Shown: positions 1-64,000 of the stretch, one piece after another | Layout of the letters: each line of letters starts with the position of its first letter | Position numbering within the stretch: the stretch's first letter is position 1 | Origin: Salinadaptatus halalkaliphilus | Lineage (GTDB): Archaea > Halobacteriota > Halobacteria > Halobacteriales > Natrialbaceae | Length of the DNA stretch: 64,000 nucleotides | Assembly (NCBI RefSeq): GCF_006543045.1 | Contig: NZ_RBZW01000016.1 | Coordinates: 1 to 64,000, forward strand | Reading direction: 5' to 3' | Notes under the pieces: model-generated | What the model saw: the letters and a program-made list of their open reading frames with translations, nothing else | Database searches by the model: none | Told to the model about the DNA's origin: nothing | Made by a program: the position numbers and the translations under genes

Positions 1-164
1 TACTGCATCTTCTGAGGTCGAAAAGCCGTCTCTAACGCCGTGAAATTGTAGATCAGCAACCCCACCCCGATGCCGTCTTGCGTTCAACAAGGCATCAGAG
101 GATGTATACAGCAAAGTGTCATCTACAAATGTTCGGGTATTATCGACTCTCTCAGCGATCGTGG

Positions 165-416
165 TTATGTACTGTGAGATTTGACCGAGATATATCCATC
201 AGAAAAAACACTCACCTCGCAGCCACTATACTTGAAAATAACCTTCCCAAGTGTTCGGTCGTTGGCGAACAAGCTCTCCAAGGCGTCGGGGTCAATTACT
301 TCATAGAGTGGGGGAGTTAGTTCGAGAGGGTCAACATCTTCTACTTCGGCCACTGATTTAATTACTTCATTGATTACATTATCGACGGACGCTGTTGCGG
401 TCTGTGTTTGAACCAT
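165..416 (-). CDS. HalOD1 output-domain protein (copy 1)
   Basis: An 83-residue acidic protein that is essentially one HalOD1 (halobacterial output domain 1) fold. That domain is otherwise found at the ends of haloarchaeal sensory proteins, and its biochemical role is unknown. Visible marks are ELTPPLYEVIDPDALESLF around residues 32-50 and a C-terminal EVSVFSDGYISV strand. The paralogue at 1704-1976 shares these motifs. It lies 79 bp downstream of the AsnC/Lrp gene 496-984 on the same strand, exactly the spacing in the second copy, so the two are probably co-transcribed. The start is the first ATG and fits the paralogue. Base composition is clearly more AT-rich than the chromosome right of 3 kb. 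Family assignment is fairly secure; function is not. Confidence 0.8.
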   Translation of the reverse strand: MVQTQTATASVDNVINEVIKSVAEVEDVDPLELTPPLYEVIDPDALESLFANDRTLGKVIFKYSGCEVSVFSDGYISVKSHST

Positions 417-495
417 TGACCACTATAGTCCCTCGCCCTTCTTGAACCTATTGGTCATTTGATATTATCCGGGGCGACTTAACAAGGGCTGGAAA

Positions 496-984
496 TTAGC
501 CAGTGTCCCCCTCATTCGCAAACTCCTCCCCGAAGTGGTTGTACGGGTTTGTTTGTTCCTGTTTCATCATCTCCATCCGCTCAATATCGACGCCGAGTGA
601 GTCCAGCGTTTCAAGGGTCTCCTCAATGTCCTCCGGCGTGCGGCCCACTACTTCCAGTGACAGGTTCTCGTTGTTTGTTAATAGCTCTCGGATGCTTAAG
701 ATACCGGATACCTCCATCAAGTCGTCCACCATCTTCTCTCGGTCTTGGAGAGCGACTGTCGCGGTGACGAGGAGGTGATGACCTAACCCCGTTTCACTGT
801 ACTTGATGATTGGATGATAATCGATAATGACGCCACGCTCCTCAAGACTGTTGATTCGATTAGCGACCGTACTGGACGAAACACCGACTTTCTCAGCCAT
901 GTCCTCGGTCGTGTTACGTCGGGCGTCCTTCTGGAGTAGATACAGTATCCCTTTATCCACGTTGTCGATTTCCTCGGAGACCAT
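496..984 (-). CDS. Lrp/AsnC-family transcriptional regulator (copy 1)
   Basis: A 162-residue Lrp/AsnC regulator. The N-terminal winged helix (residues about 5-58) begins VDKGILYLLQKDARRNTTE and has a recognition helix VSSSTVANRI. The C-terminal half (about 65-140) is the RAM-type ligand-sensing and oligomerising domain. Such proteins bind DNA as dimers or octamers and usually respond to amino acids; the ligand here cannot be read. It is paired with the HalOD1 gene 165-416. The whole pair recurs at 1976-2544 with the same protein length and spacing. The ATG at 984 gives the family-typical N-terminus. About 240 bp with no gene separate it from the response regulator upstream. Confidence 0.93.
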   Translation of the reverse strand: MVSEEIDNVDKGILYLLQKDARRNTTEDMAEKVGVSSSTVANRINSLEERGVIIDYHPIIKYSETGLGHHLLVTATVALQDREKMVDDLMEVSGILSIRELLTNNENLSLEVVGRTPEDIEETLETLDSLGVDIERMEMMKQEQTNPYNHFGEEFANEGDTG

Positions 985-1228
985 CGCTACACTGTAGAAG
1001 TCGCAACGGGAAGTGACTTTTCTCAGTAGTCATATTTAGAGAATATATCTATCGACTAAACACGCCAAGTCAAACAGGCTGAATTTGGAGGAGACGCCGT
1101 GTGAGATTCACTGTGCGTATCTCGCAACAACAATCGGAACACCCTTATGAACTAGTAGAATTTTCGACGGTCAGTAAGCACACGTAATTGCCGCTCAGCA
1201 CAGGTCTGACATCCGCAAAAGGTGAAAA

Positions 1229-1687
1229 TCATGTCGGAATCGGTGGGAGCCGTGCCTGCTCAAGCCAAAACTCCTCAAAAACATCTACAAGAGACATGAA
1301 CTCGACAGGATCTGTTGGTTTGGTCAGATAGGCGTTAGCGCGGGCATCATAGCACCGCGCAGCATCCTCGTCAGCTTCCGAACTCGTGAGCATAAGCACA
1401 GGAAGTGGTTTGAGCCGGGAATCATCCCGAATCACTTCAAGGACCTCGCAACCATCCCGACCGGGCAGGTTCAAATCCAGCAGGATGAGATCGGGAAGCT
1501 CGTTATCTGAAGACCCCTGTAAGAACTCCACAGCGTCGTCACCATTAGTGACTGTCTGTAGTGCTATCTCTTGTTCGGCTGACTTGAATGCCTCCCGAGT
1601 GAGCCGAATGTCACCGGGGTTATCTTCGACAAGCAAAATGTCGATCCCATCGTTGCCTGAGGACTGGTGAGCAGGAGTGTCATGCAT
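1229..1687 (-). CDS. Stand-alone response regulator (REC domain)
   Basis: A 152-residue receiver-only response regulator without an output domain. The acidic pair is E21/D22 in LLVEDNPGD, the phospho-acceptor is D71 in LILLDLNLPG, the Thr/Ser switch is in LMLTSSEAD, and the Lys is in YLTKPTDP. The arrangement resembles the Rcp1/CheY-like single-domain group common in haloarchaea. The reading frame stays open 41 codons further upstream, but the ATG at 1687 starts 16 bp after the HalOD1 stop (1704) and gives a compact receiver, so I chose it. It probably forms one transcript with HalOD1 copy 2 and perhaps AsnC copy 2. No histidine kinase is in the window, so the partner is unknown. Confidence 0.9.
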   Translation of the reverse strand: MHDTPAHQSSGNDGIDILLVEDNPGDIRLTREAFKSAEQEIALQTVTNGDDAVEFLQGSSDNELPDLILLDLNLPGRDGCEVLEVIRDDSRLKPLPVLMLTSSEADEDAARCYDARANAYLTKPTDPVEFMSLVDVFEEFWLEQARLPPIPT

Positions 1688-1703
1688 GGTAGATCGCCGA
1701 GGA

Positions 1704-1976
1704 TTACCCCTTGATGCGCCCGTGACCGTGATACTGCTTCTCGACGGCCACATACCCGTCAGAGAACACGCTGATCTCGCAATCGTTATAGTTGAATATA
1801 ACTTTCCCAACGGTCAGGGAATCGTCAAAAAGGCGGTCTAAGGCCTCGGGATCAATGGCATCGTACAATGGGGGTGTGAGTTCTACAGGGCGCACACCTT
1901 CTGCTTCAGCAACTGCTTCCACCACAGTCTGACTAACACGCTTCTCCTCGGGGATTTCGGTCTCGACTTTGTTCAC
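1704..1976 (-). CDS. HalOD1 output-domain protein (copy 2)
   Basis: A 90-residue HalOD1-domain protein and paralogue of 165-416. It shares ELTPPLYDAIDPEALDRLF and the EISVFSDGYVAV strand, but has a different basic C-terminal tail (HGHGRIKG) and a different N-terminal extension. It sits between AsnC copy 2 (79 bp upstream) and the response regulator (16 bp downstream), so it may link receiver phosphorylation to transcription. That link is inference. A single HalOD1 domain has no known catalytic residues. Confidence 0.8.
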   Translation of the reverse strand: MNKVETEIPEEKRVSQTVVEAVAEAEGVRPVELTPPLYDAIDPEALDRLFDDSLTVGKVIFNYNDCEISVFSDGYVAVEKQYHGHGRIKG

Positions 1977-2055
1977 ATCCCCTGTAGACCAGCCACATCC
2001 TTAAACTTATAGCTTGATTGATGCTTTCCAGAGAGGCTTAAATAGGGTCTGGAAA

Positions 2056-2544
2056 TCAGCCAGTATCGTCCTCGTTCGTAAATTCCTTTCCGAAGTGATT
2101 GTAGGGGAACGCTCGAATCCGCTTCAACAAATCTATGCGCTCGATATCGACGCCCAACTCGCCCATCTCACCGATACTCTTCTCAATTTCTTGCTTGTTC
2201 TGCCCGACCAACTCAATCGAAAGGTTGGCGTTATTCGTTAACAGTTCACTGACACTCACCACACCAGGGACGCTTACGAGATCGTCAACAATCTCCTCTT
2301 GGTCATCAATTGGAATCGTCGCCATGACGAGCAAGTGATGGCCCATCCCCGTTTGCTCGTAGTCAACTGTTGGGTGATATCCCGTGATAACGCCGTCCTC
2401 TTCGAGCTTGGTGATGCGATTGGCGACTGTGCTGGACGAGACGCCGACCTGTTCCCCGATGGCGTTCGTCGTGTTATTCCTGGCATCTTCCTGCAAGAGA
2501 TACAGGATGCCTTTGTCAACCGCGTCAAGTTCCTCCGAAGCCAT
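2056..2544 (-). CDS. Lrp/AsnC-family transcriptional regulator (copy 2)
   Basis: A 162-residue Lrp/AsnC regulator, colinear with copy 1 at 496-984 over its full length. The winged helix starts VDKGILYLLQEDARNNTTN and the recognition region VSSSTVANRITKLEEDGVI is nearly identical. The C-terminal RAM-type sensing domain has diverged more, suggesting similar DNA sites but a different effector (inference). Start and stop lie exactly 1560 bp from those of copy 1. The non-coding DNA upstream of the two genes is not alike, so the duplication ends near the start codons and the promoters are independent. Confidence 0.93.
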   Translation of the reverse strand: MASEELDAVDKGILYLLQEDARNNTTNAIGEQVGVSSSTVANRITKLEEDGVITGYHPTVDYEQTGMGHHLLVMATIPIDDQEEIVDDLVSVPGVVSVSELLTNNANLSIELVGQNKQEIEKSIGEMGELGVDIERIDLLKRIRAFPYNHFGKEFTNEDDTG

Positions 2545-2611
2545 GGTCGGGCCGTAATGGAACCGTCAATAAAGTAGGTCCCCTTGATTTGTCCAGTACA
2601 GGCCGAGTAGT

Positions 2612-2806
2612 CTACATATCTACGTCTTCGAGAACAGACCCATCGTTGCTGAGAATACGAAGATTGCCATCCCCACATGTACAAGTTTCGTCTCGTCCAT
2701 TGCCAATGGGCCGTATTTCTCCGTCAGGCCCGAGACGCACCGCATGGGCACTCCCACAGTTTTCACAGACTGCTGCTGCCCGCTGTCTCTCACCTTCCCC
2801 CGCCAT
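2612..2806 (-). CDS. Small zinc-binding protein, unknown function
   Basis: A 64-residue protein with two metal-binding knuckles, CENCG near residue 14 and CTCG near residue 42, consistent with a single zinc ribbon. Small zinc proteins are abundant in haloarchaea and are often conserved without known function. An AT-rich stretch (GATAAAAGTTAAC on the minus strand, about 2840-2850) lies some 35 bp upstream of the ATG and may be the promoter. It is upstream of and co-directional with AsnC copy 2 (67-bp gap). I do not recognise a family. Confidence 0.6.
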   Translation of the reverse strand: MAGEGERQRAAAVCENCGSAHAVRLGPDGEIRPIGNGRDETCTCGDGNLRILSNDGSVLEDVDM

Positions 2807-3080
2807 TTCTCTGCTTCTTGTATGATGTACGAGTTAACTTTTATCCATAGGGAAAGAGAGATTGTCCCCCTCTGATCAGTACGCACACGTAGTTATCGAA
2901 TCATTCAGTTTTATTCCGGTTTCTGAATAAAGAACCGTACTACTATCTACTGCTAACTCGAGTGACGGGCACCCAACTCGCGTGCGGAAGGAGCGACTGA
3001 CGCCGACGGCCGACCGTTCGAACAGTCGGCCGCTCGAGCAGGTCGAAAGGAACGTCCCCACGGCCCGCAAAACGGCCAGT
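2807..3080. other. Intergenic boundary between AT-rich block and GC-rich chromosome
   Basis: No gene is supported here. Up to about 2950 the DNA is AT-rich, with the putative minus-strand promoter of the small zinc gene and an imperfect inverted repeat of TTCAGTTTTATTC against GAATAAAGAAC. After about 2960 composition switches abruptly to the GC-rich pattern of the rest of the window. This is the visible right edge of the accessory block. Confidence 0.5.
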
Positions 3081-3629
3081 ATGATCGCGATTTTCTCCGA
3101 TACGCACAGTACGAACGGCCACGAACTCGAGGGCGAGGCGCTGGCCGCCGTCCGCGAGGCCGACGTCGTCGTCCACGCGGGCGATTTCACCAGCGAGGCG
3201 GCGCTCGAGGCCTTTCAGCAGGAGGCGAACCAGCTCTTGGCGGTCCACGGCAACGCCGACAGCGCAGCCGTTCGGGATCGGTTACCCGAAGCACGCGTCG
3301 TCGAAGCGGGCGGTATCCGGTTTGCCGTCACTCACCGTCGCGACGGCGGCGAAATGGGGTTGGCGATGTTCGGGCGCTCGAGAGACGCCGACATCGTCGT
3401 CTCGGGCCACACTCACCGGCCGACCGTGATCGAGAGCGAGGACTGCCTGCTGCTCAACCCCGGCAGCCACGCCGATCCGCGCGGGAATCGCCCGGGGTTC
3501 GCCGTCCTCGAAGAGCCAGAGCCGGGCGAGTCGGGAGACGCCCACGGGAAGCGAGACGGCCGACTCGAGGGCGAGATACGCGAGCCAAGCGGCACGCTCG
3601 TGGAGTCGTTTTCGGTCGAATCGAACTGA
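3081..3629 (+). CDS. YfcE/MJ0936-family metallophosphoesterase
   Basis: A 182-residue cytoplasmic calcineurin-like phosphodiesterase. Metal-binding motifs appear in family order: IFSDTHS (D7, H9), VVHAGDFTS, AVHGNADS (the GNxD block), SGHTHRP and LLNPGSH. MJ0936/YfcE enzymes hydrolyse model phosphodiesters; the natural substrate is generally unknown. The frame is open back to 2982, but only the ATG at 3081 starts at the first beta strand (MIAIFSD), as in the family. The C-terminus carries about 30 extra acidic residues, typical of halophiles. It appears monocistronic. Confidence 0.92.
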   Translation: MIAIFSDTHSTNGHELEGEALAAVREADVVVHAGDFTSEAALEAFQQEANQLLAVHGNADSAAVRDRLPEARVVEAGGIRFAVTHRRDGGEMGLAMFGRSRDADIVVSGHTHRPTVIESEDCLLLNPGSHADPRGNRPGFAVLEEPEPGESGDAHGKRDGRLEGEIREPSGTLVESFSVESN

Positions 3630-4012
3630 GAAGTACCGTTCGCTCGGCGACTCGCCAGCGAGCGCGTCAGCGGGGTGGTGGAAGGCGCCGCGGGCGAATG
3701 GAGGGGGCCGCGGGCGAATGGAGGGGCTCGGGTGGACCGGCCTGGAGGGCTCGAGTGAACCGGCCAAGTGCACGATCGTGGTGGGACGATCGCAGCGGGG
3801 GGACCGCGGCCGGCGCGGAGGGCCACGCGAGCGGGGAGCCGCTGTGCGAGACGCAGTTGTACCTACGGGCGTTCATATAATAGAGTCAACGGAAGGTAAA
3901 AGCCCGATTTTAGCTATCCGAATCGCCCGCCGACATCGACCACGCTCACCACCGCGAGCGCGGCCAACAGACGTCGAAACGGTTTTGCACACCGACACAG
4001 TACCGATCTGGT
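3630..4012. other. Gene-free 383-bp region with G-rich tandem repeat
   Basis: No convincing coding sequence. At about 3686-3725 a 20-bp unit (GGGCCGCGGGCGAATGGAGG and a near copy) occurs twice in tandem on a G-rich strand. Further right, AT-rich stretches (CATATAATAG near 3875, GGTTTTGC near 3981) could be promoter elements. The second is about 30 bp before the small gene at 4013. I see no RNase P or SRP RNA consensus. Confidence 0.4.
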
Positions 4013-4147
4013 ATGCTCGATCTCATCCCCGACGATCCCGTCATCATCGCGATCGTCCTCATCTTGCTCTCGCTGATCTTCTTCTCCTATCTCCTGCTTC
4101 GCCGGACGATTCTCGAGTTCCGCGACGGCATGCGCGGCGATCGGTAA
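4013..4147 (+). CDS. Small single-span membrane protein
   Basis: A 44-residue protein. Its short acidic N-terminus (MLDLIPDDP) is followed by one strong transmembrane helix (residues about 9-30, VIIAIVLILLSLIFFSYLLL) and a basic stop-transfer RR, then a charged tail ending RGDR. Purely hydrophobic codon use followed by a charged tail is unlikely by chance in this GC-rich DNA. A TATA-like GGTTTTGC lies about 30 bp upstream, compatible with a leaderless message. Function unknown. Confidence 0.65.
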   Translation: MLDLIPDDPVIIAIVLILLSLIFFSYLLLRRTILEFRDGMRGDR

Positions 4148-4190
4148 GGCGATCCGTTGGGCGACGCTGATCGGTGGATGACGGCGATCA

Positions 4191-5213
4191 TCAGCCAGCA
4201 AGCGCCGTCTCGATCCGCTCGAGGGCAGTCTCGATATCCCCACGCTCGAGGTCTCGATGCGTACAACAGCGGACCGTCCGCGAGTCGATCGCGCCGGTGT
4301 TGACATCGGCCGCTTCGAGCCGATCGACGACGGCCTCGGCCTCGAGGCCCGTCCCCGTGACGTCGACACAGACGATGTTGGTCTCGGGTTCCTGAACCTC
4401 GAGGCCGTCGATATCGGACAGTCCGTCGGCGAGCAGCCGAGCGTGGTCGTGATCCGTCGCGAGGTCGTCGACGTTCTCGAGGGCGCGGCGTCCGGGACCG
4501 GCGAGGATACCGACCTGTCGCATTCCGCCGCCGAAGAGTTTGCGCACGCGACGGGCCCGCTCGACGAACTCCTCGCTGCCGGCGAGCATCGAGCCGACCG
4601 GCGCGCCGAGGCCCTTCGAGAGACAGCACATGACCGAATCGACGTGGTCGGTAATGGCGGTGACGGGAACGTCGAGCGCGACGGCCGCGTTGAACACGCG
4701 AGCGCCGTCGAGGTGGACCGGGACATCGCGGTTGCGAGCCGCCTCGGCCGCCGCTTCGATCTGCTCGGGTGCGATCGCGATCCCGCCCTTCGCGTTGTGG
4801 GTGTTCTCGAGACACAGCAGGCCGGTTCCCGGCCGGTGAAGGTCTTCCTCGACGTATTCCGTGCTGATTTGGTCGGGCGTGGGAACTCCGCGGTCGCCGC
4901 CGTCGAGCATCCGCACCTGCAGACTCGAGTGCTGGGCGAAGCCGGCGAGTTCGTACCGAACGACGTGGCTCTCGCGCTCGGCCAGCACCTCCTGGCCGGG
5001 GTCGGTGTGGACGTGAGCGGCGATCTGGTTGCCCATCGTTCCGGTCGGGACGAACACTGCGGCTTCTTTTCCAACGGCGTCTGCGCCGCGGCGCTCGAGG
5101 TCGTTCACGGTCGGATCCTCGCCATAGACGTCGTCGCCGACCGCGGCGGTACGGGCCGCTTCGCGCATCCGCTCGTCGGGTTTCGTAACGGTGTCGGAAC
5201 GCAGATCGATCAT
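4191..5213 (-). CDS. Low-specificity L-threonine aldolase (PLP-dependent)
   Basis: A 340-residue fold-type I PLP enzyme of the beta-eliminating lyase/threonine aldolase family. It cleaves L-threonine or allo-threonine to glycine and acetaldehyde. It opens with the family signature MIDLRSDTVTKP, has the GNQIAAH segment, and carries the PLP lysine in CLSKGLGAPVGS. The frame extends 18 codons upstream of the chosen ATG at 5213, but the signature begins there. It is convergent with the small membrane gene and divergent from the methyltransferase at 5348. Confidence 0.93.
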   Translation of the reverse strand: MIDLRSDTVTKPDERMREAARTAAVGDDVYGEDPTVNDLERRGADAVGKEAAVFVPTGTMGNQIAAHVHTDPGQEVLAERESHVVRYELAGFAQHSSLQVRMLDGGDRGVPTPDQISTEYVEEDLHRPGTGLLCLENTHNAKGGIAIAPEQIEAAAEAARNRDVPVHLDGARVFNAAVALDVPVTAITDHVDSVMCCLSKGLGAPVGSMLAGSEEFVERARRVRKLFGGGMRQVGILAGPGRRALENVDDLATDHDHARLLADGLSDIDGLEVQEPETNIVCVDVTGTGLEAEAVVDRLEAADVNTGAIDSRTVRCCTHRDLERGDIETALERIETALAG

Positions 5214-5347
5214 GTCCGCTGTACTGGCGCAATCAGCAAATAGCCGGCGACCGTCGTCGACGGCCACCGCACCGCTACCGAAATCTGACTTAAACGGCCG
5301 ATATGCTTCGTGCCAACCTACTCTCTCGTTGCGGCACGAATCACGAT

Positions 5348-6088
5348 ATGGTCATGGAACCTACGGAGACGACCGCAGCGTCGGACTCGAGCGACAAGTC
5401 GCCCGGCGACGACGCGTACGCAGCCCATCTCGAGCGAAGCCGACGGGTGTGGGATCGCTGGAGCGACTGGTACGGCCTGAGCGAGTCCGATTTCGAGCCG
5501 ATACGCGAGCGAGCGATCGACCGGCTGGCTCTCGAGTCGGGCGACCGCGTCCTCGATATCGGCTGCGGACCGGGGGTAAACTTTGCGTACGTCCGCGAGA
5601 AAATCGGGTCGGCGGGACACCTCGTCGCCGTCGACTACAGCCCCGAGATGGTCGCCAAGGCCAGAGCTCGCGTCGACGACCACGGTTGGGACAACGTCGA
5701 GGTTCGTCGCGCCGACGCAACGACGGTCGCGTTCGACGAGCGATTCGACGCCGCAATCGCAACCCTCTCGCTGAGCGTGATGCCCGACGTAGACAGCACA
5801 CTCGAGACCGTTCGTCGGCACGTAGCGCCCGGCAGTCCCGTCGCCGTGGTCGACGTCAGGCCCGCGCCGAGTGGTCCGGCGAGGCTCCTGAACCCCCTTA
5901 TCTGGCGGTTCTTTCGGTGGTACGCGAACTGGAACCCCGAGCAAAACGTCCTCGCGTCGCTGCGGGCCGTCTTCGACGAGTGCGAGGTCGTCGAGACGAA
6001 CCTGGCTGGCGTCTCGTATACGGCGATCTGTCGAACGGCCGATTCGCGGGAGACGCGACCGTCCGGGCCGCGGGATCCAAACCGGTGA
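5348..6088 (+). CDS. Class I SAM-dependent methyltransferase
   Basis: About 246 residues, Rossmann-fold methyltransferase. SAM motif I is VLDIGCGPGVNFAYV, followed by LVAVDYSPEMV (acidic loop) and RRADATTVAFDERFD (motif II/III region). The C-terminal part contains ARLLNPLIWRFFRWY, a hydrophobic patch also seen in haloarchaeal small-molecule or quinone/lipid-type methyltransferases, so a membrane-near substrate is possible. The open frame begins at 5303. I prefer 5348, with 5354 also possible. Substrate cannot be assigned. Confidence 0.82.
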   Translation: MVMEPTETTAASDSSDKSPGDDAYAAHLERSRRVWDRWSDWYGLSESDFEPIRERAIDRLALESGDRVLDIGCGPGVNFAYVREKIGSAGHLVAVDYSPEMVAKARARVDDHGWDNVEVRRADATTVAFDERFDAAIATLSLSVMPDVDSTLETVRRHVAPGSPVAVVDVRPAPSGPARLLNPLIWRFFRWYANWNPEQNVLASLRAVFDECEVVETNLAGVSYTAICRTADSRETRPSGPRDPNR

Positions 6089-6127
6089 CGTCGGCGCTCG
6101 AGGGAACCGCCGAGAGCCCGGAATCGA

Positions 6128-6775
6128 TCACAGTGTATCCTCGAGCACGCGCTCGACCGCGTTCGCCTCGCCACGACGGAGCAGTTCCGAGGCCGTCGAG
6201 ACCGCACATGCGAGTTCGTCGGCGACCGCTTCGATACCGTTTCGCCGCGGGACCTCGTAGTAGCCGAGTTCCCGGGCGACCTCGAGCGCCGCGAGCTGGC
6301 GGTCGGACGCTGTCGTGCCCGCGACGGTCACGCTGTCGCTGGTCCAGCGAACGTCGACGCTGACGCCGTCGGCAAGCGTCTCGAGGACGGTCGTGAGATC
6401 GGACGGATGGCCGACGATCGTCAGCCGAATCGTTCGGTCCGATCGCACCTCGATCGGGGGCACCACGACGACGGTCTCCTGGGCGAGCGCGGTCACCAGC
6501 GACAGTCCCTCGGCCTCGAGGTCGCGCCGGAGATAGAGGAAGAAGCCGTCCGCGGCCGGCGTGAGGTCGTACTCGCGGATCGTCTCGCGACCCTCGAGTA
6601 TCGGCTCGTAGGCCGACGGCTCGCCAGCAACGAAGGAGGTGATCGTCTCGACGCCGTCGACCGACTGGCCGCCGAGGATAATCTCTCGCTCGATATCGGA
6701 CGATTCGACGATTCGCTCGTGGATCGGCGAGAGCGCGGCGGGGTCGTGCTCGAGCGAGAGGCCGACGGATTTCAT
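6128..6775 (-). CDS. HTH_10 (bacterio-opsin activator-type) regulator 1
   Basis: A 215-residue transcription regulator of the haloarchaeal Bat-like class. An N-terminal alpha/beta sensing region (residues about 1-150) precedes the C-terminal HTH_10 domain, recognisable from LAALEVARELGYYEVPRR and ADELACAVSTASELLRRGE. Start choice: a minus-strand TATA (ATTTTATATC, 6808-6799) predicts transcription from about 6779, so the ATG at 6775 gives a leaderless message; ATGs at 6784 and 6793 would lie upstream of it. Palindromic repeat A sits directly behind this TATA box. It is one of four such regulators in the window; targets are unknown. Confidence 0.88.
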   Translation of the reverse strand: MKSVGLSLEHDPAALSPIHERIVESSDIEREIILGGQSVDGVETITSFVAGEPSAYEPILEGRETIREYDLTPAADGFFLYLRRDLEAEGLSLVTALAQETVVVVPPIEVRSDRTIRLTIVGHPSDLTTVLETLADGVSVDVRWTSDSVTVAGTTASDRQLAALEVARELGYYEVPRRNGIEAVADELACAVSTASELLRRGEANAVERVLEDTL

Positions 6776-6798
6776 CGTCGGCATACATGCCACCGTGC

Positions 6799-6808
6799 GA
6801 TATAAAAT
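6799..6808 (-). promoter_or_regulatory. TATA box of HTH_10 regulator 1
   Basis: Minus-strand ATTTTATATC, centred about 29 bp before the ATG at 6775. This is the usual archaeal TATA-to-start distance for a leaderless transcript, and it decides the start of the 6128-6775 gene. Confidence 0.55.
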
Positions 6809-6814
6809 CTCGAG

Positions 6815-6899
6815 TCATACGGTTTACTGTAAGTCGTTACCGCCGAAACCGGGACCCGTCTGCGGTTTCGCCGGTAAATCGTTACAGCAATCCGTATCA
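6815..6899. repeat. Palindromic repeat, copy A
   Basis: An 85-bp nested palindrome. The outer arms are TCATACGGTTTACTGTAA and TTACAGCAATCCGTATCA; the inner arms are CGAAACCG and CGGTTTCG around a short loop containing GACCC. It is placed between the promoter of HTH_10 regulator 1 and the next plus-strand gene. Same family as copies B-G; inner-arm bases differ from other copies but stay complementary. Confidence 0.85.
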
Positions 6900-7064
6900 G
6901 TCCACAGCGGCGAGAAGTTTCGCGACGGAGCGACGCGTCCCGAATCGGCCGTGCAGTTGGCGGGATCGGCCGGCTGGTCGTGAGAACTGTCAGCAAGTGG
7001 CTGGGATCGATCGCCCGAGCGGTGACAGACAGGCTTTTGTCGGTCTCGACGGACAATCGACGGC

Positions 7065-7115
7065 ATGAACGAGTCACGCGGGAATCTCGAGCGGACTCTC
7101 GCGGTGGTACCGTGA
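7065..7115 (+). CDS. Possible 16-codon leader peptide overlapping the next gene
   Basis: An ATG at 7065 opens a short frame (MNESRGNLERTLAVVP) whose TGA overlaps the GTG of the following membrane-protein gene as GTGA (7112-7115). A T-rich TATA-like stretch (GGCTTTTGTCGG, about 7032-7043) lies at the leaderless distance from this ATG, so the transcript probably starts here. It may couple translation to the next gene. Alternatively a frameshift joins the two frames. The peptide has no recognisable motif. Confidence 0.3.
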   Translation: MNESRGNLERTLAVVP

Positions 7116-7348
7116 CCGACGGCGACGCGAGCGGACGCGCCAGCGTGCTCGTCTCGGTGCTTCGGCTGGCGGCAGTCGCGCTCGTCGTGGTCGGCTTCAG
7201 CGGGTGGCTGATCGACCACGACGGCACGGTCGTCCTCGAGTCGCCCTACACGATCGCGTTCGGTGTGGGGGTCGCCTGCGCGCTGGCGTCGATCTATCTC
7301 GGGATCTTTCTGGCGAACGGCGGTTCGGCAGCCGAGACCGCCGACTGA
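7112..7348 (+). CDS. Small two-span membrane protein
   Basis: About 78 residues from a GTG start. Two hydrophobic helices are visible, LRLAAVALVVVGFSGWLI and TIAFGVGVACALASIYLGIF, separated by a short acidic loop. The frame is open upstream to 6980, but that segment is arginine-rich and not protein-like, so the start is placed at GTG 7112, where a preceding short frame ends. It is followed 51 bp later by the M29 aminopeptidase. Function unknown. Confidence 0.6.
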   Translation: MTDGDASGRASVLVSVLRLAAVALVVVGFSGWLIDHDGTVVLESPYTIAFGVGVACALASIYLGIFLANGGSAAETAD

Positions 7349-7399
7349 CCCCGGTTTCGATCCGAAAACGGTATCCGCGCGCTCGGAGACCGGTGGGAC

Positions 7400-8497
7400 A
7401 TGGATCCACGCATTCGCGAACACGCCGAGATCATCGCGAACCACTCGGTCGACTTGCAGGAAGGGGACAACGTCGTCGTCGACGCCCACCCTGTCGCCGA
7501 GGACCTCGTCGTCGCCCTCCACGAGGTCATCGGTGACGTGGGTGCGAACCCGGTCACGACGAGCCAGCGCACCGGCAAACGGAGCCAGCGTGCGTACCTT
7601 CGCGCTTCCGACGAGGACGACTTCGGGACGCCTGCCCACGAACTGGCACTCATCGAGGAGACCGATGTCTACATCGCCATCCGCGCCAGCGACAACGTCA
7701 CCCAAACCGCCGACGTCGATCCCGAGATCAGCGCCGCTCACCAGCAGGCCCACAGCCCAATTCTCGAGGAGCGTCTCTCCACCCGCTGGTGTCTCACGCA
7801 GTATCCCGCGCCCGCGAACGCCCAGCTCGCGGAGATGTCGACCGAAGGCTACGAGAACTTCGTCTGGGACGCCGTCAACAAGGACTGGGCGGAACAGCGC
7901 GACCACCAGGCCAACATGGTCGAACTCATGGATCCCGCTTCGGAAATCCGCATCAAGAGCGGCGAGACGACGGACGTGACGATGTCCATCGAGGGGAACC
8001 CGACGCTGAACGACCACGGCGAGCACAACCTCCCCGGCGGCGAGGTCTTTACCGCCCCACAGCCCGGCAGCGTCGAGGGCGAGGTGCTGTTCGACATGCC
8101 GCTCTATCATCAGGGACGGGAGATCACGGACGTCTTCCTCGAGTTCGAAAACGGCGAGGTCGTCTCCCACTCCGCGGCGAAAAACGAAGGCGTGCTGACG
8201 GAAGTGCTCGAGACCGATCCCGGCGCGCGCCGCCTGGGCGAACTCGGCATCGGGATGAATCGCGACATCGACCAGTTCACCTACAACATGCTCTTCGACG
8301 AGAAGATGGGCGATACGGTCCACATGGCGGTCGGCCGGGCCTACGACGACACCGTCGGCGAAGACAACGAACAGAACGATTCGGCGGTCCACGTCGACAT
8401 GATCGTCGACATGAGTGAGGACTCGCTCATCGAAGTCGACGGCGACGTGGTACAACGCGACGGGACGTTCCGGTTCGAGGACAGATTCGACGGGTAA
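7400..8497 (+). CDS. M29-family (AmpS-type) metallo-aminopeptidase
   Basis: A 365-residue peptidase of clan MQ, family M29. It removes N-terminal residues from peptides using two divalent metals. The N-terminal domain begins MDPRIREHAEIIANHSVDLQ, typical of the family. In the C-terminal catalytic half, histidines and acids occur in the expected order, including DKM-type GDTVHMAVGRAY and a HVDMIVDM (His-x-Asp) pair near residue 333. Length matches thermophilic bacterial homologues. It likely degrades peptides in the cytosol and may use peptides imported by the Dpp system 23 kb away; that link is inference. Confidence 0.9.
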   Translation: MDPRIREHAEIIANHSVDLQEGDNVVVDAHPVAEDLVVALHEVIGDVGANPVTTSQRTGKRSQRAYLRASDEDDFGTPAHELALIEETDVYIAIRASDNVTQTADVDPEISAAHQQAHSPILEERLSTRWCLTQYPAPANAQLAEMSTEGYENFVWDAVNKDWAEQRDHQANMVELMDPASEIRIKSGETTDVTMSIEGNPTLNDHGEHNLPGGEVFTAPQPGSVEGEVLFDMPLYHQGREITDVFLEFENGEVVSHSAAKNEGVLTEVLETDPGARRLGELGIGMNRDIDQFTYNMLFDEKMGDTVHMAVGRAYDDTVGEDNEQNDSAVHVDMIVDMSEDSLIEVDGDVVQRDGTFRFEDRFDG

Positions 8498-8541
8498 CGA
8501 CCGCGGCTGGCTTTATGCGCTCGCGGCCGAAAGCAACAGGT

Positions 8542-8958
8542 ATGGCAATACTCGTCGCCTACGACGATTCCGAACCCGCACAGCAGGCCGCCAGCCACGC
8601 GTTCACGCAGTATCCCAACGAGGAGATCGTCCTGTTGCGGGTCGTCGAGGCCGCAGCGGGGTCGACCGGCGCGGGTATCGAACTCGCTCGAGAGTACCTC
8701 GCCGAGCGAAAAGAACGAGCCTCCGACGAGTTGGTCGACACCGCCTCCGATCTGGTGAACGCCGACGACGTCGACTTCCGAACCGAAATCGCGGTCGGGA
8801 ATCCGGCTCGAGAGGTCGTCGCCTTCGCCGAGGAACACGACGTCGATCACATCGTCGTCGGCAATCACGGCCGGTCCGGTGTCTCGCGGGTCCTGCTCGG
8901 TAGCGTCGCCGAAACGATCGTTCGTCGCTCGCCGGTGCCGGTGACGGTCGTGCGCTGA
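8542..8958 (+). CDS. Universal stress protein, ATP-binding UspA type
   Basis: A 138-residue single UspA domain. It begins with MAILVAYDDSEPAQQA and ends with the nucleotide-binding pattern VGNHGRSGVSRVLLGSVAE followed by RRSPVPVTVVR, so ATP-binding residues are intact. The ATG at 8542 is chosen because family members start right at the first beta strand; the upstream 9 codons are not conserved-looking. It is monocistronic, 44 bp after the aminopeptidase. Confidence 0.93.
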   Translation: MAILVAYDDSEPAQQAASHAFTQYPNEEIVLLRVVEAAAGSTGAGIELAREYLAERKERASDELVDTASDLVNADDVDFRTEIAVGNPAREVVAFAEEHDVDHIVVGNHGRSGVSRVLLGSVAETIVRRSPVPVTVVR

Positions 8959-9210
8959 TCCCGCCGGAACGCCTCTCGAGTGTTGGTCATGCTGCCGTCG
9001 ACCACGAGCGATTCGTCGGTGACGTAGGGCGCACTCGAGTCGATTTCGGCCTCGATCGGGTCGTGTGTCGGCTCGCTGCCTTCGCGTGGTGGCGCCCGAC
9101 CGTCGGCGATGACGACGGCTATCCTGTCTGCAAGGAGCGACGACATGCCAGCGTCACTCCCACACCAGCGGGCAAAAAGCAGCGGGCTGGCGACGAGTAC
9201 GAACGAGGCA

Positions 9211-9220
9211 GCTATATCCG
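9211..9220 (+). promoter_or_regulatory. TATA box of HTH_10 regulator 2
   Basis: GCTATATCCG is centred about 28 bp before the ATG at 9243, the spacing for leaderless initiation. It supports the choice of 9243 over the longer open frame that begins at 9063. Confidence 0.5.
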
Positions 9221-9242
9221 TCGCCGACGGGAGTGGTCTGAT

Positions 9243-9926
9243 ATGGGGTTTATCGCCGAGTACGAGATCGGGTGTGACCGTCTGCCGCTCGTGACCGTCG
9301 CGGCGGCCATCCCCGAGGCGACGATCGATGTCGATATCCAGCCCACCCAGGACGACCGACCGCCGCTGATCGCACACGTCGATTACGACGATATCGGAGC
9401 CCTCGAGCGCGCCTTCGACGACGTCGTGTTCGTCGCCTCGTACACGCACGTCGGCCGCGAGGACGACACAGACCGCTACCAGATCGAGCCCGCCGTCGGC
9501 ATGGCGGCCCAACTCGGCGATCGGATCGACGACCTCTCGCAGCTTCATGACCTCGCCAGTACCGACGCCGTCATCGATCGTATCCGGGTTACCCCGACGG
9601 GGTGGGTCCAACGCGGCTGGTTCGCCGACAGAGCTGTCCTCGAGGAGTTTCGGGTGTTCTGGCAGCGAAACGGTACTTTCACGCTTCGTCGCCTCACTCG
9701 AGATCACTCGAGCGCCGAAGACGATGGACTCACCGATCGCCAGCGCGAGGCCGTTCGAACCGCCTACGAGATGGGGTACTTCGAAATCCCGCGGACAGCC
9801 ACGCTCGAGGACGTCGCCACGGAACTCGGGATTACCGCGTCCTCGCTGTCCGAGCGACTCCGGCGGGCACAGACCCATCTCGTCGAAACGGCCGTCAGCG
9901 GACCTCGGCCCGCCAGGCCCTCCTGA
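9243..9926 (+). CDS. HTH_10 (bacterio-opsin activator-type) regulator 2
   Basis: A 227-residue regulator. The N-terminal sensing region starts MGFIAEYEIGCDRLPL, and the C-terminal HTH_10 domain shows LTDRQREAVRTAYEMGYFEIPR and LGITASSLSERLRRAQ. MGFIAEY is a typical start for this haloarchaeal group. Its 3' end overlaps the convergent ABC permease by 32 bp, so the two messages are antisense at their ends. Effector and targets are unknown. Confidence 0.9.
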   Translation: MGFIAEYEIGCDRLPLVTVAAAIPEATIDVDIQPTQDDRPPLIAHVDYDDIGALERAFDDVVFVASYTHVGREDDTDRYQIEPAVGMAAQLGDRIDDLSQLHDLASTDAVIDRIRVTPTGWVQRGWFADRAVLEEFRVFWQRNGTFTLRRLTRDHSSAEDDGLTDRQREAVRTAYEMGYFEIPRTATLEDVATELGITASSLSERLRRAQTHLVETAVSGPRPARPS

Positions 9927-10830
9927 GCAGTGTCGTCGCGATCGCACCGAGGGCGACAACACACAGGGACAACACCGCGACGGCGGGGACGACGGCGTTC
10001 CAGTATCCGACGAGGCCGCTCACCTCGAGCACCGTTAGCACGTCCTCGCCGAGCATGAGGGCTCGAATGCCGTCGACGCCGTAGGTGACCGGATTCGCGA
10101 CGGCGACGGTCCGGATCCAGCCCGGTAACACCTCGAGCGGGAGAAAGGCACTCGAGACGAACAGCAGGGGGAAGGTGAGCAGGTTCGCGATCAGAATCGT
10201 CGCCTCCTCGTCGCGAGTCACGAGCGCGACGATCGTGGAGAACGCGACGAAGACGGACCCAAAGCACACTGCGATCGCGACGATACCGAGGAGGCCGAGC
10301 ACTCCGGTCTGGTGATACGACCCGACCGAGTCGCCGGTCGTATACCACAGCATGGCGTAGCCGAGCGCGAGGATGATCGCCGTCTGGACGGCGATTCGAC
10401 AGAGTTCCGACAGCGTCTTTCCGAGTATCATCGCTCGGCGGTCGATCGGCGAGGCGAGCTGGGCGTCGAACATCCCCGTTTCCACGTCCTTGACCAGCCC
10501 GATACCCGAGACCGCGGCTGCGGCGAGTGCGGACTGGATCACGATCGCCGGCGTGAGAAACGTGACGTAGCGGACATCGTCGCCGTAGGCCTGCGAGAGC
10601 GCGCCGTCCGCGACGGCGCCGAGCACCGCAGCCAGCAGCACGAAAAAGAGCACCGGCTGGACGAGCGAGGAAAACGTGACGAACGGACTGCGTGCGGTCT
10701 TGCGAAGCCACCGCTCGAGCGAGCACCGCGTATCGCCCCAGAAACCGTTCCCGCTCGCTCGCTGCGGAACCGGTTCCGATTCCCCCCGTCCCGCGTCGCT
10801 CGAGTCGCCAGGGGACGACGCCGAACTCAT
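9895..10830 (-). CDS. ABC-2 type transporter permease
   Basis: A 311-residue membrane subunit of an ABC-2 exporter. After an acidic N-terminus of about 45 residues come six hydrophobic segments, with the ABC-2 signature region GMFDAQLASPIDRRAMILGKTLSEL and FPLLFVSSAFLPLEVLPGWI near the C-terminus. It pairs with the ATPase 10827-11861, whose stop overlaps this start as ATGA. The family (DrrB-like) exports drugs, lipids or polysaccharides; substrate unknown. Confidence 0.92.
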   Translation of the reverse strand: MSSASSPGDSSDAGRGESEPVPQRASGNGFWGDTRCSLERWLRKTARSPFVTFSSLVQPVLFFVLLAAVLGAVADGALSQAYGDDVRYVTFLTPAIVIQSALAAAAVSGIGLVKDVETGMFDAQLASPIDRRAMILGKTLSELCRIAVQTAIILALGYAMLWYTTGDSVGSYHQTGVLGLLGIVAIAVCFGSVFVAFSTIVALVTRDEEATILIANLLTFPLLFVSSAFLPLEVLPGWIRTVAVANPVTYGVDGIRALMLGEDVLTVLEVSGLVGYWNAVVPAVAVLSLCVVALGAIATTLLRRAWRAEVR

Positions 10831-11861
10831 CGTCGCTCCTCCTCGCGTCGTTCGGGCCGGGTGCCGGTCAGCGAGACGAAGACATCCTCGAGCGTCGGCG
10901 ATCGAAGGTCGAACCCCGTCACCGGAACGTCCGCCTTCGAGAGCGCGATGAGCAGTTCGTGTGCCCGGTCACCGATTCCCTCGGCCGTCACCGTCAGCCC
11001 CTCGGGCGTCGAATCGGTCTGTGACGGATCGATACCGTCCAATTCGTGGACGGTTCGGCGTGCGCGCTCGAGGTGGGGTTCGACGGCGAAGCCGTCGCCT
11101 GAACCGCCGATCTCGAGCGTCAAGATCTCGCCGCCGACGCGGGAGATGAGCGTCTCCGGTGTGCCCGAAGCAACGAGCCGGCCGTCGTCGATGATGAAGA
11201 GTCGATCGCACCGGGGGAGCGTCTGCTCTACGTACTGCGTCGTGAGAAAGACGGTCGTGCCCGCCTCGTTGAGCCGGTCGACGTAGTTCCACAGCTGGGT
11301 TCGGGCCGCCGGATCGAGACCGACGGTCGGTTCGTCGAGAAAGACGACGGGTGGGTGATGGACCAACGCGGTGGCCGCGTCGAGTCGCTTTGCCATGCCG
11401 CCGGAGAACCGGCCGGCCCGCGTGTCGGCGACATCTGCGAGTCCGACGACCTCGAGCAGTCGGTCGACGCGGTCGCCTCGCTCGGCGCGTGGGACGCCGT
11501 AGATATCACAGGCGAAGCGGACGTTCTCTCGAGCGGTCAGTTCCGCGTCGACGCTGGCTTCCTGGGCCATGTAGCCGATCGATTCGCGAACGGCCCGTGG
11601 GTCGGATCGAACATCGTAGCCGTTGATCGAGACGGTGCCGTCCATCGGGTACAGGAGCGTGACGAGCGTTCGGATCGTCGTCGTCTTTCCAGCGCCGTTA
11701 GGACCGAGAAAGCCGACGCATTCGCCCGCCTCGACCGCGAGCGAAAGCCCCCGAACCGCCTCGGTGCCGTCGTCGTAGGTGACGTGGACATCCGTCGCAT
11801 CGATGGCCAGCGAGCGCTCCGAGTGCGACCGCGTCGTTTCATACGGTTTATTGTCCGTCAT
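10827..11861 (-). CDS. ABC exporter ATP-binding protein (DrrA-like)
   Basis: A 344-residue ATPase. Walker A is GPNGAGKTTTIRTL, the ABC signature is FSGGMAKRLD, and Walker B is VVFLDEPTVGLD. The C-terminal extension of about 90 residues is typical of daunorubicin-resistance-type ATPases. It forms an exporter with the overlapping permease gene. Oddity: the start codon and first codons (MTDNKPYE) are read from the left arm of palindromic repeat D (11839-11924), so the N-terminus was shaped by the repeat. A start further inside (for example near LAIDATDVHVTYDDG) would be the ancestral-looking N-terminus but has no ATG there. Confidence 0.92.
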   Translation of the reverse strand: MTDNKPYETTRSHSERSLAIDATDVHVTYDDGTEAVRGLSLAVEAGECVGFLGPNGAGKTTTIRTLVTLLYPMDGTVSINGYDVRSDPRAVRESIGYMAQEASVDAELTARENVRFACDIYGVPRAERGDRVDRLLEVVGLADVADTRAGRFSGGMAKRLDAATALVHHPPVVFLDEPTVGLDPAARTQLWNYVDRLNEAGTTVFLTTQYVEQTLPRCDRLFIIDDGRLVASGTPETLISRVGGEILTLEIGGSGDGFAVEPHLERARRTVHELDGIDPSQTDSTPEGLTVTAEGIGDRAHELLIALSKADVPVTGFDLRSPTLEDVFVSLTGTRPERREEERR

Positions 11862-11924
11862 GTCCGGTGCACCCACGACTCGGGCGGCAGGTACGTCGGT
11901 ACATCGTTACAGCAATCCGTATCA
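11839..11924. repeat. Palindromic repeat, copy D
   Basis: An 86-bp member of the palindrome family with arms TCATACGGTTTATTGTCC and TTACAGCAATCCGTATCA. The inner arms (GGTGCACCCA against CGGCAGGTACG) pair poorly, making this the most degenerate copy. It shares its last three bases with copy B, giving a head-to-tail pair. It contains the start codon of the ABC ATPase on the minus strand. Confidence 0.8.
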
Positions 11925-12007
11925 TACGGTTTACTGTAAGTCATTTCCGGCGCAACCGCGACCCGGACGGCGGTTGCGCCGGTACATCGTTACAGCAATC
12001 CGTATCA
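11922..12007. repeat. Palindromic repeat, copy B
   Basis: An 86-bp palindrome with outer arms CATACGGTTTACTGTAA and TTACAGCAATCCGTATCA. The inner arms GGCGCAACCGC and GCGGTTGCGCC are perfectly complementary around GACCCGGACG. It lies directly after copy D, in the divergent region between the ABC ATPase and the gene at 12211. Confidence 0.88.
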
Positions 12008-12210
12008 GTCGTCGACCGATTGGGTTCCATAGCGGACTCGAACGGTCGAGCGTCGACCGGGTAGCTCTATCTCCAATCCGTGAGGCAGGTTTATACGTCG
12101 ACGCGACTGGCGACCTCGAGAGTCCCTTCGTCCGTCGGCAAAACCATCGACCGCCGACACCGGCCCCTGCCAGCCCGGTCCTTACCCGGGAACCGCTCCA
12201 ACGATCGGCT

Positions 12211-12447
12211 ATGAACGTACCCGAACCACTCCAGGACGCCGACCGACACGGTGCGGTCGTTCGAACCCTCGAGTACGACGACGGGACCGTTATCGCGGTC
12301 GATTTCGGCACCGCTGCCGACCTTACCATCGATGTCGTCGACTCGAGCGTGATCGTCGTCACCGGCGACGGCCAGTTCGAGTTCGAACTGCCGCCGGAGG
12401 CGACCGACATCTCGGGGAACAACGGTATTCTGACGATCCAGGAGTAG
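12211..12447 (+). CDS. Small conserved haloarchaeal protein (DUF7127-like)
   Basis: A 78-residue acidic protein starting MNVPEPLQDADRHGAVV. The remainder is beta-rich: DGTVIAVDFG, TIDVVDSSVIVV and FEFELPPEATDI. This compact beta-sandwich-like pattern resembles a small Hsp20-like haloarchaeal family (DUF7127); the match is from memory of the pattern. The frame is open far upstream through the repeats, but only the ATG at 12211 starts protein-like sequence. Repeat E begins 7 bp after the stop. Confidence 0.65.
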   Translation: MNVPEPLQDADRHGAVVRTLEYDDGTVIAVDFGTAADLTIDVVDSSVIVVTGDGQFEFELPPEATDISGNNGILTIQE

Positions 12448-12454
12448 CCGGGAG

Positions 12455-12547
12455 TCATACGGTTTACTGTATGTCATAGGGATTATCGTCGGAGTTCATC
12501 GTTGTTCAACGACGAACCGAGAAACGCCGTTACAGTAATCTGTATCA
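12455..12547. repeat. Palindromic repeat, copy E (variant interior)
   Basis: A 93-bp member with family-type ends (TCATACGGTTTACTGTA and TTACAGTAATCTGTATCA) but a different interior. The inner hairpin is GTTCATCGTTG against CAACGACGAAC. The sequence ATAGGGATTATCGTCGG inside it recurs at about 62541, beside copy G. The last three bases are the TGA stop (minus strand) of the gene 12545-13435. Confidence 0.75.
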
Positions 12548-13435
12548 CTCATCGTTCTCGGCGACGGCAGGCTCGTACCGCCAGCCCGGACCCTGGTCCG
12601 TCTCGAGACGGTCGATACCGGGCGCGTCGTCGAACGTCCCCGCGAGCCACGCTGTCCACGCCTCCCGAGAGTCGTAGCCCGCGGGATGGTCCTCGAAGAC
12701 GGCGTCGGCGAGCATCGTTTCAGTTGCGACCTCGTGTTCGACCAGTGTCGCGAACGCGACGCGGGCAGCCGTCCGCTCGGCCTCGGTCAGGTCGGCGGTC
12801 TCGAGGGCGTGGCGAACGCTGCCGACCGAGGACTCCCCGCCGGGGTCGGGAACCTCGCGCCCGTCGCGGTCCGACTGCTCGAGGGCCGCCTCGCCGTCGT
12901 AGCGCCAGCTCTCCGCGACTGGTCCGGTCGACAGCAGTTCCACGTCGGGCAGGACCTCGAGTCGATCCCGAACGAGGTCCTCCCACCAGCGATCGGCCGA
13001 GTCGTAGCCGGCAGGGACTTCGGTGTAGGATTTGTCGATCAGTTCGGCGGTCGTCGCCTCGCCCCAGTACCGCAGCGCCGAAACGACGCTACGGACGGCG
13101 GCGTCTTCGTCCGCGCGAAGCTCGAACGACTCGAGGGCGTCCTCGACGCGTGCCGGCGTGTCGATCCGGTCGTCGTACCGCCCGATCGGCGTGGCGTGTA
13201 GGACTCGGTGGCCGTTCCGGGTGAGTTCGAACTCGCCGTCAGCGACATCGCTGTCACCGATATCGCTGTCGTCGACGGATTGGAGTAAGGCGTTGTCGAC
13301 CAGTTGGACCAGTCGCTCGTCGATCGCCTCCCGTGGCGCCTCGAGCGCTGCGGCCAGATCGGCTGGGGAGACGCCCCGGCTTGCCGCTCGCTCGAGAATC
13401 TTCCGTCCCAGGTCGTCGAGCGTGTTCGAGTCCAC
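12545..13435 (-). CDS. Winged-helix-containing haloarchaeal protein
   Basis: About 296 residues, acidic. The N-terminal third looks like a winged helix (GRKILERAASRGVSPADLAAALEAPREAIDE in outline, then FELTRNGHRVL). Two later segments repeat a similar pattern containing PAGYDSADRWWEDLV and PAGYDSREAWTAWLA, so the C-terminal part is an internal duplication. I chose GTG 13435 because a TATA-like CTTAATATC near 13492-13500 predicts transcription starting at about 13468, after the longer frame's ATG at 13513. The stop TGA belongs to repeat E. Probably DNA-binding; targets unknown. Confidence 0.7.
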   Translation of the reverse strand: MDSNTLDDLGRKILERAASRGVSPADLAAALEAPREAIDERLVQLVDNALLQSVDDSDIGDSDVADGEFELTRNGHRVLHATPIGRYDDRIDTPARVEDALESFELRADEDAAVRSVVSALRYWGEATTAELIDKSYTEVPAGYDSADRWWEDLVRDRLEVLPDVELLSTGPVAESWRYDGEAALEQSDRDGREVPDPGGESSVGSVRHALETADLTEAERTAARVAFATLVEHEVATETMLADAVFEDHPAGYDSREAWTAWLAGTFDDAPGIDRLETDQGPGWRYEPAVAENDE

Positions 13436-13819
13436 GCGAGGGGCTAGGACGGACCGACACTTAGTTCGAATACGGGGTGCAAGCAAGGATATTAAGCGGG
13501 GATCCGTGGTCACGTCGACGACGTGTCCGCGACACTGCCGCCGTCACGGTGGCGGAGACACCGGTACGGCCCTCGCGAGTGGCAGCCTCGAGAATCGACG
13601 GATCCCGATCGAAACCGACCGCACTCCCGGATTTCGACTCGACCACGGCGTTCGTTCGGGCGACGGCCAGTCCCCTTCGCGGCGAGGAGTTTCCCGCGAT
13701 CGGAGTGGGTTCGTCGGCGCCGATCCGGCCGCCTCTCTCCGACGCCGAAATCCACTCAGATATTATGCGGGTTCCTGGAATTCTCGAGTTGAAACGATGG
13801 GGGCAAATATCGTGTGCAG
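13436..13819. other. Intergenic region, no gene supported
   Basis: 384 bp between a leftward winged-helix gene and the 3' end of the FkbM gene. It holds the likely TATA (minus strand, about 13492-13500) of the winged-helix gene. The plus strand between about 13545 and 13760 stays open and has a moderately protein-like composition, perhaps a gene relic, but I find no start, motif or family. Confidence 0.35.
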
Positions 13820-14623
13820 TTACCGCGGTTCGAACCGCCAGTAGCCCGTCCTCGAGCGCATATCGTACGACAGATCCAGCATCACTTCCGTTGTTTCAGC
13901 TGGAGCATTTCCTCCGAGACCATCATCGTGGCGCTCGACGAAGACCGTCGGTTCGTCGGTCTCGAGGACCGCGCGGGCGCCCCGAAGCACGCTCGGCGCG
14001 GCCCCCTCGACGTCGACTTTGATCACGTCCGGCGACGCCAGCGAATCCAGCGCCGGGGCGTCGGCTCCGCTGGGCTCGAGGCCGGTAACGAGCGAGTCGA
14101 GTCGCCGAACCGGAACCGAGCGGACATCGAGGACGGTCGCCCCCCACCGCGTCGCGGCCGCGCGGTCGAACGCGGACAATTCGGGGTTCGAGGAGCGATA
14201 GAACGTCCGCCGGCCGTCCCTCTCGCCCAGTGCGCAGGCGTGGAGATCGATCCGACCCCCGAGGCCGTTCAGCGCCAGGTTCGCCCGGAATCGGTCGGCG
14301 ACGGCCGACGGCGGTTCGAACGCGGCTACCCGTCGGTCAGGCTCGTCCGTCGCCAGCGCCAGCGCGTAGATTCCGACGTGTGCCCCGACGTCGACGATCA
14401 CGTCGGTCGGGCCACAGACCGCGTCCAGTTCCGAAAGCATCGCGTCGTTGGCGTGGCGAGTGATCGGTTCGTAACACCGAATAGTGCCCGCCGGCGTCGA
14501 ATTGTTCCTCGAGTGGAACCGCCGATCGTAGTTCAGCGCCGCGAGCCGGTGGTACCACTCGTGGGCGACACCGCGAACCTGCTCGAGCGCCCCGCTCGGA
14601 AAGTTGGCTGGATCGATCGCCAT
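13820..14623 (-). CDS. FkbM-family methyltransferase
   Basis: A 267-residue SAM-dependent methyltransferase of the FkbM (Methyltransf_21) family. SAM-binding motif I is VIVDVGAHVGIYALALA, followed by RRVAAFEPPSAV and the family-defining DVIKVDVEGAAPSVLRGA. Members usually O-methylate sugars or other surface glycans, so a role in glycan decoration is plausible. The upstream neighbour is the decayed phosphotransferase, and no glycosyltransferase is adjacent. The ATG at 14623 fits the family N-terminus MAIDPANFP. Confidence 0.88.
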   Translation of the reverse strand: MAIDPANFPSGALEQVRGVAHEWYHRLAALNYDRRFHSRNNSTPAGTIRCYEPITRHANDAMLSELDAVCGPTDVIVDVGAHVGIYALALATDEPDRRVAAFEPPSAVADRFRANLALNGLGGRIDLHACALGERDGRRTFYRSSNPELSAFDRAAATRWGATVLDVRSVPVRRLDSLVTGLEPSGADAPALDSLASPDVIKVDVEGAAPSVLRGARAVLETDEPTVFVERHDDGLGGNAPAETTEVMLDLSYDMRSRTGYWRFEPR

Positions 14624-14639
14624 CCAGACGAGACGACGC

Positions 14640-15242
14640 GAGCATCGACGGTGAATGTTCGGCCGTGTTTCACAGCGCCGAACGGACTCGCCGCAGGGAG
14701 GGACGCCATACTCCTACGGATCTCCGAGCCCCAGACGGGACCGTGGTCCTCGAGACGATCGAGACAATCGTTTCCGAGGCCCTGGAGTCCGACGTTCTGG
14801 CGCGTCTGACTCGGTCGGCGCCGGTGGGGCGCTCGGTATCGCCACCGTTTGCGGACGACCCTGGCTGTCGGCCCGTGCTGGCCCACGGCGACTACCAGCC
14901 GAGCAACCTTCTCGCAGCGCCCGACGGGACGGTCACCGGCGTCTTCGACTCCACGTCACCCACGCTGGCTACGCGCTCGCTCGAGCCGAAGCGCGGTTCG
15001 TCGACGTCCACTGTCGGCTCCCGGCAGTGACCCGCGAACGCCTTCGACGAACCTTTCGGGACGCCTACGCCAAACACGGGCCACTCACGGACCAGTACGA
15101 CTCGCGGGCACCGGTGTACAGGCTGTGCTGGATCGCCCAGTCGGTCGCCAACTACGTGCACGTCGTCCAAACGGCGCGTGGCCGGACCCAGCTGTGGCGA
15201 CAGTGCCGGCGACTGCTCCCGGGCTGTGATCGATCGCCATAG
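14640..15242 (+). pseudogene. Decayed aminoglycoside phosphotransferase (APH)-family gene
   Basis: Remnant of an APH/choline-kinase-like gene. The frame through 14665 contains the family catalytic loop VLAHGDYQPSNLLAAPDGTV and ends GVFD. At about 14950 homology jumps to the frame of 14655, which continues HVTHAGYALARAEARFVDVH and a helical C-terminus to 15242. The junction implies loss of a few bases including the expected Trp-Glu after GVFD. The N-lobe (about 100-150 residues, with the ATP-binding Lys) is mostly missing, and a fragment near 14690-14740 lies in another frame. With a frameshift plus N-terminal loss, it is almost certainly inactive. Confidence 0.7.
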
Positions 15243-15280
15243 TCGGCGGATTTATTCCTCGTTTTCCCGAATAGCTGCCT

Positions 15281-16435
15281 ATGACTGGCGACGAAACCGA
15301 CGGGACGGCGACGGCCACCCGGACGGACGGCGGCCGCGACCCGTCGGACGACCGAGACGAAGGTCGAGACCACGACCGCCCCGAAGACGACAGCGGGTTC
15401 GTATTCGGCGAGGACGACGGTGCCGGCGACGAGCCGCGGGACGAACCGACTCAGACGACCAGCGACGACGACCGTCGGATCCGGGTCGATCTGCAGTCGT
15501 CGGACGCCGGTGACACCCCCGCGTCGGACTCGAGTGACACGCAGCCATCGGACTCGAGTACGGTCCGGTCGGAGCCACCGAACCGAAACCCCGACCGCGA
15601 TCTGTTGGCATCGGGTCCCGATCCGGGGCCCAACGCCGTCCGGAACTGGACGGTGCTTTTGGTTGGGCTCTCGCTGACATCGCTTGCGACCGCGGCGTTT
15701 ACGTACGCGACCCAGGCCGATCCCCTCCCCGTCGTCGGCGCGGCGGCACTCGGGCTCGGCTTCGTCGCGCTGGCGAGCGTCGCACAGAACACCGACGTGG
15801 CGCTGCTGGAGTTGCTCTCTGCAGCCTGGATCGAACACCGTCGCTACACCTGGTTCGCGACCGGCCTGTTCGCCGGTGGCATCGTCCTCGGCGCGCTCGC
15901 CTTGCTCGCAGGGATCAACGTCCTCGAGCTTCTCATCGAGGTCGCCGGCGAGAATCCGTTCGCCGAACTCGAGGATGAGGAGTTTGAACTGACGGCGTCC
16001 TTTTTCATCGTGAACAACACCGGCCCCTTCCTGTTGTCGATCGTCGGCGGGCTGTCGCTTGGCCTGTTGACGGCGTTCGTCATGGTCTTCAACGGCCTCA
16101 TCGTCGGCAACGTGAGCGCGATGGTCGCCGACCTGGTCGGCCTCGAGTACATTATCGTCGGACTCGCACCCCACGGTATCTTCGAACTCGCGGCACTGTT
16201 TCTGGCCGCCGCGGTCGGCTTTCGGCTCATCTATCGACTGGCCGAGCGCGTCCTCGACGTACGCGAGGCGTTCGTGACGAAATCCTACGCCTACCGGACG
16301 CTCGCGCTCGTGGGCTTTGCCTGGCTTTTGCTCGTCCTCGCCGCCTTCGTCGAGGCCTACATCACCCCCGAGCTGCTCGAGATGCTCGTTGCCGACGATC
16401 TCGAGGCAACGCCGGAAACGACCGAGATGCCATAG
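15281..16435 (+). CDS. SpoIIM-family multi-span membrane protein
   Basis: A 384-residue protein. The first ~120 residues are Asp/Glu/Ser/Thr-rich and disordered. The rest has about seven transmembrane helices with the stage II sporulation protein M signature, including NNTGPFLLSIVGGLSLGL and LAPHGIFELAALFLAAAVG. In archaea, which do not sporulate, SpoIIM proteins are thought to act in envelope or membrane remodelling; the exact role is unknown. It is separated from the TrpD-like gene by 78 bp. Confidence 0.9.
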   Translation: MTGDETDGTATATRTDGGRDPSDDRDEGRDHDRPEDDSGFVFGEDDGAGDEPRDEPTQTTSDDDRRIRVDLQSSDAGDTPASDSSDTQPSDSSTVRSEPPNRNPDRDLLASGPDPGPNAVRNWTVLLVGLSLTSLATAAFTYATQADPLPVVGAAALGLGFVALASVAQNTDVALLELLSAAWIEHRRYTWFATGLFAGGIVLGALALLAGINVLELLIEVAGENPFAELEDEEFELTASFFIVNNTGPFLLSIVGGLSLGLLTAFVMVFNGLIVGNVSAMVADLVGLEYIIVGLAPHGIFELAALFLAAAVGFRLIYRLAERVLDVREAFVTKSYAYRTLALVGFAWLLLVLAAFVEAYITPELLEMLVADDLEATPETTEMP

Positions 16436-16513
16436 GCCGAGGGCGTTCGACGCTCGATCGCGAAAACGGCGGGAAACGGGATACTTTTGGACCGGTCAGT
16501 CGAACTGGCGACC

Positions 16514-17590
16514 ATGACCCAGACAACCCACGAGTTCGACGAGTGGCCGCTCAAGCGGCTGCTGACCGAGGTCGTCGGTTCCGGCCCCAAATCGGCCGAG
16601 GATATGACGCCAGCGCAGGCCCGCGAGGCCATGGCACGCATCTTCGCCGGCGAACCCGACGAGACGACCCTCGGTGCCTTCTGGCTGGCGAATCGTTGGA
16701 AGCGAAACACCCCCGACGAGCTGGCGGCCTACACCGACGTCATGCGCGAGCAGTCGGTCGTCACCGCCGAGCCCGACGCCGACCCGGTCGACTGTGGCGC
16801 GAACTACGACGGCAAACACACCTCCGCACTGCTCGGCGTCGGTGCCGGCGTCGTCGCCGCCGCCGCGGGGACGCCCGTCGTCGTCCACTCGGGCGACCGC
16901 GTCCCCACCCAGAAGGCGACGGCCTACAAACACGTCCTCGACGAGCTCGGTGTCCGGACCGACATAGAGCCCGCCGAAAGCGCCGATATGGTCGACGAGA
17001 CGGGCTTTGGCTTCTACTACCAGTCCGCGTTCAACCCCGCCGTCGACGACCTGCTCGAGCGCCGGGATCAGATGGGCGTCCGGACGTTCGTCAACACCAT
17101 CGAGACGGTCGCGAATCCGGCGAACGCCGACGTTCATCTCGGCTCGTTCTACCACCTCGCGTTCGCGAAGAAGCTGACCGACCTCATCGCGACCAGCGAG
17201 GAACTCGAGTACTCGCGGGCCATCTTCTTCCAGGGGATGGAGGGGTACGACGATATCCGACCGGGATCGACGAAAGTCGCAGAATGGGACGCTGAAGGTG
17301 GCGATAACTCACTCGAGGACTACGAGATCGAAACCGCCGACTACGGCATGGCGATCGAACGCGAGGACCTCGCCGTCGACGACGTCGCCGCCGACTCGGC
17401 GTCGATCACCGAGGCCGTCCTCGCCGGCGAGCGCGAGGATCGCTTCGCCGACGCCATCGCACTCAACGGTGCCCTCCGCATCTACGCCCGCAACGATGTC
17501 GACACCCTCGAGGACGGTCTCGAGGTCGCCCGAGAGGTCATCGCCGACGGCAGCGCCGAAGCGGTGCTCGAGGAACTGCGGGCGTTCTGA
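16514..17590 (+). CDS. TrpD-like (anthranilate phosphoribosyltransferase) paralogue
   Basis: A 358-residue member of glycosyltransferase family 3. The N-terminal helical domain (RLLTEVVGSGPKSAEDMTPAQA) and the phosphoribosyl-binding core match TrpD. The PRPP-binding Gly-Thr-Gly-Gly-Asp is replaced by CGANYDGKH, and the canonical KHGNR anthranilate loop by VHSGDRVPTQ. It is therefore more like the TrpD2/YbiB paralogues, some of which bind nucleic acid, than a true tryptophan enzyme. No trp genes are nearby. The ATG at 16514 is chosen over 16487 because family sequence starts there. Confidence 0.78.
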   Translation: MTQTTHEFDEWPLKRLLTEVVGSGPKSAEDMTPAQAREAMARIFAGEPDETTLGAFWLANRWKRNTPDELAAYTDVMREQSVVTAEPDADPVDCGANYDGKHTSALLGVGAGVVAAAAGTPVVVHSGDRVPTQKATAYKHVLDELGVRTDIEPAESADMVDETGFGFYYQSAFNPAVDDLLERRDQMGVRTFVNTIETVANPANADVHLGSFYHLAFAKKLTDLIATSEELEYSRAIFFQGMEGYDDIRPGSTKVAEWDAEGGDNSLEDYEIETADYGMAIEREDLAVDDVAADSASITEAVLAGEREDRFADAIALNGALRIYARNDVDTLEDGLEVAREVIADGSAEAVLEELRAF

Positions 17591-17757
17591 CTCCGTTCGG
17601 AGACGTGTTCGTCCAGCGGCCGTTCCCGCGGTCGATGGTCACTTTCTTGATCGAGTCCAGCCTGGTACAAGCCGGACAGTCGGTTCGACCAGCCGTCGCC
17701 GTCGATATCGATCGGCGGGGAGACTCGAGGCGGTCGGCGAACCGCGTCGACTCGAGT

Positions 17758-18930
17758 ATGAACTGGCGCTATCGAGACACCGTCCTGGCACTCTGTACGT
17801 TCGCCTTTTTCGTCGCGATGTTCGGGCGGCTGGCGATCAGTCCGGTCGTTCCCGACATCACCGCCGCGTTCGGCGTCTCGAACGCGGTCATCGGCGTCGC
17901 GCTGACCGGGATGTGGCTCGCGTACGGACTGGCACAGTTTCCAAGCGGCGTGCTCGGCGATCGGTACGGCGAACGGGCGGTCATCCTCGTCGCCGTCGGG
18001 GGCACCGCCGTCGCCAGTCTGGTCATCGCGGTGGCACCGGTGTTCGCCGTCTTCGTCCTCGGTGCGATCGCCCTCGGCGCGCTGGCGGGCCTGCACTTTA
18101 GCGTCGCGACGACGCTGCTGTCGCGGATCCACGACAACGTCGGGACGGCGGTCGGCATCCACAACTCGGGGGCGACCATCGCGGGGCTGATCGCCCCCGT
18201 CGTCGTCGCCTGGATCGCCGTCACCGCGGGCTGGCGACTCGCGATCGCGGTGACGGTCGCAGTCGGCATCCCGGTTTTTCTGGCGATTCTGGTGCTCGTC
18301 CGGCCGACCGAACCTCAGCGGCCGAACGAATCCATGCGCGATCGGTTCGACCTCGAGGCGCTGCTCGCGCTACTCTCGCGGCCCACGATCGCGTTCGCGC
18401 TGGTGATCGCGGTCGTCGGCGAGTTCGTCTGGCAGGGCGTCGCGTCGTTCCTGCCGCTGTTTCTCGTCGACTATCGGGGCTACTCGACGACGGTCGCCGC
18501 GGCGGGGTTCTCGGCGTACTTCGTCGCGCAGGGACTCGCCCAGGTCGGCGTCGGTGCGGCGTCGGACCGGTTCGGACGCGATCTGGCGACCGCGGGCAGT
18601 CTGCTCGTCGGCGCGGTCGGGATCGCGCTACTGGTCGCCGGGCCGGGACTCGGTTTCGCCGCCATCGGATTGCTTTGTCTGGGGATCGGCATGAGCTTCG
18701 AGGCGGCGCTGTTGCCCCGGTTCCTGGACGAACTCGGGGTCGCCGAACGCGGCGCCGGCTTCGGCCTCGTCCGGACGATCTACGTCGTAACGGCGTCGCT
18801 TGGCTCGGTCGTAGTCGGCGTCCTCGCCGACACGTTCGGCTGGGCGGTCTCGTTTTCCGTTCTCGGCGCCCTCATGGGGCTGGCCGTCCTCGCGTACGTG
18901 AGCAACTGGGCGCTCGGACTCGAGTTGTAA
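17758..18930 (+). CDS. Major facilitator superfamily transporter
   Basis: A 390-residue 12-helix MFS carrier. The loop 2-3 motif is seen as GVLGDRYGERAVILV and its counterpart in the second half as GAASDRFGRDLATAG. The central loop (PTEPQRPNESMRDRF) is short. The ATG at 17758 starts directly before helix 1 (MNWRYRDTVLALCTF); the longer frame from 17605 is arginine-rich. Substrate unknown. Confidence 0.92.
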   Translation: MNWRYRDTVLALCTFAFFVAMFGRLAISPVVPDITAAFGVSNAVIGVALTGMWLAYGLAQFPSGVLGDRYGERAVILVAVGGTAVASLVIAVAPVFAVFVLGAIALGALAGLHFSVATTLLSRIHDNVGTAVGIHNSGATIAGLIAPVVVAWIAVTAGWRLAIAVTVAVGIPVFLAILVLVRPTEPQRPNESMRDRFDLEALLALLSRPTIAFALVIAVVGEFVWQGVASFLPLFLVDYRGYSTTVAAAGFSAYFVAQGLAQVGVGAASDRFGRDLATAGSLLVGAVGIALLVAGPGLGFAAIGLLCLGIGMSFEAALLPRFLDELGVAERGAGFGLVRTIYVVTASLGSVVVGVLADTFGWAVSFSVLGALMGLAVLAYVSNWALGLEL

Positions 18931-18963
18931 CGTCCCGGGCTGGCATCGAGGATCGACAGCCAG

Positions 18964-19617
18964 TCACTCGCCGCGAACCTGAACGAACCGGACGCCGCCG
19001 TGCTCGCTTCGCTCGAGCGTGCCATCCTCGCGTTTTCGAGCCCTGACGAGCGTCTGGTGGCCCGTGCCGACCGGGGCGAGAATGCGCCCGCCGGGGCGTA
19101 CTTGCTCTGCAACCGGATCGGGGAGTTCGGGGACGGCACACGTCGCGTAGGCGGCCTCGAAGGGGGCGTGTTCGGGCCAGCCCTCGCGGCCGTCGCCGAC
19201 GCGGACCGACGCGTCGCCGTAGCCGATCTCGGCCAGCGTCTCGCGGGCGCGCTGGGCGAGGGCCGCGCCGTACTCGACGGAAAAGACGTGTTCGGCGCCG
19301 ACGATTTCGGCCGTCACCGCGGCGTGGTAACCACAACCGGTCCCGATCTCGAGGACGTCCGCGCCGGGCTCGAGGGCGAGTTCGTCGGCCATGATCGCGA
19401 CCATGTGGGGCGCGCTGATCGTCTGGCCGTCGCCGATCGGCAGCGGCCGGTCGGCATAGGCGTCGCTGGGCCGGCGCTCGGGGACGAACGCGTGACGCGG
19501 GACCGACGCGAGCGCCTCGAGGACGCGCTCGTCGTCGACGCGGTGGGAGACGGTCTCGACCATCCGCTCGCGGGCCGTCTCGAGGTCGTCCGGGTCTGGA
19601 GCGGAGCGATCGAACAT
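18964..19617 (-). CDS. pcm: Protein-L-isoaspartate O-methyltransferase
   Basis: A 217-residue repair enzyme that methylates isoaspartyl residues in damaged proteins using SAM. Motif I is VLEIGTGCGYHAAVTAEIV, and the PCMT signature region is YADRPLPIGDGQTISAPHMVA. Length and motif order match archaeal Pcm. It is convergent with the MFS gene (33-bp gap) and co-directional with the membrane protein and methyltransferase genes to the right. Confidence 0.9.
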   Translation of the reverse strand: MFDRSAPDPDDLETARERMVETVSHRVDDERVLEALASVPRHAFVPERRPSDAYADRPLPIGDGQTISAPHMVAIMADELALEPGADVLEIGTGCGYHAAVTAEIVGAEHVFSVEYGAALAQRARETLAEIGYGDASVRVGDGREGWPEHAPFEAAYATCAVPELPDPVAEQVRPGGRILAPVGTGHQTLVRARKREDGTLERSEHGGVRFVQVRGE

Positions 19618-19683
19618 ACGCAGATGTACCGGCTCGAGGGCAATAGGTTGCAGGCCGGGAAATGGAACGCTATTCCTACGCGG

Positions 19684-20370
19684 TCACACAGCGTGCCCGC
19701 TCGACGATCGGCGACCGTCTCGCCATCCGAACTCGAGCCAGCCTACGCTGATCGCGATCATCGCTGCACCGAGGACGTCCGCGTACCCGCCGCCGTGAGC
19801 GACGACGACGAGCGGGACGCCGGCGAGCAGCGCCACGGGAACGAGCGGCGCCCCGGCACGCCGGAGCAGGATACCGAGTGCGACGGCAGCCACGGTGATA
19901 GCCAGCGAACCGACCAGCGCGAGGGCGCCGACGACCGGACTCGTGACGGTGGCCTCGAGCGCCGCCGCGACGCCCGCTTGCTGCTCGGCCGGCAGTCCCT
20001 GACCGACCCGGACCAAGAGCCCGGTCGCGATCCCGGCGATGGCCTCGAACGCGAGGTACGTGACGAGGTAGACGGCGACACCGATCCGACCGGCAGTCGC
20101 TACTGGTCCGGCGAAGTCCGCCAGCAGGAGATACAGGCTCACGCCCAGCAGCGCGAACAGCGGTAACAACAGGAGGTGGACGTACAGCCAGACGTCGGCG
20201 ACCGGCGCGAGGCTCTCGTAGAGGTCCGTGCCGCCGTGGGGGTGGACGGCCAGGACTCCGCCCAGCGCGATGGGCGTGCCGACGAGGAGGAGCCACCGCC
20301 ACGGCTGGCTCGACGAGACGGACTGCTCACCGTCGCTCGCATCGTGATCGGGTGTGCGGAGTCGGATCAT
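19684..20370 (-). CDS. Multi-span membrane protein, unknown function
   Basis: A 228-residue integral membrane protein with about six helices, including WRWLLLVGTPIALGGVLAV and VHLLLLPLFALLGVSLYLLL. The loop VHPHGGTDLYESLAP carries histidines. Its start overlaps the stop of the upstream methyltransferase by four bases (ATGA), so the two are translationally coupled and probably act together. I do not recognise a named family. Confidence 0.8.
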   Translation of the reverse strand: MIRLRTPDHDASDGEQSVSSSQPWRWLLLVGTPIALGGVLAVHPHGGTDLYESLAPVADVWLYVHLLLLPLFALLGVSLYLLLADFAGPVATAGRIGVAVYLVTYLAFEAIAGIATGLLVRVGQGLPAEQQAGVAAALEATVTSPVVGALALVGSLAITVAAVALGILLRRAGAPLVPVALLAGVPLVVVAHGGGYADVLGAAMIAISVGWLEFGWRDGRRSSSGHAV

Positions 20371-21209
20371 CGGTCACCCTCCGGACGGTTCCCGTCGAAC
20401 GGGTCACAGACCAGCCGCGTCAGGCGGCCGAACTGTGCCGTCTCGACCTCGGTGACGGACAGGCCCGCTCGGCGGACGACCTCGAGGGGCTCCTGGGTCA
20501 GCCGACAGCCGGACTTCTCGTAGTGGGCATCGGCGCGCCACTCCTGATAGCGGGCGATGAGTGGGTTGTCGCTGCGGCCGTGCTCGAGCAACAGGATCTC
20601 TCCGTCGGGCCGACAGACCCGACCCATCTCCCGCAGCGCCGCGACGGGATCCGGAAACGTACACGTCGAGAACGACGAGATCACCGTCTCGAAGCTGTCG
20701 TCCTCGAACTCGAGCGCCTGCGCGTCCATCCGCGCGACCGTCCCCTCCCGCTCGAGGGTGTCCAGCGCCGCGCGTGCCTGCTCGAGGAGCGGATCGCTGA
20801 TGTCGATGCCGACGATCTCGGTTCCGGCGGGTAGGTACCGAACGTTCGTTCCCGGCCCACAGGCGACATCGAGCACTCGTCCGTCGGCTCGAGCGAACTG
20901 CCGACGACGGTACCGACCGGTGAACAGGTGGTCCAGCCAGCCCAGCCGATCGACCCACGGCGCGTAGCGCGCGTAGGCCGCCTGGATGTCCTCGAGGGTC
21001 ATATCGCCGTCCTGAAACGGGTCGTCCTCTTCGGGCGGTTCGTAGTCCTCGGACGATTCGCAGCCCTCGGACGGCTCGTGGTCTGTGACCGCCGCGTCAC
21101 CAGTCTCGAGCGTCATGTCGTCGACTGACAGGGGTCCGGTCTCGTGTGGCTCCGCCCCGTCGGCTGCGTCGGGGCCGCCGATCGCGTCGTGTGTGTCGTA
21201 CTGTGTCAT
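20367..21209 (-). CDS. Class I SAM-dependent methyltransferase (UbiE-like) with acidic N-terminus
   Basis: About 280 residues. The first ~85 residues are low-complexity acidic and include repeated E/S/P/Y units such as CESSEDYEPPEEDDPF. The rest is a Methyltransf_11-type domain: motif I RVLDVACGPGTNVRYLP, acidic loop IVGIDISDPLLEQA, then FETVISSFSTCTFPDP and EILLLEHGRSD. UbiE/COQ5-like and phospholipid methyltransferases share this shape. It is coupled to the membrane protein 19684-20370 by a 4-bp overlap. AT-rich DNA near 21255-21265 may hold the promoter. Confidence 0.85.
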   Translation of the reverse strand: MTQYDTHDAIGGPDAADGAEPHETGPLSVDDMTLETGDAAVTDHEPSEGCESSEDYEPPEEDDPFQDGDMTLEDIQAAYARYAPWVDRLGWLDHLFTGRYRRRQFARADGRVLDVACGPGTNVRYLPAGTEIVGIDISDPLLEQARAALDTLEREGTVARMDAQALEFEDDSFETVISSFSTCTFPDPVAALREMGRVCRPDGEILLLEHGRSDNPLIARYQEWRADAHYEKSGCRLTQEPLEVVRRAGLSVTEVETAQFGRLTRLVCDPFDGNRPEGDR

Positions 21210-21407
21210 CCGTGGGGCACCTCGTTCCACACGAGACTAGACCGCGACGTCCACCATAAATATTATCGAGGGATTGATATATTACCAGCGCGGTTGCAAA
21301 ATTTCGATTGGGTACTACCGCCTGTGTCGAGGGGGTCGACCGAGCCTATCGTGCTCTCCGGCGGTCTGTGGGCGAGACGACTCAACACCAGTTTTGTAAC
21401 GAACGTG

Positions 21408-22337
21408 TTACGTCGAGGATCGGTCGCCGCTCCGGGTCCGCACGCGCTCGGTCCGTACGGTTCGGGCGTCGTCGTCGAGCACCAGTCGGAGCTCGGCGTC
21501 CTCGTGGCGGAGGACGACCCGGTACTCGACCGGGTCGCTCCCGACGCGTTCGGATGTCCAGCAACCGTCCCTGAGGAATCGATAGCACTCCCACCAGCCG
21601 GTTCCCAGCAGGTCGACGCCGCGCTCCCAGTAGAACGCGATCGACGCGGTCCGAAACGCCGCGGCAAACGGTAGGGGGCCGCTGTAGCGCCGGCGACACG
21701 ACTCACAGTCGTGCAGCGTGAAGTGCGAGACCGGGACATCCTCGAGCGGGGTCAGCTCCTCGACACTGTGGACGGCCGCATCCATCCGACCGGCACACTC
21801 CGGACAGATCTCCGCTTGAACCAGCCCGAACTCCATCCCCTGTTTGCGTTTGAGCGACTCGAGCAGCGTCTCTCCGGAGCGTGCGCGAGCCTGGGCTGGC
21901 GTGAGGGTGTAGCCGGTGACCGGCCGATCGCAGGTCGGGCACCGAACCACGAAGTACTGCTCGTCCAGTCGCGCCTCGAGGGTGGTCTCCCCGCAGTAGA
22001 GGCAGGTGCCGGACGTCTCGATGGAGCCGATATCCGCCGGCCGGCGGAAGTTCTCCGCGAGGATGAACCGAACGATCCGGTCGCCGGCGTGGGTAAACGA
22101 GTAGCCGCCGTCGTGTTTCCGGAGGTACGTTCCGGTCAGTTCTCCCAGGTGGTAGGACAGTTTCGAGGTGTTGTCGACGTCGACGCGGTCGTAAATCTCG
22201 GAAAACGACAGCGGCTCGAACCCCGCGTTCGACGGCGCCTGTTCGTACTGTGCCATCGCGACGGCTCGAAGGATGTTTACCCGACTCTCGTCGGAGAGCA
22301 GGGCGAACGCGTCGGCCGCCGCTCGCCCAGCGGTCAT
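21408..22337 (-). CDS. ArsR-like winged-helix regulator with zinc ribbons
   Basis: A 309-residue haloarchaeal regulator. The N-terminal winged helix (AFALLSDESRVNILRAVAMA, then TSKLSYHLGELTGTYLRK) precedes two cysteine clusters: CLYCGETTLEARL with CPTC, and CPECAG with CESCRRRY. Zinc binding probably stabilises a sensing domain. The first ATG of the open frame is 22394, but the conserved helix begins after ATG 22337. It is divergent from nothing close and appears monocistronic. Confidence 0.85.
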   Translation of the reverse strand: MTAGRAAADAFALLSDESRVNILRAVAMAQYEQAPSNAGFEPLSFSEIYDRVDVDNTSKLSYHLGELTGTYLRKHDGGYSFTHAGDRIVRFILAENFRRPADIGSIETSGTCLYCGETTLEARLDEQYFVVRCPTCDRPVTGYTLTPAQARARSGETLLESLKRKQGMEFGLVQAEICPECAGRMDAAVHSVEELTPLEDVPVSHFTLHDCESCRRRYSGPLPFAAAFRTASIAFYWERGVDLLGTGWWECYRFLRDGCWTSERVGSDPVEYRVVLRHEDAELRLVLDDDARTVRTERVRTRSGDRSST

Positions 22338-22490
22338 ACCTAGGCGGGCGGTACGCGACGAGTTGAATCTATGGGCTGTACTACCCCGATCCAAGTTGCT
22401 CCTGATTGACGCTTCGAACCGCGGAGTCGACGAAAAACGGATCTGTGACGTTCAGAGCGCGTTACTCGCTCGATCGACGTCGCCCGATCG

Positions 22491-22664
22491 TCACACGACC
22501 TGCAGATGGTCGTCTTTGAGTTCGTCCGCCGTGAACTCCTGGCCGTGGACCTCCGCCATGTGTTTCTGGGCCAGTTCGACTGCCTCCGTTTCGTTTTCCG
22601 ATTGGATGATGAACCGGCACGTATCCGATACCGACTCACAGTCCAGTTTGTGTGTGTCTGCCAT
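22491..22664 (-). CDS. DUF1059 small protein
   Basis: A 57-residue protein matching the DUF1059 pattern: MADTHKLDCESVSDTCRFII, then ENETEAVELAQKHMAEVHG and a final TADELKDDHLQV. Two cysteines (C9, C16) are conserved in the family. Starting at ATG 22664 removes a 15-residue upstream extension that is not family-like. Function unknown. Confidence 0.85.
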   Translation of the reverse strand: MADTHKLDCESVSDTCRFIIQSENETEAVELAQKHMAEVHGQEFTADELKDDHLQVV

Positions 22665-22889
22665 TGTGATCATCTCGAGTATCCCCGCCGAGAGGCAGTC
22701 GGTACCCATACCATGTTATACGGTACCAACCACCAATATAGATAGCACAGGCGTTTACTTAACGATTATCGGTGTTGATCGCACAGCTCGCTGACGGTTT
22801 CAGCGTTCGCATGGCCCGCGGTTCTCGCTCGGAACCGCGCATTCGTCGTGCGGTCAGGTGTGCAGTTGCTTACAGTGACTACTATACGA

Positions 22890-23468
22890 CTACGCGGGTT
22901 CCGAGCCAGCGCCGCGATCCGCATCGGCCGTTCCGTCCAACCGTCCGGCGGCCGTCCGTCGCCGGCCCGTCGCCGACACGATAGCCGTTCGCTCACAGGC
23001 CGCGAGTCCCTGCGGTGGGAGGTTGTTGTAGACGGTTTCGTACTCGCCGGGTTCGATCCGATACGTCTCGTGCCAGATGCCGACGGCGCCGTCCTCGTCG
23101 GTACCGTCGCGATAGTAGTCCAGCCACGCCGGTCGATGTAACCGCTCGTCGTCGTGGGCGTACGCCTCGAGCGCCTCGACGGACTCCCAGTACTGGACGA
23201 ACCCGATCTGACGAACTCCGGGACCGACGACGGTGCGGCTCTCGAGCAGGCCCGAGTCCTCGTCGGCCAACAGCTCCCGAACCATCCGCCCCGCGACGAG
23301 GAAGATCGGGAGCCACCGGTGGAGCTTCCAGAACGCGTTGATCCGCATCCCGATGTGGAAGACGACGAACGAATCGGCTCGCTCGGCCGTTACTCGTCGA
23401 TCGATTCTCGAGTTGGCAGTCGCCTGATCGCCGACCCTCGAGTCGGTATCTCCGTGCTGTGGTGCCAT
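22890..23468 (-). CDS. DUF4188 monooxygenase-like protein
   Basis: A 192-residue protein of the DUF4188 family (ferredoxin-like dimeric barrel, related to antibiotic-biosynthesis monooxygenases). Recognisable runs are FVVFHIGMRINAFWKLHRWL, IGFVQYWESVEALEAYAH and GIWHETYRIEPGEYETVYNN. The start ATG 23468 gives a short polar leader before the domain. It is divergent from HTH_10 regulator 3 across 132 bp, so that regulator may control it (inference). The residues after about 160 are basic and not conserved-looking. Confidence 0.85.
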   Translation of the reverse strand: MAPQHGDTDSRVGDQATANSRIDRRVTAERADSFVVFHIGMRINAFWKLHRWLPIFLVAGRMVRELLADEDSGLLESRTVVGPGVRQIGFVQYWESVEALEAYAHDDERLHRPAWLDYYRDGTDEDGAVGIWHETYRIEPGEYETVYNNLPPQGLAACERTAIVSATGRRRTAAGRLDGTADADRGAGSEPA

Positions 23469-23600
23469 CACACTCTTACTCGAGGGGCGTCTGCTTGCGA
23501 CTAGCCCCAACATGTTGGTCTCACGCGTGACTGCCGAACGACTCGCTGCGATCGGACGAATACCCGCGAGCGAACTCCCCTCGATCCGCATCGCGACACG

Positions 23601-24236
23601 ATGATCAGCGCCCAGTTTCGCATTCAGATACCCGCCGGCGTCTGGATCCGCGAGGTGTCGGAATCGTGTCCCGACACGACGTTCAAACTGCTGTCTGGCT
23701 ACCGCCTCGAGGAGACGGCGGTCGAACTCGGCGAAATCGTCGCAGACGACCCCAAGACCGGCGCCGAGGCAGTGCGATCTCATCCGACCGTCCTCGAGTA
23801 CGATCTGCTCGAAGCGACGGAGGGCCGCGTCCTCTCGAAGTACGAGACGAGCGACACCGCACTCTACGATTTCGTCGAGCTCTCCGGGATGCCGCTCGAA
23901 TTTCCGGTTCTCGCCCGGGACGGCTGGTTCGAATTCGACCTGACGGGCACCCGTGAGGACCTCGAGCGGCTGCAGGCGACCCTCGAGGACGCCGGGGCAC
24001 GGTTCGAACTGCAGTCGCTGGTCGGCGGGACGGATCCGGAGACGGTGGTGACCGATCGCCAGCGCGAACTCCTCGAGGCCGGACTCCGAATGGGCTACTA
24101 CGAGGTGCCACGCGAGTGTACGCTCGCGGAACTCGCCGACTCGTTCGACATCGATAAGGCCACCGCAAGTACGATCCTCCGGCGAGGCGAGGCGAGCCTG
24201 CTCAGGGCGTTTCTGACCGGCCCCCCAGGCAGGTGA
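23601..24236 (+). CDS. HTH_10 (bacterio-opsin activator-type) regulator 3
   Basis: A 211-residue regulator. The sensing domain starts MISAQFRIQIPAGVWIREV, and the C-terminal HTH_10 domain shows VTDRQRELLEAGLRMGYYEVPR and FDIDKATASTILRRGEASL. The best-supported relation is to the divergent DUF4188 gene. No clear TATA box is visible within 40 bp. Confidence 0.9.
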   Translation: MISAQFRIQIPAGVWIREVSESCPDTTFKLLSGYRLEETAVELGEIVADDPKTGAEAVRSHPTVLEYDLLEATEGRVLSKYETSDTALYDFVELSGMPLEFPVLARDGWFEFDLTGTREDLERLQATLEDAGARFELQSLVGGTDPETVVTDRQRELLEAGLRMGYYEVPRECTLAELADSFDIDKATASTILRRGEASLLRAFLTGPPGR

Positions 24237-24304
24237 GTCGCGGTCGAGTCGACACTGACCCAAATCCGTCTGCGACGATCGCCTCGTACGGACAACAGAC
24301 CGTC

Positions 24305-24390
24305 TCAGACGGTTTCCTGTCCGTCAGTTCCAGCCCAGCCGCGACCCGGGCGGCGGCTGGGCCGGGACATCGGGACAGGAATCCGTATCA
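24305..24390. repeat. Palindromic repeat, copy C
   Basis: An 86-bp palindrome with outer arms TCAGACGGTTTCCTGTCC and GGACAGGAATCCGTATCA and perfectly paired inner arms CCCAGCCG and CGGCTGGG. Both outer and inner arms differ from copies A and B at matched positions, so pairing is kept. Its last three bases are the TGA stop (minus strand) of the gene 24388-24981. Confidence 0.87.
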
Positions 24391-24981
24391 GAGGAGATCG
24401 CGCTCGAGCAGCGACCGAAGCGAGCGCTCGAGTGCGTCGGCTTGGGATCCTCGAACCGTCGGACCGAGCTCGAGTTGCAGGCCCGCACCGTCGGCGGCGA
24501 GCCAGTTCACGAAGTTGTCGGGATGAGTACCGGCGTACTGTCGGTCGGTCGCGACCGAAACGGGCACGGGGACGGCGTCCTCGAGGTGTCTCGCAACCCG
24601 TGTTTTCGTCGGCTCCTCGAGCCCGCCGCCGACGAGAATTTCGTCGTCGGCCAGTCCGTGAATGCTGATCACCGTCTCGAACCCCCGGTCCGCGATCCGA
24701 CCCAGTAGCGGGTACTCCGCGGGATCGATCGCCGTCGAGGGCGGGTGCCACGCGTCGAACGCACTGCCGTCGGACTCGTGGCCGAGGGTGGCCCAGTAGG
24801 CGGCAGTTTCGTGGCCGGTCGCCAGTTCCAGCCCGAGCGCGGCGGTCCCGGGCTCGACATCGCCGCCGTGGCCCGCACAGAAGAGAAGCTCGTCCGTTTC
24901 ACCGTCGTCGTACAGCTGTTCGAGCAGGTGGCCGGTATCGGTCACCGCGATCGGGTACGTCGTAATCGTCCGGCGAGTCAC
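24388..24981 (-). CDS. Poly-gamma-glutamate hydrolase-family zinc protein
   Basis: A 197-residue protein of the phage poly-gamma-glutamate hydrolase/YoqZ-like family (PF05908). The zinc-site segment FCAGHGGDVEPGT and the second histidine in VISIHGLADDEILVGGG are visible, as is a C-terminal acidic LQLELGPTVRG. The family cleaves gamma-glutamyl linkages in PGA capsules; some haloarchaea make such capsules, but no capsule genes are nearby. The stop TGA is the first triplet of repeat C, so the repeat may have trimmed the C-terminus. Confidence 0.85.
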   Translation of the reverse strand: MTRRTITTYPIAVTDTGHLLEQLYDDGETDELLFCAGHGGDVEPGTAALGLELATGHETAAYWATLGHESDGSAFDAWHPPSTAIDPAEYPLLGRIADRGFETVISIHGLADDEILVGGGLEEPTKTRVARHLEDAVPVPVSVATDRQYAGTHPDNFVNWLAADGAGLQLELGPTVRGSQADALERSLRSLLERDLL

Positions 24982-25102
24982 AGCTGTATCTACGGCGCTG
25001 GCATCTTAACCGCTAGCCGAGCAGTGGCCGCTGCGACCAGTCTCGGCCCCACGCTCGAGGTGCAAGCAGACGACCTAACGCCGTCCAGACGGACGTTCGG
25101 CC

Positions 25103-26239
25103 ATGGCTACCGACGTTCACAACGGGATCGCGTTCGGCCGGACGGTCGTCGCCGGGGTCCAAGAAAAGAACGTGCCGTTTATGGCCGCAAGCATCGCCTA
25201 TCAGGCCTTTATTTCGCTGATTCCGTTGCTCGTGCTCGTGTTCTTCCTCGTGACCCTGGTCGGAGACGAGGGGTTGGCGACCGAGGTGTCGGCGATGACG
25301 GAGGGGTTCCTGCCCGAGAGCGGCCAGCTGCTGGTCGAGAACGCGATCGCGGAGTCACCCGTGACCGCGGGCTCGACGCTGATCGGACTGGTCGTCGTCC
25401 TGTGGGGTTCGCTGAAGATCTTCCGGGGACTCGACACGGCGTTCTCCGAGATTTTCGACTCGGCCGACGAGGCCTCCATCGTCGAACAACTCCGTGACGC
25501 CCTGATCGTCCTCGGTGCGATCGGGGCCGCGCTCGTGGCCGCAGCCGTCGCGAGCATCGCCGTCGCCGTCCTCCCGAACGTTCCCTATCTCGGGCTGCTC
25601 AATCCCGTGATCCTCGTCGTCGTGCTCACGTTGGCGTTCCTGCCGATGTACTACTACTTCCCCGACGTCGACCTCCAGCTTCGGCAGGTCGTCCCGGGTG
25701 CGGTCGTCGCCGGCGTCGGCTGGACGGCACTGCAGTCGCTCTTTCAGGTGTACGTGACCTTCGCCGCCGATTCGGAGGCCGCCGGTCCCGTCGGCGCCGT
25801 CTTACTGTTGTTGACCTGGCTCTACTTCGGCGGCATGCTCCTGCTCGTCGGCGGTGTCGTCAACGCCGTCGGTACGGGCTACCTCGAGCCCGAGATCGAC
25901 GGCTCGGACGACGGCGGGGAAGCCGCTATCGCGGAAGCGGGCCACACACCGTTGCTCGACCGCGTCCAACGCGAGCGCGACCAACTCCTCGAGCGCGCGG
26001 AGACGGTCGAACGAGAACGGGACCTGCTGCAAAACGATCTCGCGGCCCAGCGGTCCCGTCGTTACCGTCTCGAGGATCGGGTCGACCGGCTCGAGGCCGA
26101 AAAGAGCGACCTCGAAGCCGAAAACGAGCGGTTGCGGGCCACACTCGAGCGCCGACGATGGCCACCCTGGCGACGGGGCGCTCGCGGATTGCTGGCTCGC
26201 GTTCGTCGCGTCAGGATCGGTCGCCTCGAGCGGGAGTGA
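25103..26239 (+). CDS. YihY/BrkB-family membrane protein with coiled-coil tail
   Basis: A 378-residue inner-membrane protein. It has about six helices and the YihY signature (MAASIAYQAFISLIPLLVLV, then LLTWLYFGGMLLLVGGVVN). After residue 275 comes an ~80-residue coiled coil rich in ERD/RLE heptads (RDQLLERAETVERERDLLQ) and a basic end. YihY proteins are not RNase BN despite old annotations, and their function is unknown. The tail may recruit a partner. Confidence 0.9.
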   Translation: MATDVHNGIAFGRTVVAGVQEKNVPFMAASIAYQAFISLIPLLVLVFFLVTLVGDEGLATEVSAMTEGFLPESGQLLVENAIAESPVTAGSTLIGLVVVLWGSLKIFRGLDTAFSEIFDSADEASIVEQLRDALIVLGAIGAALVAAAVASIAVAVLPNVPYLGLLNPVILVVVLTLAFLPMYYYFPDVDLQLRQVVPGAVVAGVGWTALQSLFQVYVTFAADSEAAGPVGAVLLLLTWLYFGGMLLLVGGVVNAVGTGYLEPEIDGSDDGGEAAIAEAGHTPLLDRVQRERDQLLERAETVERERDLLQNDLAAQRSRRYRLEDRVDRLEAEKSDLEAENERLRATLERRRWPPWRRGARGLLARVRRVRIGRLERE

Positions 26240-26245
26240 TACCCG

Positions 26246-29200
26246 TCACATGAAGTCCTCGATACCGGACTGTTTGTTTTTGTCATTTTCGAAAATGCTC
26301 TCGAGGGACTTCTCGAGCACTTCCAACCGCTGTTTCGTGTAATCCCGGCAGTCGTACTCCTCGGCGACCTGGATCGCGGTCTGCATGTACTTGTTGACCG
26401 AGCCTTTGTGGACGGTGAGATTGACGCGGCCACCGCATTCGCGGCAGTCGCCGGTCAGTGGCATCCGCCGAAACTTCTCGCCGCAGTCGAGACAGCGGGT
26501 TTCCTGCCGGGAGAACGCGCGCAGATTGCCGATCAGGTCCGGCAGGAAGTGATACTCGATGACTCGCTCGGCGACGTCGGTCTCGTCGACTGCCTCGAGT
26601 TTGCGCGAGAGCTCGAGTTGGGCGTCCATCTTGTCCATCATCGAGCCCAGCGTCTTGTACGCCGAGAGGTCGGGGCCCATCGCGATGTTGGTGGTGTCGT
26701 GGGTGTGTTCGAACCCGGTGTACTCGCCGTCGGTACCCAGCGTGTCCTCGCCGATCTGGATGTCGACGGATTCGGGATCGGCCTGCTCTCGAGTCGCGAG
26801 GTAGAACTCGCGGGGGTACTGGCTAACGATGTCCATGTTGTGGGCCTCGTCGTCGATCTCGGCGGGATCGATCCGAGAGGACATGACCAGGGGCGCGTCC
26901 ATCTTCCCGCCCCTCTGATCTGGCAAGAAACTGGTACTAAAGTTCAATAGCCCGTCCATGAGGAGCATCACACAATCTTCGTCACCGTCACAATTCCGGC
27001 GCTTTGCGGCGTGAAAGTACGGATGAGCATATCCGACTGCCGCACTCGTGAAACCAATTACTCTCCCGACAGTTGCCGCACTCGTGTGGGGTGCCATCCC
27101 GAAGACCAGCTCGCCGACCAGTTCGTCCCGATCCTCGAGTTCATAAAATGGCTCGAGGCCGTAGTACTGCTCGAGCAAGTCGTCAATGAAGGCGGCGGTC
27201 TGGAGCATGTGCTCGGCAGCGCCATCCGAGAGGACGATGTCCTGGACCTTCAGCTCCACGAGTTGATCCTCGTGGGTCAGGGGCTCGCCGTGGATGTCTT
27301 CCTCGTAGCCGAGCGCCTGCAGTTGGCCGACGTCGACGTCGAGCTCGCTCGCCCGGACCGATGTCACGGGGAGATCGGTCATGTCGTAACGAACGGTCCC
27401 GTCTTTGAACGCCGAGACGTCGTGTTTCGCCCGTAGAACCCCCTTCTCGATGGGCTCGGGGATCTTGTTCGCCGAGGTCAGTCCCTTCACACCTTTCAGG
27501 ATCTCGAAGGCGTTTTCGCGTTCGCCGACGGACTCGAGCGCGCCGCGAAACTCCTCGTTGATGTCGATCTCTCGGGGTTCGACGCAGGTGGCCTCGACCT
27601 CGCAGTGGTCGCACTCGACGCGGCCGGCCTCGTCGGGTTCGATCTGCTGGTCGCAGTCGGGACACCGGTAATCCGGCGTCGTCCGGTCGTTGCAGTCGGG
27701 ACAACGGTTCTTGAACGTCTCCGTGCCACAGGACTCACAGCGCTGGCGGCCGATCTGGAGTTCGACGACCCCCGGCGTGTCGGACATCGTCTCGGCGTAG
27801 GAGGCCGCATCCGAGACGTTGCGCTGGGCACCACCGGCTTCGCCGATCGGAAAGAGGGTGTGGACCGGCGGGCTCAGATCCCGCCGTTCCGACTTTTCGG
27901 GGCGACCCATTCGGTTCCCGACCCGGGTCGGTGCCCGTTCGCGAACCGTGAAGGGAGCGACCTCGTCGACCGCTTCCATAGCGTTTGCACCGGGCTCATC
28001 GTTGCCCCACGTCCAGGCACGCTCCGAGAGGTCGTCGTCGTGCCAGGTGCGCTCGAGAGCGATCGCCGGCTCCCCATCGCCGTCGGCTGGATCGAGAGCG
28101 GCACCGTCGGTGACGGCCTGGCGCGGCTCACACCCGAGGGTGGCGGCTAGCGGTCGCCAGGTGTCGATCTCGAGGCGGCCGTCGTCCTCGCGCTGGCGGT
28201 GTTCGATGACGATCGTCTCGAGGGCGTCGCGGACGGCGTCGGCGTACTCGAGGACGAGCGTACCGCTGTCGTCCGTTTCGCCGACGAATTCGGCCTCGAC
28301 GTGGCCGTCGGTGATCGTTGCACCCTCGACGTGGCCGTCGGCGACGGCGTCCGCGAGGGTACAGAAGGCGTCGACCGAGAGGTCGTGCCAGAGGTAGGTG
28401 TACTCCGGATGGAGCGGCGCGTCGTACTCACGAGCCCACTCGAGGGCCTCGTCTGGGTCGGGAAACTCGAGGTCGATGCGTGGGTCGTCCTCGAGTGCCT
28501 GGGTGTCCGCGCCGGCGGCTGCGAGGTCCTGAATCCACCACTCGTAGGTGTAGGAGGCCGGCGCGAGCGGATGGTTGTTCTCGATGAACTCGCCGTAGTT
28601 GACCAGATACTCCCCCAGATCGAGGATCTCCTCGACGCCGTTTCTGACCTCGAGGGCGTCGTCGGGGTCGTCGATCCGGCGCACGTCGCCGTTGGCCAGC
28701 TTGACGGTCGGCCCCTCGATGGAGTCGACGGGGACGACGCCGGCGGCCTTGCCGGGGCGTTCGGTCTTGATCTGGGTGCCCGTCGCAAGGAAGTCGTCGA
28801 CTAGGTGCATCGCGGCGGGGTGAACGCCGGCGGTCGCGAACCCGTGGTTGCGCGCTCGACCGTATCGCAACCGGAACCCGCCCGTCGCACAGGGGTGAGA
28901 GAAGACGGGGCGGCCGGCGATCAGGTCCCGGAGGAACTTCTCGGAGGTGTCGACGCGGGGCGGCCCATCGGGTTCGTCGGCTGCGTCCCCATCGTCGTTC
29001 GGCTCGTCGTCGGCGTCCTCGCCGTCTGGGTCGTCGTCGGCGTCCTCGTCGGCGCTGTCAGCGGCGGTCTCGTCCTCGCTCCCGCCGTAGTTGCCGTCGA
29101 TCAGATCCTGCAGCCACGGCCAGTCGATCTCCTCGAGGTTGCGGGTGTACCGTTGAATCTTGGGCGCCTTGAGCGCGATCCCTTCGCCCAGGACCAGACA

Positions 29201-29923
29201 CATTCCGCCGCGGGCGCTGTTGGTGTCGACGCGCTCGAGATCGCGAAAGCCCGAGACCTCCTCGTCGCCGGTGGCTTCCCCGTCTAACATGATCGGGAGG
29301 TTCTTAGCGATGAACTTCGCCTCCTTTGCCTTGGGCGTGTACTGGAGGCCGGTCTCCTTGTCGTAGAGGGCGATCTCCTCGGCGTAGCGTTCCACTTCGT
29401 CGCTTCGGGCGTCGTACTGGTCGATACCGACGAGTGCGCGAGTGTAGTCGGCGACGAGTACCGACAGCGCCTGTGCGGTCCCGCCGGCCGACCGGATCGG
29501 CCCGGCGTAGTAGACGTTGACGAACTCGGTGCCGTCGTCGTTCTCTAAGATTTCGACCCTGTCGATTCCCTCGATCGGCGCGGCGACGACGCCCTCGGTC
29601 AGCAGGGCGACGGCGGTCCTGACGGCGCCCTCGACCTTGCCGGCTTTCGTCTCGTAGTCGCCGACCCGTCCCTCGGCGAAGTCCGCCGCGAGCTCGAGGG
29701 CGGCTTCTTCGCGGCTCATCTCGCCCTCGAGTTCGCGGACCCGTTCGGCGACGCCGTCGATGCCGAGGATGTTCTCGACGCGGTCGGCCATGTCCTTGGC
29801 GACCGGAATCTCGACCTCGGGCTCGGGGTCGCCGCCGCGTTCCTTGGCGGTCTCGGCGACGTCGAAGGCCGCGTCTAACTGGGACTCGAGGCGCTCGAAG
29901 TAGCGTTCGTCTGCCTCGCGCAT
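26246..29923 (-). CDS. polC: DNA polymerase D (Pol II) large subunit, DP2
   Basis: A 1225-residue catalytic subunit of PolD, the euryarchaeal replicative polymerase; it works with the small exonuclease subunit DP1, which is not in this window. Typical parts are the N-terminal IPVAKDMADRVENILG, the central RYGRARNHGFATAGVHPA, the zinc clusters CESCG/CPDCN/CPDCD/CDHC (~690-745), the catalytic-core NCDGDED (~977-983) and a C-terminal CLDCGEKFRRMPLTGDCRECGG. There is an acidic insert of about 45 residues (~280-325). No intein is present, but about 190 bp around the Asn977-Cys978 intein site (26905-27095) uses AT-rich codons such as AGA, AGG, ATT and CTA, unlike the rest. Confidence 0.97.
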   Translation of the reverse strand: MREADERYFERLESQLDAAFDVAETAKERGGDPEPEVEIPVAKDMADRVENILGIDGVAERVRELEGEMSREEAALELAADFAEGRVGDYETKAGKVEGAVRTAVALLTEGVVAAPIEGIDRVEILENDDGTEFVNVYYAGPIRSAGGTAQALSVLVADYTRALVGIDQYDARSDEVERYAEEIALYDKETGLQYTPKAKEAKFIAKNLPIMLDGEATGDEEVSGFRDLERVDTNSARGGMCLVLGEGIALKAPKIQRYTRNLEEIDWPWLQDLIDGNYGGSEDETAADSADEDADDDPDGEDADDEPNDDGDAADEPDGPPRVDTSEKFLRDLIAGRPVFSHPCATGGFRLRYGRARNHGFATAGVHPAAMHLVDDFLATGTQIKTERPGKAAGVVPVDSIEGPTVKLANGDVRRIDDPDDALEVRNGVEEILDLGEYLVNYGEFIENNHPLAPASYTYEWWIQDLAAAGADTQALEDDPRIDLEFPDPDEALEWAREYDAPLHPEYTYLWHDLSVDAFCTLADAVADGHVEGATITDGHVEAEFVGETDDSGTLVLEYADAVRDALETIVIEHRQREDDGRLEIDTWRPLAATLGCEPRQAVTDGAALDPADGDGEPAIALERTWHDDDLSERAWTWGNDEPGANAMEAVDEVAPFTVRERAPTRVGNRMGRPEKSERRDLSPPVHTLFPIGEAGGAQRNVSDAASYAETMSDTPGVVELQIGRQRCESCGTETFKNRCPDCNDRTTPDYRCPDCDQQIEPDEAGRVECDHCEVEATCVEPREIDINEEFRGALESVGERENAFEILKGVKGLTSANKIPEPIEKGVLRAKHDVSAFKDGTVRYDMTDLPVTSVRASELDVDVGQLQALGYEEDIHGEPLTHEDQLVELKVQDIVLSDGAAEHMLQTAAFIDDLLEQYYGLEPFYELEDRDELVGELVFGMAPHTSAATVGRVIGFTSAAVGYAHPYFHAAKRRNCDGDEDCVMLLMDGLLNFSTSFLPDQRGGKMDAPLVMSSRIDPAEIDDEAHNMDIVSQYPREFYLATREQADPESVDIQIGEDTLGTDGEYTGFEHTHDTTNIAMGPDLSAYKTLGSMMDKMDAQLELSRKLEAVDETDVAERVIEYHFLPDLIGNLRAFSRQETRCLDCGEKFRRMPLTGDCRECGGRVNLTVHKGSVNKYMQTAIQVAEEYDCRDYTKQRLEVLEKSLESIFENDKNKQSGIEDFM

Positions 29924-29924
29924 C

Positions 29925-30350
29925 TCAGAGCCAGAGATCGAGTTCGGTGGTGTCGTCGTACTCGCGCTCTAAGCTGTCCTCGAAGACGCGCATATAGACT
30001 TCGCCGGCCCAGACGGTCGCCTCGTTCAGATGCCCCGAAATCGTCTCGCCGTCGTCGTCCGATAGTACCGCGTGCGTGTGGGCGAATCGGTCGCCGTCCA
30101 GCCAGGAGACGTTGCCGACACAGCTCGCGACCTCGAGGGGCTCGTCGGCGTCGATTTCGTAGTACTCGCACTCGTCCTGATCGTAGAACGCGAGTTCGGC
30201 GTCCTGGACCGCCCCGAGGGCCGTAAACCAGGCCGCGTCGGCCTCGACCTCTGCTGCGAGCGATTCGATCTCGCCGCGCCAGTCGGCGCCCGTCTCGAGG
30301 CGGGCGACGTACTCTCCGGTCGTCTCGACGGCTCGGTAGTTCATACGCAT
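29925..30350 (-). CDS. PPC-domain (DUF296) DNA-binding-type protein
   Basis: A 141-residue single PPC/DUF296 domain, the fold found in plant AHL proteins and as stand-alone trimers in archaea and bacteria. It starts MNYRAVETTGEYVARLETG and contains the family core FTALGAVQDAELAFYD, HTHAVLSDDDGETISGHLNEATVW and EVYMRVFEDS. DNA binding is inferred; no AT-hook is present. It sits one base upstream of polC on the same strand, so the two probably share a transcript. Confidence 0.9.
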   Translation of the reverse strand: MRMNYRAVETTGEYVARLETGADWRGEIESLAAEVEADAAWFTALGAVQDAELAFYDQDECEYYEIDADEPLEVASCVGNVSWLDGDRFAHTHAVLSDDDGETISGHLNEATVWAGEVYMRVFEDSLEREYDDTTELDLWL

Positions 30351-30544
30351 GTACTGTATCCCCAGGGAGAAAAAGGGCTCCGGTCGGGGCCGCTACAGCG
30401 GCGTGGAATCCATACGCTCATCGTGAGCGCCGTCGAAAATACGACGCTGGCCTCCAAATCATCACAAGAATGGATGGCTGTGTGCATTTTAGTAACGTTT
30501 CATCCATCTAGGCACGAATACTACTAGCACGCGGGATGAGACAC

Positions 30545-30560
30545 CAAAACGAATAAGGGT
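30545..30560 (+). promoter_or_regulatory. Possible promoter of the dipeptide ABC operon
   Basis: AAAACGAATAAGGG, about 30 bp before the ATG at 30585, fits a BRE plus weak TATA for a leaderless start. A second AT-rich run (GATATATGATATC) sits immediately before the ATG, too close to be its TATA box. The choice between them is uncertain. Confidence 0.3.
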
Positions 30561-30584
30561 TGGCCCCGTGGGATATATGATATC

Positions 30585-32252
30585 ATGGTAACTTTTCACC
30601 ATGGCCTCTCCCGGCGGCAGCTGCTGGCCGCGGGAGCGTCGGTCTCCGCAGCGACCATCGCAGGGTGCATCGGTGGGAACGGTGAGGACGACGACGCCGA
30701 GATTCTCGACCCCGAGGAGTACGACTACGACCGAGACGAACCCGACGACGAAGACGCCGCTCGGCAGAGCTCCATGGTCTACACCCAGGAACTCGAGCGC
30801 GACGAGGACTTCGACCCGGTCGTCTCGAACGACGCCTACAGTTTCCAGATCATCACGCTGGTGTTCGACTCGCTGTACGAGTTCGACTACGAGTACGAAC
30901 TCCAGCCGAAGGTCGCCGTCGACTTCCCCGACGTCGAACGCGACGACACGCGATTCATCTACGAGATCCACGACGGCATCGAGTTCCACAACGGCGAGGA
31001 ACTGACCGCCAGCGACGTCGCCCACTCGTTTCGTGCGCCGGTCGAGGAAGAAACGCCGAACATGTCGACCTACGACATGATCGAGGAGATAGATGTCATC
31101 GACGACTACCAGCTGCAGGTCGATCTGGCCCACCAGTACGGCTCCTGGGAGCTGTTCAACCAGGCCGTCGACATCGTCCCCGAAGACGCTCGGACCGAGG
31201 ACCGCGAGGAATTCAACGAGAATCCGATCGGTTCCGGCCCCTTCGAGTGGCACGACTTCCAGTTCGGCGAGTACGTCGAACTCGAGCGGTTCGACGACTA
31301 CTGGGACGAGCCCCAGCCCTACATGGAGTCGATCCGCTTCGAGGACAACGTCGACGACGCGAGCCGAGTCAGCGAGATGCTCGCCCACGATACCGACGCT
31401 ATCGGCGACGTTCCGAACGACGACTGGGGCCAACTCGAGGACGAGGACGACATCGACGTCCACGTCACCGAGAGCCCGTCGGTCACGTACATCTTCTTCA
31501 ACACGAACGAGGGTGCAGGGACGGCGGATCCCAACGTGCGACGGGGGATCGCTCACGCCTTCTCGCTGACCGACTACGTCGAGACCTACCTGAACAACGC
31601 GGCGATCCCGCTCGTGACGCCGACCTCGCGTATTACGAACGATCTGTGGGAGTTCCCGATCGAGGAGTGGGACGACGAGATCTATCCGGAGTACGATCCC
31701 GAACTGGCCGAGGAGCTGTTAGACGAGCACGCGCCCGACGACTGGAATCCGACGTTTATGGCCCCCGACGACGAGCGAGCGACGCTCGCCGAACGCGTCG
31801 CGACACGACTGGACGAGATCGGCTACGACATGGAAGTCCAGACGATGGACTTCGGCGCGATGCTCGATCAGACGATCTACAGCGAGGCGGATCCGGACAA
31901 CTATGAACTCTACATCCTCGGCTGGACCGGCGGTCCCGATCCCGATCAGTATCTCTACTCGCTGTTTCACGAGAGCCAGGAGCAACTCACCAACGGCCAT
32001 CACTACGACGGCAGCGATGACTTCCACGACACGATCGTCGAGGCCCGCGAGACCGCCGATCAGGCCGAACGCGAACAGCTCTACACCGAGTTGATCGAGG
32101 AGGTTCTGACGGAACTGCCCGCCCTCCCCGCCTACACCGAGCACAACTCGATGGCGACCGGCGATCACGTCAGAGATATGCACGTCCATCCACAGATGCA
32201 GTACAACCCACACCTCGTCTCCGAGGAGAGCAACGTCTGGATCGAGGACTAA
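30585..32252 (+). CDS. dppA: ABC peptide transporter substrate-binding lipoprotein
   Basis: A 555-residue SBP_bac_5 protein. The N-terminus has a Tat motif (SRRQLL), a hydrophobic stretch and a lipobox ending IAGC (Cys28), so it is a Tat-exported lipoprotein anchored outside the membrane, the usual haloarchaeal arrangement. An acidic linker (EDDDAEILDPEEYDYDRDEP in outline) precedes the binding domain, with the typical LTASDVAHSFRAPVEE and GSGPFEWHDFQFGEYVEL. It is the first gene of a five-gene operon. The ligand is probably di- or oligopeptides; nickel or glycans cannot be excluded. Confidence 0.93.
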   Translation: MVTFHHGLSRRQLLAAGASVSAATIAGCIGGNGEDDDAEILDPEEYDYDRDEPDDEDAARQSSMVYTQELERDEDFDPVVSNDAYSFQIITLVFDSLYEFDYEYELQPKVAVDFPDVERDDTRFIYEIHDGIEFHNGEELTASDVAHSFRAPVEEETPNMSTYDMIEEIDVIDDYQLQVDLAHQYGSWELFNQAVDIVPEDARTEDREEFNENPIGSGPFEWHDFQFGEYVELERFDDYWDEPQPYMESIRFEDNVDDASRVSEMLAHDTDAIGDVPNDDWGQLEDEDDIDVHVTESPSVTYIFFNTNEGAGTADPNVRRGIAHAFSLTDYVETYLNNAAIPLVTPTSRITNDLWEFPIEEWDDEIYPEYDPELAEELLDEHAPDDWNPTFMAPDDERATLAERVATRLDEIGYDMEVQTMDFGAMLDQTIYSEADPDNYELYILGWTGGPDPDQYLYSLFHESQEQLTNGHHYDGSDDFHDTIVEARETADQAEREQLYTELIEEVLTELPALPAYTEHNSMATGDHVRDMHVHPQMQYNPHLVSEESNVWIED

Positions 32253-32264
32253 CACGCGACCGCA

Positions 32265-33266
32265 ATGGGACTCGCTCGTTACACGCTGTATCGACTGCTG
32301 CAAGCGATCCCCGTACTGCTCGGGATCACGATCATCACGTTCGTCCTCGCGAACCTGGCGCCGGGCGATCCGGTCCAGCTCATGCTCGCCGGTCAGGAGG
32401 TCGACGAGGAGCTCGTCGAGGCGATCGAACAGCAGTACGGACTCGACCGGCCGCTGCACGAGCGCTATGTCACGTACATGGCCGGCGTGCTCGAGGGTGA
32501 TCTGGGCTACAGTATCCATTGGGGACAGCCGGTAACGGAGCTGATCCTCGGTCGAGTCGGGCCGACACTGTTGCTCGTACTCTCGGCGTACGCCTTCGCG
32601 ATCGCAACGGCGATTCCGCTGGGGATCATCGCGGCGACGCGACGTAACGAGCCGACCGACCACGTCTCCCGGATCGTCGCCCTCTTCGGCGTCAGCACGC
32701 CGTCGTTCTGGATCGGGATCATGCTCATCCTGCTCTTTGCGGTCCAGTTAGGGTGGTTGCCCTCGACCGGGCTCGTCTATCCGTGGCGCGGACCCGACGC
32801 GTACGCGTGGATCGATACCTGGCCCGAGTTACTCTACCAGACGGCTCGACACCTGTTGTTGCCGATGATCGCACTCGGCACGCTCCAGATGGCGACGCTA
32901 ATGAGAGTCGAGCGAACCCAGATGATCGAGTCGCTACACGGCGAGTACGTCACACTCGCACGCGCCTACGGCGTCCCCGAGCGGACGATCCTGCGAAAAC
33001 ACGCCTTCCAGAACGCCCAGTTGCCGATCATCACGATCATCGGGCTCAACCTCTCGACGGCGCTCTCCGGGGCCGTCCTCATCGAGTACGTCTTCAATAT
33101 CAACGGGATGGGACGGCTGTTCATCGAGGCGATTCAGGCGTTAGACTACCAACTGATCATGGGGATCACGATCGTCTTCGGGACGATCTTCGTCGTCGGT
33201 GTGATCGTCACCGACCTTTCCTACGCGTACATCGATCCCCGCGTCACCTACGGTGAGGAAGAGTAA
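32265..33266 (+). CDS. dppB: ABC peptide transporter permease (DppB type)
   Basis: A 333-residue permease with an N-terminal helix (YTLYRLLQAIPVLLGITIIT), the DppB-specific QYGLDRPLHERYVTY segment and about six helices. The EAA loop contacting the ATPase is LARAYGVPERTILRKHAFQNA. It starts 12 bp after the substrate-binding gene and ends 2 bp before DppC. Confidence 0.95.
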   Translation: MGLARYTLYRLLQAIPVLLGITIITFVLANLAPGDPVQLMLAGQEVDEELVEAIEQQYGLDRPLHERYVTYMAGVLEGDLGYSIHWGQPVTELILGRVGPTLLLVLSAYAFAIATAIPLGIIAATRRNEPTDHVSRIVALFGVSTPSFWIGIMLILLFAVQLGWLPSTGLVYPWRGPDAYAWIDTWPELLYQTARHLLLPMIALGTLQMATLMRVERTQMIESLHGEYVTLARAYGVPERTILRKHAFQNAQLPIITIIGLNLSTALSGAVLIEYVFNINGMGRLFIEAIQALDYQLIMGITIVFGTIFVVGVIVTDLSYAYIDPRVTYGEEE

Positions 33267-33268
33267 TC

Positions 33269-34264
33269 ATGGCTATCGGCGAATCACAGATGGACGACGG
33301 TGGACCGACCGAGGATGTCGAGGCCAAGTTCGGCTGGCGACACACCCTCGGAAAGATCACCGACGACACGACCGCCAGATGGGGACTCTACATCGTCGCG
33401 TTCGTGCTGGTGATCTCGGCGTACACCATGGTCGACAGCAACCTCTCGCGGCTCACGTTCGGGGTGCTGTCGGATTTCACGTTCGCCGAGGCGATACCAA
33501 TCTTCGACCACCCCGAGCGGATTCCGCCGCCGGGAGAGGGCGAGTCCCACCTCCCGCCGGCATTTCACGCCGACGGCTCGATGGCCCACCCACTTGGAAC
33601 CGACCCCACCGGCCGGGACTACTTCACCCGGATCGTCTACGGCGCGCAGGTGTCGGTGAGCGTCGGCATCGCCTCGACGCTGATCGGGTTCGTCGGGGGG
33701 ACGATTATCGGTTCCGTCTCGGGGTTCTACGGCGGGAAAGTCGACGACTTCCTCATGCGCATCGTCGAGACCGTCTACGCGATTCCGCCGCTGATCCTCA
33801 TCATCGTCTTTACCGTCTTCGTCAGCGGCGGCAGCCCGGACATCACCTACGCCATCCTCGGCGTCGGCATCACGTTCATCCCGGTCTTCGCCCGGATCAT
33901 CCGCAGCGAGGTGCTCTCGATCCGGGAGATGGACTACATCGAGGCCGCCCGCGCCTCCGGTGTCAAACGGCGCAACATCATCCTGCGCCACGTAATTCCA
34001 AACTCCATCGCGCCGGTGCTGGTCTACGCCACGCTCCAGATCGGCGTAACGATACTGCTCGTGGCCGGCCTCTCGTTTCTGGGCTACGGTGCCCAGCCGC
34101 CGACGCCCGACTGGGGCGAGATGCTCAACGTCTCCCACGGCTACATGCACGCCAACGTCTGGCTCTCGATCTGGCCCGGCCTCGCCATCCTGGTGACCAT
34201 CATGGGGTTCAACCTCTTCGGCGACGGCCTGCAAGACGCACTGGACCCGCGACTCGAGGACTGA
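33269..34264 (+). CDS. dppC: ABC peptide transporter permease (DppC type)
   Basis: A 331-residue permease. The N-terminal soluble stretch is followed by one helix, then an extracellular loop with the DppC signature HPLGTDPTGRDYFTRIVYGA, then the core helices and the EAA loop EAARASGVKRRNIILRHVIP. The loop between helices 1 and 2 is longer than usual (residues ~60-110). It pairs with DppB to form the channel. Confidence 0.95.
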   Translation: MAIGESQMDDGGPTEDVEAKFGWRHTLGKITDDTTARWGLYIVAFVLVISAYTMVDSNLSRLTFGVLSDFTFAEAIPIFDHPERIPPPGEGESHLPPAFHADGSMAHPLGTDPTGRDYFTRIVYGAQVSVSVGIASTLIGFVGGTIIGSVSGFYGGKVDDFLMRIVETVYAIPPLILIIVFTVFVSGGSPDITYAILGVGITFIPVFARIIRSEVLSIREMDYIEAARASGVKRRNIILRHVIPNSIAPVLVYATLQIGVTILLVAGLSFLGYGAQPPTPDWGEMLNVSHGYMHANVWLSIWPGLAILVTIMGFNLFGDGLQDALDPRLED

Positions 34265-34277
34265 CACACGACTACAC

Positions 34278-35501
34278 ATGACTGACCCACTCCTCCGCGT
34301 CGAGAATCTGAAAACGCAATTTTTCACGGACGCCGGCACCGTCCGCGCCGTCGACGGCATCTCCTTCGAAGTACGGGAAGGCGAGATCGTCGGCCTCGTC
34401 GGCGAGAGCGGCGCCGGCAAGAGCGTCGCCTCGATGAGCCTGTTACGACTGATCGAGGACCCCGGCGAGATCGTCGCCGGCGAGATAACCTACAAGGGCG
34501 AGACCATCTTCGGTCTCGAGGAGGGCCCCGACGGCGAGCTTCGCGAGCGCGAGGACATGCTCTCGAACGAGGAGATCAGAACACAGATCCGGGGCAACGA
34601 GATCGCGGTCATCTTCCAGGATCCGATGGAGTCGCTCAATCCCGTGTTCACGATCGGGGGCCAGTTACGCGAGTTCATCGAACTCAACCGCGACCTGCCG
34701 AAAGACGCCGCCAAGGAGGAGGCGATCCGGATGCTCCGGGAGGTCGGCATCCCCGATCCCGAGCAGCGCTACGGGGAGTATCCCCACCAGTTCTCCGGCG
34801 GGATGCGCCAGCGGGTGTTGATCGCGATGGCACTGGCCTGCGAACCCAGCCTGATCATCGCCGACGAGCCGACGACCGCACTCGACGTCACCGTCGAGGG
34901 CCAGATCCTCGAGCTGGTCGACGAGCTACAGGACAAGTACGACACGAGCTTCCTCTGGGTCACCCACGACATGGGCGTCGTCGCCGAAATCTGTGACCGT
35001 GTCAACGTCATGTACCTCGGCGAGATCGTCGAACAGGCGCCGGTCGACGAACTCTTTCACGACACGAAACACCCCTACACCACCGCGCTGCTGAACTCGA
35101 TGCCCCGCCCTGACCGCACCGTCGGCGAACTCGAGCCGATCGAGGGCGTGATGCCCGAAGCCATCAACCCGCCCTCGGGCTGTCGGTTCCACCCGCGCTG
35201 TCCCGAGGCCAGGGAGGTCTGTCAGCGCGTCCACCCTGATGCCAGGGAGGTCGCCCACGCCGACGGCCATCCACACCGCGCGGCCTGTCTCAAACACGAC
35301 GTCTTCGACGCCGGCTACGACGAGAGCCCGCCCCTCGAGACGGCGACACAGGAAACGGCCGGCGTCCCCGCCGGTGGGAGGTCGACGGGCGGTCCCGGCG
35401 GCGAGGACGGAGCGACCGACCTCAAGGACAGCGTGATCGAAGACGGCGGCGAACCGACCGATGGAACACGCAGCGACGACCGAGGTGAGACCCATGAGTG
35501 A
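34278..35501 (+). CDS. dppD: ABC peptide transporter ATP-binding protein (DppD type)
   Basis: A 407-residue ATPase. Walker A is [14 protein letters not shown], the signature is [16 protein letters not shown], Walker B is [13 protein letters not shown]. The C-terminal oligopeptide-transporter domain carries [14 protein letters not shown], and its cysteine pattern suggests an Fe-S or metal site as in other DppD/F proteins. About 75 further acidic residues extend the C-terminus beyond typical length. It overlaps the next gene by 8 bp. Confidence 0.94.
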
Positions 35502-36852
35502 ACGCACTCACACCGAGTCGGCGGCCAGCGAGACGGGCGCGACCGAACCGACCGCGAGCGACGAGACCGTCCTCGAGGTCGACGGGCTCAGCAAGTATTT
35601 CACCCAGGGGTCGGGCTTCTTCGCCGGCGTCTCGCTCGATTTCGATCGGTTCCCGCCGATCGATACCGAACAGGAACGCGTCAAAGCCGTCGACGACGTC
35701 AGTTTCGAGATCCGACGTGGGGAAACCCTCGGCCTCGTCGGCGAATCCGGCTGTGGCAAGAGCACGCTCGGGCGGACGATCCTCCGGCTGCTCGAGCCGA
35801 CAGATGGCAGCATCTACTTCAAGGGCGAGGATCTGGCCGACATCGAGGGCGGTGAGCTCCGGGACAAGCGCTCGGAGATGCAGATGATCTTTCAGGACCC
35901 ACAGTCATCGCTCGATCCTCGGCTGAAGATCGGCCAGATCGTCGAAGAGCCGATGCGCGCCCACGGCATGTTAGACGCCGGGGGTCGCGAACAGCGCGCG
36001 AAGATGCTCCTCGAGAAGGTCGGGCTCGATCCCCACCACTACAATCGCCATCCCCACGCCTTCTCGGGCGGGCAGCGCCAGCGGGTCAACCTCGCACGAG
36101 CGCTGTCGGTCGACCCCGACTTCATCGTCTGTGACGAGCCCGTCTCGGCGCTGGATGTCTCCATCCAGGCCCAGGTACTGAACACGATGGAACAACTCCA
36201 GGAGGAGTTCGGGCTCACCTACCTCTTTATCGCCCACGACCTCTCGGTCATCCGCCACATCTCCGATCGCGTCGCGGTGATGTATCTGGGCAATATCGTC
36301 GAACTCGCCGACAAGGAGGAACTGTTCGAGAACCCACAACATCCCTACACCGAGGCGCTGCTCGAGTCCATTCCGGTGCCGGACCCGCGAAAGAAAGGCG
36401 CACGCGGCGTCCTCGAGGGCGAAGTACCGAGTCCGGTCGACCCGCCCTCGGGCTGTCGGTTCCGGACGCGGTGTCCGAAACTGATCGCCCCCGAGAACTA
36501 CGATCTGACCGACGAGAAGTGGGCACAGACGCGATCGTTCATGCGCGCGGTCAAGCGACGAACGTTCGAGCCCATGCCAGCGGAGAGGATCCGCCGGGAG
36601 TTCTTCGACGGTGACCTCCCGCGTGGCGAGGCCGGCGAGATCGTCGCGGAGGCGATCGACGTACTGCCGGCCGAGCGCCGGCGACCGGACGAAACGGCCC
36701 CGGAGTCGGCCGACGGCTGGACAGAAGCGACCGATCTGTTGCTCGAGTCCTTCGCCCAGCAGAGCATCTGTGCACGGGAGCGCCCGGCCTACGAACTCGA
36801 GGCCGAGTACGGAACGGCGCCACACTACGCAGCCTGTCACCTGCATCGGTGA
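35494..36852 (+). CDS. dppF: ABC peptide transporter ATP-binding protein (DppF type)
   Basis: A 452-residue ATPase. Walker A is [15 protein letters not shown], the signature is [15 protein letters not shown], Walker B is [12 protein letters not shown]. The C-terminal CRFRTRCP cluster matches the oligopeptide family. A C-terminal extension of ~120 residues ends YAACHLHR. The start ATG at 35494 is chosen inside the 8-bp overlap with DppD. It completes the importer. Confidence 0.94.
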
Positions 36853-36867
36853 CGAGACGCCCCGCGT

Positions 36868-37374
36868 TCACTCGAGTACCGACGCCGGGTTCTTGAGATA
36901 GACGTCCTGTTCGGTAACCCGCTGGTAGAAGTCATAGAGCGTCTCGACCGCGGCAGGGTCCGGATCGAAGCGAACGTGGGGCGCCACATGGTAGCCCCGA
37001 CAGTTCACGAGAAAGAAGTACAGCGTCCGGTGGTGGGCCGGCGTCGCGTCGACGACACCCATCGAGCGGCTCCCGAGTTCGTTCGAGACGGTCGTCAGCA
37101 TCGTCTCGATATCGTCCGCTAGCTGTTCGTCCGGACGGTAGTGGGGCACGCCGAACGTCCGTTCCATGTAGTCACGAGTGGCCGCGAGCAGCGGGTTCGC
37201 CTCGAGTCCGGTCGGATCGACCGCCTGGAACGTTTCGTAGAGCGCGAGCACCGTCGATAGCTCCTCGCGCGTGACGGCGATCGGCATGACGGGATCGCCC
37301 CGCGGCAGTCCGTAGTCGGGAAACGAGTGCGAACCGGGATCGGAGAGGCGGTCGAACACGCGCTCGAGGGACAT
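36868..37374 (-). CDS. Conserved hypothetical haloarchaeal protein, 168 aa
   Basis: A 168-residue soluble protein. Notable runs are TFGVPHYRPDEQLADDIETM and HHRTLYFFLVNCRGYHVAPH. A long helix-rich middle suggests an all-alpha fold. The frame is open far upstream but arginine-rich there, so ATG 37374 (MSLERVFDRLSDPG) is the likely start. It is convergent with the Dpp operon (15-bp gap). I do not recognise a family. Confidence 0.6.
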   Translation of the reverse strand: MSLERVFDRLSDPGSHSFPDYGLPRGDPVMPIAVTREELSTVLALYETFQAVDPTGLEANPLLAATRDYMERTFGVPHYRPDEQLADDIETMLTTVSNELGSRSMGVVDATPAHHRTLYFFLVNCRGYHVAPHVRFDPDPAAVETLYDFYQRVTEQDVYLKNPASVLE

Positions 37375-37462
37375 GTGTGCCACTACGACACACAGGGCAA
37401 AACGGCTGTCGGTTACCGCAGTTGGCGGTCGGGACGGACGATCGGTTCGCGGTCGGCAGGCG

Positions 37463-37966
37463 TTATTCGAGTCGGATCGTCGTCGAATCGCTGGGTTGGT
37501 AGCCTGCCGGCCCGGTCGCGACGAACGCGCTGATCTCGTACTCGCCGGGGTCGGGGACGACGAACTCGTGGGGATCGCCGGTCCGTTCGAACCGGCCGGA
37601 CCAGGTGACGGTCGTCCGCTTTCGCTCTCCGCCGTCGAACGAAAAGGTCGCCGGCCGCTCGGGAACATACCGGCGTTCGTCGCTGGCCTCGAGTTCGCCG
37701 TCGACGCGCCAGCCCCAGCGACGCTGCCGGGGTGTCGGGACGTCGACGCCAATCGGGAGTCGATTTCGGAACTCGACGGCGATGTCGACGGACTCGCCGC
37801 GATCGTAGCGGTCCCGTGCCGTCTCGACCGACACGGCGATCGCTCGTCGAGCGACCGTGAGTGGAACGAGCGCGGACAGCAGCGTCGCGACGGTCGTCCG
37901 GGACGCCTCGAGGTCGTCACTCGGGTCGTCCGCACTCGGTCGCTGTCGGTGGCCGGGACCGACCAT
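37463..37966 (-). CDS. Beta-sandwich protein, unknown function
   Basis: About 167 residues. From residue ~45 the sequence alternates beta strands (AIAVSVETARDRYDRGES, VDIAVEFRNRLPIGVDVP, TTVTWSGRFERTG) and ends with PGEYEISAFVATGPAGY, the pattern of a BsuPI-like or Ig-like beta sandwich. There is no signal peptide, but the ~40-residue N-terminus could include one hydrophobic segment (VATLLSALVPLTVA). The start could be 37966 or 38008. Function unknown. Confidence 0.55.
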   Translation of the reverse strand: MVGPGHRQRPSADDPSDDLEASRTTVATLLSALVPLTVARRAIAVSVETARDRYDRGESVDIAVEFRNRLPIGVDVPTPRQRRWGWRVDGELEASDERRYVPERPATFSFDGGERKRTTVTWSGRFERTGDPHEFVVPDPGEYEISAFVATGPAGYQPSDSTTIRLE

Positions 37967-38014
37967 CGACAGCAATTCGCGCCTGCAGCCAAAAGTACCC
38001 TTCCCCACCCCTGA

Positions 38015-38161
38015 TTATCGCCACGCTGGCAGCGTCGGCGCGTCGTCAGCCTCCATCGAGAGCCATGCGCCGTCGGCTGTAATATCCGCGATGACGTACT
38101 CGTCGCCGTCGCTCGCACTACTCGAGTCGATCGAGCCGACGATCGTGTCGGTCTCCGCCAT
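38015..38161 (-). CDS. Small haloarchaeal protein (DUF7556-like)
   Basis: A 48-residue acidic protein beginning MAETDTIVGSIDSSS and ending LSMEADDAPTLPAWR, which resembles short conserved haloarchaeal proteins (DUF7556) ending in a Pro-Ala-Trp motif. ATG 38161 is preferred over 38197. The message is divergent from the CBS gene at 38307. Function unknown. Confidence 0.55.
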   Translation of the reverse strand: MAETDTIVGSIDSSSASDGDEYVIADITADGAWLSMEADDAPTLPAWR

Positions 38162-38273
38162 GGCGTGGGGGTTCGTCGCCATGTATGTGACTGACACTCA
38201 CTCTCATATAAACTCGTCGGATTGATTGTCCGGTTTGGGAACCGATCGGCGGTAGCCGGGCATCGAAACACTG

Positions 38274-38283
38274 GGTTTATACG
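38274..38283 (+). promoter_or_regulatory. TATA box of CBS-glyS operon
   Basis: GGTTTATACG, centred about 29 bp before the ATG at 38307, gives a leaderless or near-leaderless start for the CBS protein. It probably also drives the overlapping glycyl-tRNA synthetase gene. Confidence 0.5.
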
Positions 38284-38306
38284 CATTTTTGCCCTACAGA
38301 GGGGAT

Positions 38307-39158
38307 ATGAACGTAGCCGACGCGATGACGCCCCGCGAGGACGTGGTGACCGTCGACCTGCCGGGCACCCGGTCGGACGTCCTCGAGTACCTACAAGAGC
38401 GATCGTTCTCTTCGGTGCCAGTCGTCAAGCAGACCGACAACGGACCGGAGTACCGCGGCCTCGTCTCGCGGGATGTCCTGATCGAACAGCCTGACGAGGA
38501 CCAACTGGTCATGCTGATGGATGACGTACCCACGACGACGCGAGAGACCTCGCTCCCCGACGTCGCACGGACGATGGTCGAGGAGGACGGCCGTCGCGTC
38601 CCCGTCGTCGACGGCGAGTTCGAGGGAATCGTGACGATCACGGACATCGTCCACGCCATCGCGACGGGCGATCAAGATGCCGAGGGGACCGTCGGCGACT
38701 ACGCCAGCGAGAACGTCAACACGACCTACGAGGGCGCCCCGTTGCCGGCCGCCGAGCGCGGACTCTCCTACGCGAACGTTCCCTACACCGTTGCACTCGA
38801 CGCGTCCGGCGAGATGAGCGGTGTGCTGACGGAAGTCGACATCATCGATGTCGCCCGCATCGTCGAGGGCGAAGAGGAGACGGGCGACAACTTCCCGGAC
38901 CAGGACTCCGAGTGGTCCTGGGAGGGGATCAAAGGCGTCGGCAGTCGCTATCTCCCGACGCGGGACATCGAACTTCCGAACGGTCCGGTTCGGGAGTTCA
39001 TGAGCGACGACGTCGTGACGGTCTCGGCCCAGACCGCGGTACAAGATGCCGCCCAGCAGCTCATCAGCAACGACATCGAACAGATTCCGATGGTGACTGG
39101 CGAACAGCTCGTCGGTATCGTCCGGGACATCGATCTGCTGGAGGCCCTCTATGAGTGA
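38307..39158 (+). CDS. CBS-domain protein (four CBS motifs)
   Basis: A 283-residue protein with two Bateman modules. CBS repeats start at MNVADAMTPREDVVTVDLP, at LVMLMDDVPTTTRETSLPD, near YASENVNTTYEGAPLPAAE, and at VREFMSDDVVTVSAQTAVQ. CBS pairs bind adenine nucleotides or SAM and regulate partner proteins. It overlaps glyS by 8 bp, suggesting co-expression with glycyl-tRNA synthetase and possibly energy-dependent control of it (inference). Confidence 0.93.
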   Translation: MNVADAMTPREDVVTVDLPGTRSDVLEYLQERSFSSVPVVKQTDNGPEYRGLVSRDVLIEQPDEDQLVMLMDDVPTTTRETSLPDVARTMVEEDGRRVPVVDGEFEGIVTITDIVHAIATGDQDAEGTVGDYASENVNTTYEGAPLPAAERGLSYANVPYTVALDASGEMSGVLTEVDIIDVARIVEGEEETGDNFPDQDSEWSWEGIKGVGSRYLPTRDIELPNGPVREFMSDDVVTVSAQTAVQDAAQQLISNDIEQIPMVTGEQLVGIVRDIDLLEALYE

Positions 39159-40944
39159 GGACGGACAGTCGGCAGCGACGGAGTCGACAGACGAGACGAG
39201 CGAGCCGACCAGCGGGAAGCTCGTCGAACTCGCCAAGCGCCGGGGCTACTTCTTCCAGTCCTCGGGCGCCTACGGCGGCGTCGGCGGTTTCTACACCTTC
39301 GGCCCACAGGGCGCGGCGCTGAAGGGCAACGTCGAGGACGCCTGGCGCGACCGCTTTGCCGTCGCCGAAGGCAACATGGAGATCGACGCGCCGACGATCA
39401 TGCCCGAACCCGTCTTCGAGGCCTCGGGCCACCTAGACGGCTTCGACGACATGCTGATCGAGTGTCCCGACTGTGGCACCTCCAGTCGCGCGGACCACCT
39501 CGTCGAGGACAACACCGACTACGAGGACGCCGAAAGTCTTCCGATCCCCGAGGTCGAGGAGGTCATCGCCGAGTACGAACTCGTCTGTCCCGAGTGCGGT
39601 GCCGGACTCGCCGATGTCGCCGTCGAGAATTTCAACCTCATGTTCGATACGAACATCGGCCCCGGCGACGCCGACCCCGGCTATCTACGCCCCGAGACGG
39701 CCCAGGGGATCTTCGTCGAATTCCCGCGGCTCAAGGAGTACGCACGCAATCAGCTTCCCTTCGGCGTCACGCAGATCGGCCGTGCGTATCGAAACGAGAT
39801 CAGCCCTCGCCGATCCATTATTCGAACCCGCGAGTTCACCCAGGCCGAACTCGAGTACTTCGTCGATCCCGAGGAGGACGAGCCCGACCTCGAGAGCGTC
39901 GCAGACGTCGCGGTGACCCTCTACCCAGCCAGTGAGCAGAACGCAGAAGACGGCTCGGAGATCGAGACGACGATCGGCGAGGCTGTCGCCGAGGGCATCA
40001 TCGGCGACGAGTGGGTCGCGTACTTCCTCGGCGTCGCCAAGCCGTGGTACGAGTCGGTCGGCGTCGATATGGACCGGTTCCGATTCCGCCAGCACCTCGC
40101 TGGCGAGCGCGCTCACTACGCCGCGGACTGCTGGGACGCGGAAAGCGAAATCGATGGGAACTGGATCGAGATGGCCGGCTTCGCCTATCGGGGCGACTAC
40201 GACCTCTCGAAACACGGCGACCACTCCGGCGACCGCTTTACCGTCTTCAAACAGTACGACGAGCCACAAACCGTCGAACGTGCAACCGTCGATCCCGACA
40301 TGAGTTATCTGGGGCCGGAGTTCGGCGGCGCAGCCCAGGCCATCGTCGACGAACTCGAGGCGCTCGCGGCTCGCGATCGCGATGCCTTCGATGGCGAGAC
40401 GGTCACGATCGACCTCGAGGGCGAAACCCACGAGATCCCCCTCGAGAAAACCGGCTTCGCGGTCGAAGAAGAGACCATCGCCGGCGAGCACGTCACGCCC
40501 CACGTCGTCGAACCCTCCTTCGGCGTCGATCGGCTCGTCTACACCGTTCTCCACCACGCCTACCGCGAGGACGAAGTCGACGGCGAGGAACGGACGTATC
40601 TGGACCTCGAGCCCGAAGTCGCACCCACTTTCGTCGGCGTCTTCCCGCTGCAAAACGACGCCGAACTCGAGGCGACGGCCGACGAGATCGTCGCCGACCT
40701 GCGCGAGGCCGGCCTCTCGGTAACCGAGGACGACTCGGGTAACATCGGTCGGCGCTACCGTCGTCAGGACGAGGTCGGCACGCCGTTTTGCGTGACCGTC
40801 GATTACGAGACCATAGAGAATCCGGAGACGACGGTCACCGTCCGCGAACGGGATACGACGTCCCAGAAACGCCTCCCGATCGACGAACTCGCGGAGACGC
40901 TGGCCGCGATTCGGACCGGCGACCTCGCCTTCGAGGACCTGTAA
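39151..40944 (+). CDS. glyS: Glycyl-tRNA synthetase
   Basis: A 597-residue class II synthetase of the archaeal/eukaryotic alpha2 type. Motif 1 region is GGVGGFYTFGPQGAALKGNVE, motif 2 is GRAYRNEISPRRSIIRTREF and motif 3 SFGVDRLVYTVLHHA. Insert cysteines CPDCGTSS and CPECGAGL form a zinc site. The C-terminal anticodon-binding domain starts about VAPTFVGVFPLQNDAELEA. It is essential for translation. The N-terminal 20 residues are acidic, with start 39151 overlapping the CBS gene. Confidence 0.97.
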   Translation: MSEDGQSAATESTDETSEPTSGKLVELAKRRGYFFQSSGAYGGVGGFYTFGPQGAALKGNVEDAWRDRFAVAEGNMEIDAPTIMPEPVFEASGHLDGFDDMLIECPDCGTSSRADHLVEDNTDYEDAESLPIPEVEEVIAEYELVCPECGAGLADVAVENFNLMFDTNIGPGDADPGYLRPETAQGIFVEFPRLKEYARNQLPFGVTQIGRAYRNEISPRRSIIRTREFTQAELEYFVDPEEDEPDLESVADVAVTLYPASEQNAEDGSEIETTIGEAVAEGIIGDEWVAYFLGVAKPWYESVGVDMDRFRFRQHLAGERAHYAADCWDAESEIDGNWIEMAGFAYRGDYDLSKHGDHSGDRFTVFKQYDEPQTVERATVDPDMSYLGPEFGGAAQAIVDELEALAARDRDAFDGETVTIDLEGETHEIPLEKTGFAVEEETIAGEHVTPHVVEPSFGVDRLVYTVLHHAYREDEVDGEERTYLDLEPEVAPTFVGVFPLQNDAELEATADEIVADLREAGLSVTEDDSGNIGRRYRRQDEVGTPFCVTVDYETIENPETTVTVRERDTTSQKRLPIDELAETLAAIRTGDLAFEDL

Positions 40945-41037
40945 CTGGCTCGCCGATTGCGATGTTTCCGACGACGGGGCGATCATCTGCCGGCCTCGCG
41001 CTGACGACGATAGTGCAGTCCGACAATAGCCGATACC

Positions 41038-41538
41038 CTACGCGTTTAGCTGCCAGATTTCGAAATTGAGCACCGCCGCGAACGTCACCCAGGCGAGATA
41101 CGGCACGAACAGCGCCGCCGCCCGCCAGTCGACGCGGCGGGCGGCCGCCATCATCGCGACGATGAACACCCAGAGTGTGAGGATGATCCCCAGCGCGGCC
41201 AAGGGCATTTCGAGCGCGAAAAACGTCGGTGTCCAGGCGACGTTGACGGCCATCTGGAGGACGAACAGCCCGAGCGCGAGTCGTCGGCCCGGCGCGTCGC
41301 TGCGCCAGAGCAACCAGAGCGCGACGCCCAGCAAGATAAACAGCGCCGTCCAGACGATCGGAAACGCGATCGTCGGCGGATAGAACCACGGTTTCTCGAG
41401 CGCCTGGAACCAGGCCGACTCCGGGCTCGAGAGGACGCCCGGAACGCTGCCGACGATGGTGACGAGGAGGACGAAGCCGACCAGTTGCAGTAGCTCGTCC
41501 CAGTCGGGTCGTTTGCGAGACGCTGTGTCGAGTGCCAT
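41038..41538 (-). CDS. TspO/MBR-family membrane protein
   Basis: A 166-residue five-helix protein. Family marks are SAWFQALEKPWFYPPTIAFP, the conserved VWTALFILLGVALWL and LQMAVNVAWTPTFFALEM. TspO proteins bind porphyrins and regulate photosynthetic, stress or transport functions; a role in tetrapyrrole or oxidative stress handling is possible here. It is monocistronic and convergent with glyS. Confidence 0.93.
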   Translation of the reverse strand: MALDTASRKRPDWDELLQLVGFVLLVTIVGSVPGVLSSPESAWFQALEKPWFYPPTIAFPIVWTALFILLGVALWLLWRSDAPGRRLALGLFVLQMAVNVAWTPTFFALEMPLAALGIILTLWVFIVAMMAAARRVDWRAAALFVPYLAWVTFAAVLNFEIWQLNA

Positions 41539-41630
41539 ACGTCGACGACGTGCTTGCGGGGCTTGGTATTCGTGGTGGCGAATACTGGTGCTCGTCGTTC
41601 GTACGCTCGAGATGCGGTCCCGAGTACTGT

Positions 41631-41948
41631 CTACCCCCCGTTGTCGAGGCCGTCGATAAGCGCCTCGAGCGTGCCGACGTGTTCTTCGAACTTCTCGCGG
41701 CCGGTTTCGGTCAGCTCGTAGCTCGTCCGAGGCTTCCGGTCGACGAACTCCTTTTCGACGCGGACGGCGTCGGCGTCTTCGATCCGCTGGAGGTGACTCG
41801 AGAGGTTCCCTTCGGTCACGTCCAGATCGTCAGCGAGGTCGCTGAACGACGTCTCGCCGTGGCGATAGAGGTACGCGAACAGTTGCAGTCGCGTCGGCTG
41901 GTGGACGAGTTTGTCGAACTCCAGGCCGTCGTCCGAGCTCGCGTCCAT
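41631..41948 (-). CDS. Winged-helix transcriptional regulator
   Basis: A 105-residue stand-alone winged helix of the ArsR/MarR-like kind seen in haloarchaea. The domain runs FDKLVHQPTRLQLFAYLYRH, FSDLADDLDVTEGNLSSHL (recognition helix) and a wing KPRTSYELTETGREKFEEH. GTG 41954 could also start it. That GTG overlaps the stop of a short upstream coding remnant (41953-42040), suggesting it once belonged to a two-gene unit. Confidence 0.85.
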   Translation of the reverse strand: MDASSDDGLEFDKLVHQPTRLQLFAYLYRHGETSFSDLADDLDVTEGNLSSHLQRIEDADAVRVEKEFVDRKPRTSYELTETGREKFEEHVGTLEALIDGLDNGG

Positions 41949-41952
41949 CGTC

Positions 41953-42040
41953 ACTCGTCGTCGGTTTCGGACGCGAGGTACATGTACGCCGCGGTGCCGT
42001 AGCCCGCATAGCAGACGCCGAAGCCGGCTAGAACTGCCGC
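41953..42040 (-). pseudogene. C-terminal remnant of a membrane protein gene
   Basis: On the minus strand about 28 codons read as a hydrophobic helix plus acidic end (AAVLAGFGVCYAGYGTAAYM, then SETDDE and stop) without a usable start. The TGA overlaps the GTG of the winged-helix gene, the usual sign of translational coupling. The rest of the gene is replaced by the flavin reductase 3' end. The pattern looks real, but the parent family is unknown. Confidence 0.3.
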
Positions 42041-42621
42041 TCGAACTCGAGTCGGTCCGAGACGGTGTAGTAGGGCCCCCCGAGTCGGCCGACGGTATCG
42101 ACTTTCCGCGAGTCGATCTCGCCGTCGGTCAGCACGCTGTCGTCGACGTGGACGTACTCGACTTCACCGAGAATCGCCAGTCGATCCTTGACCTGCATGG
42201 AGTCGTAGAGCGAACACTCCATGGTCACGACGGCGTCGGCCACGCGGGGTGGTGCGATCTGTTCGCAGTCGGCGCGTGCGACCTCGGCGAAGTCGAACTC
42301 GCTCTCTTCGGACTCTATGTCCGCTGCGGTCGCGTCCATCGGCTCGGCCAGCGGTTCGGTGACGACGTTGACCGCGAACTCCTCGGTCTCGAGGGCGTTT
42401 CGGGGCGTATCCTTCTGATCGTCGCCTTCCGCGTCGGGCGTGTTGAAGATGACGACCGGTTCGGCCGAGGAGACGTAGTTGTAGCTGCTGAAGGGTGCGA
42501 GGTTGTCGACGCCGTCCGGACTCGTCGTCGAGATCCAGGCGATCGGCCGAGGGGTGACAGCGGATTTGACGATTCGATCGCGCTCCCTTGTTTCCAATGC
42601 GTCGATATCGTAGGCAGGCAT
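42028..42621 (-). CDS. Flavin reductase-like (FMN-binding split-barrel) protein
   Basis: A 197-residue flavin-binding protein. Family segments are RPIAWISTTSPDGVDNLAPF, SSYNYVSSAEPVVIFN, and FAVNVVTEPLAEPMDATAAD. Members bind FMN and use NAD(P)H to reduce flavins or supply oxygenases. The start ATG 42621 opens with MPAYDIDALETRERD. It is divergent from Hef, whose start is at 42756. Confidence 0.9.
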   Translation of the reverse strand: MPAYDIDALETRERDRIVKSAVTPRPIAWISTTSPDGVDNLAPFSSYNYVSSAEPVVIFNTPDAEGDDQKDTPRNALETEEFAVNVVTEPLAEPMDATAADIESEESEFDFAEVARADCEQIAPPRVADAVVTMECSLYDSMQVKDRLAILGEVEYVHVDDSVLTDGEIDSRKVDTVGRLGGPYYTVSDRLEFERQF

Positions 42622-42755
42622 CACCCGTGTTTTCGCCCCGACCGTGATATGTGTTGTCGAGACGGCTTCTGATCGACCGCTGGCGATCCGCATCGACGCT
42701 TCACTTCCGCCGCGGTACGGGAACCCTTATTCACGCCGGCGAAGAATTCCCGTCA

Positions 42756-45218
42756 ATGTCACGGACGGACGAGTCGGTGCCGTCGATCGATCATCCGCTG
42801 CTCGAGCCGGACTTTCTCGAGCGGCGACTCTACCAGCTGCAACTCGCGGGGACGGCCGCCAACGATCACACGCTCGTCTGTCTCCCCACCGGTCTCGGCA
42901 AGACCACCGTCAGCCTGCTTGTCACTGCCCGGCGACTCGAGGAGATCGGCGGCACGGCGCTGATGCTCGCGCCGACGAAACCCCTCGTCCAGCAACACGC
43001 CGAATTCTACCGGGAGGCCCTCCAGCTTCCTGACGAGGAGATCGTCGTCTTCACTGGCGACGTGAGCCCGGACGACCGCGCCGAGACGTGGGCCGAGGCG
43101 ACCATCGTCATGGCGACCCCGCAAGTGATCGAAAACGACCTCGTCGGGAGCCGAATCTCACTCGCCGACGTCACCCACCTGACCGTCGACGAGTGCCACC
43201 GCGCGACCGGCGACTACGCCTACAACTACATCGCCGAGCGCTACCACGCCGACGCCGACCAGCCGCTCGTGACGGGGATGTCCGCCTCGCCCGGCGGCGA
43301 CGAGGAAGCCATCCTCGAGGTCTGTGCCAACCTCGGCATCCAGGACGTCGAGGTGATGACCGAGGAGGACGCCGACGTCTCGGAGTTTACCCACGAGACC
43401 GACCTCGAGTGGGAGCGCATCGATCTCCCCGAGGCGGTCCTCGAGATTCGGGACGCCCTAAACGAGGTCGTCACGGACCGCCTCGAGAAGTTGAAAGAGC
43501 TGGGTATCGCGGCTTCGACCCAGCCCGACCAGTCCCAGAAAGACCTGAACAAGATGCGTGCGGAACTCCAGCGACTGATCGACAACGACCAGTCGGAGGG
43601 GTTCGAGGGGATGTCGATCCACGCGGAGGTGATGAAGCTCCGCCAGGCCGTCACGCTCGTCGAAACCCAGAGCGTCGAGGCGCTGAATCGGTACTTCGAA
43701 CGCCAGCGCAACCAGGCCAGGTCGTCGGGAGCGTCGAAGGCGAGCCAGCGACTGGTCTCGGACCCCCGCGTCCGCGAGGCGATGCGACGCGCCGAGGACT
43801 TCGACGAACTCCACCCCAAGTACCGCAAGACGCGTATGCTGCTGGCTGAGACGCTCGGCTTAGAGGACGGCGAACGGGTGATCGTCTTCACCGAGTCCCG
43901 CGACACGGCGGAGGCACTGACCGATTTCCTCTCGGAGAGCTTCGACGCGAAACGCTTCGTCGGCCAGGGCGACCGCGAGGGGTCGGACGGCATGACCCAG
44001 ACCGAACAGCAGGACGTGCTGAACGACTTCCGGGCCGGCGAGTTCGAGGTGCTGGTCTCGACGTCGGTCGCCGAGGAAGGGCTTGACGTCCCCGAGGTCG
44101 ATCTGGTGCTGTTCTACGAACCCGTGCCGACGGCGATCCGGTCGATCCAGCGCAAGGGCCGTACCGGTCGCCAATCGGACGGCCGCGTCGTCGTCCTCAT
44201 GGCCGAAGACACCCGCGACGAGGCCTACTTCTGGATCTCGAGACGGCGCGAGAAGGAGATGGAGTCGGAGCTGCGCGAGCTCAAGGGGATGGCCGACGAC
44301 ATCGAACACGAACTCGACGACTCCCAGCAGGCCCTGACCGACTTCGACGACGAGACCGGAGCGAAAGTGAACGACGACGCTGCCGACCCCGACGCAGTCG
44401 GCGACTTCTCGAGTGGAAGCGAAGGGGATCGCTCACAGCCGGGACTCCAGGATTTCGGCCCACAGAAGTCGAACACGAGCGACGACGATACCGGTGAACC
44501 ACCCTCCGCAGACGGGGACGAAACCGACGACGCCGTCGAGACCCACGAGCCGTCCGCCGAGGGCGAGACCGTCGAAATCGTCGCCGACCAACGGGAGATG
44601 GACGCGACCATCGCCCGGGACCTCTCGAAACGCGAGGAGATCGAGATCCGCCTCGAGACGCTCGAGGTGGGCGACTACGTCCTGTCGGATCGCGTGGTCG
44701 TCGAGCGAAAATCCGTTGCGGACTTCGTCGACTCGCTGTTGGACGGCGATCGATCGCTGTTCGAGCAGGTCGCCACGATGGCCAGACACTACTCCCGGCC
44801 GCTCGTGATCGTCGAGGGCGACGGCCTGTACGAACAGCGCGACGTCCACCCGAACGCGATCAGGGGTGCACTCTCGAGTCTGGCCGTCGATTTCGACGCG
44901 AGCCTGCTCCAGACCGCCGGTGAGGCCGAGACGACCGAACTGCTCGCGGTGATCGCCGGTCGCGAGCAGTCGACGGCCGACCGCGAGGTCTCGGTTCACG
45001 GCGAGAAAGGCGCCAAAACGCTCGCCGAACAGCAGGAGTACGTCGTCTCCGCCATCGCCGAAATCGGTCCCGTCACCGCTCGCTCGCTCCTCGAGGAGTT
45101 TGGCACCGTCGAGGCGGTGATGATCGCCAGCGAGTCGGAGTTACAGGACGCAGACGGCGTCGGTTCGGTCACCGCCGAGCGAATGCGGGAGGTAATCGGC
45201 AGCGAGTATACTGGCTGA
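42756..45218 (+). CDS. hef: Hef helicase-nuclease
   Basis: An 820-residue DNA repair protein acting on stalled forks and branched DNA, the archaeal relative of FANCM/XPF. The helicase has Walker A LPTGLGKTTVS, motif II VDECHR, and motif VI QRKGRTGRQSDGR. A ~100-residue acidic linker follows, then the ERCC4 nuclease with VVERKSVADFVDSL and a C-terminal helix-hairpin-helix (LLEEFGTVEAVMIASESELQ region). Both activities look intact. ATG 42756 is chosen over 42651. Confidence 0.96.
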   Translation: MSRTDESVPSIDHPLLEPDFLERRLYQLQLAGTAANDHTLVCLPTGLGKTTVSLLVTARRLEEIGGTALMLAPTKPLVQQHAEFYREALQLPDEEIVVFTGDVSPDDRAETWAEATIVMATPQVIENDLVGSRISLADVTHLTVDECHRATGDYAYNYIAERYHADADQPLVTGMSASPGGDEEAILEVCANLGIQDVEVMTEEDADVSEFTHETDLEWERIDLPEAVLEIRDALNEVVTDRLEKLKELGIAASTQPDQSQKDLNKMRAELQRLIDNDQSEGFEGMSIHAEVMKLRQAVTLVETQSVEALNRYFERQRNQARSSGASKASQRLVSDPRVREAMRRAEDFDELHPKYRKTRMLLAETLGLEDGERVIVFTESRDTAEALTDFLSESFDAKRFVGQGDREGSDGMTQTEQQDVLNDFRAGEFEVLVSTSVAEEGLDVPEVDLVLFYEPVPTAIRSIQRKGRTGRQSDGRVVVLMAEDTRDEAYFWISRRREKEMESELRELKGMADDIEHELDDSQQALTDFDDETGAKVNDDAADPDAVGDFSSGSEGDRSQPGLQDFGPQKSNTSDDDTGEPPSADGDETDDAVETHEPSAEGETVEIVADQREMDATIARDLSKREEIEIRLETLEVGDYVLSDRVVVERKSVADFVDSLLDGDRSLFEQVATMARHYSRPLVIVEGDGLYEQRDVHPNAIRGALSSLAVDFDASLLQTAGEAETTELLAVIAGREQSTADREVSVHGEKGAKTLAEQQEYVVSAIAEIGPVTARSLLEEFGTVEAVMIASESELQDADGVGSVTAERMREVIGSEYTG

Positions 45219-45481
45219 TCGCACCTCCTGACGCGGGCGATCGGCGGACAGTATCGATTTCGGGTCGGTCGCGCGAGCAGAAAATACTTATAATGGCACT
45301 CGAGAGTATCCAGAAGATACCATAGCGCATCGCCACGCCTGCAGGACGCTCGGCCCTTGTCGAACGCGATTCGACACTGTTCGGCGCCCGACCGTCGTCG
45401 ATCGCCGATCGCTCGAGTCGGTCTGTGAGCGTGGGCGCACAGACCTCCAATGATCGCGACCCCGGCCCCACGAGACGATCG

Positions 45482-47074
45482 ATGACGCCCGATTTTTCCG
45501 TCGACCAACATCGACTCTGGACGCGGCTGCGACGAAACGCTGCGGATTCGGTACGGATCGATACCCGGTCGCTGGCCGTCTTTCGAATACTCGTCGGGCT
45601 GCTCGCACTCGCCGATCTCTTCCTCCGGAGTCGTAACTTCAGCTTTTACTACACCGACGACGGACTGATGCCACAGTCGCTCGCGATGGAGATGACGCCG
45701 GATCCGGCGTTTTCGTTCTTCTATCTCACCGCCGATCCGACGCTGATCGCCGCGTTGTTCGTCCTCCACGGACTCGTCGCGATACAGCTTCTCCTCGGGT
45801 ACAAGACCCGAATCGCGACGATCCTTACCTTCCTGTTCGTCATCTCGCTGGATTACCACAATCCGGCGGTCACGAGCTACGCGGACGTCCTCTTTCGGCT
45901 GTTGTTGTTCTGGGCGATCTTCCTCCCGCTTGGCGAACGGTGGTCGATCGATGCCGTCCACGCCAATCGCGAGCCACGAGGCTCTATCGCGGGCGTCGCC
46001 TCCGCGCTGATTCTCTTCCAGATCGTCTACATGTACTTTCACAACGGCTACCACAAACTGGGCGTCGACATCTGGGAGAGCGGCGAAGCCGCGGCGATGG
46101 TGATGGGGCTGGACGACATGACGTTCCTGCTGGCCGGAACGATGCGCCAGTTCCCCACACTCCTCCAGATCGGCGGCTTCACCTGGTTTGCCATGCTAAT
46201 ACTCTCGTGGCTGCTCATCGTCCTGATCGGTCGCAAGCGAATGCTTCTGGCCGGGATGTTCATGGTCGCCCACGCCTCCTTCGCCATTACCGTCCGCATC
46301 GGCGCGTTCGCCTACGTCGCGATCGCCGGGCTCGTCCTCTTTATGCAGGCCCAGGTCTGGGCGGACGGCAAGACCGTTCTCGACTACGTCGGGGTCGACT
46401 ACCGGCGTCTCCTCGAGCGCGGCGACGTTCTCGAGCGGTACGCGGCTGGCGTCCCCGAGTTGACGATCGACAACGAGACCGTCGACCGCGCTCGGTCGGC
46501 GGTGTACAGCGTCTCGCTCGGCGTCGTTGCACTCTCGCTCGTGACGGTTCTTGTGTTGTTACACACACCCGTCGGGGGAATCGTCGACGAGGACGACCGA
46601 ATCCAGGACGGGATCGACGATACCAAATCGATCGTCAACGCTGACCAGCCGGCCTGGACGGTCTTCGCACCGATCCCCAGGACGACGGATCGATACTATG
46701 TGTTCGCGGCCGAAACCGCGGCGGGCGATCGCATCGATGTCTACAACGAGCGGCCGTTGACCTACGATCGCCCCGGCGACGAGCTACAGCTGCAGTACGA
46801 CACCTATCGCGAACGGTTTTTCATGAACAGCGTCCGGCGAGGTACCGACGGCGATAGCGACGGCATCCACACCGAACTGGCCGAGTACTACTGTACCACC
46901 TGGGCCGAGGAACACGACGTCGAACTCACGCAGCTGAACATGTACATGGTCTCCGAAGATGTCACGATGGATACCATCACCGAACGAGACGAGCGCGACA
47001 CCCGAATCTCGGAGTTGTACCAGTACAGTTGTGACGATTCCGAACCCGAGACAATTCAGCCGCCCGAAAGGTAG
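45482..47074 (+). CDS. HTTM-domain membrane protein (VKGC-like)
   Basis: A 530-residue protein with the horizontally transferred transmembrane (HTTM) domain related to vitamin K-dependent gamma-carboxylase. It shows about eight helices, e.g. LAVFRILVGLLALADLFL and FNIH-like VYMYFHNGYHKLGVDIWESG. The C-terminal ~150 residues are soluble and acidic, beginning after a final helix (VVALSLVTVLVLLHTPVG). The DCC-family gene follows 72 bp downstream, a pairing also seen in bacteria. Reaction unknown. GTG 45425 is an alternative start. Confidence 0.85.
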   Translation: MTPDFSVDQHRLWTRLRRNAADSVRIDTRSLAVFRILVGLLALADLFLRSRNFSFYYTDDGLMPQSLAMEMTPDPAFSFFYLTADPTLIAALFVLHGLVAIQLLLGYKTRIATILTFLFVISLDYHNPAVTSYADVLFRLLLFWAIFLPLGERWSIDAVHANREPRGSIAGVASALILFQIVYMYFHNGYHKLGVDIWESGEAAAMVMGLDDMTFLLAGTMRQFPTLLQIGGFTWFAMLILSWLLIVLIGRKRMLLAGMFMVAHASFAITVRIGAFAYVAIAGLVLFMQAQVWADGKTVLDYVGVDYRRLLERGDVLERYAAGVPELTIDNETVDRARSAVYSVSLGVVALSLVTVLVLLHTPVGGIVDEDDRIQDGIDDTKSIVNADQPAWTVFAPIPRTTDRYYVFAAETAAGDRIDVYNERPLTYDRPGDELQLQYDTYRERFFMNSVRRGTDGDSDGIHTELAEYYCTTWAEEHDVELTQLNMYMVSEDVTMDTITERDERDTRISELYQYSCDDSEPETIQPPER

Positions 47075-47146
47075 CGCCGCCTCGAGCACCAACCGACCGC
47101 GACCGGAACGCTGAATTCGGTCCCAGCCCTACTCTTCGTCACCCGA

Positions 47147-47584
47147 ATGGCACAGGAACGCTCGGACACCGACGCGGACGTGCCGGCCGACGAACCGATC
47201 GTCCTCTTCGACGGCGTCTGTAACCTCTGTACCGGCTTCGTCCAGTTTTTGATCCCGCGAGACCCCGAGGGTCGCTTTCACTTCGCCTCCCTGCAATCGG
47301 ACATCGGCGACCAGTTACTCGAGCGCCACGACCTCGAGCGCCACGGCCTGGACTCGATCGTCCTGATCGAGGGCGACGACATCTACGTCAAGTCGGCGGC
47401 CGTCGTCCGTATCGCGAGTATTCTCGGCGGTATCTACGCGCTCGCCCGTCCGCTCGCCTATCTTCCGCGCCGGCTCCGCGACTGGGGGTACGACATCGTC
47501 GCCGCTAACCGGTATCGGATTTTCGGCCAGAAAGACCAGTGTATGATGCCAAGCGAGGACGTCCAGTCACGGTTTCTGGACTAA
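47147..47584 (+). CDS. DCC-family thiol-disulfide oxidoreductase-like protein
   Basis: A 145-residue DUF393/DCC protein. The defining VLFDGVCNLCTGFVQFLI contains the CxxC pair (thioredoxin-like active site), followed by FASLQSDIGDQLLERH and YLPRRLRDWGYDIVAANRYRIF. It co-occurs with HTTM proteins and likely shares an operon with the gene upstream, suggesting a shared membrane redox role (inference). Confidence 0.92.
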   Translation: MAQERSDTDADVPADEPIVLFDGVCNLCTGFVQFLIPRDPEGRFHFASLQSDIGDQLLERHDLERHGLDSIVLIEGDDIYVKSAAVVRIASILGGIYALARPLAYLPRRLRDWGYDIVAANRYRIFGQKDQCMMPSEDVQSRFLD

Positions 47585-47614
47585 GCCCCGATTTTCGCTC
47601 GATGGTGGCCCTGG

Positions 47615-48325
47615 CTACCGGAGCGTGTTCAACGTCTCGCTGGCTTCGCGGGCAGCCTCGAGACACGCTTTCGCGTACCGCGGATCGTCGGCCGCCGCGG
47701 CTTCGGCCGCGAAGTGTTCGAGGGCCTGCTCGAGCGACTGCCGGGCATCCCCAGTGTCGGTATCGCCCGCCGTCGGCTGTCGTTGTCGTCGATCCGTCGA
47801 TCGCTCCGGCGATCGGTCGTCGCGCTGTGGGTTCGACGAAGCGGCGGCATCCGGGATTTGACTCGTGGTCGACGGCTGTTCACCCGCTCGCGACTCCCCT
47901 CTGACCGCGTCTTCGGCGTCGGTCGTCGCCCCGGTCTGTCGCGACCGTGGGTCCGGCGCTTGGGCACCGTCGTCTGCCGGCCGCCGGGCATCGGCCGACT
48001 GCGTCGGTTGCGTATCGGCCGACTCTGCTGGCTGTGATTCGTTCACATCGTCCGTAGACGCCCCCTCGTCGCGTTCGTCGGCGGCGGGCTGGGCCTCGAG
48101 GTCGGTCCCCGAGACGGCGTCAGGGTTGCCGTGACAGCTCGGACAGAACGTCGTCCCGTCCTGCTGAAAGAGCGGGTCGCCGCACGTGCCACAGTGGGAG
48201 TTGGTCATCGTCGCCCCCTTGAGCAGAAGATCGCTCATCCGCTGGGTCGCCTGCCGTTCGGCCTGGTCGCGTTCGTACTTCTCCCGAAGCTTCTCGCGTT
48301 CGGCTTCCTTGTCGAAGTCACTCAT
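47615..48325 (-). CDS. Autoantigen p27 (SSSCA1)-domain protein
   Basis: A 236-residue protein. The N-terminal 60 residues match the Sjogren's syndrome/scleroderma autoantigen 1 family (RMSDLLLKGATMTNSHC, then CGTCGDPLFQQDGTTFCPSC), a zinc knuckle. The middle is a low-complexity Asp/Ser/Thr/Gln linker of ~110 residues, and a short C-terminal helix (FAAEAAAADDPRYAKACLEA) ends it. Function unknown in archaea; it may be nucleic-acid associated. Confidence 0.85.
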   Translation of the reverse strand: MSDFDKEAEREKLREKYERDQAERQATQRMSDLLLKGATMTNSHCGTCGDPLFQQDGTTFCPSCHGNPDAVSGTDLEAQPAADERDEGASTDDVNESQPAESADTQPTQSADARRPADDGAQAPDPRSRQTGATTDAEDAVRGESRAGEQPSTTSQIPDAAASSNPQRDDRSPERSTDRRQRQPTAGDTDTGDARQSLEQALEHFAAEAAAADDPRYAKACLEAAREASETLNTLR

Positions 48326-48411
48326 ACTCGTCTAGAGGAGGTTCTGCGTCGAAAAGGCTACGACACCGATTCGCCTGCTGCAGACGATCGTCGGAATCGA
48401 ACTCGTGACCG

Positions 48412-48585
48412 TCACTCGAGTGCCCGTTCGACGGCGTCGACGGCGTTGGTTGCCTGCTCGCGACGGTCGCTGGGGAAAATGCCGATCGTCTCCCCGCCTT
48501 CGGCTTTCGCGCCCCGGCAGACGGCTTCCATCGTGGCGCCCCGACTCCCACAGACGACCGTGTATCCTCGAGCCAGCGGTTCGCA
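48412..48585 (-). pseudogene. Truncated LOG-family (TIGR00725-like) gene remnant
   Basis: A 57-codon minus-strand remnant without a start: an in-frame stop at 48586-48588 precedes it. It reads ARGYTVVCGSRGATMEAVCR and GGETIGIFPSDRR, the N-terminal Rossmann/GGxxGxM block of TIGR00725 (LOG-like) proteins, then jumps to DAVERALE, the family C-terminus. So the N-terminus and roughly 90 middle codons are lost. It directly abuts the right end of the TnpB element, whose insertion or later deletion probably broke it. Confidence 0.6.
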
Positions 48586-48649
48586 TCACTATGATCGATT
48601 CGGTCGTCCTGGCCGTCGAATCGGCGATCGATTTCGACGAATGGCCACT

Positions 48650-48800
48650 TGTGAACTACCCCACCCTACTCACTCGCGGCTATCGCCGCTCGTTCCTTGA
48701 GGATAGCGTGAGACCGACGGTCTCACGGACCATGCGAACGGGCGCTTCGCGCCCGTGAGCAGATGGGGGTTCCTGTGTCAACGACGGCACTTGCAGGCAC
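48650..48800 (-). ncRNA. Candidate TnpB guide RNA (reRNA/omega RNA) region
   Basis: On the minus strand the 3' end of tnpB and its downstream flank contain three stem-loops: ACGGGCGC/GCGCCCGT (48738-48756, inside the ORF), CGTGAGACC/GGTCTCACG (48707-48727, spanning the stop) and GCGGC/GCCGC (48676-48689). In IS200/IS605 elements, including haloarchaeal IS1341 types, such a transcript overlaps the tnpB 3' end and guides TnpB using sequence beyond the right end. The exact 5' end and guide boundary cannot be fixed here. Confidence 0.5.
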
Positions 48801-50039
48801 TACTTCCCGACGAAGTAGCCCTGCAGAGGTTCCAGTCTCAGCAGGCGTTGATTCGGCCAGTTCCTGACCTACTCCCGACTTGTCTTCACCCACTCCCAGT
48901 TCAAGCACTCCGAGACGCTGTACCTCTAACGCAGCGTTCTGGTCCCTATCAGTCTCAAACCCACATGATGGGCACGAATGCTCTCGAACCCACAACGGCT
49001 TCTCAGTCTCCACACCACACTGCACACATCGCTTCGTCGTTCCCTCGGGTGGGACAAGCAAGACGTGACAACCGTTTTTGTCGCCGAAACGTTCGAACGT
49101 TTTCAGCGTCTCGTACCACGACATCGACGCGACATTCCGACTGTTCCCGTTCTGTTGCATCATACTACCGACGTTCAAGTCTTCGAGGAACACAGCGTCG
49201 TATCGTTGCGTGTATGCGTTGGCAAGAGCTTCTCGATACGCTAGGCGCTTGTTCGATAATCGCTCGTATGCTCTTGCCAAGCGTTGGCGAGCCTTATTCC
49301 AATTGTTTGACTCGCGTTCCTTGCGAGACACAGCTTGATGTCGTGTCTCGATGCGTTCACGGTCTCCAGTCTCATCTAACGGTGCAAACGCCCGCCCGTC
49401 AGAATCGTGGATGAACTTCGTGATACCGAGGTCAATACCGACGGTGTCTTTTATGTCGATGTCTTCGACGGCGGGTTTCTCGGGATAGTCAGCATCGTAT
49501 TCGACCATGATACTGACTGTCCAGTCACCTGTTTTCTGCTTCTTCAGGATGACTTCCTTGATAGTCGCGTCATCTGGCAGTGGTCGGTGAAAATTCAGGT
49601 GGAACGTGCCGATCTTCGAGAGTTTGACCGTAGCGTGGTTAGTCCGGCCCGTGTTACTATCCACGTCAAAGCCAGACTGGTTGTACGTGATGCTACGGTA
49701 GTCTCGCGGTGCTTTCCACTTGAGTTCACCAACGTCGAAGCCGCGTTCTTCGAGCGATTCGAGGATGCTTTCACCGTTCTTGATTCGGCGTACAGCCATC
49801 TGGAGGCACTTCGAGTACACGTCGCTCCACTCAGTCCACTCACGCTTCCACTGTGGGAGCTTGTTCTGCATCGTAGTGTAGGAGGGTTTGTCGTACTCAG
49901 GAGCGGGTTTGTACTCTTGTGTGAGTGCGTGGTTGTATACTTCTCGGCAGGTTTGAATCGAGTGCCATGCACTCTCGGCAGTCGAAGTGTCCTTGGGCTC
50001 GGCAGCGTATTTGAACGCTTCTTCGACCACTATTTTCAC
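48723..50039 (-). CDS. tnpB: TnpB RNA-guided nuclease (IS1341-type)
   Basis: A 438-residue TnpB. RuvC residues are all present: D203 in VGIDLGITKF, E287 in VFLEDLNV and D366 in TDRDQNAA. The zinc-finger cysteines CVQC and CPSC (338, 341, 356, 359) are intact, and the N-terminal helical region is typical (TCREVYNHALTQEYKP). It is therefore predicted active: TnpB cuts DNA at a TAM-adjacent site specified by its reRNA and helps retain the transposon. The C-terminal ~40 residues read through the right-end hairpins. Upstream AT-rich DNA may hold a promoter. Confidence 0.95.
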   Translation of the reverse strand: MKIVVEEAFKYAAEPKDTSTAESAWHSIQTCREVYNHALTQEYKPAPEYDKPSYTTMQNKLPQWKREWTEWSDVYSKCLQMAVRRIKNGESILESLEERGFDVGELKWKAPRDYRSITYNQSGFDVDSNTGRTNHATVKLSKIGTFHLNFHRPLPDDATIKEVILKKQKTGDWTVSIMVEYDADYPEKPAVEDIDIKDTVGIDLGITKFIHDSDGRAFAPLDETGDRERIETRHQAVSRKERESNNWNKARQRLARAYERLSNKRLAYREALANAYTQRYDAVFLEDLNVGSMMQQNGNSRNVASMSWYETLKTFERFGDKNGCHVLLVPPEGTTKRCVQCGVETEKPLWVREHSCPSCGFETDRDQNAALEVQRLGVLELGVGEDKSGVGQELAESTPAETGTSAGLLRREVVPASAVVDTGTPICSRARSARSHGP

Positions 50040-50245
50040 GTTGTAAATGTCTGTATTTGAATGTTTTGGTTAGACTAAGTGACGGCTGTATCCCCGCCCT
50101 ACTCACTCCCTGCGGTCGCTCCTTGAGGACGGGGACTTAGCCTGCAACAGTTAATCCATAACGAAAGAACATTGTTCATAGGCCGATACGATATCGACAT
50201 CTGCCGTATCAACCATCGTCACTGCCCGGCGTTCGTTCTAATTCC

Positions 50246-50258
50246 GACGGATTTAACG
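50246..50258 (+). promoter_or_regulatory. TATA box of malate dehydrogenase
   Basis: GGATTTAACGC, centred about 31 bp upstream of the ATG at 50285, would give a 5'-leader of only a few bases, as is usual in haloarchaea. Confidence 0.45.
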
Positions 50259-50284
50259 CACGGGCAGGCGCAGTTTTACGTGGT

Positions 50285-51199
50285 ATGACGAAAGTTAGCG
50301 TGGTCGGCGCGGCCGGAACGGTCGGGGCCGCCGCAGGCTACAACATCGCGCTTCGTGACATCGCGGACGAACTCGTCTTCGTGGACATCCCGGATCAGGA
50401 AGATACCACGATCGGGCAGGCTGCAGACGCCAACCACGGCGCAGCCTACGACTCGAACACGACGATTCGGCAGGGGGACTACTCGGCAACGGAAGGATCG
50501 GATGTCGTCGTCATCACCGCCGGCATTCCGCGCCAGCCGGGCCAGACTCGCATCGATCTGGCCGGTGATAACGCACCGATCATGGAGGACATCGGCTCCT
50601 CGCTGGCGGAGTACAACGACGACTTCATCACCGTCACCACCTCGAACCCCGTCGACCTGCTCAACCGCCACCTCTACGAAGCAGGCGATCGTGCACGCGA
50701 GCAAGTGATCGGCTTCGGCGGCCGACTCGACTCCGCTCGCTTCCGATACGTCATCTCCGAACGCTTCGACGCGCCCGTCCAGAACGTCGAAGCGACGATC
50801 CTCGGCGAGCACGGCGACGCGCAGGTCCCCGTCTTCTCGAAGGTCCGCGTCGACGGCCAGGACCTCGAGTTCGACGACGAGGAGAAGGAAGAACTCCTCG
50901 AAGAACTCCAGACCTCCGCAATGAACGTCATCGAAAAGAAAGGCGCCACCGAGTGGGGGCCAGCCACCGGCGTCGGCCACATGGTCGAAGCCATCATCCG
51001 CGATACCGGCGAAGTGCTGCCCGCAAGCGTCACACTCGAGGGCGAGTTCGGCCACGAGGACACCGCTTTCGGCGTTCCCGTCAAACTCGGTTCCAACGGC
51101 GTCGAGGAGATCGTCGAGTGGGATCTGACCGAGTTCGAGCGCAACCAGCTCGGCGAGGCCGCCGAGAAGCTCTCGGATCAGTACGACAAGATCTCGTAA
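50285..51199 (+). CDS. mdh: Malate dehydrogenase (LDH-like)
   Basis: A 304-residue NAD-dependent malate dehydrogenase of the haloarchaeal LDH-like type, a TCA-cycle enzyme. The NAD site is [20 protein letters not shown]. Substrate residues lie in [20 protein letters not shown] (Arg; a Gln would mark lactate dehydrogenase), and the catalytic His is in [17 protein letters not shown]. It resembles the well-studied Haloarcula enzyme. Very acidic surface. Monocistronic. Confidence 0.96.
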
Positions 51200-51245
51200 G
51201 CAGCTTCCGACCCGTTTTACAGCCGGTAGCGGTCAGTGTCGACAG

Positions 51246-52664
51246 CTACCGCTGTCGAACGCGAACCTCGAGCGGCCCCGGATCGAGCGTCACACCCAGC
51301 GACGGCTCGAGCGAGTCAGTGACGCGGTCGAACTCGACGTGGCGGACGATCGTCGCGAGTGCGAGTTGCAACTCGAGCATCGCGAATCGCATCCCCAGGC
51401 AGTGTCGCGGCCCGCCGCCGAAGGGAAAATAGGCGTATTCGGGTCTGTCTGGAGCCGACTCGAGCGTTCGCTCGCCGCTCGAGCTGTCGCCGTCTGCGAG
51501 CCAGCGTTCGGGTCGAAACGTCTCGGGCTCGTCCCACCAACGGTCGTCGCGCTGGATGCCGTAGACCGACAGCTGCAGCGTCGTCCCGGCCGGGACGCGA
51601 TACCCGGACAGGACCATCTCTGTCTCGGGTTCTCGATAAACGCCCGTAATCGGCGGATAGAGTCGCATCGTCTCCCTGACGACGGCCTCCGTATAGACCA
51701 GATCATCGAGATCGTCGAGTCCGGGATCACCGTCGTCACAAACCGCCTCGAGTTCCCGATCGAGTTCGGCTCGTACGTCAGGCCTGCCAGCGACGAGCCA
51801 GCACGCGACCGCCAGTGCCATCGCGGTCGTCTCGTGGCCGGCGAAGAGAAAGGTGACGAGCTGGTCTCGAACTTCGTCGGGAGAGGGCCGAGCGCCGTCG
51901 GGATACTGTGCGCCTGCGAGTACGGAGAGCAGATCGTCGCCGCTCGCGTCCGTCTCGCGTCGTCTCGCCACCAGATCGTCGACGAGGGCCTCGAGTGCCG
52001 CCATCGACGCCTCGTACTCGCGTTCGACACGATCGGGAAACCAGGACGGCAGTAGTGAGCCGATCGCTAGCCGTCGTGGCGACGCATACGTCTGGATAGC
52101 AGTCACCGTTCGCCTGACGGTTTCGGCGCCCTCGTCCTCGAGCGGGAGATCGAACAGCGTGCGGGTGAGCACGCGGAGGGTGTACGTCGCCATCGCGTCT
52201 CGGAGTGCGACGGTTTCACCGTCATCTAACTCCTCGAGGAGGGGTATCACTTCTGCGACCATCTCGTCGGCGTAACCGTAGACGCGATCCGGCGTGAACG
52301 ACGACTGGAGCAACTGTCGCTGCCGTCGCCACTGTTCGCCTTCGGTGAAGGCGACGCCTTCGGGTGCGACGAGTTCGCCAAAGTCGGTCTCGAACTCCCC
52401 CTTTCTGACCTCGTCGGCCCGCGAGACGAGCACCGTCTCGACTGCATGCGGGTCGAACAGGAGCGCGGCATCGTCGCCGTAGGCCTCGTAGGAGACGACG
52501 TCGCCGTAGGCCCTGGCGGACTCGACGAATCCGAGCGGATCGCGGCCGATCGAGAGCGTGTTCCCCAGCAGCGGCAGCCCTCGTGGTCCCGGGGGCAGGT
52601 CTGCGCTCGAGCGGTCGGTCGTCGTCGACTGCTCCTCGGACTGCGGTGAGTGTGTCTCGGTCAT
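51246..52664 (-). CDS. Cytochrome P450
   Basis: A 472-residue P450. The I-helix is FLFAGHETTAMALAVACWL, ExxR is ETMRLYP and the haem-binding loop is FPFGGGPRHCLGMRFA. There is no N-terminal membrane anchor, so it is probably soluble, of the CYP102/CYP174-like archaeal kind. It needs electrons from a ferredoxin, and a three-cysteine ferredoxin is coded at 53427-53669. HTH_10 regulator 4 is transcribed divergently from it. ATG 52664 is chosen over 52685. Substrate unknown. Confidence 0.94.
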   Translation of the reverse strand: MTETHSPQSEEQSTTTDRSSADLPPGPRGLPLLGNTLSIGRDPLGFVESARAYGDVVSYEAYGDDAALLFDPHAVETVLVSRADEVRKGEFETDFGELVAPEGVAFTEGEQWRRQRQLLQSSFTPDRVYGYADEMVAEVIPLLEELDDGETVALRDAMATYTLRVLTRTLFDLPLEDEGAETVRRTVTAIQTYASPRRLAIGSLLPSWFPDRVEREYEASMAALEALVDDLVARRRETDASGDDLLSVLAGAQYPDGARPSPDEVRDQLVTFLFAGHETTAMALAVACWLVAGRPDVRAELDRELEAVCDDGDPGLDDLDDLVYTEAVVRETMRLYPPITGVYREPETEMVLSGYRVPAGTTLQLSVYGIQRDDRWWDEPETFRPERWLADGDSSSGERTLESAPDRPEYAYFPFGGGPRHCLGMRFAMLELQLALATIVRHVEFDRVTDSLEPSLGVTLDPGPLEVRVRQR

Positions 52665-52716
52665 AGCTGGGAGAACGGCAGCCACTAATGTCGGCGTGTT
52701 CCCGAATTGGTGAACT

Positions 52717-52727
52717 TCTTTATATTG
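52717..52727 (+). promoter_or_regulatory. TATA box of HTH_10 regulator 4
   Basis: TCTTTATATTG is centred about 23 bp before the ATG at 52745, so the message should be leaderless. It lies in the 80-bp divergent gap with the P450 gene. Confidence 0.55.
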
Positions 52728-52744
52728 AAACGTGACGGTGTACT

Positions 52745-53401
52745 ATGCAATCGACGGATCTAACGCTGCGCTTACCGGACCGGATGCAACTGCCCATCCC
52801 CCGTCCGGATTCGGCACTCGAGTTCCAGCGCGAGGAACTGCTCTCCTGGCACGTCGACTCCAAGACTGACCGCGTTCGATTCCTCTCGCTGATCGTCGGT
52901 GACCGCGAGGCGATCGAAGCGACGGCGCTCGATCTCGAGGTCGTCCACCGGTTCGATCTCACGCCGATCGACAAGGACACGTTCTACGCCTACGCCGTGA
53001 TGGATGTCCGCGGTGCTGATGCGACCCTGATGGCGGCGTTCGACGATCCCGGTCTGGTGATCGTGCCGCCGATCGTCTACACCGGTCGCGAGCGCGTTCA
53101 CGTTACCGTCCTCGGTGAATCCGACGCACTGGCGGGGCTGCTCGAGCGATTCCCCGAAGATGTCGGCGTCGAGGTCGAGCGGGTAAGCGACCACCAGCAC
53201 CGCGCCGAGACGCTCGCGGGGCGACTGACGGCCCGTCAGTTCGAGGCGATGGCGACCGCTCGAGAACTGGGATACTACGACGTGCCGCGCTCGGCGTCGC
53301 TGGCCGAGGTTGGGGCGACTCTCGAGTGTTCCGAGAGTGCGGCCTCGACGCTGTTGCGGACGGTCGAATCGGAACTGGTGGACGCGGCGTTAGGCCGGTA
53401 G
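52745..53401 (+). CDS. HTH_10 (bacterio-opsin activator-type) regulator 4
   Basis: A 218-residue regulator. The sensing region starts with LTLRLPDRMQLPIPRPDSAL, and the C-terminal HTH_10 domain is marked by LTARQFEAMATARELGYYDVPR and LECSESAASTLLRTVESEL. It is flanked by minus-strand P450 and ferredoxin genes, so control of this redox pair is the natural hypothesis. Ligand unknown. Confidence 0.9.
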   Translation: MQSTDLTLRLPDRMQLPIPRPDSALEFQREELLSWHVDSKTDRVRFLSLIVGDREAIEATALDLEVVHRFDLTPIDKDTFYAYAVMDVRGADATLMAAFDDPGLVIVPPIVYTGRERVHVTVLGESDALAGLLERFPEDVGVEVERVSDHQHRAETLAGRLTARQFEAMATARELGYYDVPRSASLAEVGATLECSESAASTLLRTVESELVDAALGR

Positions 53402-53426
53402 CGACGACCGGTCTATCGAATCGATC

Positions 53427-53669
53427 TCAGGGAATAATCTGCTCGTCGTCGTCGTAAATCGTGATCGCGTCGACGGGACACGTCCGGGCGGCGAACTTCG
53501 CGTCGAGTTCCGCATCGTCTGGTACCTCACGGGCGAAAACGCCGTCTTCGCTCTCCTCGCTGTCCTCGAGCACTGCTTTCCCTTTCGATTTGTCCTCCGT
53601 GAAGGCGTCCCACTCGGCGACACACTGGAACATCCCGATACAGGTGTCCTCGTCGTATTCGACTCGCAT
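53427..53669 (-). CDS. Three-cysteine ferredoxin, [3Fe-4S] type
   Basis: An 80-residue ferredoxin. It has only three cysteines: C10 and C16 (DTCIGMFQCVAEWD) and C64 (RTCPVDAITIY). The middle cysteine of the usual CxxCxxC is Met13, so the cluster is probably [3Fe-4S]. Such ferredoxins often feed cytochrome P450s in actinobacteria. The insert between C16 and C64 is an acidic ~40-residue halophilic loop. The ATG at 53669 (MRVEYDEDTC) is chosen over the open frame to 53813. Confidence 0.9.
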   Translation of the reverse strand: MRVEYDEDTCIGMFQCVAEWDAFTEDKSKGKAVLEDSEESEDGVFAREVPDDAELDAKFAARTCPVDAITIYDDDEQIIP

Positions 53670-53803
53670 ACGCGGCCGTTGGGTCGATGGGGCTAAAGCA
53701 CTGACGGGGCGGGCTCGAGCGCGGGTGCGAGGGTGGGACGTGGATTTCGGGGCAGATACGAAGGAACGTTTTTTTGAACGCCCGTGAAACGACGACGAAC
53801 GGA

Positions 53804-55012
53804 ATGGTTGCACTGTCGTTCGCGCTTCTGGTCGGGACTGCTATCGTCACCTGTCTGTTCATGGCGTGGGTGCTCGGTGCAAACAGTAACTCGCCGCCGT
53901 TTGCGCCTGCCATCGGTGCGAACGCGATTTCGACGATGCAGGCTGCGTTCGTCATCGGACTGCTGGCCGCTGCCGGCGCACTGATGCAGGGCGGAAGCAT
54001 CTCGGAGACCATCGGCGCGGATCTGATCGACGGCGTCACGATCACCCCGCTTGCGGCGACCGCGGGGCTGTTGACGGCGGCGACGTTCATGGCGGTCGGC
54101 ATCTACACCCGCTATCCGATCCCCGCGGCGTTTGCGACGACCGGCGCGATGGTCGGCGTCGGACTCTCGCTTGGCGGCGATCCCGCGATGGCGACCTACC
54201 AGCGTCTCGGCACGTTCTGGATTCTCGTACCGTTTATGTCCGGCGGGCTGGCCTACGCGACAGCCGTCACGCTGCGTCGCGACGATATCCCCGAATCGGT
54301 CGGCGTTCCCCTCCTTGCGGGTATCGTCGGCGCAATCGTCGCGAACGTCCGACTCGGCGTCGTGCCGGATCCGGTCGCCGATCAGGGTACACTCGCTCGT
54401 TTTCTCGCCTCCCAGTTCGGCGGCGGACCGACGCTCGTGGCGGATATCTCCCTCGGCGTCGTGCTCGTGACGCTCGTCGCCGGCGGACTCGCGTTCTACT
54501 GGGTGCGACGACGGGTCCTCGTCTCCGTCGAGGACGGCATCCGATCGTTCCTGCTCGTCCTCGGTGGGATCGTCGCCTTCTCCTCGGGAGGGTCGCAGGT
54601 CGGACTCGCGACCGGCCCCCTCGAGCACCTCTTTCGTGTCGAACTCGGGCTGCCGGCCATCGCGTTGCTCGCGCTGGGTGCGGTCGGTATCCTAGCCGGC
54701 GCCTGGATGGCCTCGCCGCGGCTGCTGCAGGCGACCTCGAGGGAGTACGCGCAGTTGGGGGTCCGGCGGTCGATCGCGGCGCTGGTTCCCGGGTTCATCA
54801 TCGCGCAACTAGCGATCGCGCTCGGCATTCCGATCTCGCTCAACAATATCATCCTCTCGGGAGTCATCGGCGGCGGTCTGGCCGCGGGTTCGGCCGGCGT
54901 CTCTCGGCGCAAAATCGCGTTTACCGTCTCCTTCTGGCTGTTTACGCTCGGCAGTTCGATCGCCGTCGGCTACGGGTTCTACCAACTGCTCGCGCTGGCG
55001 CTTGGCGGGTGA
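53804..55012 (+). CDS. PiT-family inorganic phosphate permease
   Basis: A 402-residue permease with about ten helices. The PiT signature appears twice: AWVLGANSNSPPFAPAIGAN in the first half and GIPISLNNIILSGVIGGGLA in the second. It takes up inorganic phosphate, usually coupled to a cation. ATG 53804 starts just before helix 1. The Na+ or H+ dependence cannot be read. There are no PhoU-like genes alongside. Confidence 0.93.
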   Translation: MVALSFALLVGTAIVTCLFMAWVLGANSNSPPFAPAIGANAISTMQAAFVIGLLAAAGALMQGGSISETIGADLIDGVTITPLAATAGLLTAATFMAVGIYTRYPIPAAFATTGAMVGVGLSLGGDPAMATYQRLGTFWILVPFMSGGLAYATAVTLRRDDIPESVGVPLLAGIVGAIVANVRLGVVPDPVADQGTLARFLASQFGGGPTLVADISLGVVLVTLVAGGLAFYWVRRRVLVSVEDGIRSFLLVLGGIVAFSSGGSQVGLATGPLEHLFRVELGLPAIALLALGAVGILAGAWMASPRLLQATSREYAQLGVRRSIAALVPGFIIAQLAIALGIPISLNNIILSGVIGGGLAAGSAGVSRRKIAFTVSFWLFTLGSSIAVGYGFYQLLALALGG

Positions 55013-55021
55013 GGCGAAATA

Positions 55022-55249
55022 TTACTCCGCGGGCGACACGAGATAACTACCGCCGACGGCGACGATGCCGACGAAGACACCGAAGATGCCGATAGGCGGG
55101 GAGACGACTGCGAGTGCCCCGCCGAATATCAGTAGACCGACACCAACTCGCCAGGCGATCGACTGCGGGTCGTAGCCACAGTGGGGACATGCCTCGGCGT
55201 CTCGCGGAATCTCTTCCGTGCACCGACTGCAAAAATAGGCTGGCTTCAT
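55022..55249 (-). CDS. Zinc-ribbon two-span membrane protein
   Basis: A 75-residue protein. An N-terminal zinc ribbon (CSRCTEEIPRDAEACPHCG) is followed by two helices, WRVGVGLLIFGGALAVVSP and GIFGVFVGIVAVGGSYLV. This design (zinc-ribbon plus TM pair) is common in haloarchaea. Function unknown. It is 6 bp from the UspA gene on the same strand, so they are probably co-transcribed. Confidence 0.8.
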   Translation of the reverse strand: MKPAYFCSRCTEEIPRDAEACPHCGYDPQSIAWRVGVGLLIFGGALAVVSPPIGIFGVFVGIVAVGGSYLVSPAE

Positions 55250-55255
55250 TCGTCG

Positions 55256-55684
55256 TCACTCGAGTACCGTCACCGGACGCGCAGTTCGGTCGACGACGGT
55301 CGTCGCGACTCCGCGACCGAGCAACCGTCCGACGAACCCGCTCGAGGTGGTTCCGTGACCGTGCATGACGACGTGGTCGACATCCGCCTCGCTCGCGTAC
55401 CGTGGAATCTCGTTCCCGGGCCGGCCGTCGACGACCGCGACTCGAGCGCGCTGTTGGGCATCTCCGACCGACTCGAGGAGCCCCGCCACGCGCTCGCGGG
55501 CCGCCTCGGTGCGTTCGTCCTCGCGCTCGAGGATTCCCCCCTCGCTGAGCGGTGCATCGAGTGGCGTTACGACGGCGAGAACGGTCACGTCCGCGTCGGG
55601 AAACGTCTCGAGAGCGTAGGAGAGAGCCTCCTCCTCGCGCGGACGGCCGAGCGTCGGAACGAGGACGTGGGCGGGATCGGCCAT
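55256..55684 (-). CDS. UspA-like protein with degenerate ATP site
   Basis: A 142-residue UspA domain, MADPAHVLVPTLGRPREEEA to the end. The phosphate-binding pattern is degenerate: VMHGHGTTSSGFVGRLLGRG followed by DRTARPVTVLE lacks the usual Gly-Ser/Thr after the nine-residue spacing, so ATP binding may be lost (compare the intact copy at 8542-8958). ATG 55684 is the domain start; the frame extends further upstream. It is upstream of the zinc-ribbon gene. Confidence 0.85.
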   Translation of the reverse strand: MADPAHVLVPTLGRPREEEALSYALETFPDADVTVLAVVTPLDAPLSEGGILEREDERTEAARERVAGLLESVGDAQQRARVAVVDGRPGNEIPRYASEADVDHVVMHGHGTTSSGFVGRLLGRGVATTVVDRTARPVTVLE

Positions 55685-55821
55685 ACGGCCGTGTTCGACC
55701 GGGACCCTCATTGGTCTGTCGCCGCGTTCCGTCGTGTCGATGTGTAGTGGTTGCGGAATCGCTATCGGTCGGCGGTTTCGTTTCGACGACGGGACGATTG
55801 GCGAGGGGACACTCTGGCGCC

Positions 55822-56334
55822 TTACCCCAGGACCCAACCGAAGTCGCTCGCGCAGGTGTGACCGCCGCCACCGCCGCCGTCCTCGAGCGTAATCCGGTGT
55901 TCCTGTCCGCGATTCCCGCAGTCGATCGTCCGCGTCGATTCGTGGGTCCGATCCGCGCCGCGTTCGACGACGTAGATCGTCATCTCGCCGTGTTCCCAGT
56001 TCTCGAGCGTGGTCGTGACGGTTTCGTCGGGCTCGACGACGATCTCCTGGTGACCGACGTCGTCGACGAGCCTGACGTTCTGGTGACCGCGCGGCCAGAC
56101 GAGATCGGCGAGCGTCACCAGCCGCCGGTCACCGTCGGCGGTCGTCACTTCGAAGTTGAGATAGCCGGCAGCGTCCGCATCCGCGACGGTGTAGGCGCTC
56201 ACGTAGTAGGTGTCGTCGTCCTCGCTTTCGACCGTCAGCTCGGGGGCTGGATCGCCGGGAACGTCGGTCAACCCGACGAGCGAGACGGCCAGGAGGGTGA
56301 GAGTCAGGAGGGCTGCGAGGCGGCGCGAAATCAT
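55822..56334 (-). CDS. Secreted protein, unknown function
   Basis: A 170-residue protein with an N-terminal hydrophobic signal (RRLAALLTLTLLAVSLVGL) and a mature part of beta character (VVEPDETVTTTLENWEHG and TIYVVERGADRTHES). The C-terminus has an uncommon glycine run (EDGGGGGGHTC) and two Cys residues. It is likely exported by Sec. ATG 56334 is chosen for the signal; 56361 is an alternative. No family recognised. Confidence 0.65.
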   Translation of the reverse strand: MISRRLAALLTLTLLAVSLVGLTDVPGDPAPELTVESEDDDTYYVSAYTVADADAAGYLNFEVTTADGDRRLVTLADLVWPRGHQNVRLVDDVGHQEIVVEPDETVTTTLENWEHGEMTIYVVERGADRTHESTRTIDCGNRGQEHRITLEDGGGGGGHTCASDFGWVLG

Positions 56335-56526
56335 ACCTGATCGCTGTCGCTGCACCGACAAAAATACGTCCGTTTTCCAGCCGTACTGACATCTCGACCG
56401 ACGGCCTCACCGAAGTCCAAGCGCGAACCTGCCCGAGACCGACCGATACTGGCCCGGTCGAGATCGGCCAGCCACGAACAGATCGGTAGACACATAACGT
56501 GTAGCCGAGACGACACGGGACGAGCA

Positions 56527-57819
56527 ATGCCCTCCAGACGTCAGCTCATCGTCGGAGTCGGGAGCGCACTCGCCGGCGGGACCACACTGGTTTCGAGTGC
56601 GACACCGCCGACGGCGGCGACGGCTTCGTCCACAGTGGTGCAGTCGACGACAGCAACGCCGTCAGCGGCGGACTCGAGCGATTCGTCTCTCGAGTGGCCG
56701 ATGGCCGGATACGATCTCGCCGGCACTGGCTACAATCCCGACGCCTCGGGGCCCAGCGACGACGTCGAGATCGTCTGGGAACACGACGCGACGGACTGGT
56801 TTCGCGGCGCTGCGCCGCCGATCTTGCTCGATGGCACCCTCTATGCCGCCGGCGACGGACTGGTCGCGCTTGAGGCCGAGACCGGCGAGGGGCTGTTTGG
56901 CGTCCGCGGCCCCTACACCTCGAGTCTCGCTCAGGTGGCTGCAGACGCCTATCGAACGGAGACGCTCGCGGCGACTGCGACCAGCGGCATCTACGGGCTG
57001 AACGCCGGCGGCGGCCTCGAGGTGCCGTTCCTCGAGACCCGCGTTGGGGCCCACCGCTGGACCGGCCCTGGGCATCACCCACGCGGGCCCAGTATCGGTC
57101 CCCACCCGTCGATCGACCCTCGCCCATCGGTCGATCCCGTTGCCACCGATGGCACCGTCTACGCGCCCGTCCACGGGACGAACGATCTCGTCGCGGTCGA
57201 CGCGAACGACGGGAGCGCGCACTGGCGGATCACCCACCACGAGGACGACCCGGTCAGCGTCTCCTTCGCCCGGCCAGCCATCCGCGATGGCCTGCTGTTC
57301 GTCGCCAACTGGCCCTACCAGGTGACGGCCTACGATCGCACGGACGGCGCTCTGGAGTGGCGACGCGAACTCGAGGACCAGATGCAACTCTCTACGGTCG
57401 CGACGGAGGCTGGCGTCGTCGTCACCTCGCGAAACGGCGTCACTCTGCTCGATCGTGCCACCGGCGATACCGTCTGGCGTCGGGACCTCGAGGGGAACGC
57501 GACCGACGGAACCGCAGCCGTCGCCGACGGGACGATCTTCCTGAGCGACGGCCGCGAGACGTTCTACGCGCTCGACCTCGAGTCGGGCGAGCAACGGTGG
57601 TCGGCCCCCTTCGAACGGGAGACGACCCCCGTCGTCGCCGACGGGGTGGTCTACGCCGTCGAACACGGCGCACGACTCGTCGGGTTCGATGCCGACACCG
57701 GCGAGGAACGGTTTCGATACGAACCACCGGAGGTACCGCTGTCGCCGCCGATCGTCGGTGACGGCGTGTTGTACGCGGTCAACCGGGAGCGGATTGTCGC
57801 TCTCGAAGAAGTCGAGTAG
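56527..57819 (+). CDS. PQQ-like beta-propeller protein, Tat-exported
   Basis: A 430-residue protein with a Tat signal (SRRQLIVGVGSALAGGTTL), then a ~35-residue linker and a beta propeller of PQQ/WD-type blades, shown by repeats such as GTLYAAGDGLVALEAETGEG, GTVYAPVHGTNDLVAVDAND and GVVYAVEHGARLVGFDADTG. No lipobox. An unusual Pro-rich insertion (IGPHPSIDPRPSVDPV) lies near residue 190. It is exported as a folded protein; substrate unknown. Confidence 0.9.
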   Translation: MPSRRQLIVGVGSALAGGTTLVSSATPPTAATASSTVVQSTTATPSAADSSDSSLEWPMAGYDLAGTGYNPDASGPSDDVEIVWEHDATDWFRGAAPPILLDGTLYAAGDGLVALEAETGEGLFGVRGPYTSSLAQVAADAYRTETLAATATSGIYGLNAGGGLEVPFLETRVGAHRWTGPGHHPRGPSIGPHPSIDPRPSVDPVATDGTVYAPVHGTNDLVAVDANDGSAHWRITHHEDDPVSVSFARPAIRDGLLFVANWPYQVTAYDRTDGALEWRRELEDQMQLSTVATEAGVVVTSRNGVTLLDRATGDTVWRRDLEGNATDGTAAVADGTIFLSDGRETFYALDLESGEQRWSAPFERETTPVVADGVVYAVEHGARLVGFDADTGEERFRYEPPEVPLSPPIVGDGVLYAVNRERIVALEEVE

Positions 57820-57880
57820 CGTCCGGACACGATTCGTTTGCAGGCCGACTCGACATCACCGTCGAGCGCGAAGGTCCTCC

Positions 57881-59044
57881 ATGGCCGATCCCGAGCGCGA
57901 CGCGGTCGAGCAGGTGGAGACGTTCGCCGAGCAGGCACGCCGACGCGCCGATCTCGAGCGCGAGGCCCTCGAGTGGGCGATTGACGAACTCGAAGCCAGG
58001 ATCGACGCGACGGGTGTCGACCTCGACCCGTTGCTCGAGTACGCCCGCCGGAGTCGCGAGAGTTTGCCGGATCGCCACGACCGTGCCTACGAGGCGATGG
58101 CCGACATCTTCGACGTCGATGGCGAGGTCTACGAGACCTACGTCTTCGCATTTGCCGAACTCTGCGAGGAGCTAGCCGAGGGAGACGGACGCTCGGAGAA
58201 ACATCCACAGGGGTGTACGAACGCGCTCGTCTCGGAGCCGAAACTCGACCTCGAGAGCGGCGCTTCCGGTCCGTTGGTGCTCAAGAACCGGGATATCTCG
58301 GGACGCGGCGTGCGGCCGAAGTCGGTCGTCGAGCAACCCTCGATCGACGACTACTACGGCTTTCTGACCGTCGATACCTGCGGGACGATCTCCCTTTTCA
58401 AGGGCGTCAACGACCAGGGATTGGTCACGGCCAACACCTACATCGAGAGCGAACGCGACGACGTCGAGCCCGAACACCAACTCCGAAACGGGACCGTCAT
58501 CCGCGTCATCTTGGAAGAGTGTGCGACGGTCGGCGAGGCTCGGACGGTCCTCGAGTCCTACCCGACGCGGCGATTGAGCGGGCAGACGCTGTTTCTGGCC
58601 GACGAGACCGACGCCGTCTTGCTCGAGGTCGATCCCGTCGCCGAACGCATCGCGGTCGACGACGAGCCCGTCGTCGTCCGGACGAATCACTTCGTCCACT
58701 CCCGGTCGACCCAGACCGAGAGTTCCACGCTGCGGCGCGAGCGCGCGCTCGATCTCTTCGAGCGCGACGACCGATTCGGGCCCGACGACCTCTGGACCGT
58801 CGCCCAGGACCACGAACACGGTCCCGGGGACGACTCGATCTGTCGCCACCCCGAGCCCGAGACCGACGCCCCTTACGCGTTCGGCCAGCTAACGACGGCC
58901 AGTACGGCCATCTTTCGAGGGGGCTCGCCGAGGATCGACGTCGCGCTCGGTAACCCCTGCGAGCGCGAACGAACACGCTGTGCGTTCGGCGAGGACATCC
59001 CAGCCGACCTTCGGACGGGTACGCGGTGGCTCGAGCAGGTGTAG
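57881..59044 (+). CDS. Ntn-fold linear amide C-N hydrolase (C45/penicillin acyltransferase-like)
   Basis: A 387-residue member of the acyl-coenzyme A:6-aminopenicillanic acid acyltransferase/C45 group. C112 in HPQGCTNAL is the candidate N-terminal nucleophile after autoprocessing. Following motifs VLKNRDISGRG and TVDTCGTISLFKGVNDQGLV are characteristic. The first ~110 residues form an acidic pro-region. Such enzymes hydrolyse linear amides of small peptides or antibiotics. Start ATG 57881; the frame from 57689 is not protein-like there. Confidence 0.85.
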   Translation: MADPERDAVEQVETFAEQARRRADLEREALEWAIDELEARIDATGVDLDPLLEYARRSRESLPDRHDRAYEAMADIFDVDGEVYETYVFAFAELCEELAEGDGRSEKHPQGCTNALVSEPKLDLESGASGPLVLKNRDISGRGVRPKSVVEQPSIDDYYGFLTVDTCGTISLFKGVNDQGLVTANTYIESERDDVEPEHQLRNGTVIRVILEECATVGEARTVLESYPTRRLSGQTLFLADETDAVLLEVDPVAERIAVDDEPVVVRTNHFVHSRSTQTESSTLRRERALDLFERDDRFGPDDLWTVAQDHEHGPGDDSICRHPEPETDAPYAFGQLTTASTAIFRGGSPRIDVALGNPCERERTRCAFGEDIPADLRTGTRWLEQV

Positions 59045-59120
59045 TCGATCGTCACCGACGGCGGGACCCACGCATTGTCGCCAGCGTCGCTTTTTTCGTT
59101 GATGACGACGACGAACGATT

Positions 59121-60542
59121 ATGGAGACGATCACGTTCGGCACCGACGGCTGGCGGGCGACGCTCGAGGAGTTCACCGCGCCACGCGTTCGGATGGTCGG
59201 ACAGGCGGTCGCGACGTATCTACAGGACGAGGGGCTCGAGGGGACCCTCGCGATCGGCTACGACGCCCGCGAGAGTTCCCGCGGATTCGCCGAGGAACTG
59301 GCGCGCGTACTGTGTGCGAACGGGTTCGACGTGATCGTGCCCGAACGCGATCGGCCGACGCCGCTGGTGGCCCACGCCATCGTCGATCGGGGCCTCGTCG
59401 GCGGGTTCGCGATCACCGCCTCGCACAACCCGCCGGAGTACAACGGCGTGAAGTTCATTCCCGCCGACGGCGCGCCGGCCCTGCCCGCGGTCACCGACGC
59501 CATCGCGAATCGACTGGCCGAACCCGATCCGTTATCCGACTCCGAACACGGCAGCGTTCGCGAGGTCGACCTCGCCACCCCCCACGCCGACGCCGCCCTC
59601 GAGTTGGTCGAGGATGTCATCGGCGGTGCAGACGCCGCCGGTTTCGCCGAGAGCACGGACCTCGCCGACCTCACTGTCGCCTACGACGCCATGCACGGCA
59701 GCGGCCGCGGGACGACCGACGCGCTCCTCGAGCGCGCCGGTGTCGCCGTCGAGCGCCTGCGCTGTGAGCGCGACCCCGAGTTCGGCGGCGGCGCGCCAGA
59801 GCCAGCCCCCGACAATCTCGAGGGGCTGATCGACCGTGTCACCGACGACGAGACTGCACCGACGCTTGGCATCGCGAACGACGGCGACGCCGACCGAATC
59901 GCCATCGTCACCCCAGAACGGGGCTATCTGGACGAGAACCTCTTCTTCGCCGCGCTGTACGACGCCCTCCTCGAGAGCGATTCCGGGCCGGTGATCCGAA
60001 CCGTCTCGACGACCTACCTGATCGACCGCGTCGCCGAGGCCCACGACGAGGCCGTCCACGAGGTACCGGTCGGCTTCAAGTGGGTCGCCGAGGCGATCGC
60101 CGACCACGACGCGCTCGTCGGCGGCGAGGAATCGGGCGGGTTCACGATTCGAGGACACGTCCGCGAAAAAGACGGCGTCCTGATGGCGCTACTCGCAGCG
60201 GTGTTACACGCCGACGAACCGCTCGACGAGCGGGTCGACCGGCTGCTGGCAGCGCACGGCACCGTCGTCCAGGACAAAACCAGCGTCGCCTGCCCGGACC
60301 ACGAGAAAGCACAAGTGCTAGCCGCCCTCGAGGACGTCATCCCCGAGGACGTCGCCGGCGTCGGCGTCGAGGAGGTCAACACCGCCGACGGCTTCAAGCT
60401 CCAACTCGCCGACGGCTCGTGGCTCCTGATCCGCCCCAGCGGGACCGAGCCCGTCCTCCGGGTCTACGCCGAGGCGACCGACGAGGACCGGGTCGAGGCG
60501 TTGCTCGAGGCCGGCGAGGAACTGCTCGAGGCGCTGCTGTGA
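59121..60542 (+). CDS. Phosphohexomutase (phosphoglucomutase/phosphomannomutase)
   Basis: A 473-residue alpha-D-phosphohexomutase. The catalytic serine loop is ITASHNPPEYNGVK, the metal site is NDGDADRIAIV, the sugar-binding loop is GGEESGGFTIRG and the phosphate loop is IRPSGTEPVLRVYAE. It interconverts sugar-6- and -1-phosphates for glycan or nucleotide-sugar synthesis, and could feed the glycosyltransferase at 61009. A T-rich GCTTTTTTCG lies about 27 bp before the start. The stop TGA overlaps the first bases of repeat F. Confidence 0.95.
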   Translation: METITFGTDGWRATLEEFTAPRVRMVGQAVATYLQDEGLEGTLAIGYDARESSRGFAEELARVLCANGFDVIVPERDRPTPLVAHAIVDRGLVGGFAITASHNPPEYNGVKFIPADGAPALPAVTDAIANRLAEPDPLSDSEHGSVREVDLATPHADAALELVEDVIGGADAAGFAESTDLADLTVAYDAMHGSGRGTTDALLERAGVAVERLRCERDPEFGGGAPEPAPDNLEGLIDRVTDDETAPTLGIANDGDADRIAIVTPERGYLDENLFFAALYDALLESDSGPVIRTVSTTYLIDRVAEAHDEAVHEVPVGFKWVAEAIADHDALVGGEESGGFTIRGHVREKDGVLMALLAAVLHADEPLDERVDRLLAAHGTVVQDKTSVACPDHEKAQVLAALEDVIPEDVAGVGVEEVNTADGFKLQLADGSWLLIRPSGTEPVLRVYAEATDEDRVEALLEAGEELLEALL

Positions 60543-60624
60543 TACGGATTGTTGTAGCGTTTTACCGGTGATCACCCGGACGGGGTCGGTGATCACCGGT
60601 AAAGAACTACAACGGTCCGTATGA
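60540..60624. repeat. Palindromic repeat, copy F
   Basis: An 85-bp palindrome, TGATACGGATTGTTGTAG to CTACAACGGTCCGTATGA. Inner arms TACCGGTGATCAC and GTGATCACCGGTA are perfect. Its first three bases are the TGA stop of the phosphohexomutase. It is an inverted copy of G (62597-62681) and forms the left border of the glycosyltransferase cassette. Confidence 0.87.
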
Positions 60625-61008
60625 GGGGGTCCCGTACTACCCAGCAGTGACGATTCGACCGTACAGTCTTCGTGCGATCATCAGCAGATGGTAGCACGGC
60701 TTCTTTATTCAAAGGTAGTCCTGAAACGTGACCTTCCGATTCAGTAAGTAGGTGTGAATCTAACGCGCTCACTTCTATCAGTAATGGGGATGTTAGGAAG
60801 CCGTATCGAATACACAGCGAATGACATCCCTCTCGGTGTGAAGCCGAGATTTCCCGAGTCAATCGAATCGAAGATTCGCGTAGGTCACAACCCACCGATT
60901 GAGATCCTAACGCACCTAGTACCCTCCCAAGCGTCGACTGCTGGGTCGAACCGACACCCGCCAACTGGTTCGACCCAGCAGTGCAGGCTTGGGAAGCCAC
61001 TAGCACGC
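60625..61008. other. Gene-free AT-richer flank with a long hairpin
   Basis: No gene is supported, and the open frame on the minus strand here is not protein-like. A strong two-part inverted repeat lies at 60925-60994: TCCCAAGC/GCTTGGGA outside and CTGCTGGGTCGAACC/GGTTCGACCCAGCAG inside, with a 14-base loop. It is 14 bp past the glycosyltransferase stop and could be its terminator or the end structure of a lost mobile element. The rest, 60640-60920, holds AT-rich DNA with no motif I can name. Confidence 0.55.
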
Positions 61009-62340
61009 TCACGCACCCACTTTGTCGACCTGGTACCACTCGCCGTCCCAACTAAGGAAATACTCGAACACACATCGGATGGTCAAGAGGCCAAAACCCG
61101 GGTAGACCAACGGGACCAGCGCCAGCGCCGGCGTTAGCTCGGCGACGTGGCCCTGCCGAACGTCGTGGGCGAGAACGGGAACAATCGTCAACGCGATTGC
61201 CACGAATGGCAGCAGGAAGAACAATTCGAGGTCGAGCACCAGCAGCACGAGGACCTTGGCGGCGAGTGCGACCAAGAAAACACTGGTTGCGAGACTGGAG
61301 ACGATCCGGAGCGTTGATAGCTTCCCCCGAAGCCCACCGCGATCGTATCTGCCTGTAATGGCTTTGAAAAAGACCTCGATGTGGCCCAGTCGCCATCGCT
61401 TGCGCTGGCCCCAGAGATCGCCGAGATCGTGGGATGCTTCCATCTCGTTTGTAATGTTCCGTGATTGGCGAACGGATAAGCCTGCTCGGAAGCACTTGTG
61501 CGCGAAGTCGATGTCCTCAGTCAGCAATTTGTCGAGGCCGTCAACGGTCTCGAAGGCCTCGCGAGTGAACGCCGAGGACGAACTCCGGCAGTAGGTGAAC
61601 CCTAGTGGCTCAACGAGCTTGTAGCCGGCGTGAAGGAGCAAGCGCTCACAATAGGCCAGCGCCTCGACCGGCCCGGTTACGCGGGGGACCCGTCGGGCCT
61701 GGAAGACGTCGACGCCCTCCTCGGTGAGGTGGTACATCGCAGTGGGGATGAAGTCAGGGTCGATCCGTTCGTCGACGTCAAAGGCCGCAAAGTAATCGGC
61801 CTCCAGCCGCTCGACGGCATCATTAATTGCACCAGCTTTCGAACCGGGGTCGCCGTTGACCAACACCTGGACGTTTGGGTACTCGGCATACTCGCGGGCG
61901 GCCGATAACGTCGGTTCGTCGTTGGGTTCGCCCACGATAGCGATCTCGATATTGTGGTAGTTCGAGGCCAGCAGCGTCTCGACGCTCTCGCCGATCACGT
62001 TGGCGTCTTGATACGCGGGGAGGATCGCGGCGACCGGAGGGCCGTCTAGCACGCGCTCGTCGGGATCACGTCCGCTGTAGACTTCCCGAGCGAGCATCAC
62101 CCCGCTCACCGTCACCAGCACCGAGAAGACGACCGTCGCTGCGACAGCGTCGATCGTGACGATCCGGACGATCACCCAGTGCAAGTCGAGCGAAATCGCT
62201 TCCCGTTGGACTCCTTCGTAGGCACCGAATGCCAGCACTGCGATGACAGCCAGCAGATAACCAGCTTGTTCGCCTGTGCTCCGGAGGCTGAAAGCCATAT
62301 CAGCGATCATCCACCGTTCTGTTGTCAATCTATCGGTCAC
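61009..62340 (-). CDS. Family 2 membrane glycosyltransferase
   Basis: A 443-residue GT2 enzyme. Two N-terminal helices (GYLLAVIAVLAFGAYEG, then TVVFSVLVTVSGVML) precede the catalytic domain: VAAILPAYQDANVIGESVET, DVDERIDPDF (DxD for metal-nucleotide sugar) and QRKRWRLGHIEVFFKAI (QxxRW, processive-type). Four C-terminal helices follow. It resembles cellulose/hyaluronan-type or glucosylceramide-type synthases; product unknown. AT-rich flanks and inverted repeats F and G on both sides suggest later acquisition. Confidence 0.9.
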   Translation of the reverse strand: MTDRLTTERWMIADMAFSLRSTGEQAGYLLAVIAVLAFGAYEGVQREAISLDLHWVIVRIVTIDAVAATVVFSVLVTVSGVMLAREVYSGRDPDERVLDGPPVAAILPAYQDANVIGESVETLLASNYHNIEIAIVGEPNDEPTLSAAREYAEYPNVQVLVNGDPGSKAGAINDAVERLEADYFAAFDVDERIDPDFIPTAMYHLTEEGVDVFQARRVPRVTGPVEALAYCERLLLHAGYKLVEPLGFTYCRSSSSAFTREAFETVDGLDKLLTEDIDFAHKCFRAGLSVRQSRNITNEMEASHDLGDLWGQRKRWRLGHIEVFFKAITGRYDRGGLRGKLSTLRIVSSLATSVFLVALAAKVLVLLVLDLELFFLLPFVAIALTIVPVLAHDVRQGHVAELTPALALVPLVYPGFGLLTIRCVFEYFLSWDGEWYQVDKVGA

Positions 62341-62596
62341 TATTTTCTGATTCAGGATCCTCCACTTATATTGTCACCAGCAGTGCTATATCAGGAGATG
62401 ACTGGGTCTAATGGGGCAATCACACCAGAGATGCGGCATTCTCTAACGGTAAATTCGAACCTTTAATTTAAACGTGGAAATGATTTGAGCACACTGTTCT
62501 CGACGGTTATCGATGAGGTCGTTCGCTACTCCACCTATACTGATAGGGATTATCGTCGGCGTTCATAGCGTCCCGACCGGGAATCGAAACACGGTA
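62341..62596. other. AT-rich upstream region of the glycosyltransferase
   Basis: No gene. Very AT-rich near 62445-62480 (CCTTTAATTTAAACG), which may contain the leftward promoter. At about 62538-62595 the sequence TGATAGGGATTATCGTCGG matches the interior of repeat E, so a degenerate extra repeat copy probably lies against copy G. Confidence 0.45.
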
Positions 62597-62681
62597 TCAT
62601 ACGGTCCGTTGTAGTTCTTTACCGGTGATCGCCGACCCCGTCCGAGCGATCACCGGTAAAACGCTACAACGATCCGTATCA
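62597..62681. repeat. Palindromic repeat, copy G
   Basis: An 85-bp palindrome, TCATACGGTCCGTTGTAG to CTACAACGATCCGTATCA, with inner arms ACCGGTGATCGC and GCGATCACCGGT. It equals copy F read in reverse, with changes at paired positions (GATCAC/GTGATC in F becomes GATCGC/GCGATC). It forms the right border of the glycosyltransferase cassette. Confidence 0.87.
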
Positions 62682-62845
62682 ATCCCTTCGAGGCACCCCA
62701 TCCGGCTGGCGACGATACTCCCTATGAACGCGACTCGAGTGGCGACTGTCGGAAAGTCCACTAGGCCGGCGTCGACGGCCGAAAGAGCCGTCAGGCTGCG
62801 TTTGCCGGGCCCGTCTTTACCCGACGTGAACGCGAGTATCGATCC

Positions 62846-63226
62846 ATGAGCGAACGGGACCGCGAGGCGGCCGCCCACATGGAACTGACGCCGGACTCGT
62901 GGCACCAGACCGACGACGGGAACTACTACATCGACTGCCCGGAGTGTGGCTCGGCGGCGACGCTGATGAACGTCGTCGATCGCGGCCGGTGTAACGGCTA
63001 TCTCGACCAGCAGGAAGACGAGACCGAACTCGAGGAGGAGGCGATGGACTGTACGGCGAAACTCTGGCTCGAGCTCGGCTACACGTCCGATCCCGGTGAG
63101 ACGCCGAGCGACGACGCCGCCGGCGAGTCCGAAGGCGCCGCAGAAACAGACGAGGGTGTTCCCGCATCGGACCAGCCCCCAGGCAACGACGGGACGGTCT
63201 CCGAAGAACAGGCCGACGGCGAGTAA
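62846..63226 (+). CDS. Conserved haloarchaeal protein with CPECG motif
   Basis: A 126-residue acidic protein. The N-terminal half has DCPECGSAATLMNVVDRGRC and later a third cysteine at MDCTAKLWLELGY, plausibly one zinc site. The last ~45 residues are a disordered Asp/Glu/Ser/Pro tail. It starts at ATG 62846, or perhaps at Met12. The family is recurrent in haloarchaea, with no function known to me. Confidence 0.7.
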   Translation: MSERDREAAAHMELTPDSWHQTDDGNYYIDCPECGSAATLMNVVDRGRCNGYLDQQEDETELEEEAMDCTAKLWLELGYTSDPGETPSDDAAGESEGAAETDEGVPASDQPPGNDGTVSEEQADGE

Positions 63227-63248
63227 CTGTCTCGAGCAACGAGGCGGG

Positions 63249-64000
63249 TTAGTCGTCTGCCGTCTGTGACTCGAGAAACCCGAGCAGCCGATCGTTCACG
63301 TCTCGAGAGCGCTCGATGAAGGCGAGATGGCCGGCATCGTCGATAGGGACGAACTCGCCCCGCGGGAGTCCGCGAGCGAGCTCCCGTCCCGCCTCGAGCG
63401 CGACGATGTCGTCGTCGGTCCCGTGGAACACCCGCGTCGGCTGGTCCACCTCGAGCAGCCGATCGGACAGGTCGATGTCCGCCAGCGCCTCGCGCTGGGC
63501 GGTCCAGCCCGCTCGGTCGGCGTCACCGTCGGCACGCCAGTCGACGATCCCCTCGCAGACGTCGGGGTGTTCCCGGCGGAACGTCTCGGAGAGGCCCGCC
63601 GACAGCGAGTCCCGAATCGCCTCGCGGTCGTCGGGCGGTGCCCACAGCGACTCGAGATCGATCCCCGACCCTCGGGATGCCGTCCCGAACAGCGTCAGCG
63701 ACTCGACGCGGGCAGTCGTCCGAGCGGCCTCGAGCGCGAGCAGTCCACCGAGTCCCGTCGCGACGAGGTGGCCGCTTCGGGCGTCACAGGCGGTGAGGAC
63801 GGCCTCGAGGTCGGCGACGAGCGTCTCGAGGTCGTACGGACCGGACGGAGCATCGGAGCGGCCGGTGCCCCGTAGGTCCCAGACGACGGCTTCGTAGGGG
63901 CCGGCGACGGCCGCGTGTTGCCACCCCCAGAGCCAGCCACCGAGGCCGACTTCGGGGACGAAGACGACGGGGACGCCAGCGCCCTCACGGTCGTAGTACA
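63249..64000 (-). CDS. Alpha/beta hydrolase, partial at the window edge
   Basis: About 250 residues of an alpha/beta hydrolase continue beyond 64000, so the start is not seen. In the minus frame it includes VVFVPEVGLGGWLWGWQHAA, VVWDLRGTGRSDAPSGPYDL (oxyanion and loop), then HLVATGLGGLLALEAA and the His motif DDAGHLAFIE. The nucleophile elbow GxSxG is TGLGG, so the Ser is replaced by Gly. It is either inactive or uses another residue. The acidic residue is probably in GTDDDIVALEAG. Confidence 0.8.
   Translation of the reverse strand, partial: YYDREGAGVPVVFVPEVGLGGWLWGWQHAAVAGPYEAVVWDLRGTGRSDAPSGPYDLETLVADLEAVLTACDARSGHLVATGLGGLLALEAARTTARVESLTLFGTASRGSGIDLESLWAPPDDREAIRDSLSAGLSETFRREHPDVCEGIVDWRADGDADRAGWTAQREALADIDLSDRLLEVDQPTRVFHGTDDDIVALEAGRELARGLPRGEFVPIDDAGHLAFIERSRDVNDRLLGFLESQTADD

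Follow-up and report, generated by a model that had tools for sequence, protein, structure and literature searches.

What do the unusual codons within a DNA polymerase gene of Salinadaptatus halalkaliphilus record? The polC gene, encoding the PolD large subunit (DP2), lies on the minus strand at 26246..29923 of the window, i.e. the whole stretch of 64,000 nucleotides that was analysed. As originally predicted, it is a continuous open reading frame of 1225 amino acids with no intein, and the C-terminal catalytic part of its product matches the solved PolD DP2 chains 6hms_B, 6t8h_B and 5ijl_A. A patch of low-GC, rare codons inside it had been ascribed to a co-conversion scar, left in this lineage by an intein that invaded the gene and was then precisely lost. 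The patch itself is real: GC3 is 0.84 over the whole of polC, as against 0.47 for codons 948–977 and 0.63 for codons 978–1007. In this genome a segment scan delimits a low-GC3, rare-codon segment at 26906..27151 on the minus strand (codons 925–1002/1006), whose maximal score is reached by 0 of 20000 permutations (p<1/5000 to p<1/20000). Taken as codons 925–1004, the same segment covers 26912..27151. No comparable block is found in the other genes among the 46 of the window; polC has one significant block, and its GC3 drop over 60 codons (–0.31) is followed by one of –0.18 in the next gene.

The patch falls on a known type of intein insertion site. The Asn977–Cys978 junction in RRN/CDGDED is located exactly where the original prediction had put it, between 26993 and 26992 on the minus strand (site a, 26992..26993). 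This is a conserved junction with Cys at the +1 position, as befits an empty pol-IIa site, and relatives carry inserts there. For comparison, 120 polC alleles were sampled from the same family, which was taken to be Natrialbaceae on the basis of named relatives; 47 of them have an insert exactly at 977/978 (about 49 of 122 by matches), and the tract does lie on the homing site as predicted. A second empty site (site b, codons 1007/1008, GGK/MDAP, 26902..26903 on the minus strand) is filled in 12 of the 120, in each case together with site a. The 47 site-a inserts comprise 26 of endonuclease size (493–508 amino acids), nine of mini size (178–213 amino acids) in alleles filled at site a alone, and 12 mini-size inserts accompanied by the second insert at 1007/1008, mostly of 517 amino acids. 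In haloarchaea, two intein alleles of this PolD subunit have been named pol-IIa and pol-IIb (Soucy et al., 2014, PMC4071816); sites a and b presumably correspond to them, b being assigned by its position. The site-a inteins begin with CFHP, and their last residue directly before C978 (L132–L178) is Gln in place of the usual Asn. Several genera are represented among the two-intein alleles (L150, L154, L155, L159, L165, L166, L168, L171 and L173), which have one common type of inter-site segment.

Around site a, the segment in this genome is lopsided, extending about 53 codons to the N side of the junction and about 27 codons to the C side. The near-symmetry that had been proposed thus does not hold for this genome, although it does for the family average, where the dip covers codons 948–1007, 30 codons on either side of site a, with sharp edges. 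Throughout the family, this core tract (26903..27082, minus strand) combines low GC3 with a third-base composition like that of inteins and with high divergence at synonymous sites. In nearly all of the 120 family alleles, whether intein-bearing or empty, GC3 is low over codons 948–1007 and is back up at codon 1008. In ten-codon bins of the tract it is 0.54–0.72 in the 72 other intein-free alleles, as against about 0.9 just downstream, and 0.52–0.77 in the 26 alleles whose intein is of endonuclease size. The dip is small or one-sided in a minority, such as L193, L200, L201 and several mini-intein alleles. Since nearly all alleles of the family have the dip with or without an intein, and intein-free relatives show it both on average and in nearly all individual cases, a recent scar specific to this lineage is unsupported; a codon pattern shared by intein-free relatives is what the original prediction had itself named as its refutation. 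The empty site, the intein-like composition of its flanks and the accepted occurrence of intein transfer and loss in Halobacteria (PMC4071816) would all suit a scar, in which this lineage had gained a donor tract together with the intein and then lost the latter precisely. With the same type of tract in nearly all relatives, however, this account is very improbable, and nothing shows such a gain and loss here: the open reading frame contains no intein remnant and is unbroken across the 977/978 junction.

The tract is probably a lasting footprint of a hot spot for intein homing, formed by recurrent, homing-linked replacement of extein flanks across the class rather than by a single event. Inteins bearing a homing endonuclease (HEN) would move around within Halobacteria, using site a as well as site b, which lies 30 codons further downstream. 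Cleavage of an empty site, presumably the driving event, would be followed by repair from another allele, which may copy the extein DNA around the sites and above all the segment between a and b. Repeated exchange would keep a stretch of about 60 codons different from the remainder of polC: diverse, swapped between species and sharing the relaxed third-base composition found in mobile inteins. An allele that is empty at present, such as that of this genome, might have acquired the same kind of tract either through past invasion and loss or by conversion from other empty alleles.

In its third-base composition the tract matches endonuclease-bearing inteins, even in empty alleles, and departs from the remainder of polC. 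At fourfold sites the frequencies of A/C/G/T are.15/.35/.33/.17 in HEN inteins,.17/.32/.36/.16 in the polC flanks of HEN alleles and.17/.29/.35/.18 in the flanks of intein-free alleles, while the rest of polC has.05/.62/.28/.05. The non-host codon composition asserted in the original prediction is confirmed. The N flank is ameliorated in alleles with a mini-intein at a single site (p=0.0007). It stays low in two-intein alleles although their site-a intein is also mini, which counts against a homing hot spot. The edges of the dip count against it as well, as they are fixed at 947/948 and 1007/1008 and bound a plateau in the family average, instead of a decay with distance from the cut. The downstream edge coincides with site b. 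A hidden third intein site at 947/948 was considered as the cause of the upstream edge and rejected, as no intein is found there in 391 Halobacteria. The sole split match in that search (G371) looks like a frameshift: near codon 945 (L396 and L397; contig C1, near 2197690) the polC frame of genome G371 is apparently shifted, whether through misassembly or through a genuine frameshift.

Close pairs of relatives were taken as those with about 10% synonymous difference outside the tract. Their synonymous divergence within it is 3.75 times that elsewhere in polC when one allele is empty and the other occupied (five pairs) and 2.9 times when both are empty (four pairs), the pair sets being small; control windows give 0.5–1.3 times in the same comparison. 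One close pair reaches 48% synonymous difference in the tract against 9% elsewhere. In larger pair sets (26, 22 and 10) the tract exceeds the rest about twofold in all classes, most of all in the intein-discordant class, where the 26 pairs of relatives differing in the intein show a localized divergence (0.30–0.44 in the tract versus 0.16). The excess between close empty–empty pairs would also be expected if recurrent cuts at empty sites were mended in an error-prone manner, so that synonymous changes and a relaxed composition arise without donor DNA. Such mutagenic repair is one of the two explanations given for the diversity near mobile introns (Repar and Warnecke, 2017, PMC5378118). It accounts less well, however, for a composition equal to that of inteins, and one close empty–empty pair is patchy, with 10/30 differences upstream of the site and 1/28 downstream. 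Cytosine deamination in resected DNA strands, with which mutagenic repair would be expected to leave a strand asymmetry, was rejected as a cause, as the tract has no T-upstream/A-downstream asymmetry.

The genealogy of the tract bears on the same choice. The two-intein state requires 1–2 changes on trees of windows covering codons 978–1007 and 10–11 on other segments, and the two-intein alleles form one group, with a single change, on the tree of codons 948–1007. This single change is explained less well by mutagenic repair, which on the whole is unlikely. Most of this signal stems from the stretch between sites a and b. When the two-intein alleles are left out, the intein state requires 21–24 changes at the site windows and mostly 26–30 elsewhere; the 21 changes for codons 963–992 are fewer than in any of 200 shuffles, the lowest of which gave 23, although many of these tests use related, non-independent sequences and their p-values serve as guides only. 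For site a alone, the association between tract type and intein state is weak (Fst about 0.04 at codons 968–987), which speaks against a homing hot spot. Thus, the tract genealogy follows the element and not the species for the two-intein state, and does so more weakly for site a alone. Together with the local excess divergence, it bears out the earlier proposal that flanking extein is swapped along with inteins among relatives.

In the allele of this genome itself, the tract is nearest to those of intein-free alleles of other genera, at synonymous distances of 0.22–0.31, whereas the intein-bearing alleles that neighbour it in the rest of polC are at 0.42–0.62 in the tract. Empty and occupied alleles are mixed among its nearest relatives in the rest of polC. 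Each of the ten tracts closest to it comes from an intein-free allele, which is contrary both to a lineage-specific scar and to the intein-bearing donor that had been assumed for it.

The inteins might merely be co-located with codons that are constrained for other reasons, e.g. suboptimal codons at the PolD active site kept for folding or as an RNA or DNA signal. The presence of the dip irrespective of intein state, its fixed edges and several tract positions with position-specific AT-ending codons are in line with such a constraint. Against it, no dip is seen at the homologous codons of 18 GC-rich archaeal polC genes from outside Halobacteria, retrieved as intein-free (residual +0.04, 92nd percentile), despite high conservation of the PolD protein at this place. 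Within the other Halobacteria the dip is weaker and more variable (mean 0.70 for the N flank and 0.72 for the C flank), and some, e.g. L075 and L078, lack it. An extra DNA- or RNA-level constraint is also rejected by synonymous conservation: observed/expected synonymous identity by position is ordinary in the tract and no higher than elsewhere, and divergence there is higher, not lower. Intrinsic constraint on the tract codons is already disfavoured and appears improbable.

Other genes were scanned in 30-codon windows with an amino-acid-corrected codon residual, using circular shifts over nine intein sites. The lowest internal codon windows are at intein sites in polC, MCM, PolB and RNR (circular-shift p=2.5e-4). 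Those of MCM are 320–349 and 389–418 (intein sites 336/337 and 402/403), those of PolB are 633–662 and 602–631 with the 5' end set aside (615/616 and 664/665), and that of RNR is 417–446 (440/441). The footprint thus recurs in three genes besides polC, and a general link between such dips and inteins is supported. Protein conservation was rejected as the cause of the dips, its correlation with the codon residual being r=0.08. Two cases are adverse to a homing hot spot: the polB-c intein site (525/526) has no dip, and GyrB (L341–L370) has a short, strong low-GC3 patch near the 5' end, at codons 31–36 (STDSRG after MYIG), where no intein is found in Natrialbaceae. The GyrB patch is in favour of intrinsic constraint in this respect. 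The second RNR paralog was to serve as a control; the NPCGE motif was looked for there and not found. In MCM of this genome (L272, contig C27, bases 1–6000), site 402/403 (ELDKMR/SEDRSA) contains a 181-amino-acid insert of mini-intein size, whereas five other relatives with only this site filled carry 642 amino acids.

In haloarchaeal replication genes, the host DNA at and between neighbouring intein sites might even consist of interchangeable cassettes, each having a composition and a genealogy of its own. They would amount to a trans-species polymorphism that a selfish element drives, with the endonuclease keeping them diverse across species also in empty alleles. This extension is tentative. 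Its cleanest example would be intein-free PolB (L242–L271), where a low-GC3 stretch (codons 616–663) lies exactly between 615/616 and 664/665 and ends sharply at the second site. If the homing hot spot is true, inteins leave a legible trace in every gene that they have visited, even where they are now absent, and codon usage by itself could suffice to map past invasion. A local anomaly in codons at an intein site would then no longer be taken for a recent gene transfer, and the reach of homing into flanking DNA in archaea would have a natural measure in how far the tracts of close relatives diverge.

Related observations have been published. In haloarchaeal MCM, extein codons adjoining an intein sometimes move with it (PNAS Nexus, 2023, PMC10643990), although these are single junction residues, unlike the tracts of about 60 codons described here, which are present also in empty alleles. 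As for pol-IIa and pol-IIb, the finding that empty, mini and endonuclease-bearing alleles occur side by side, with loss and regain, agrees with Soucy et al. (2014, PMC4071816), whose study deals with the inteins themselves; a term search of it finds nothing on extein flanks. A limited search of the open-licence literature found no earlier report of 60-codon intein-like tracts in empty alleles; within that search the intein version with such tracts appears unreported, while its principle is known from mobile mitochondrial introns, in which exonic co-conversion and diversity gradients in adjoining exons have been described (Repar and Warnecke, 2017, PMC5378118). In both systems, the host gene is most diverse where the homing element inserts, without a one-to-one match to the presence or absence of the element. 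The present case differs from that of the introns in that it concerns inteins in archaeal replication genes, that it involves a shift in codon composition, and that it takes the form of a sharp-edged plateau rather than a gradient and recurs in several genes.
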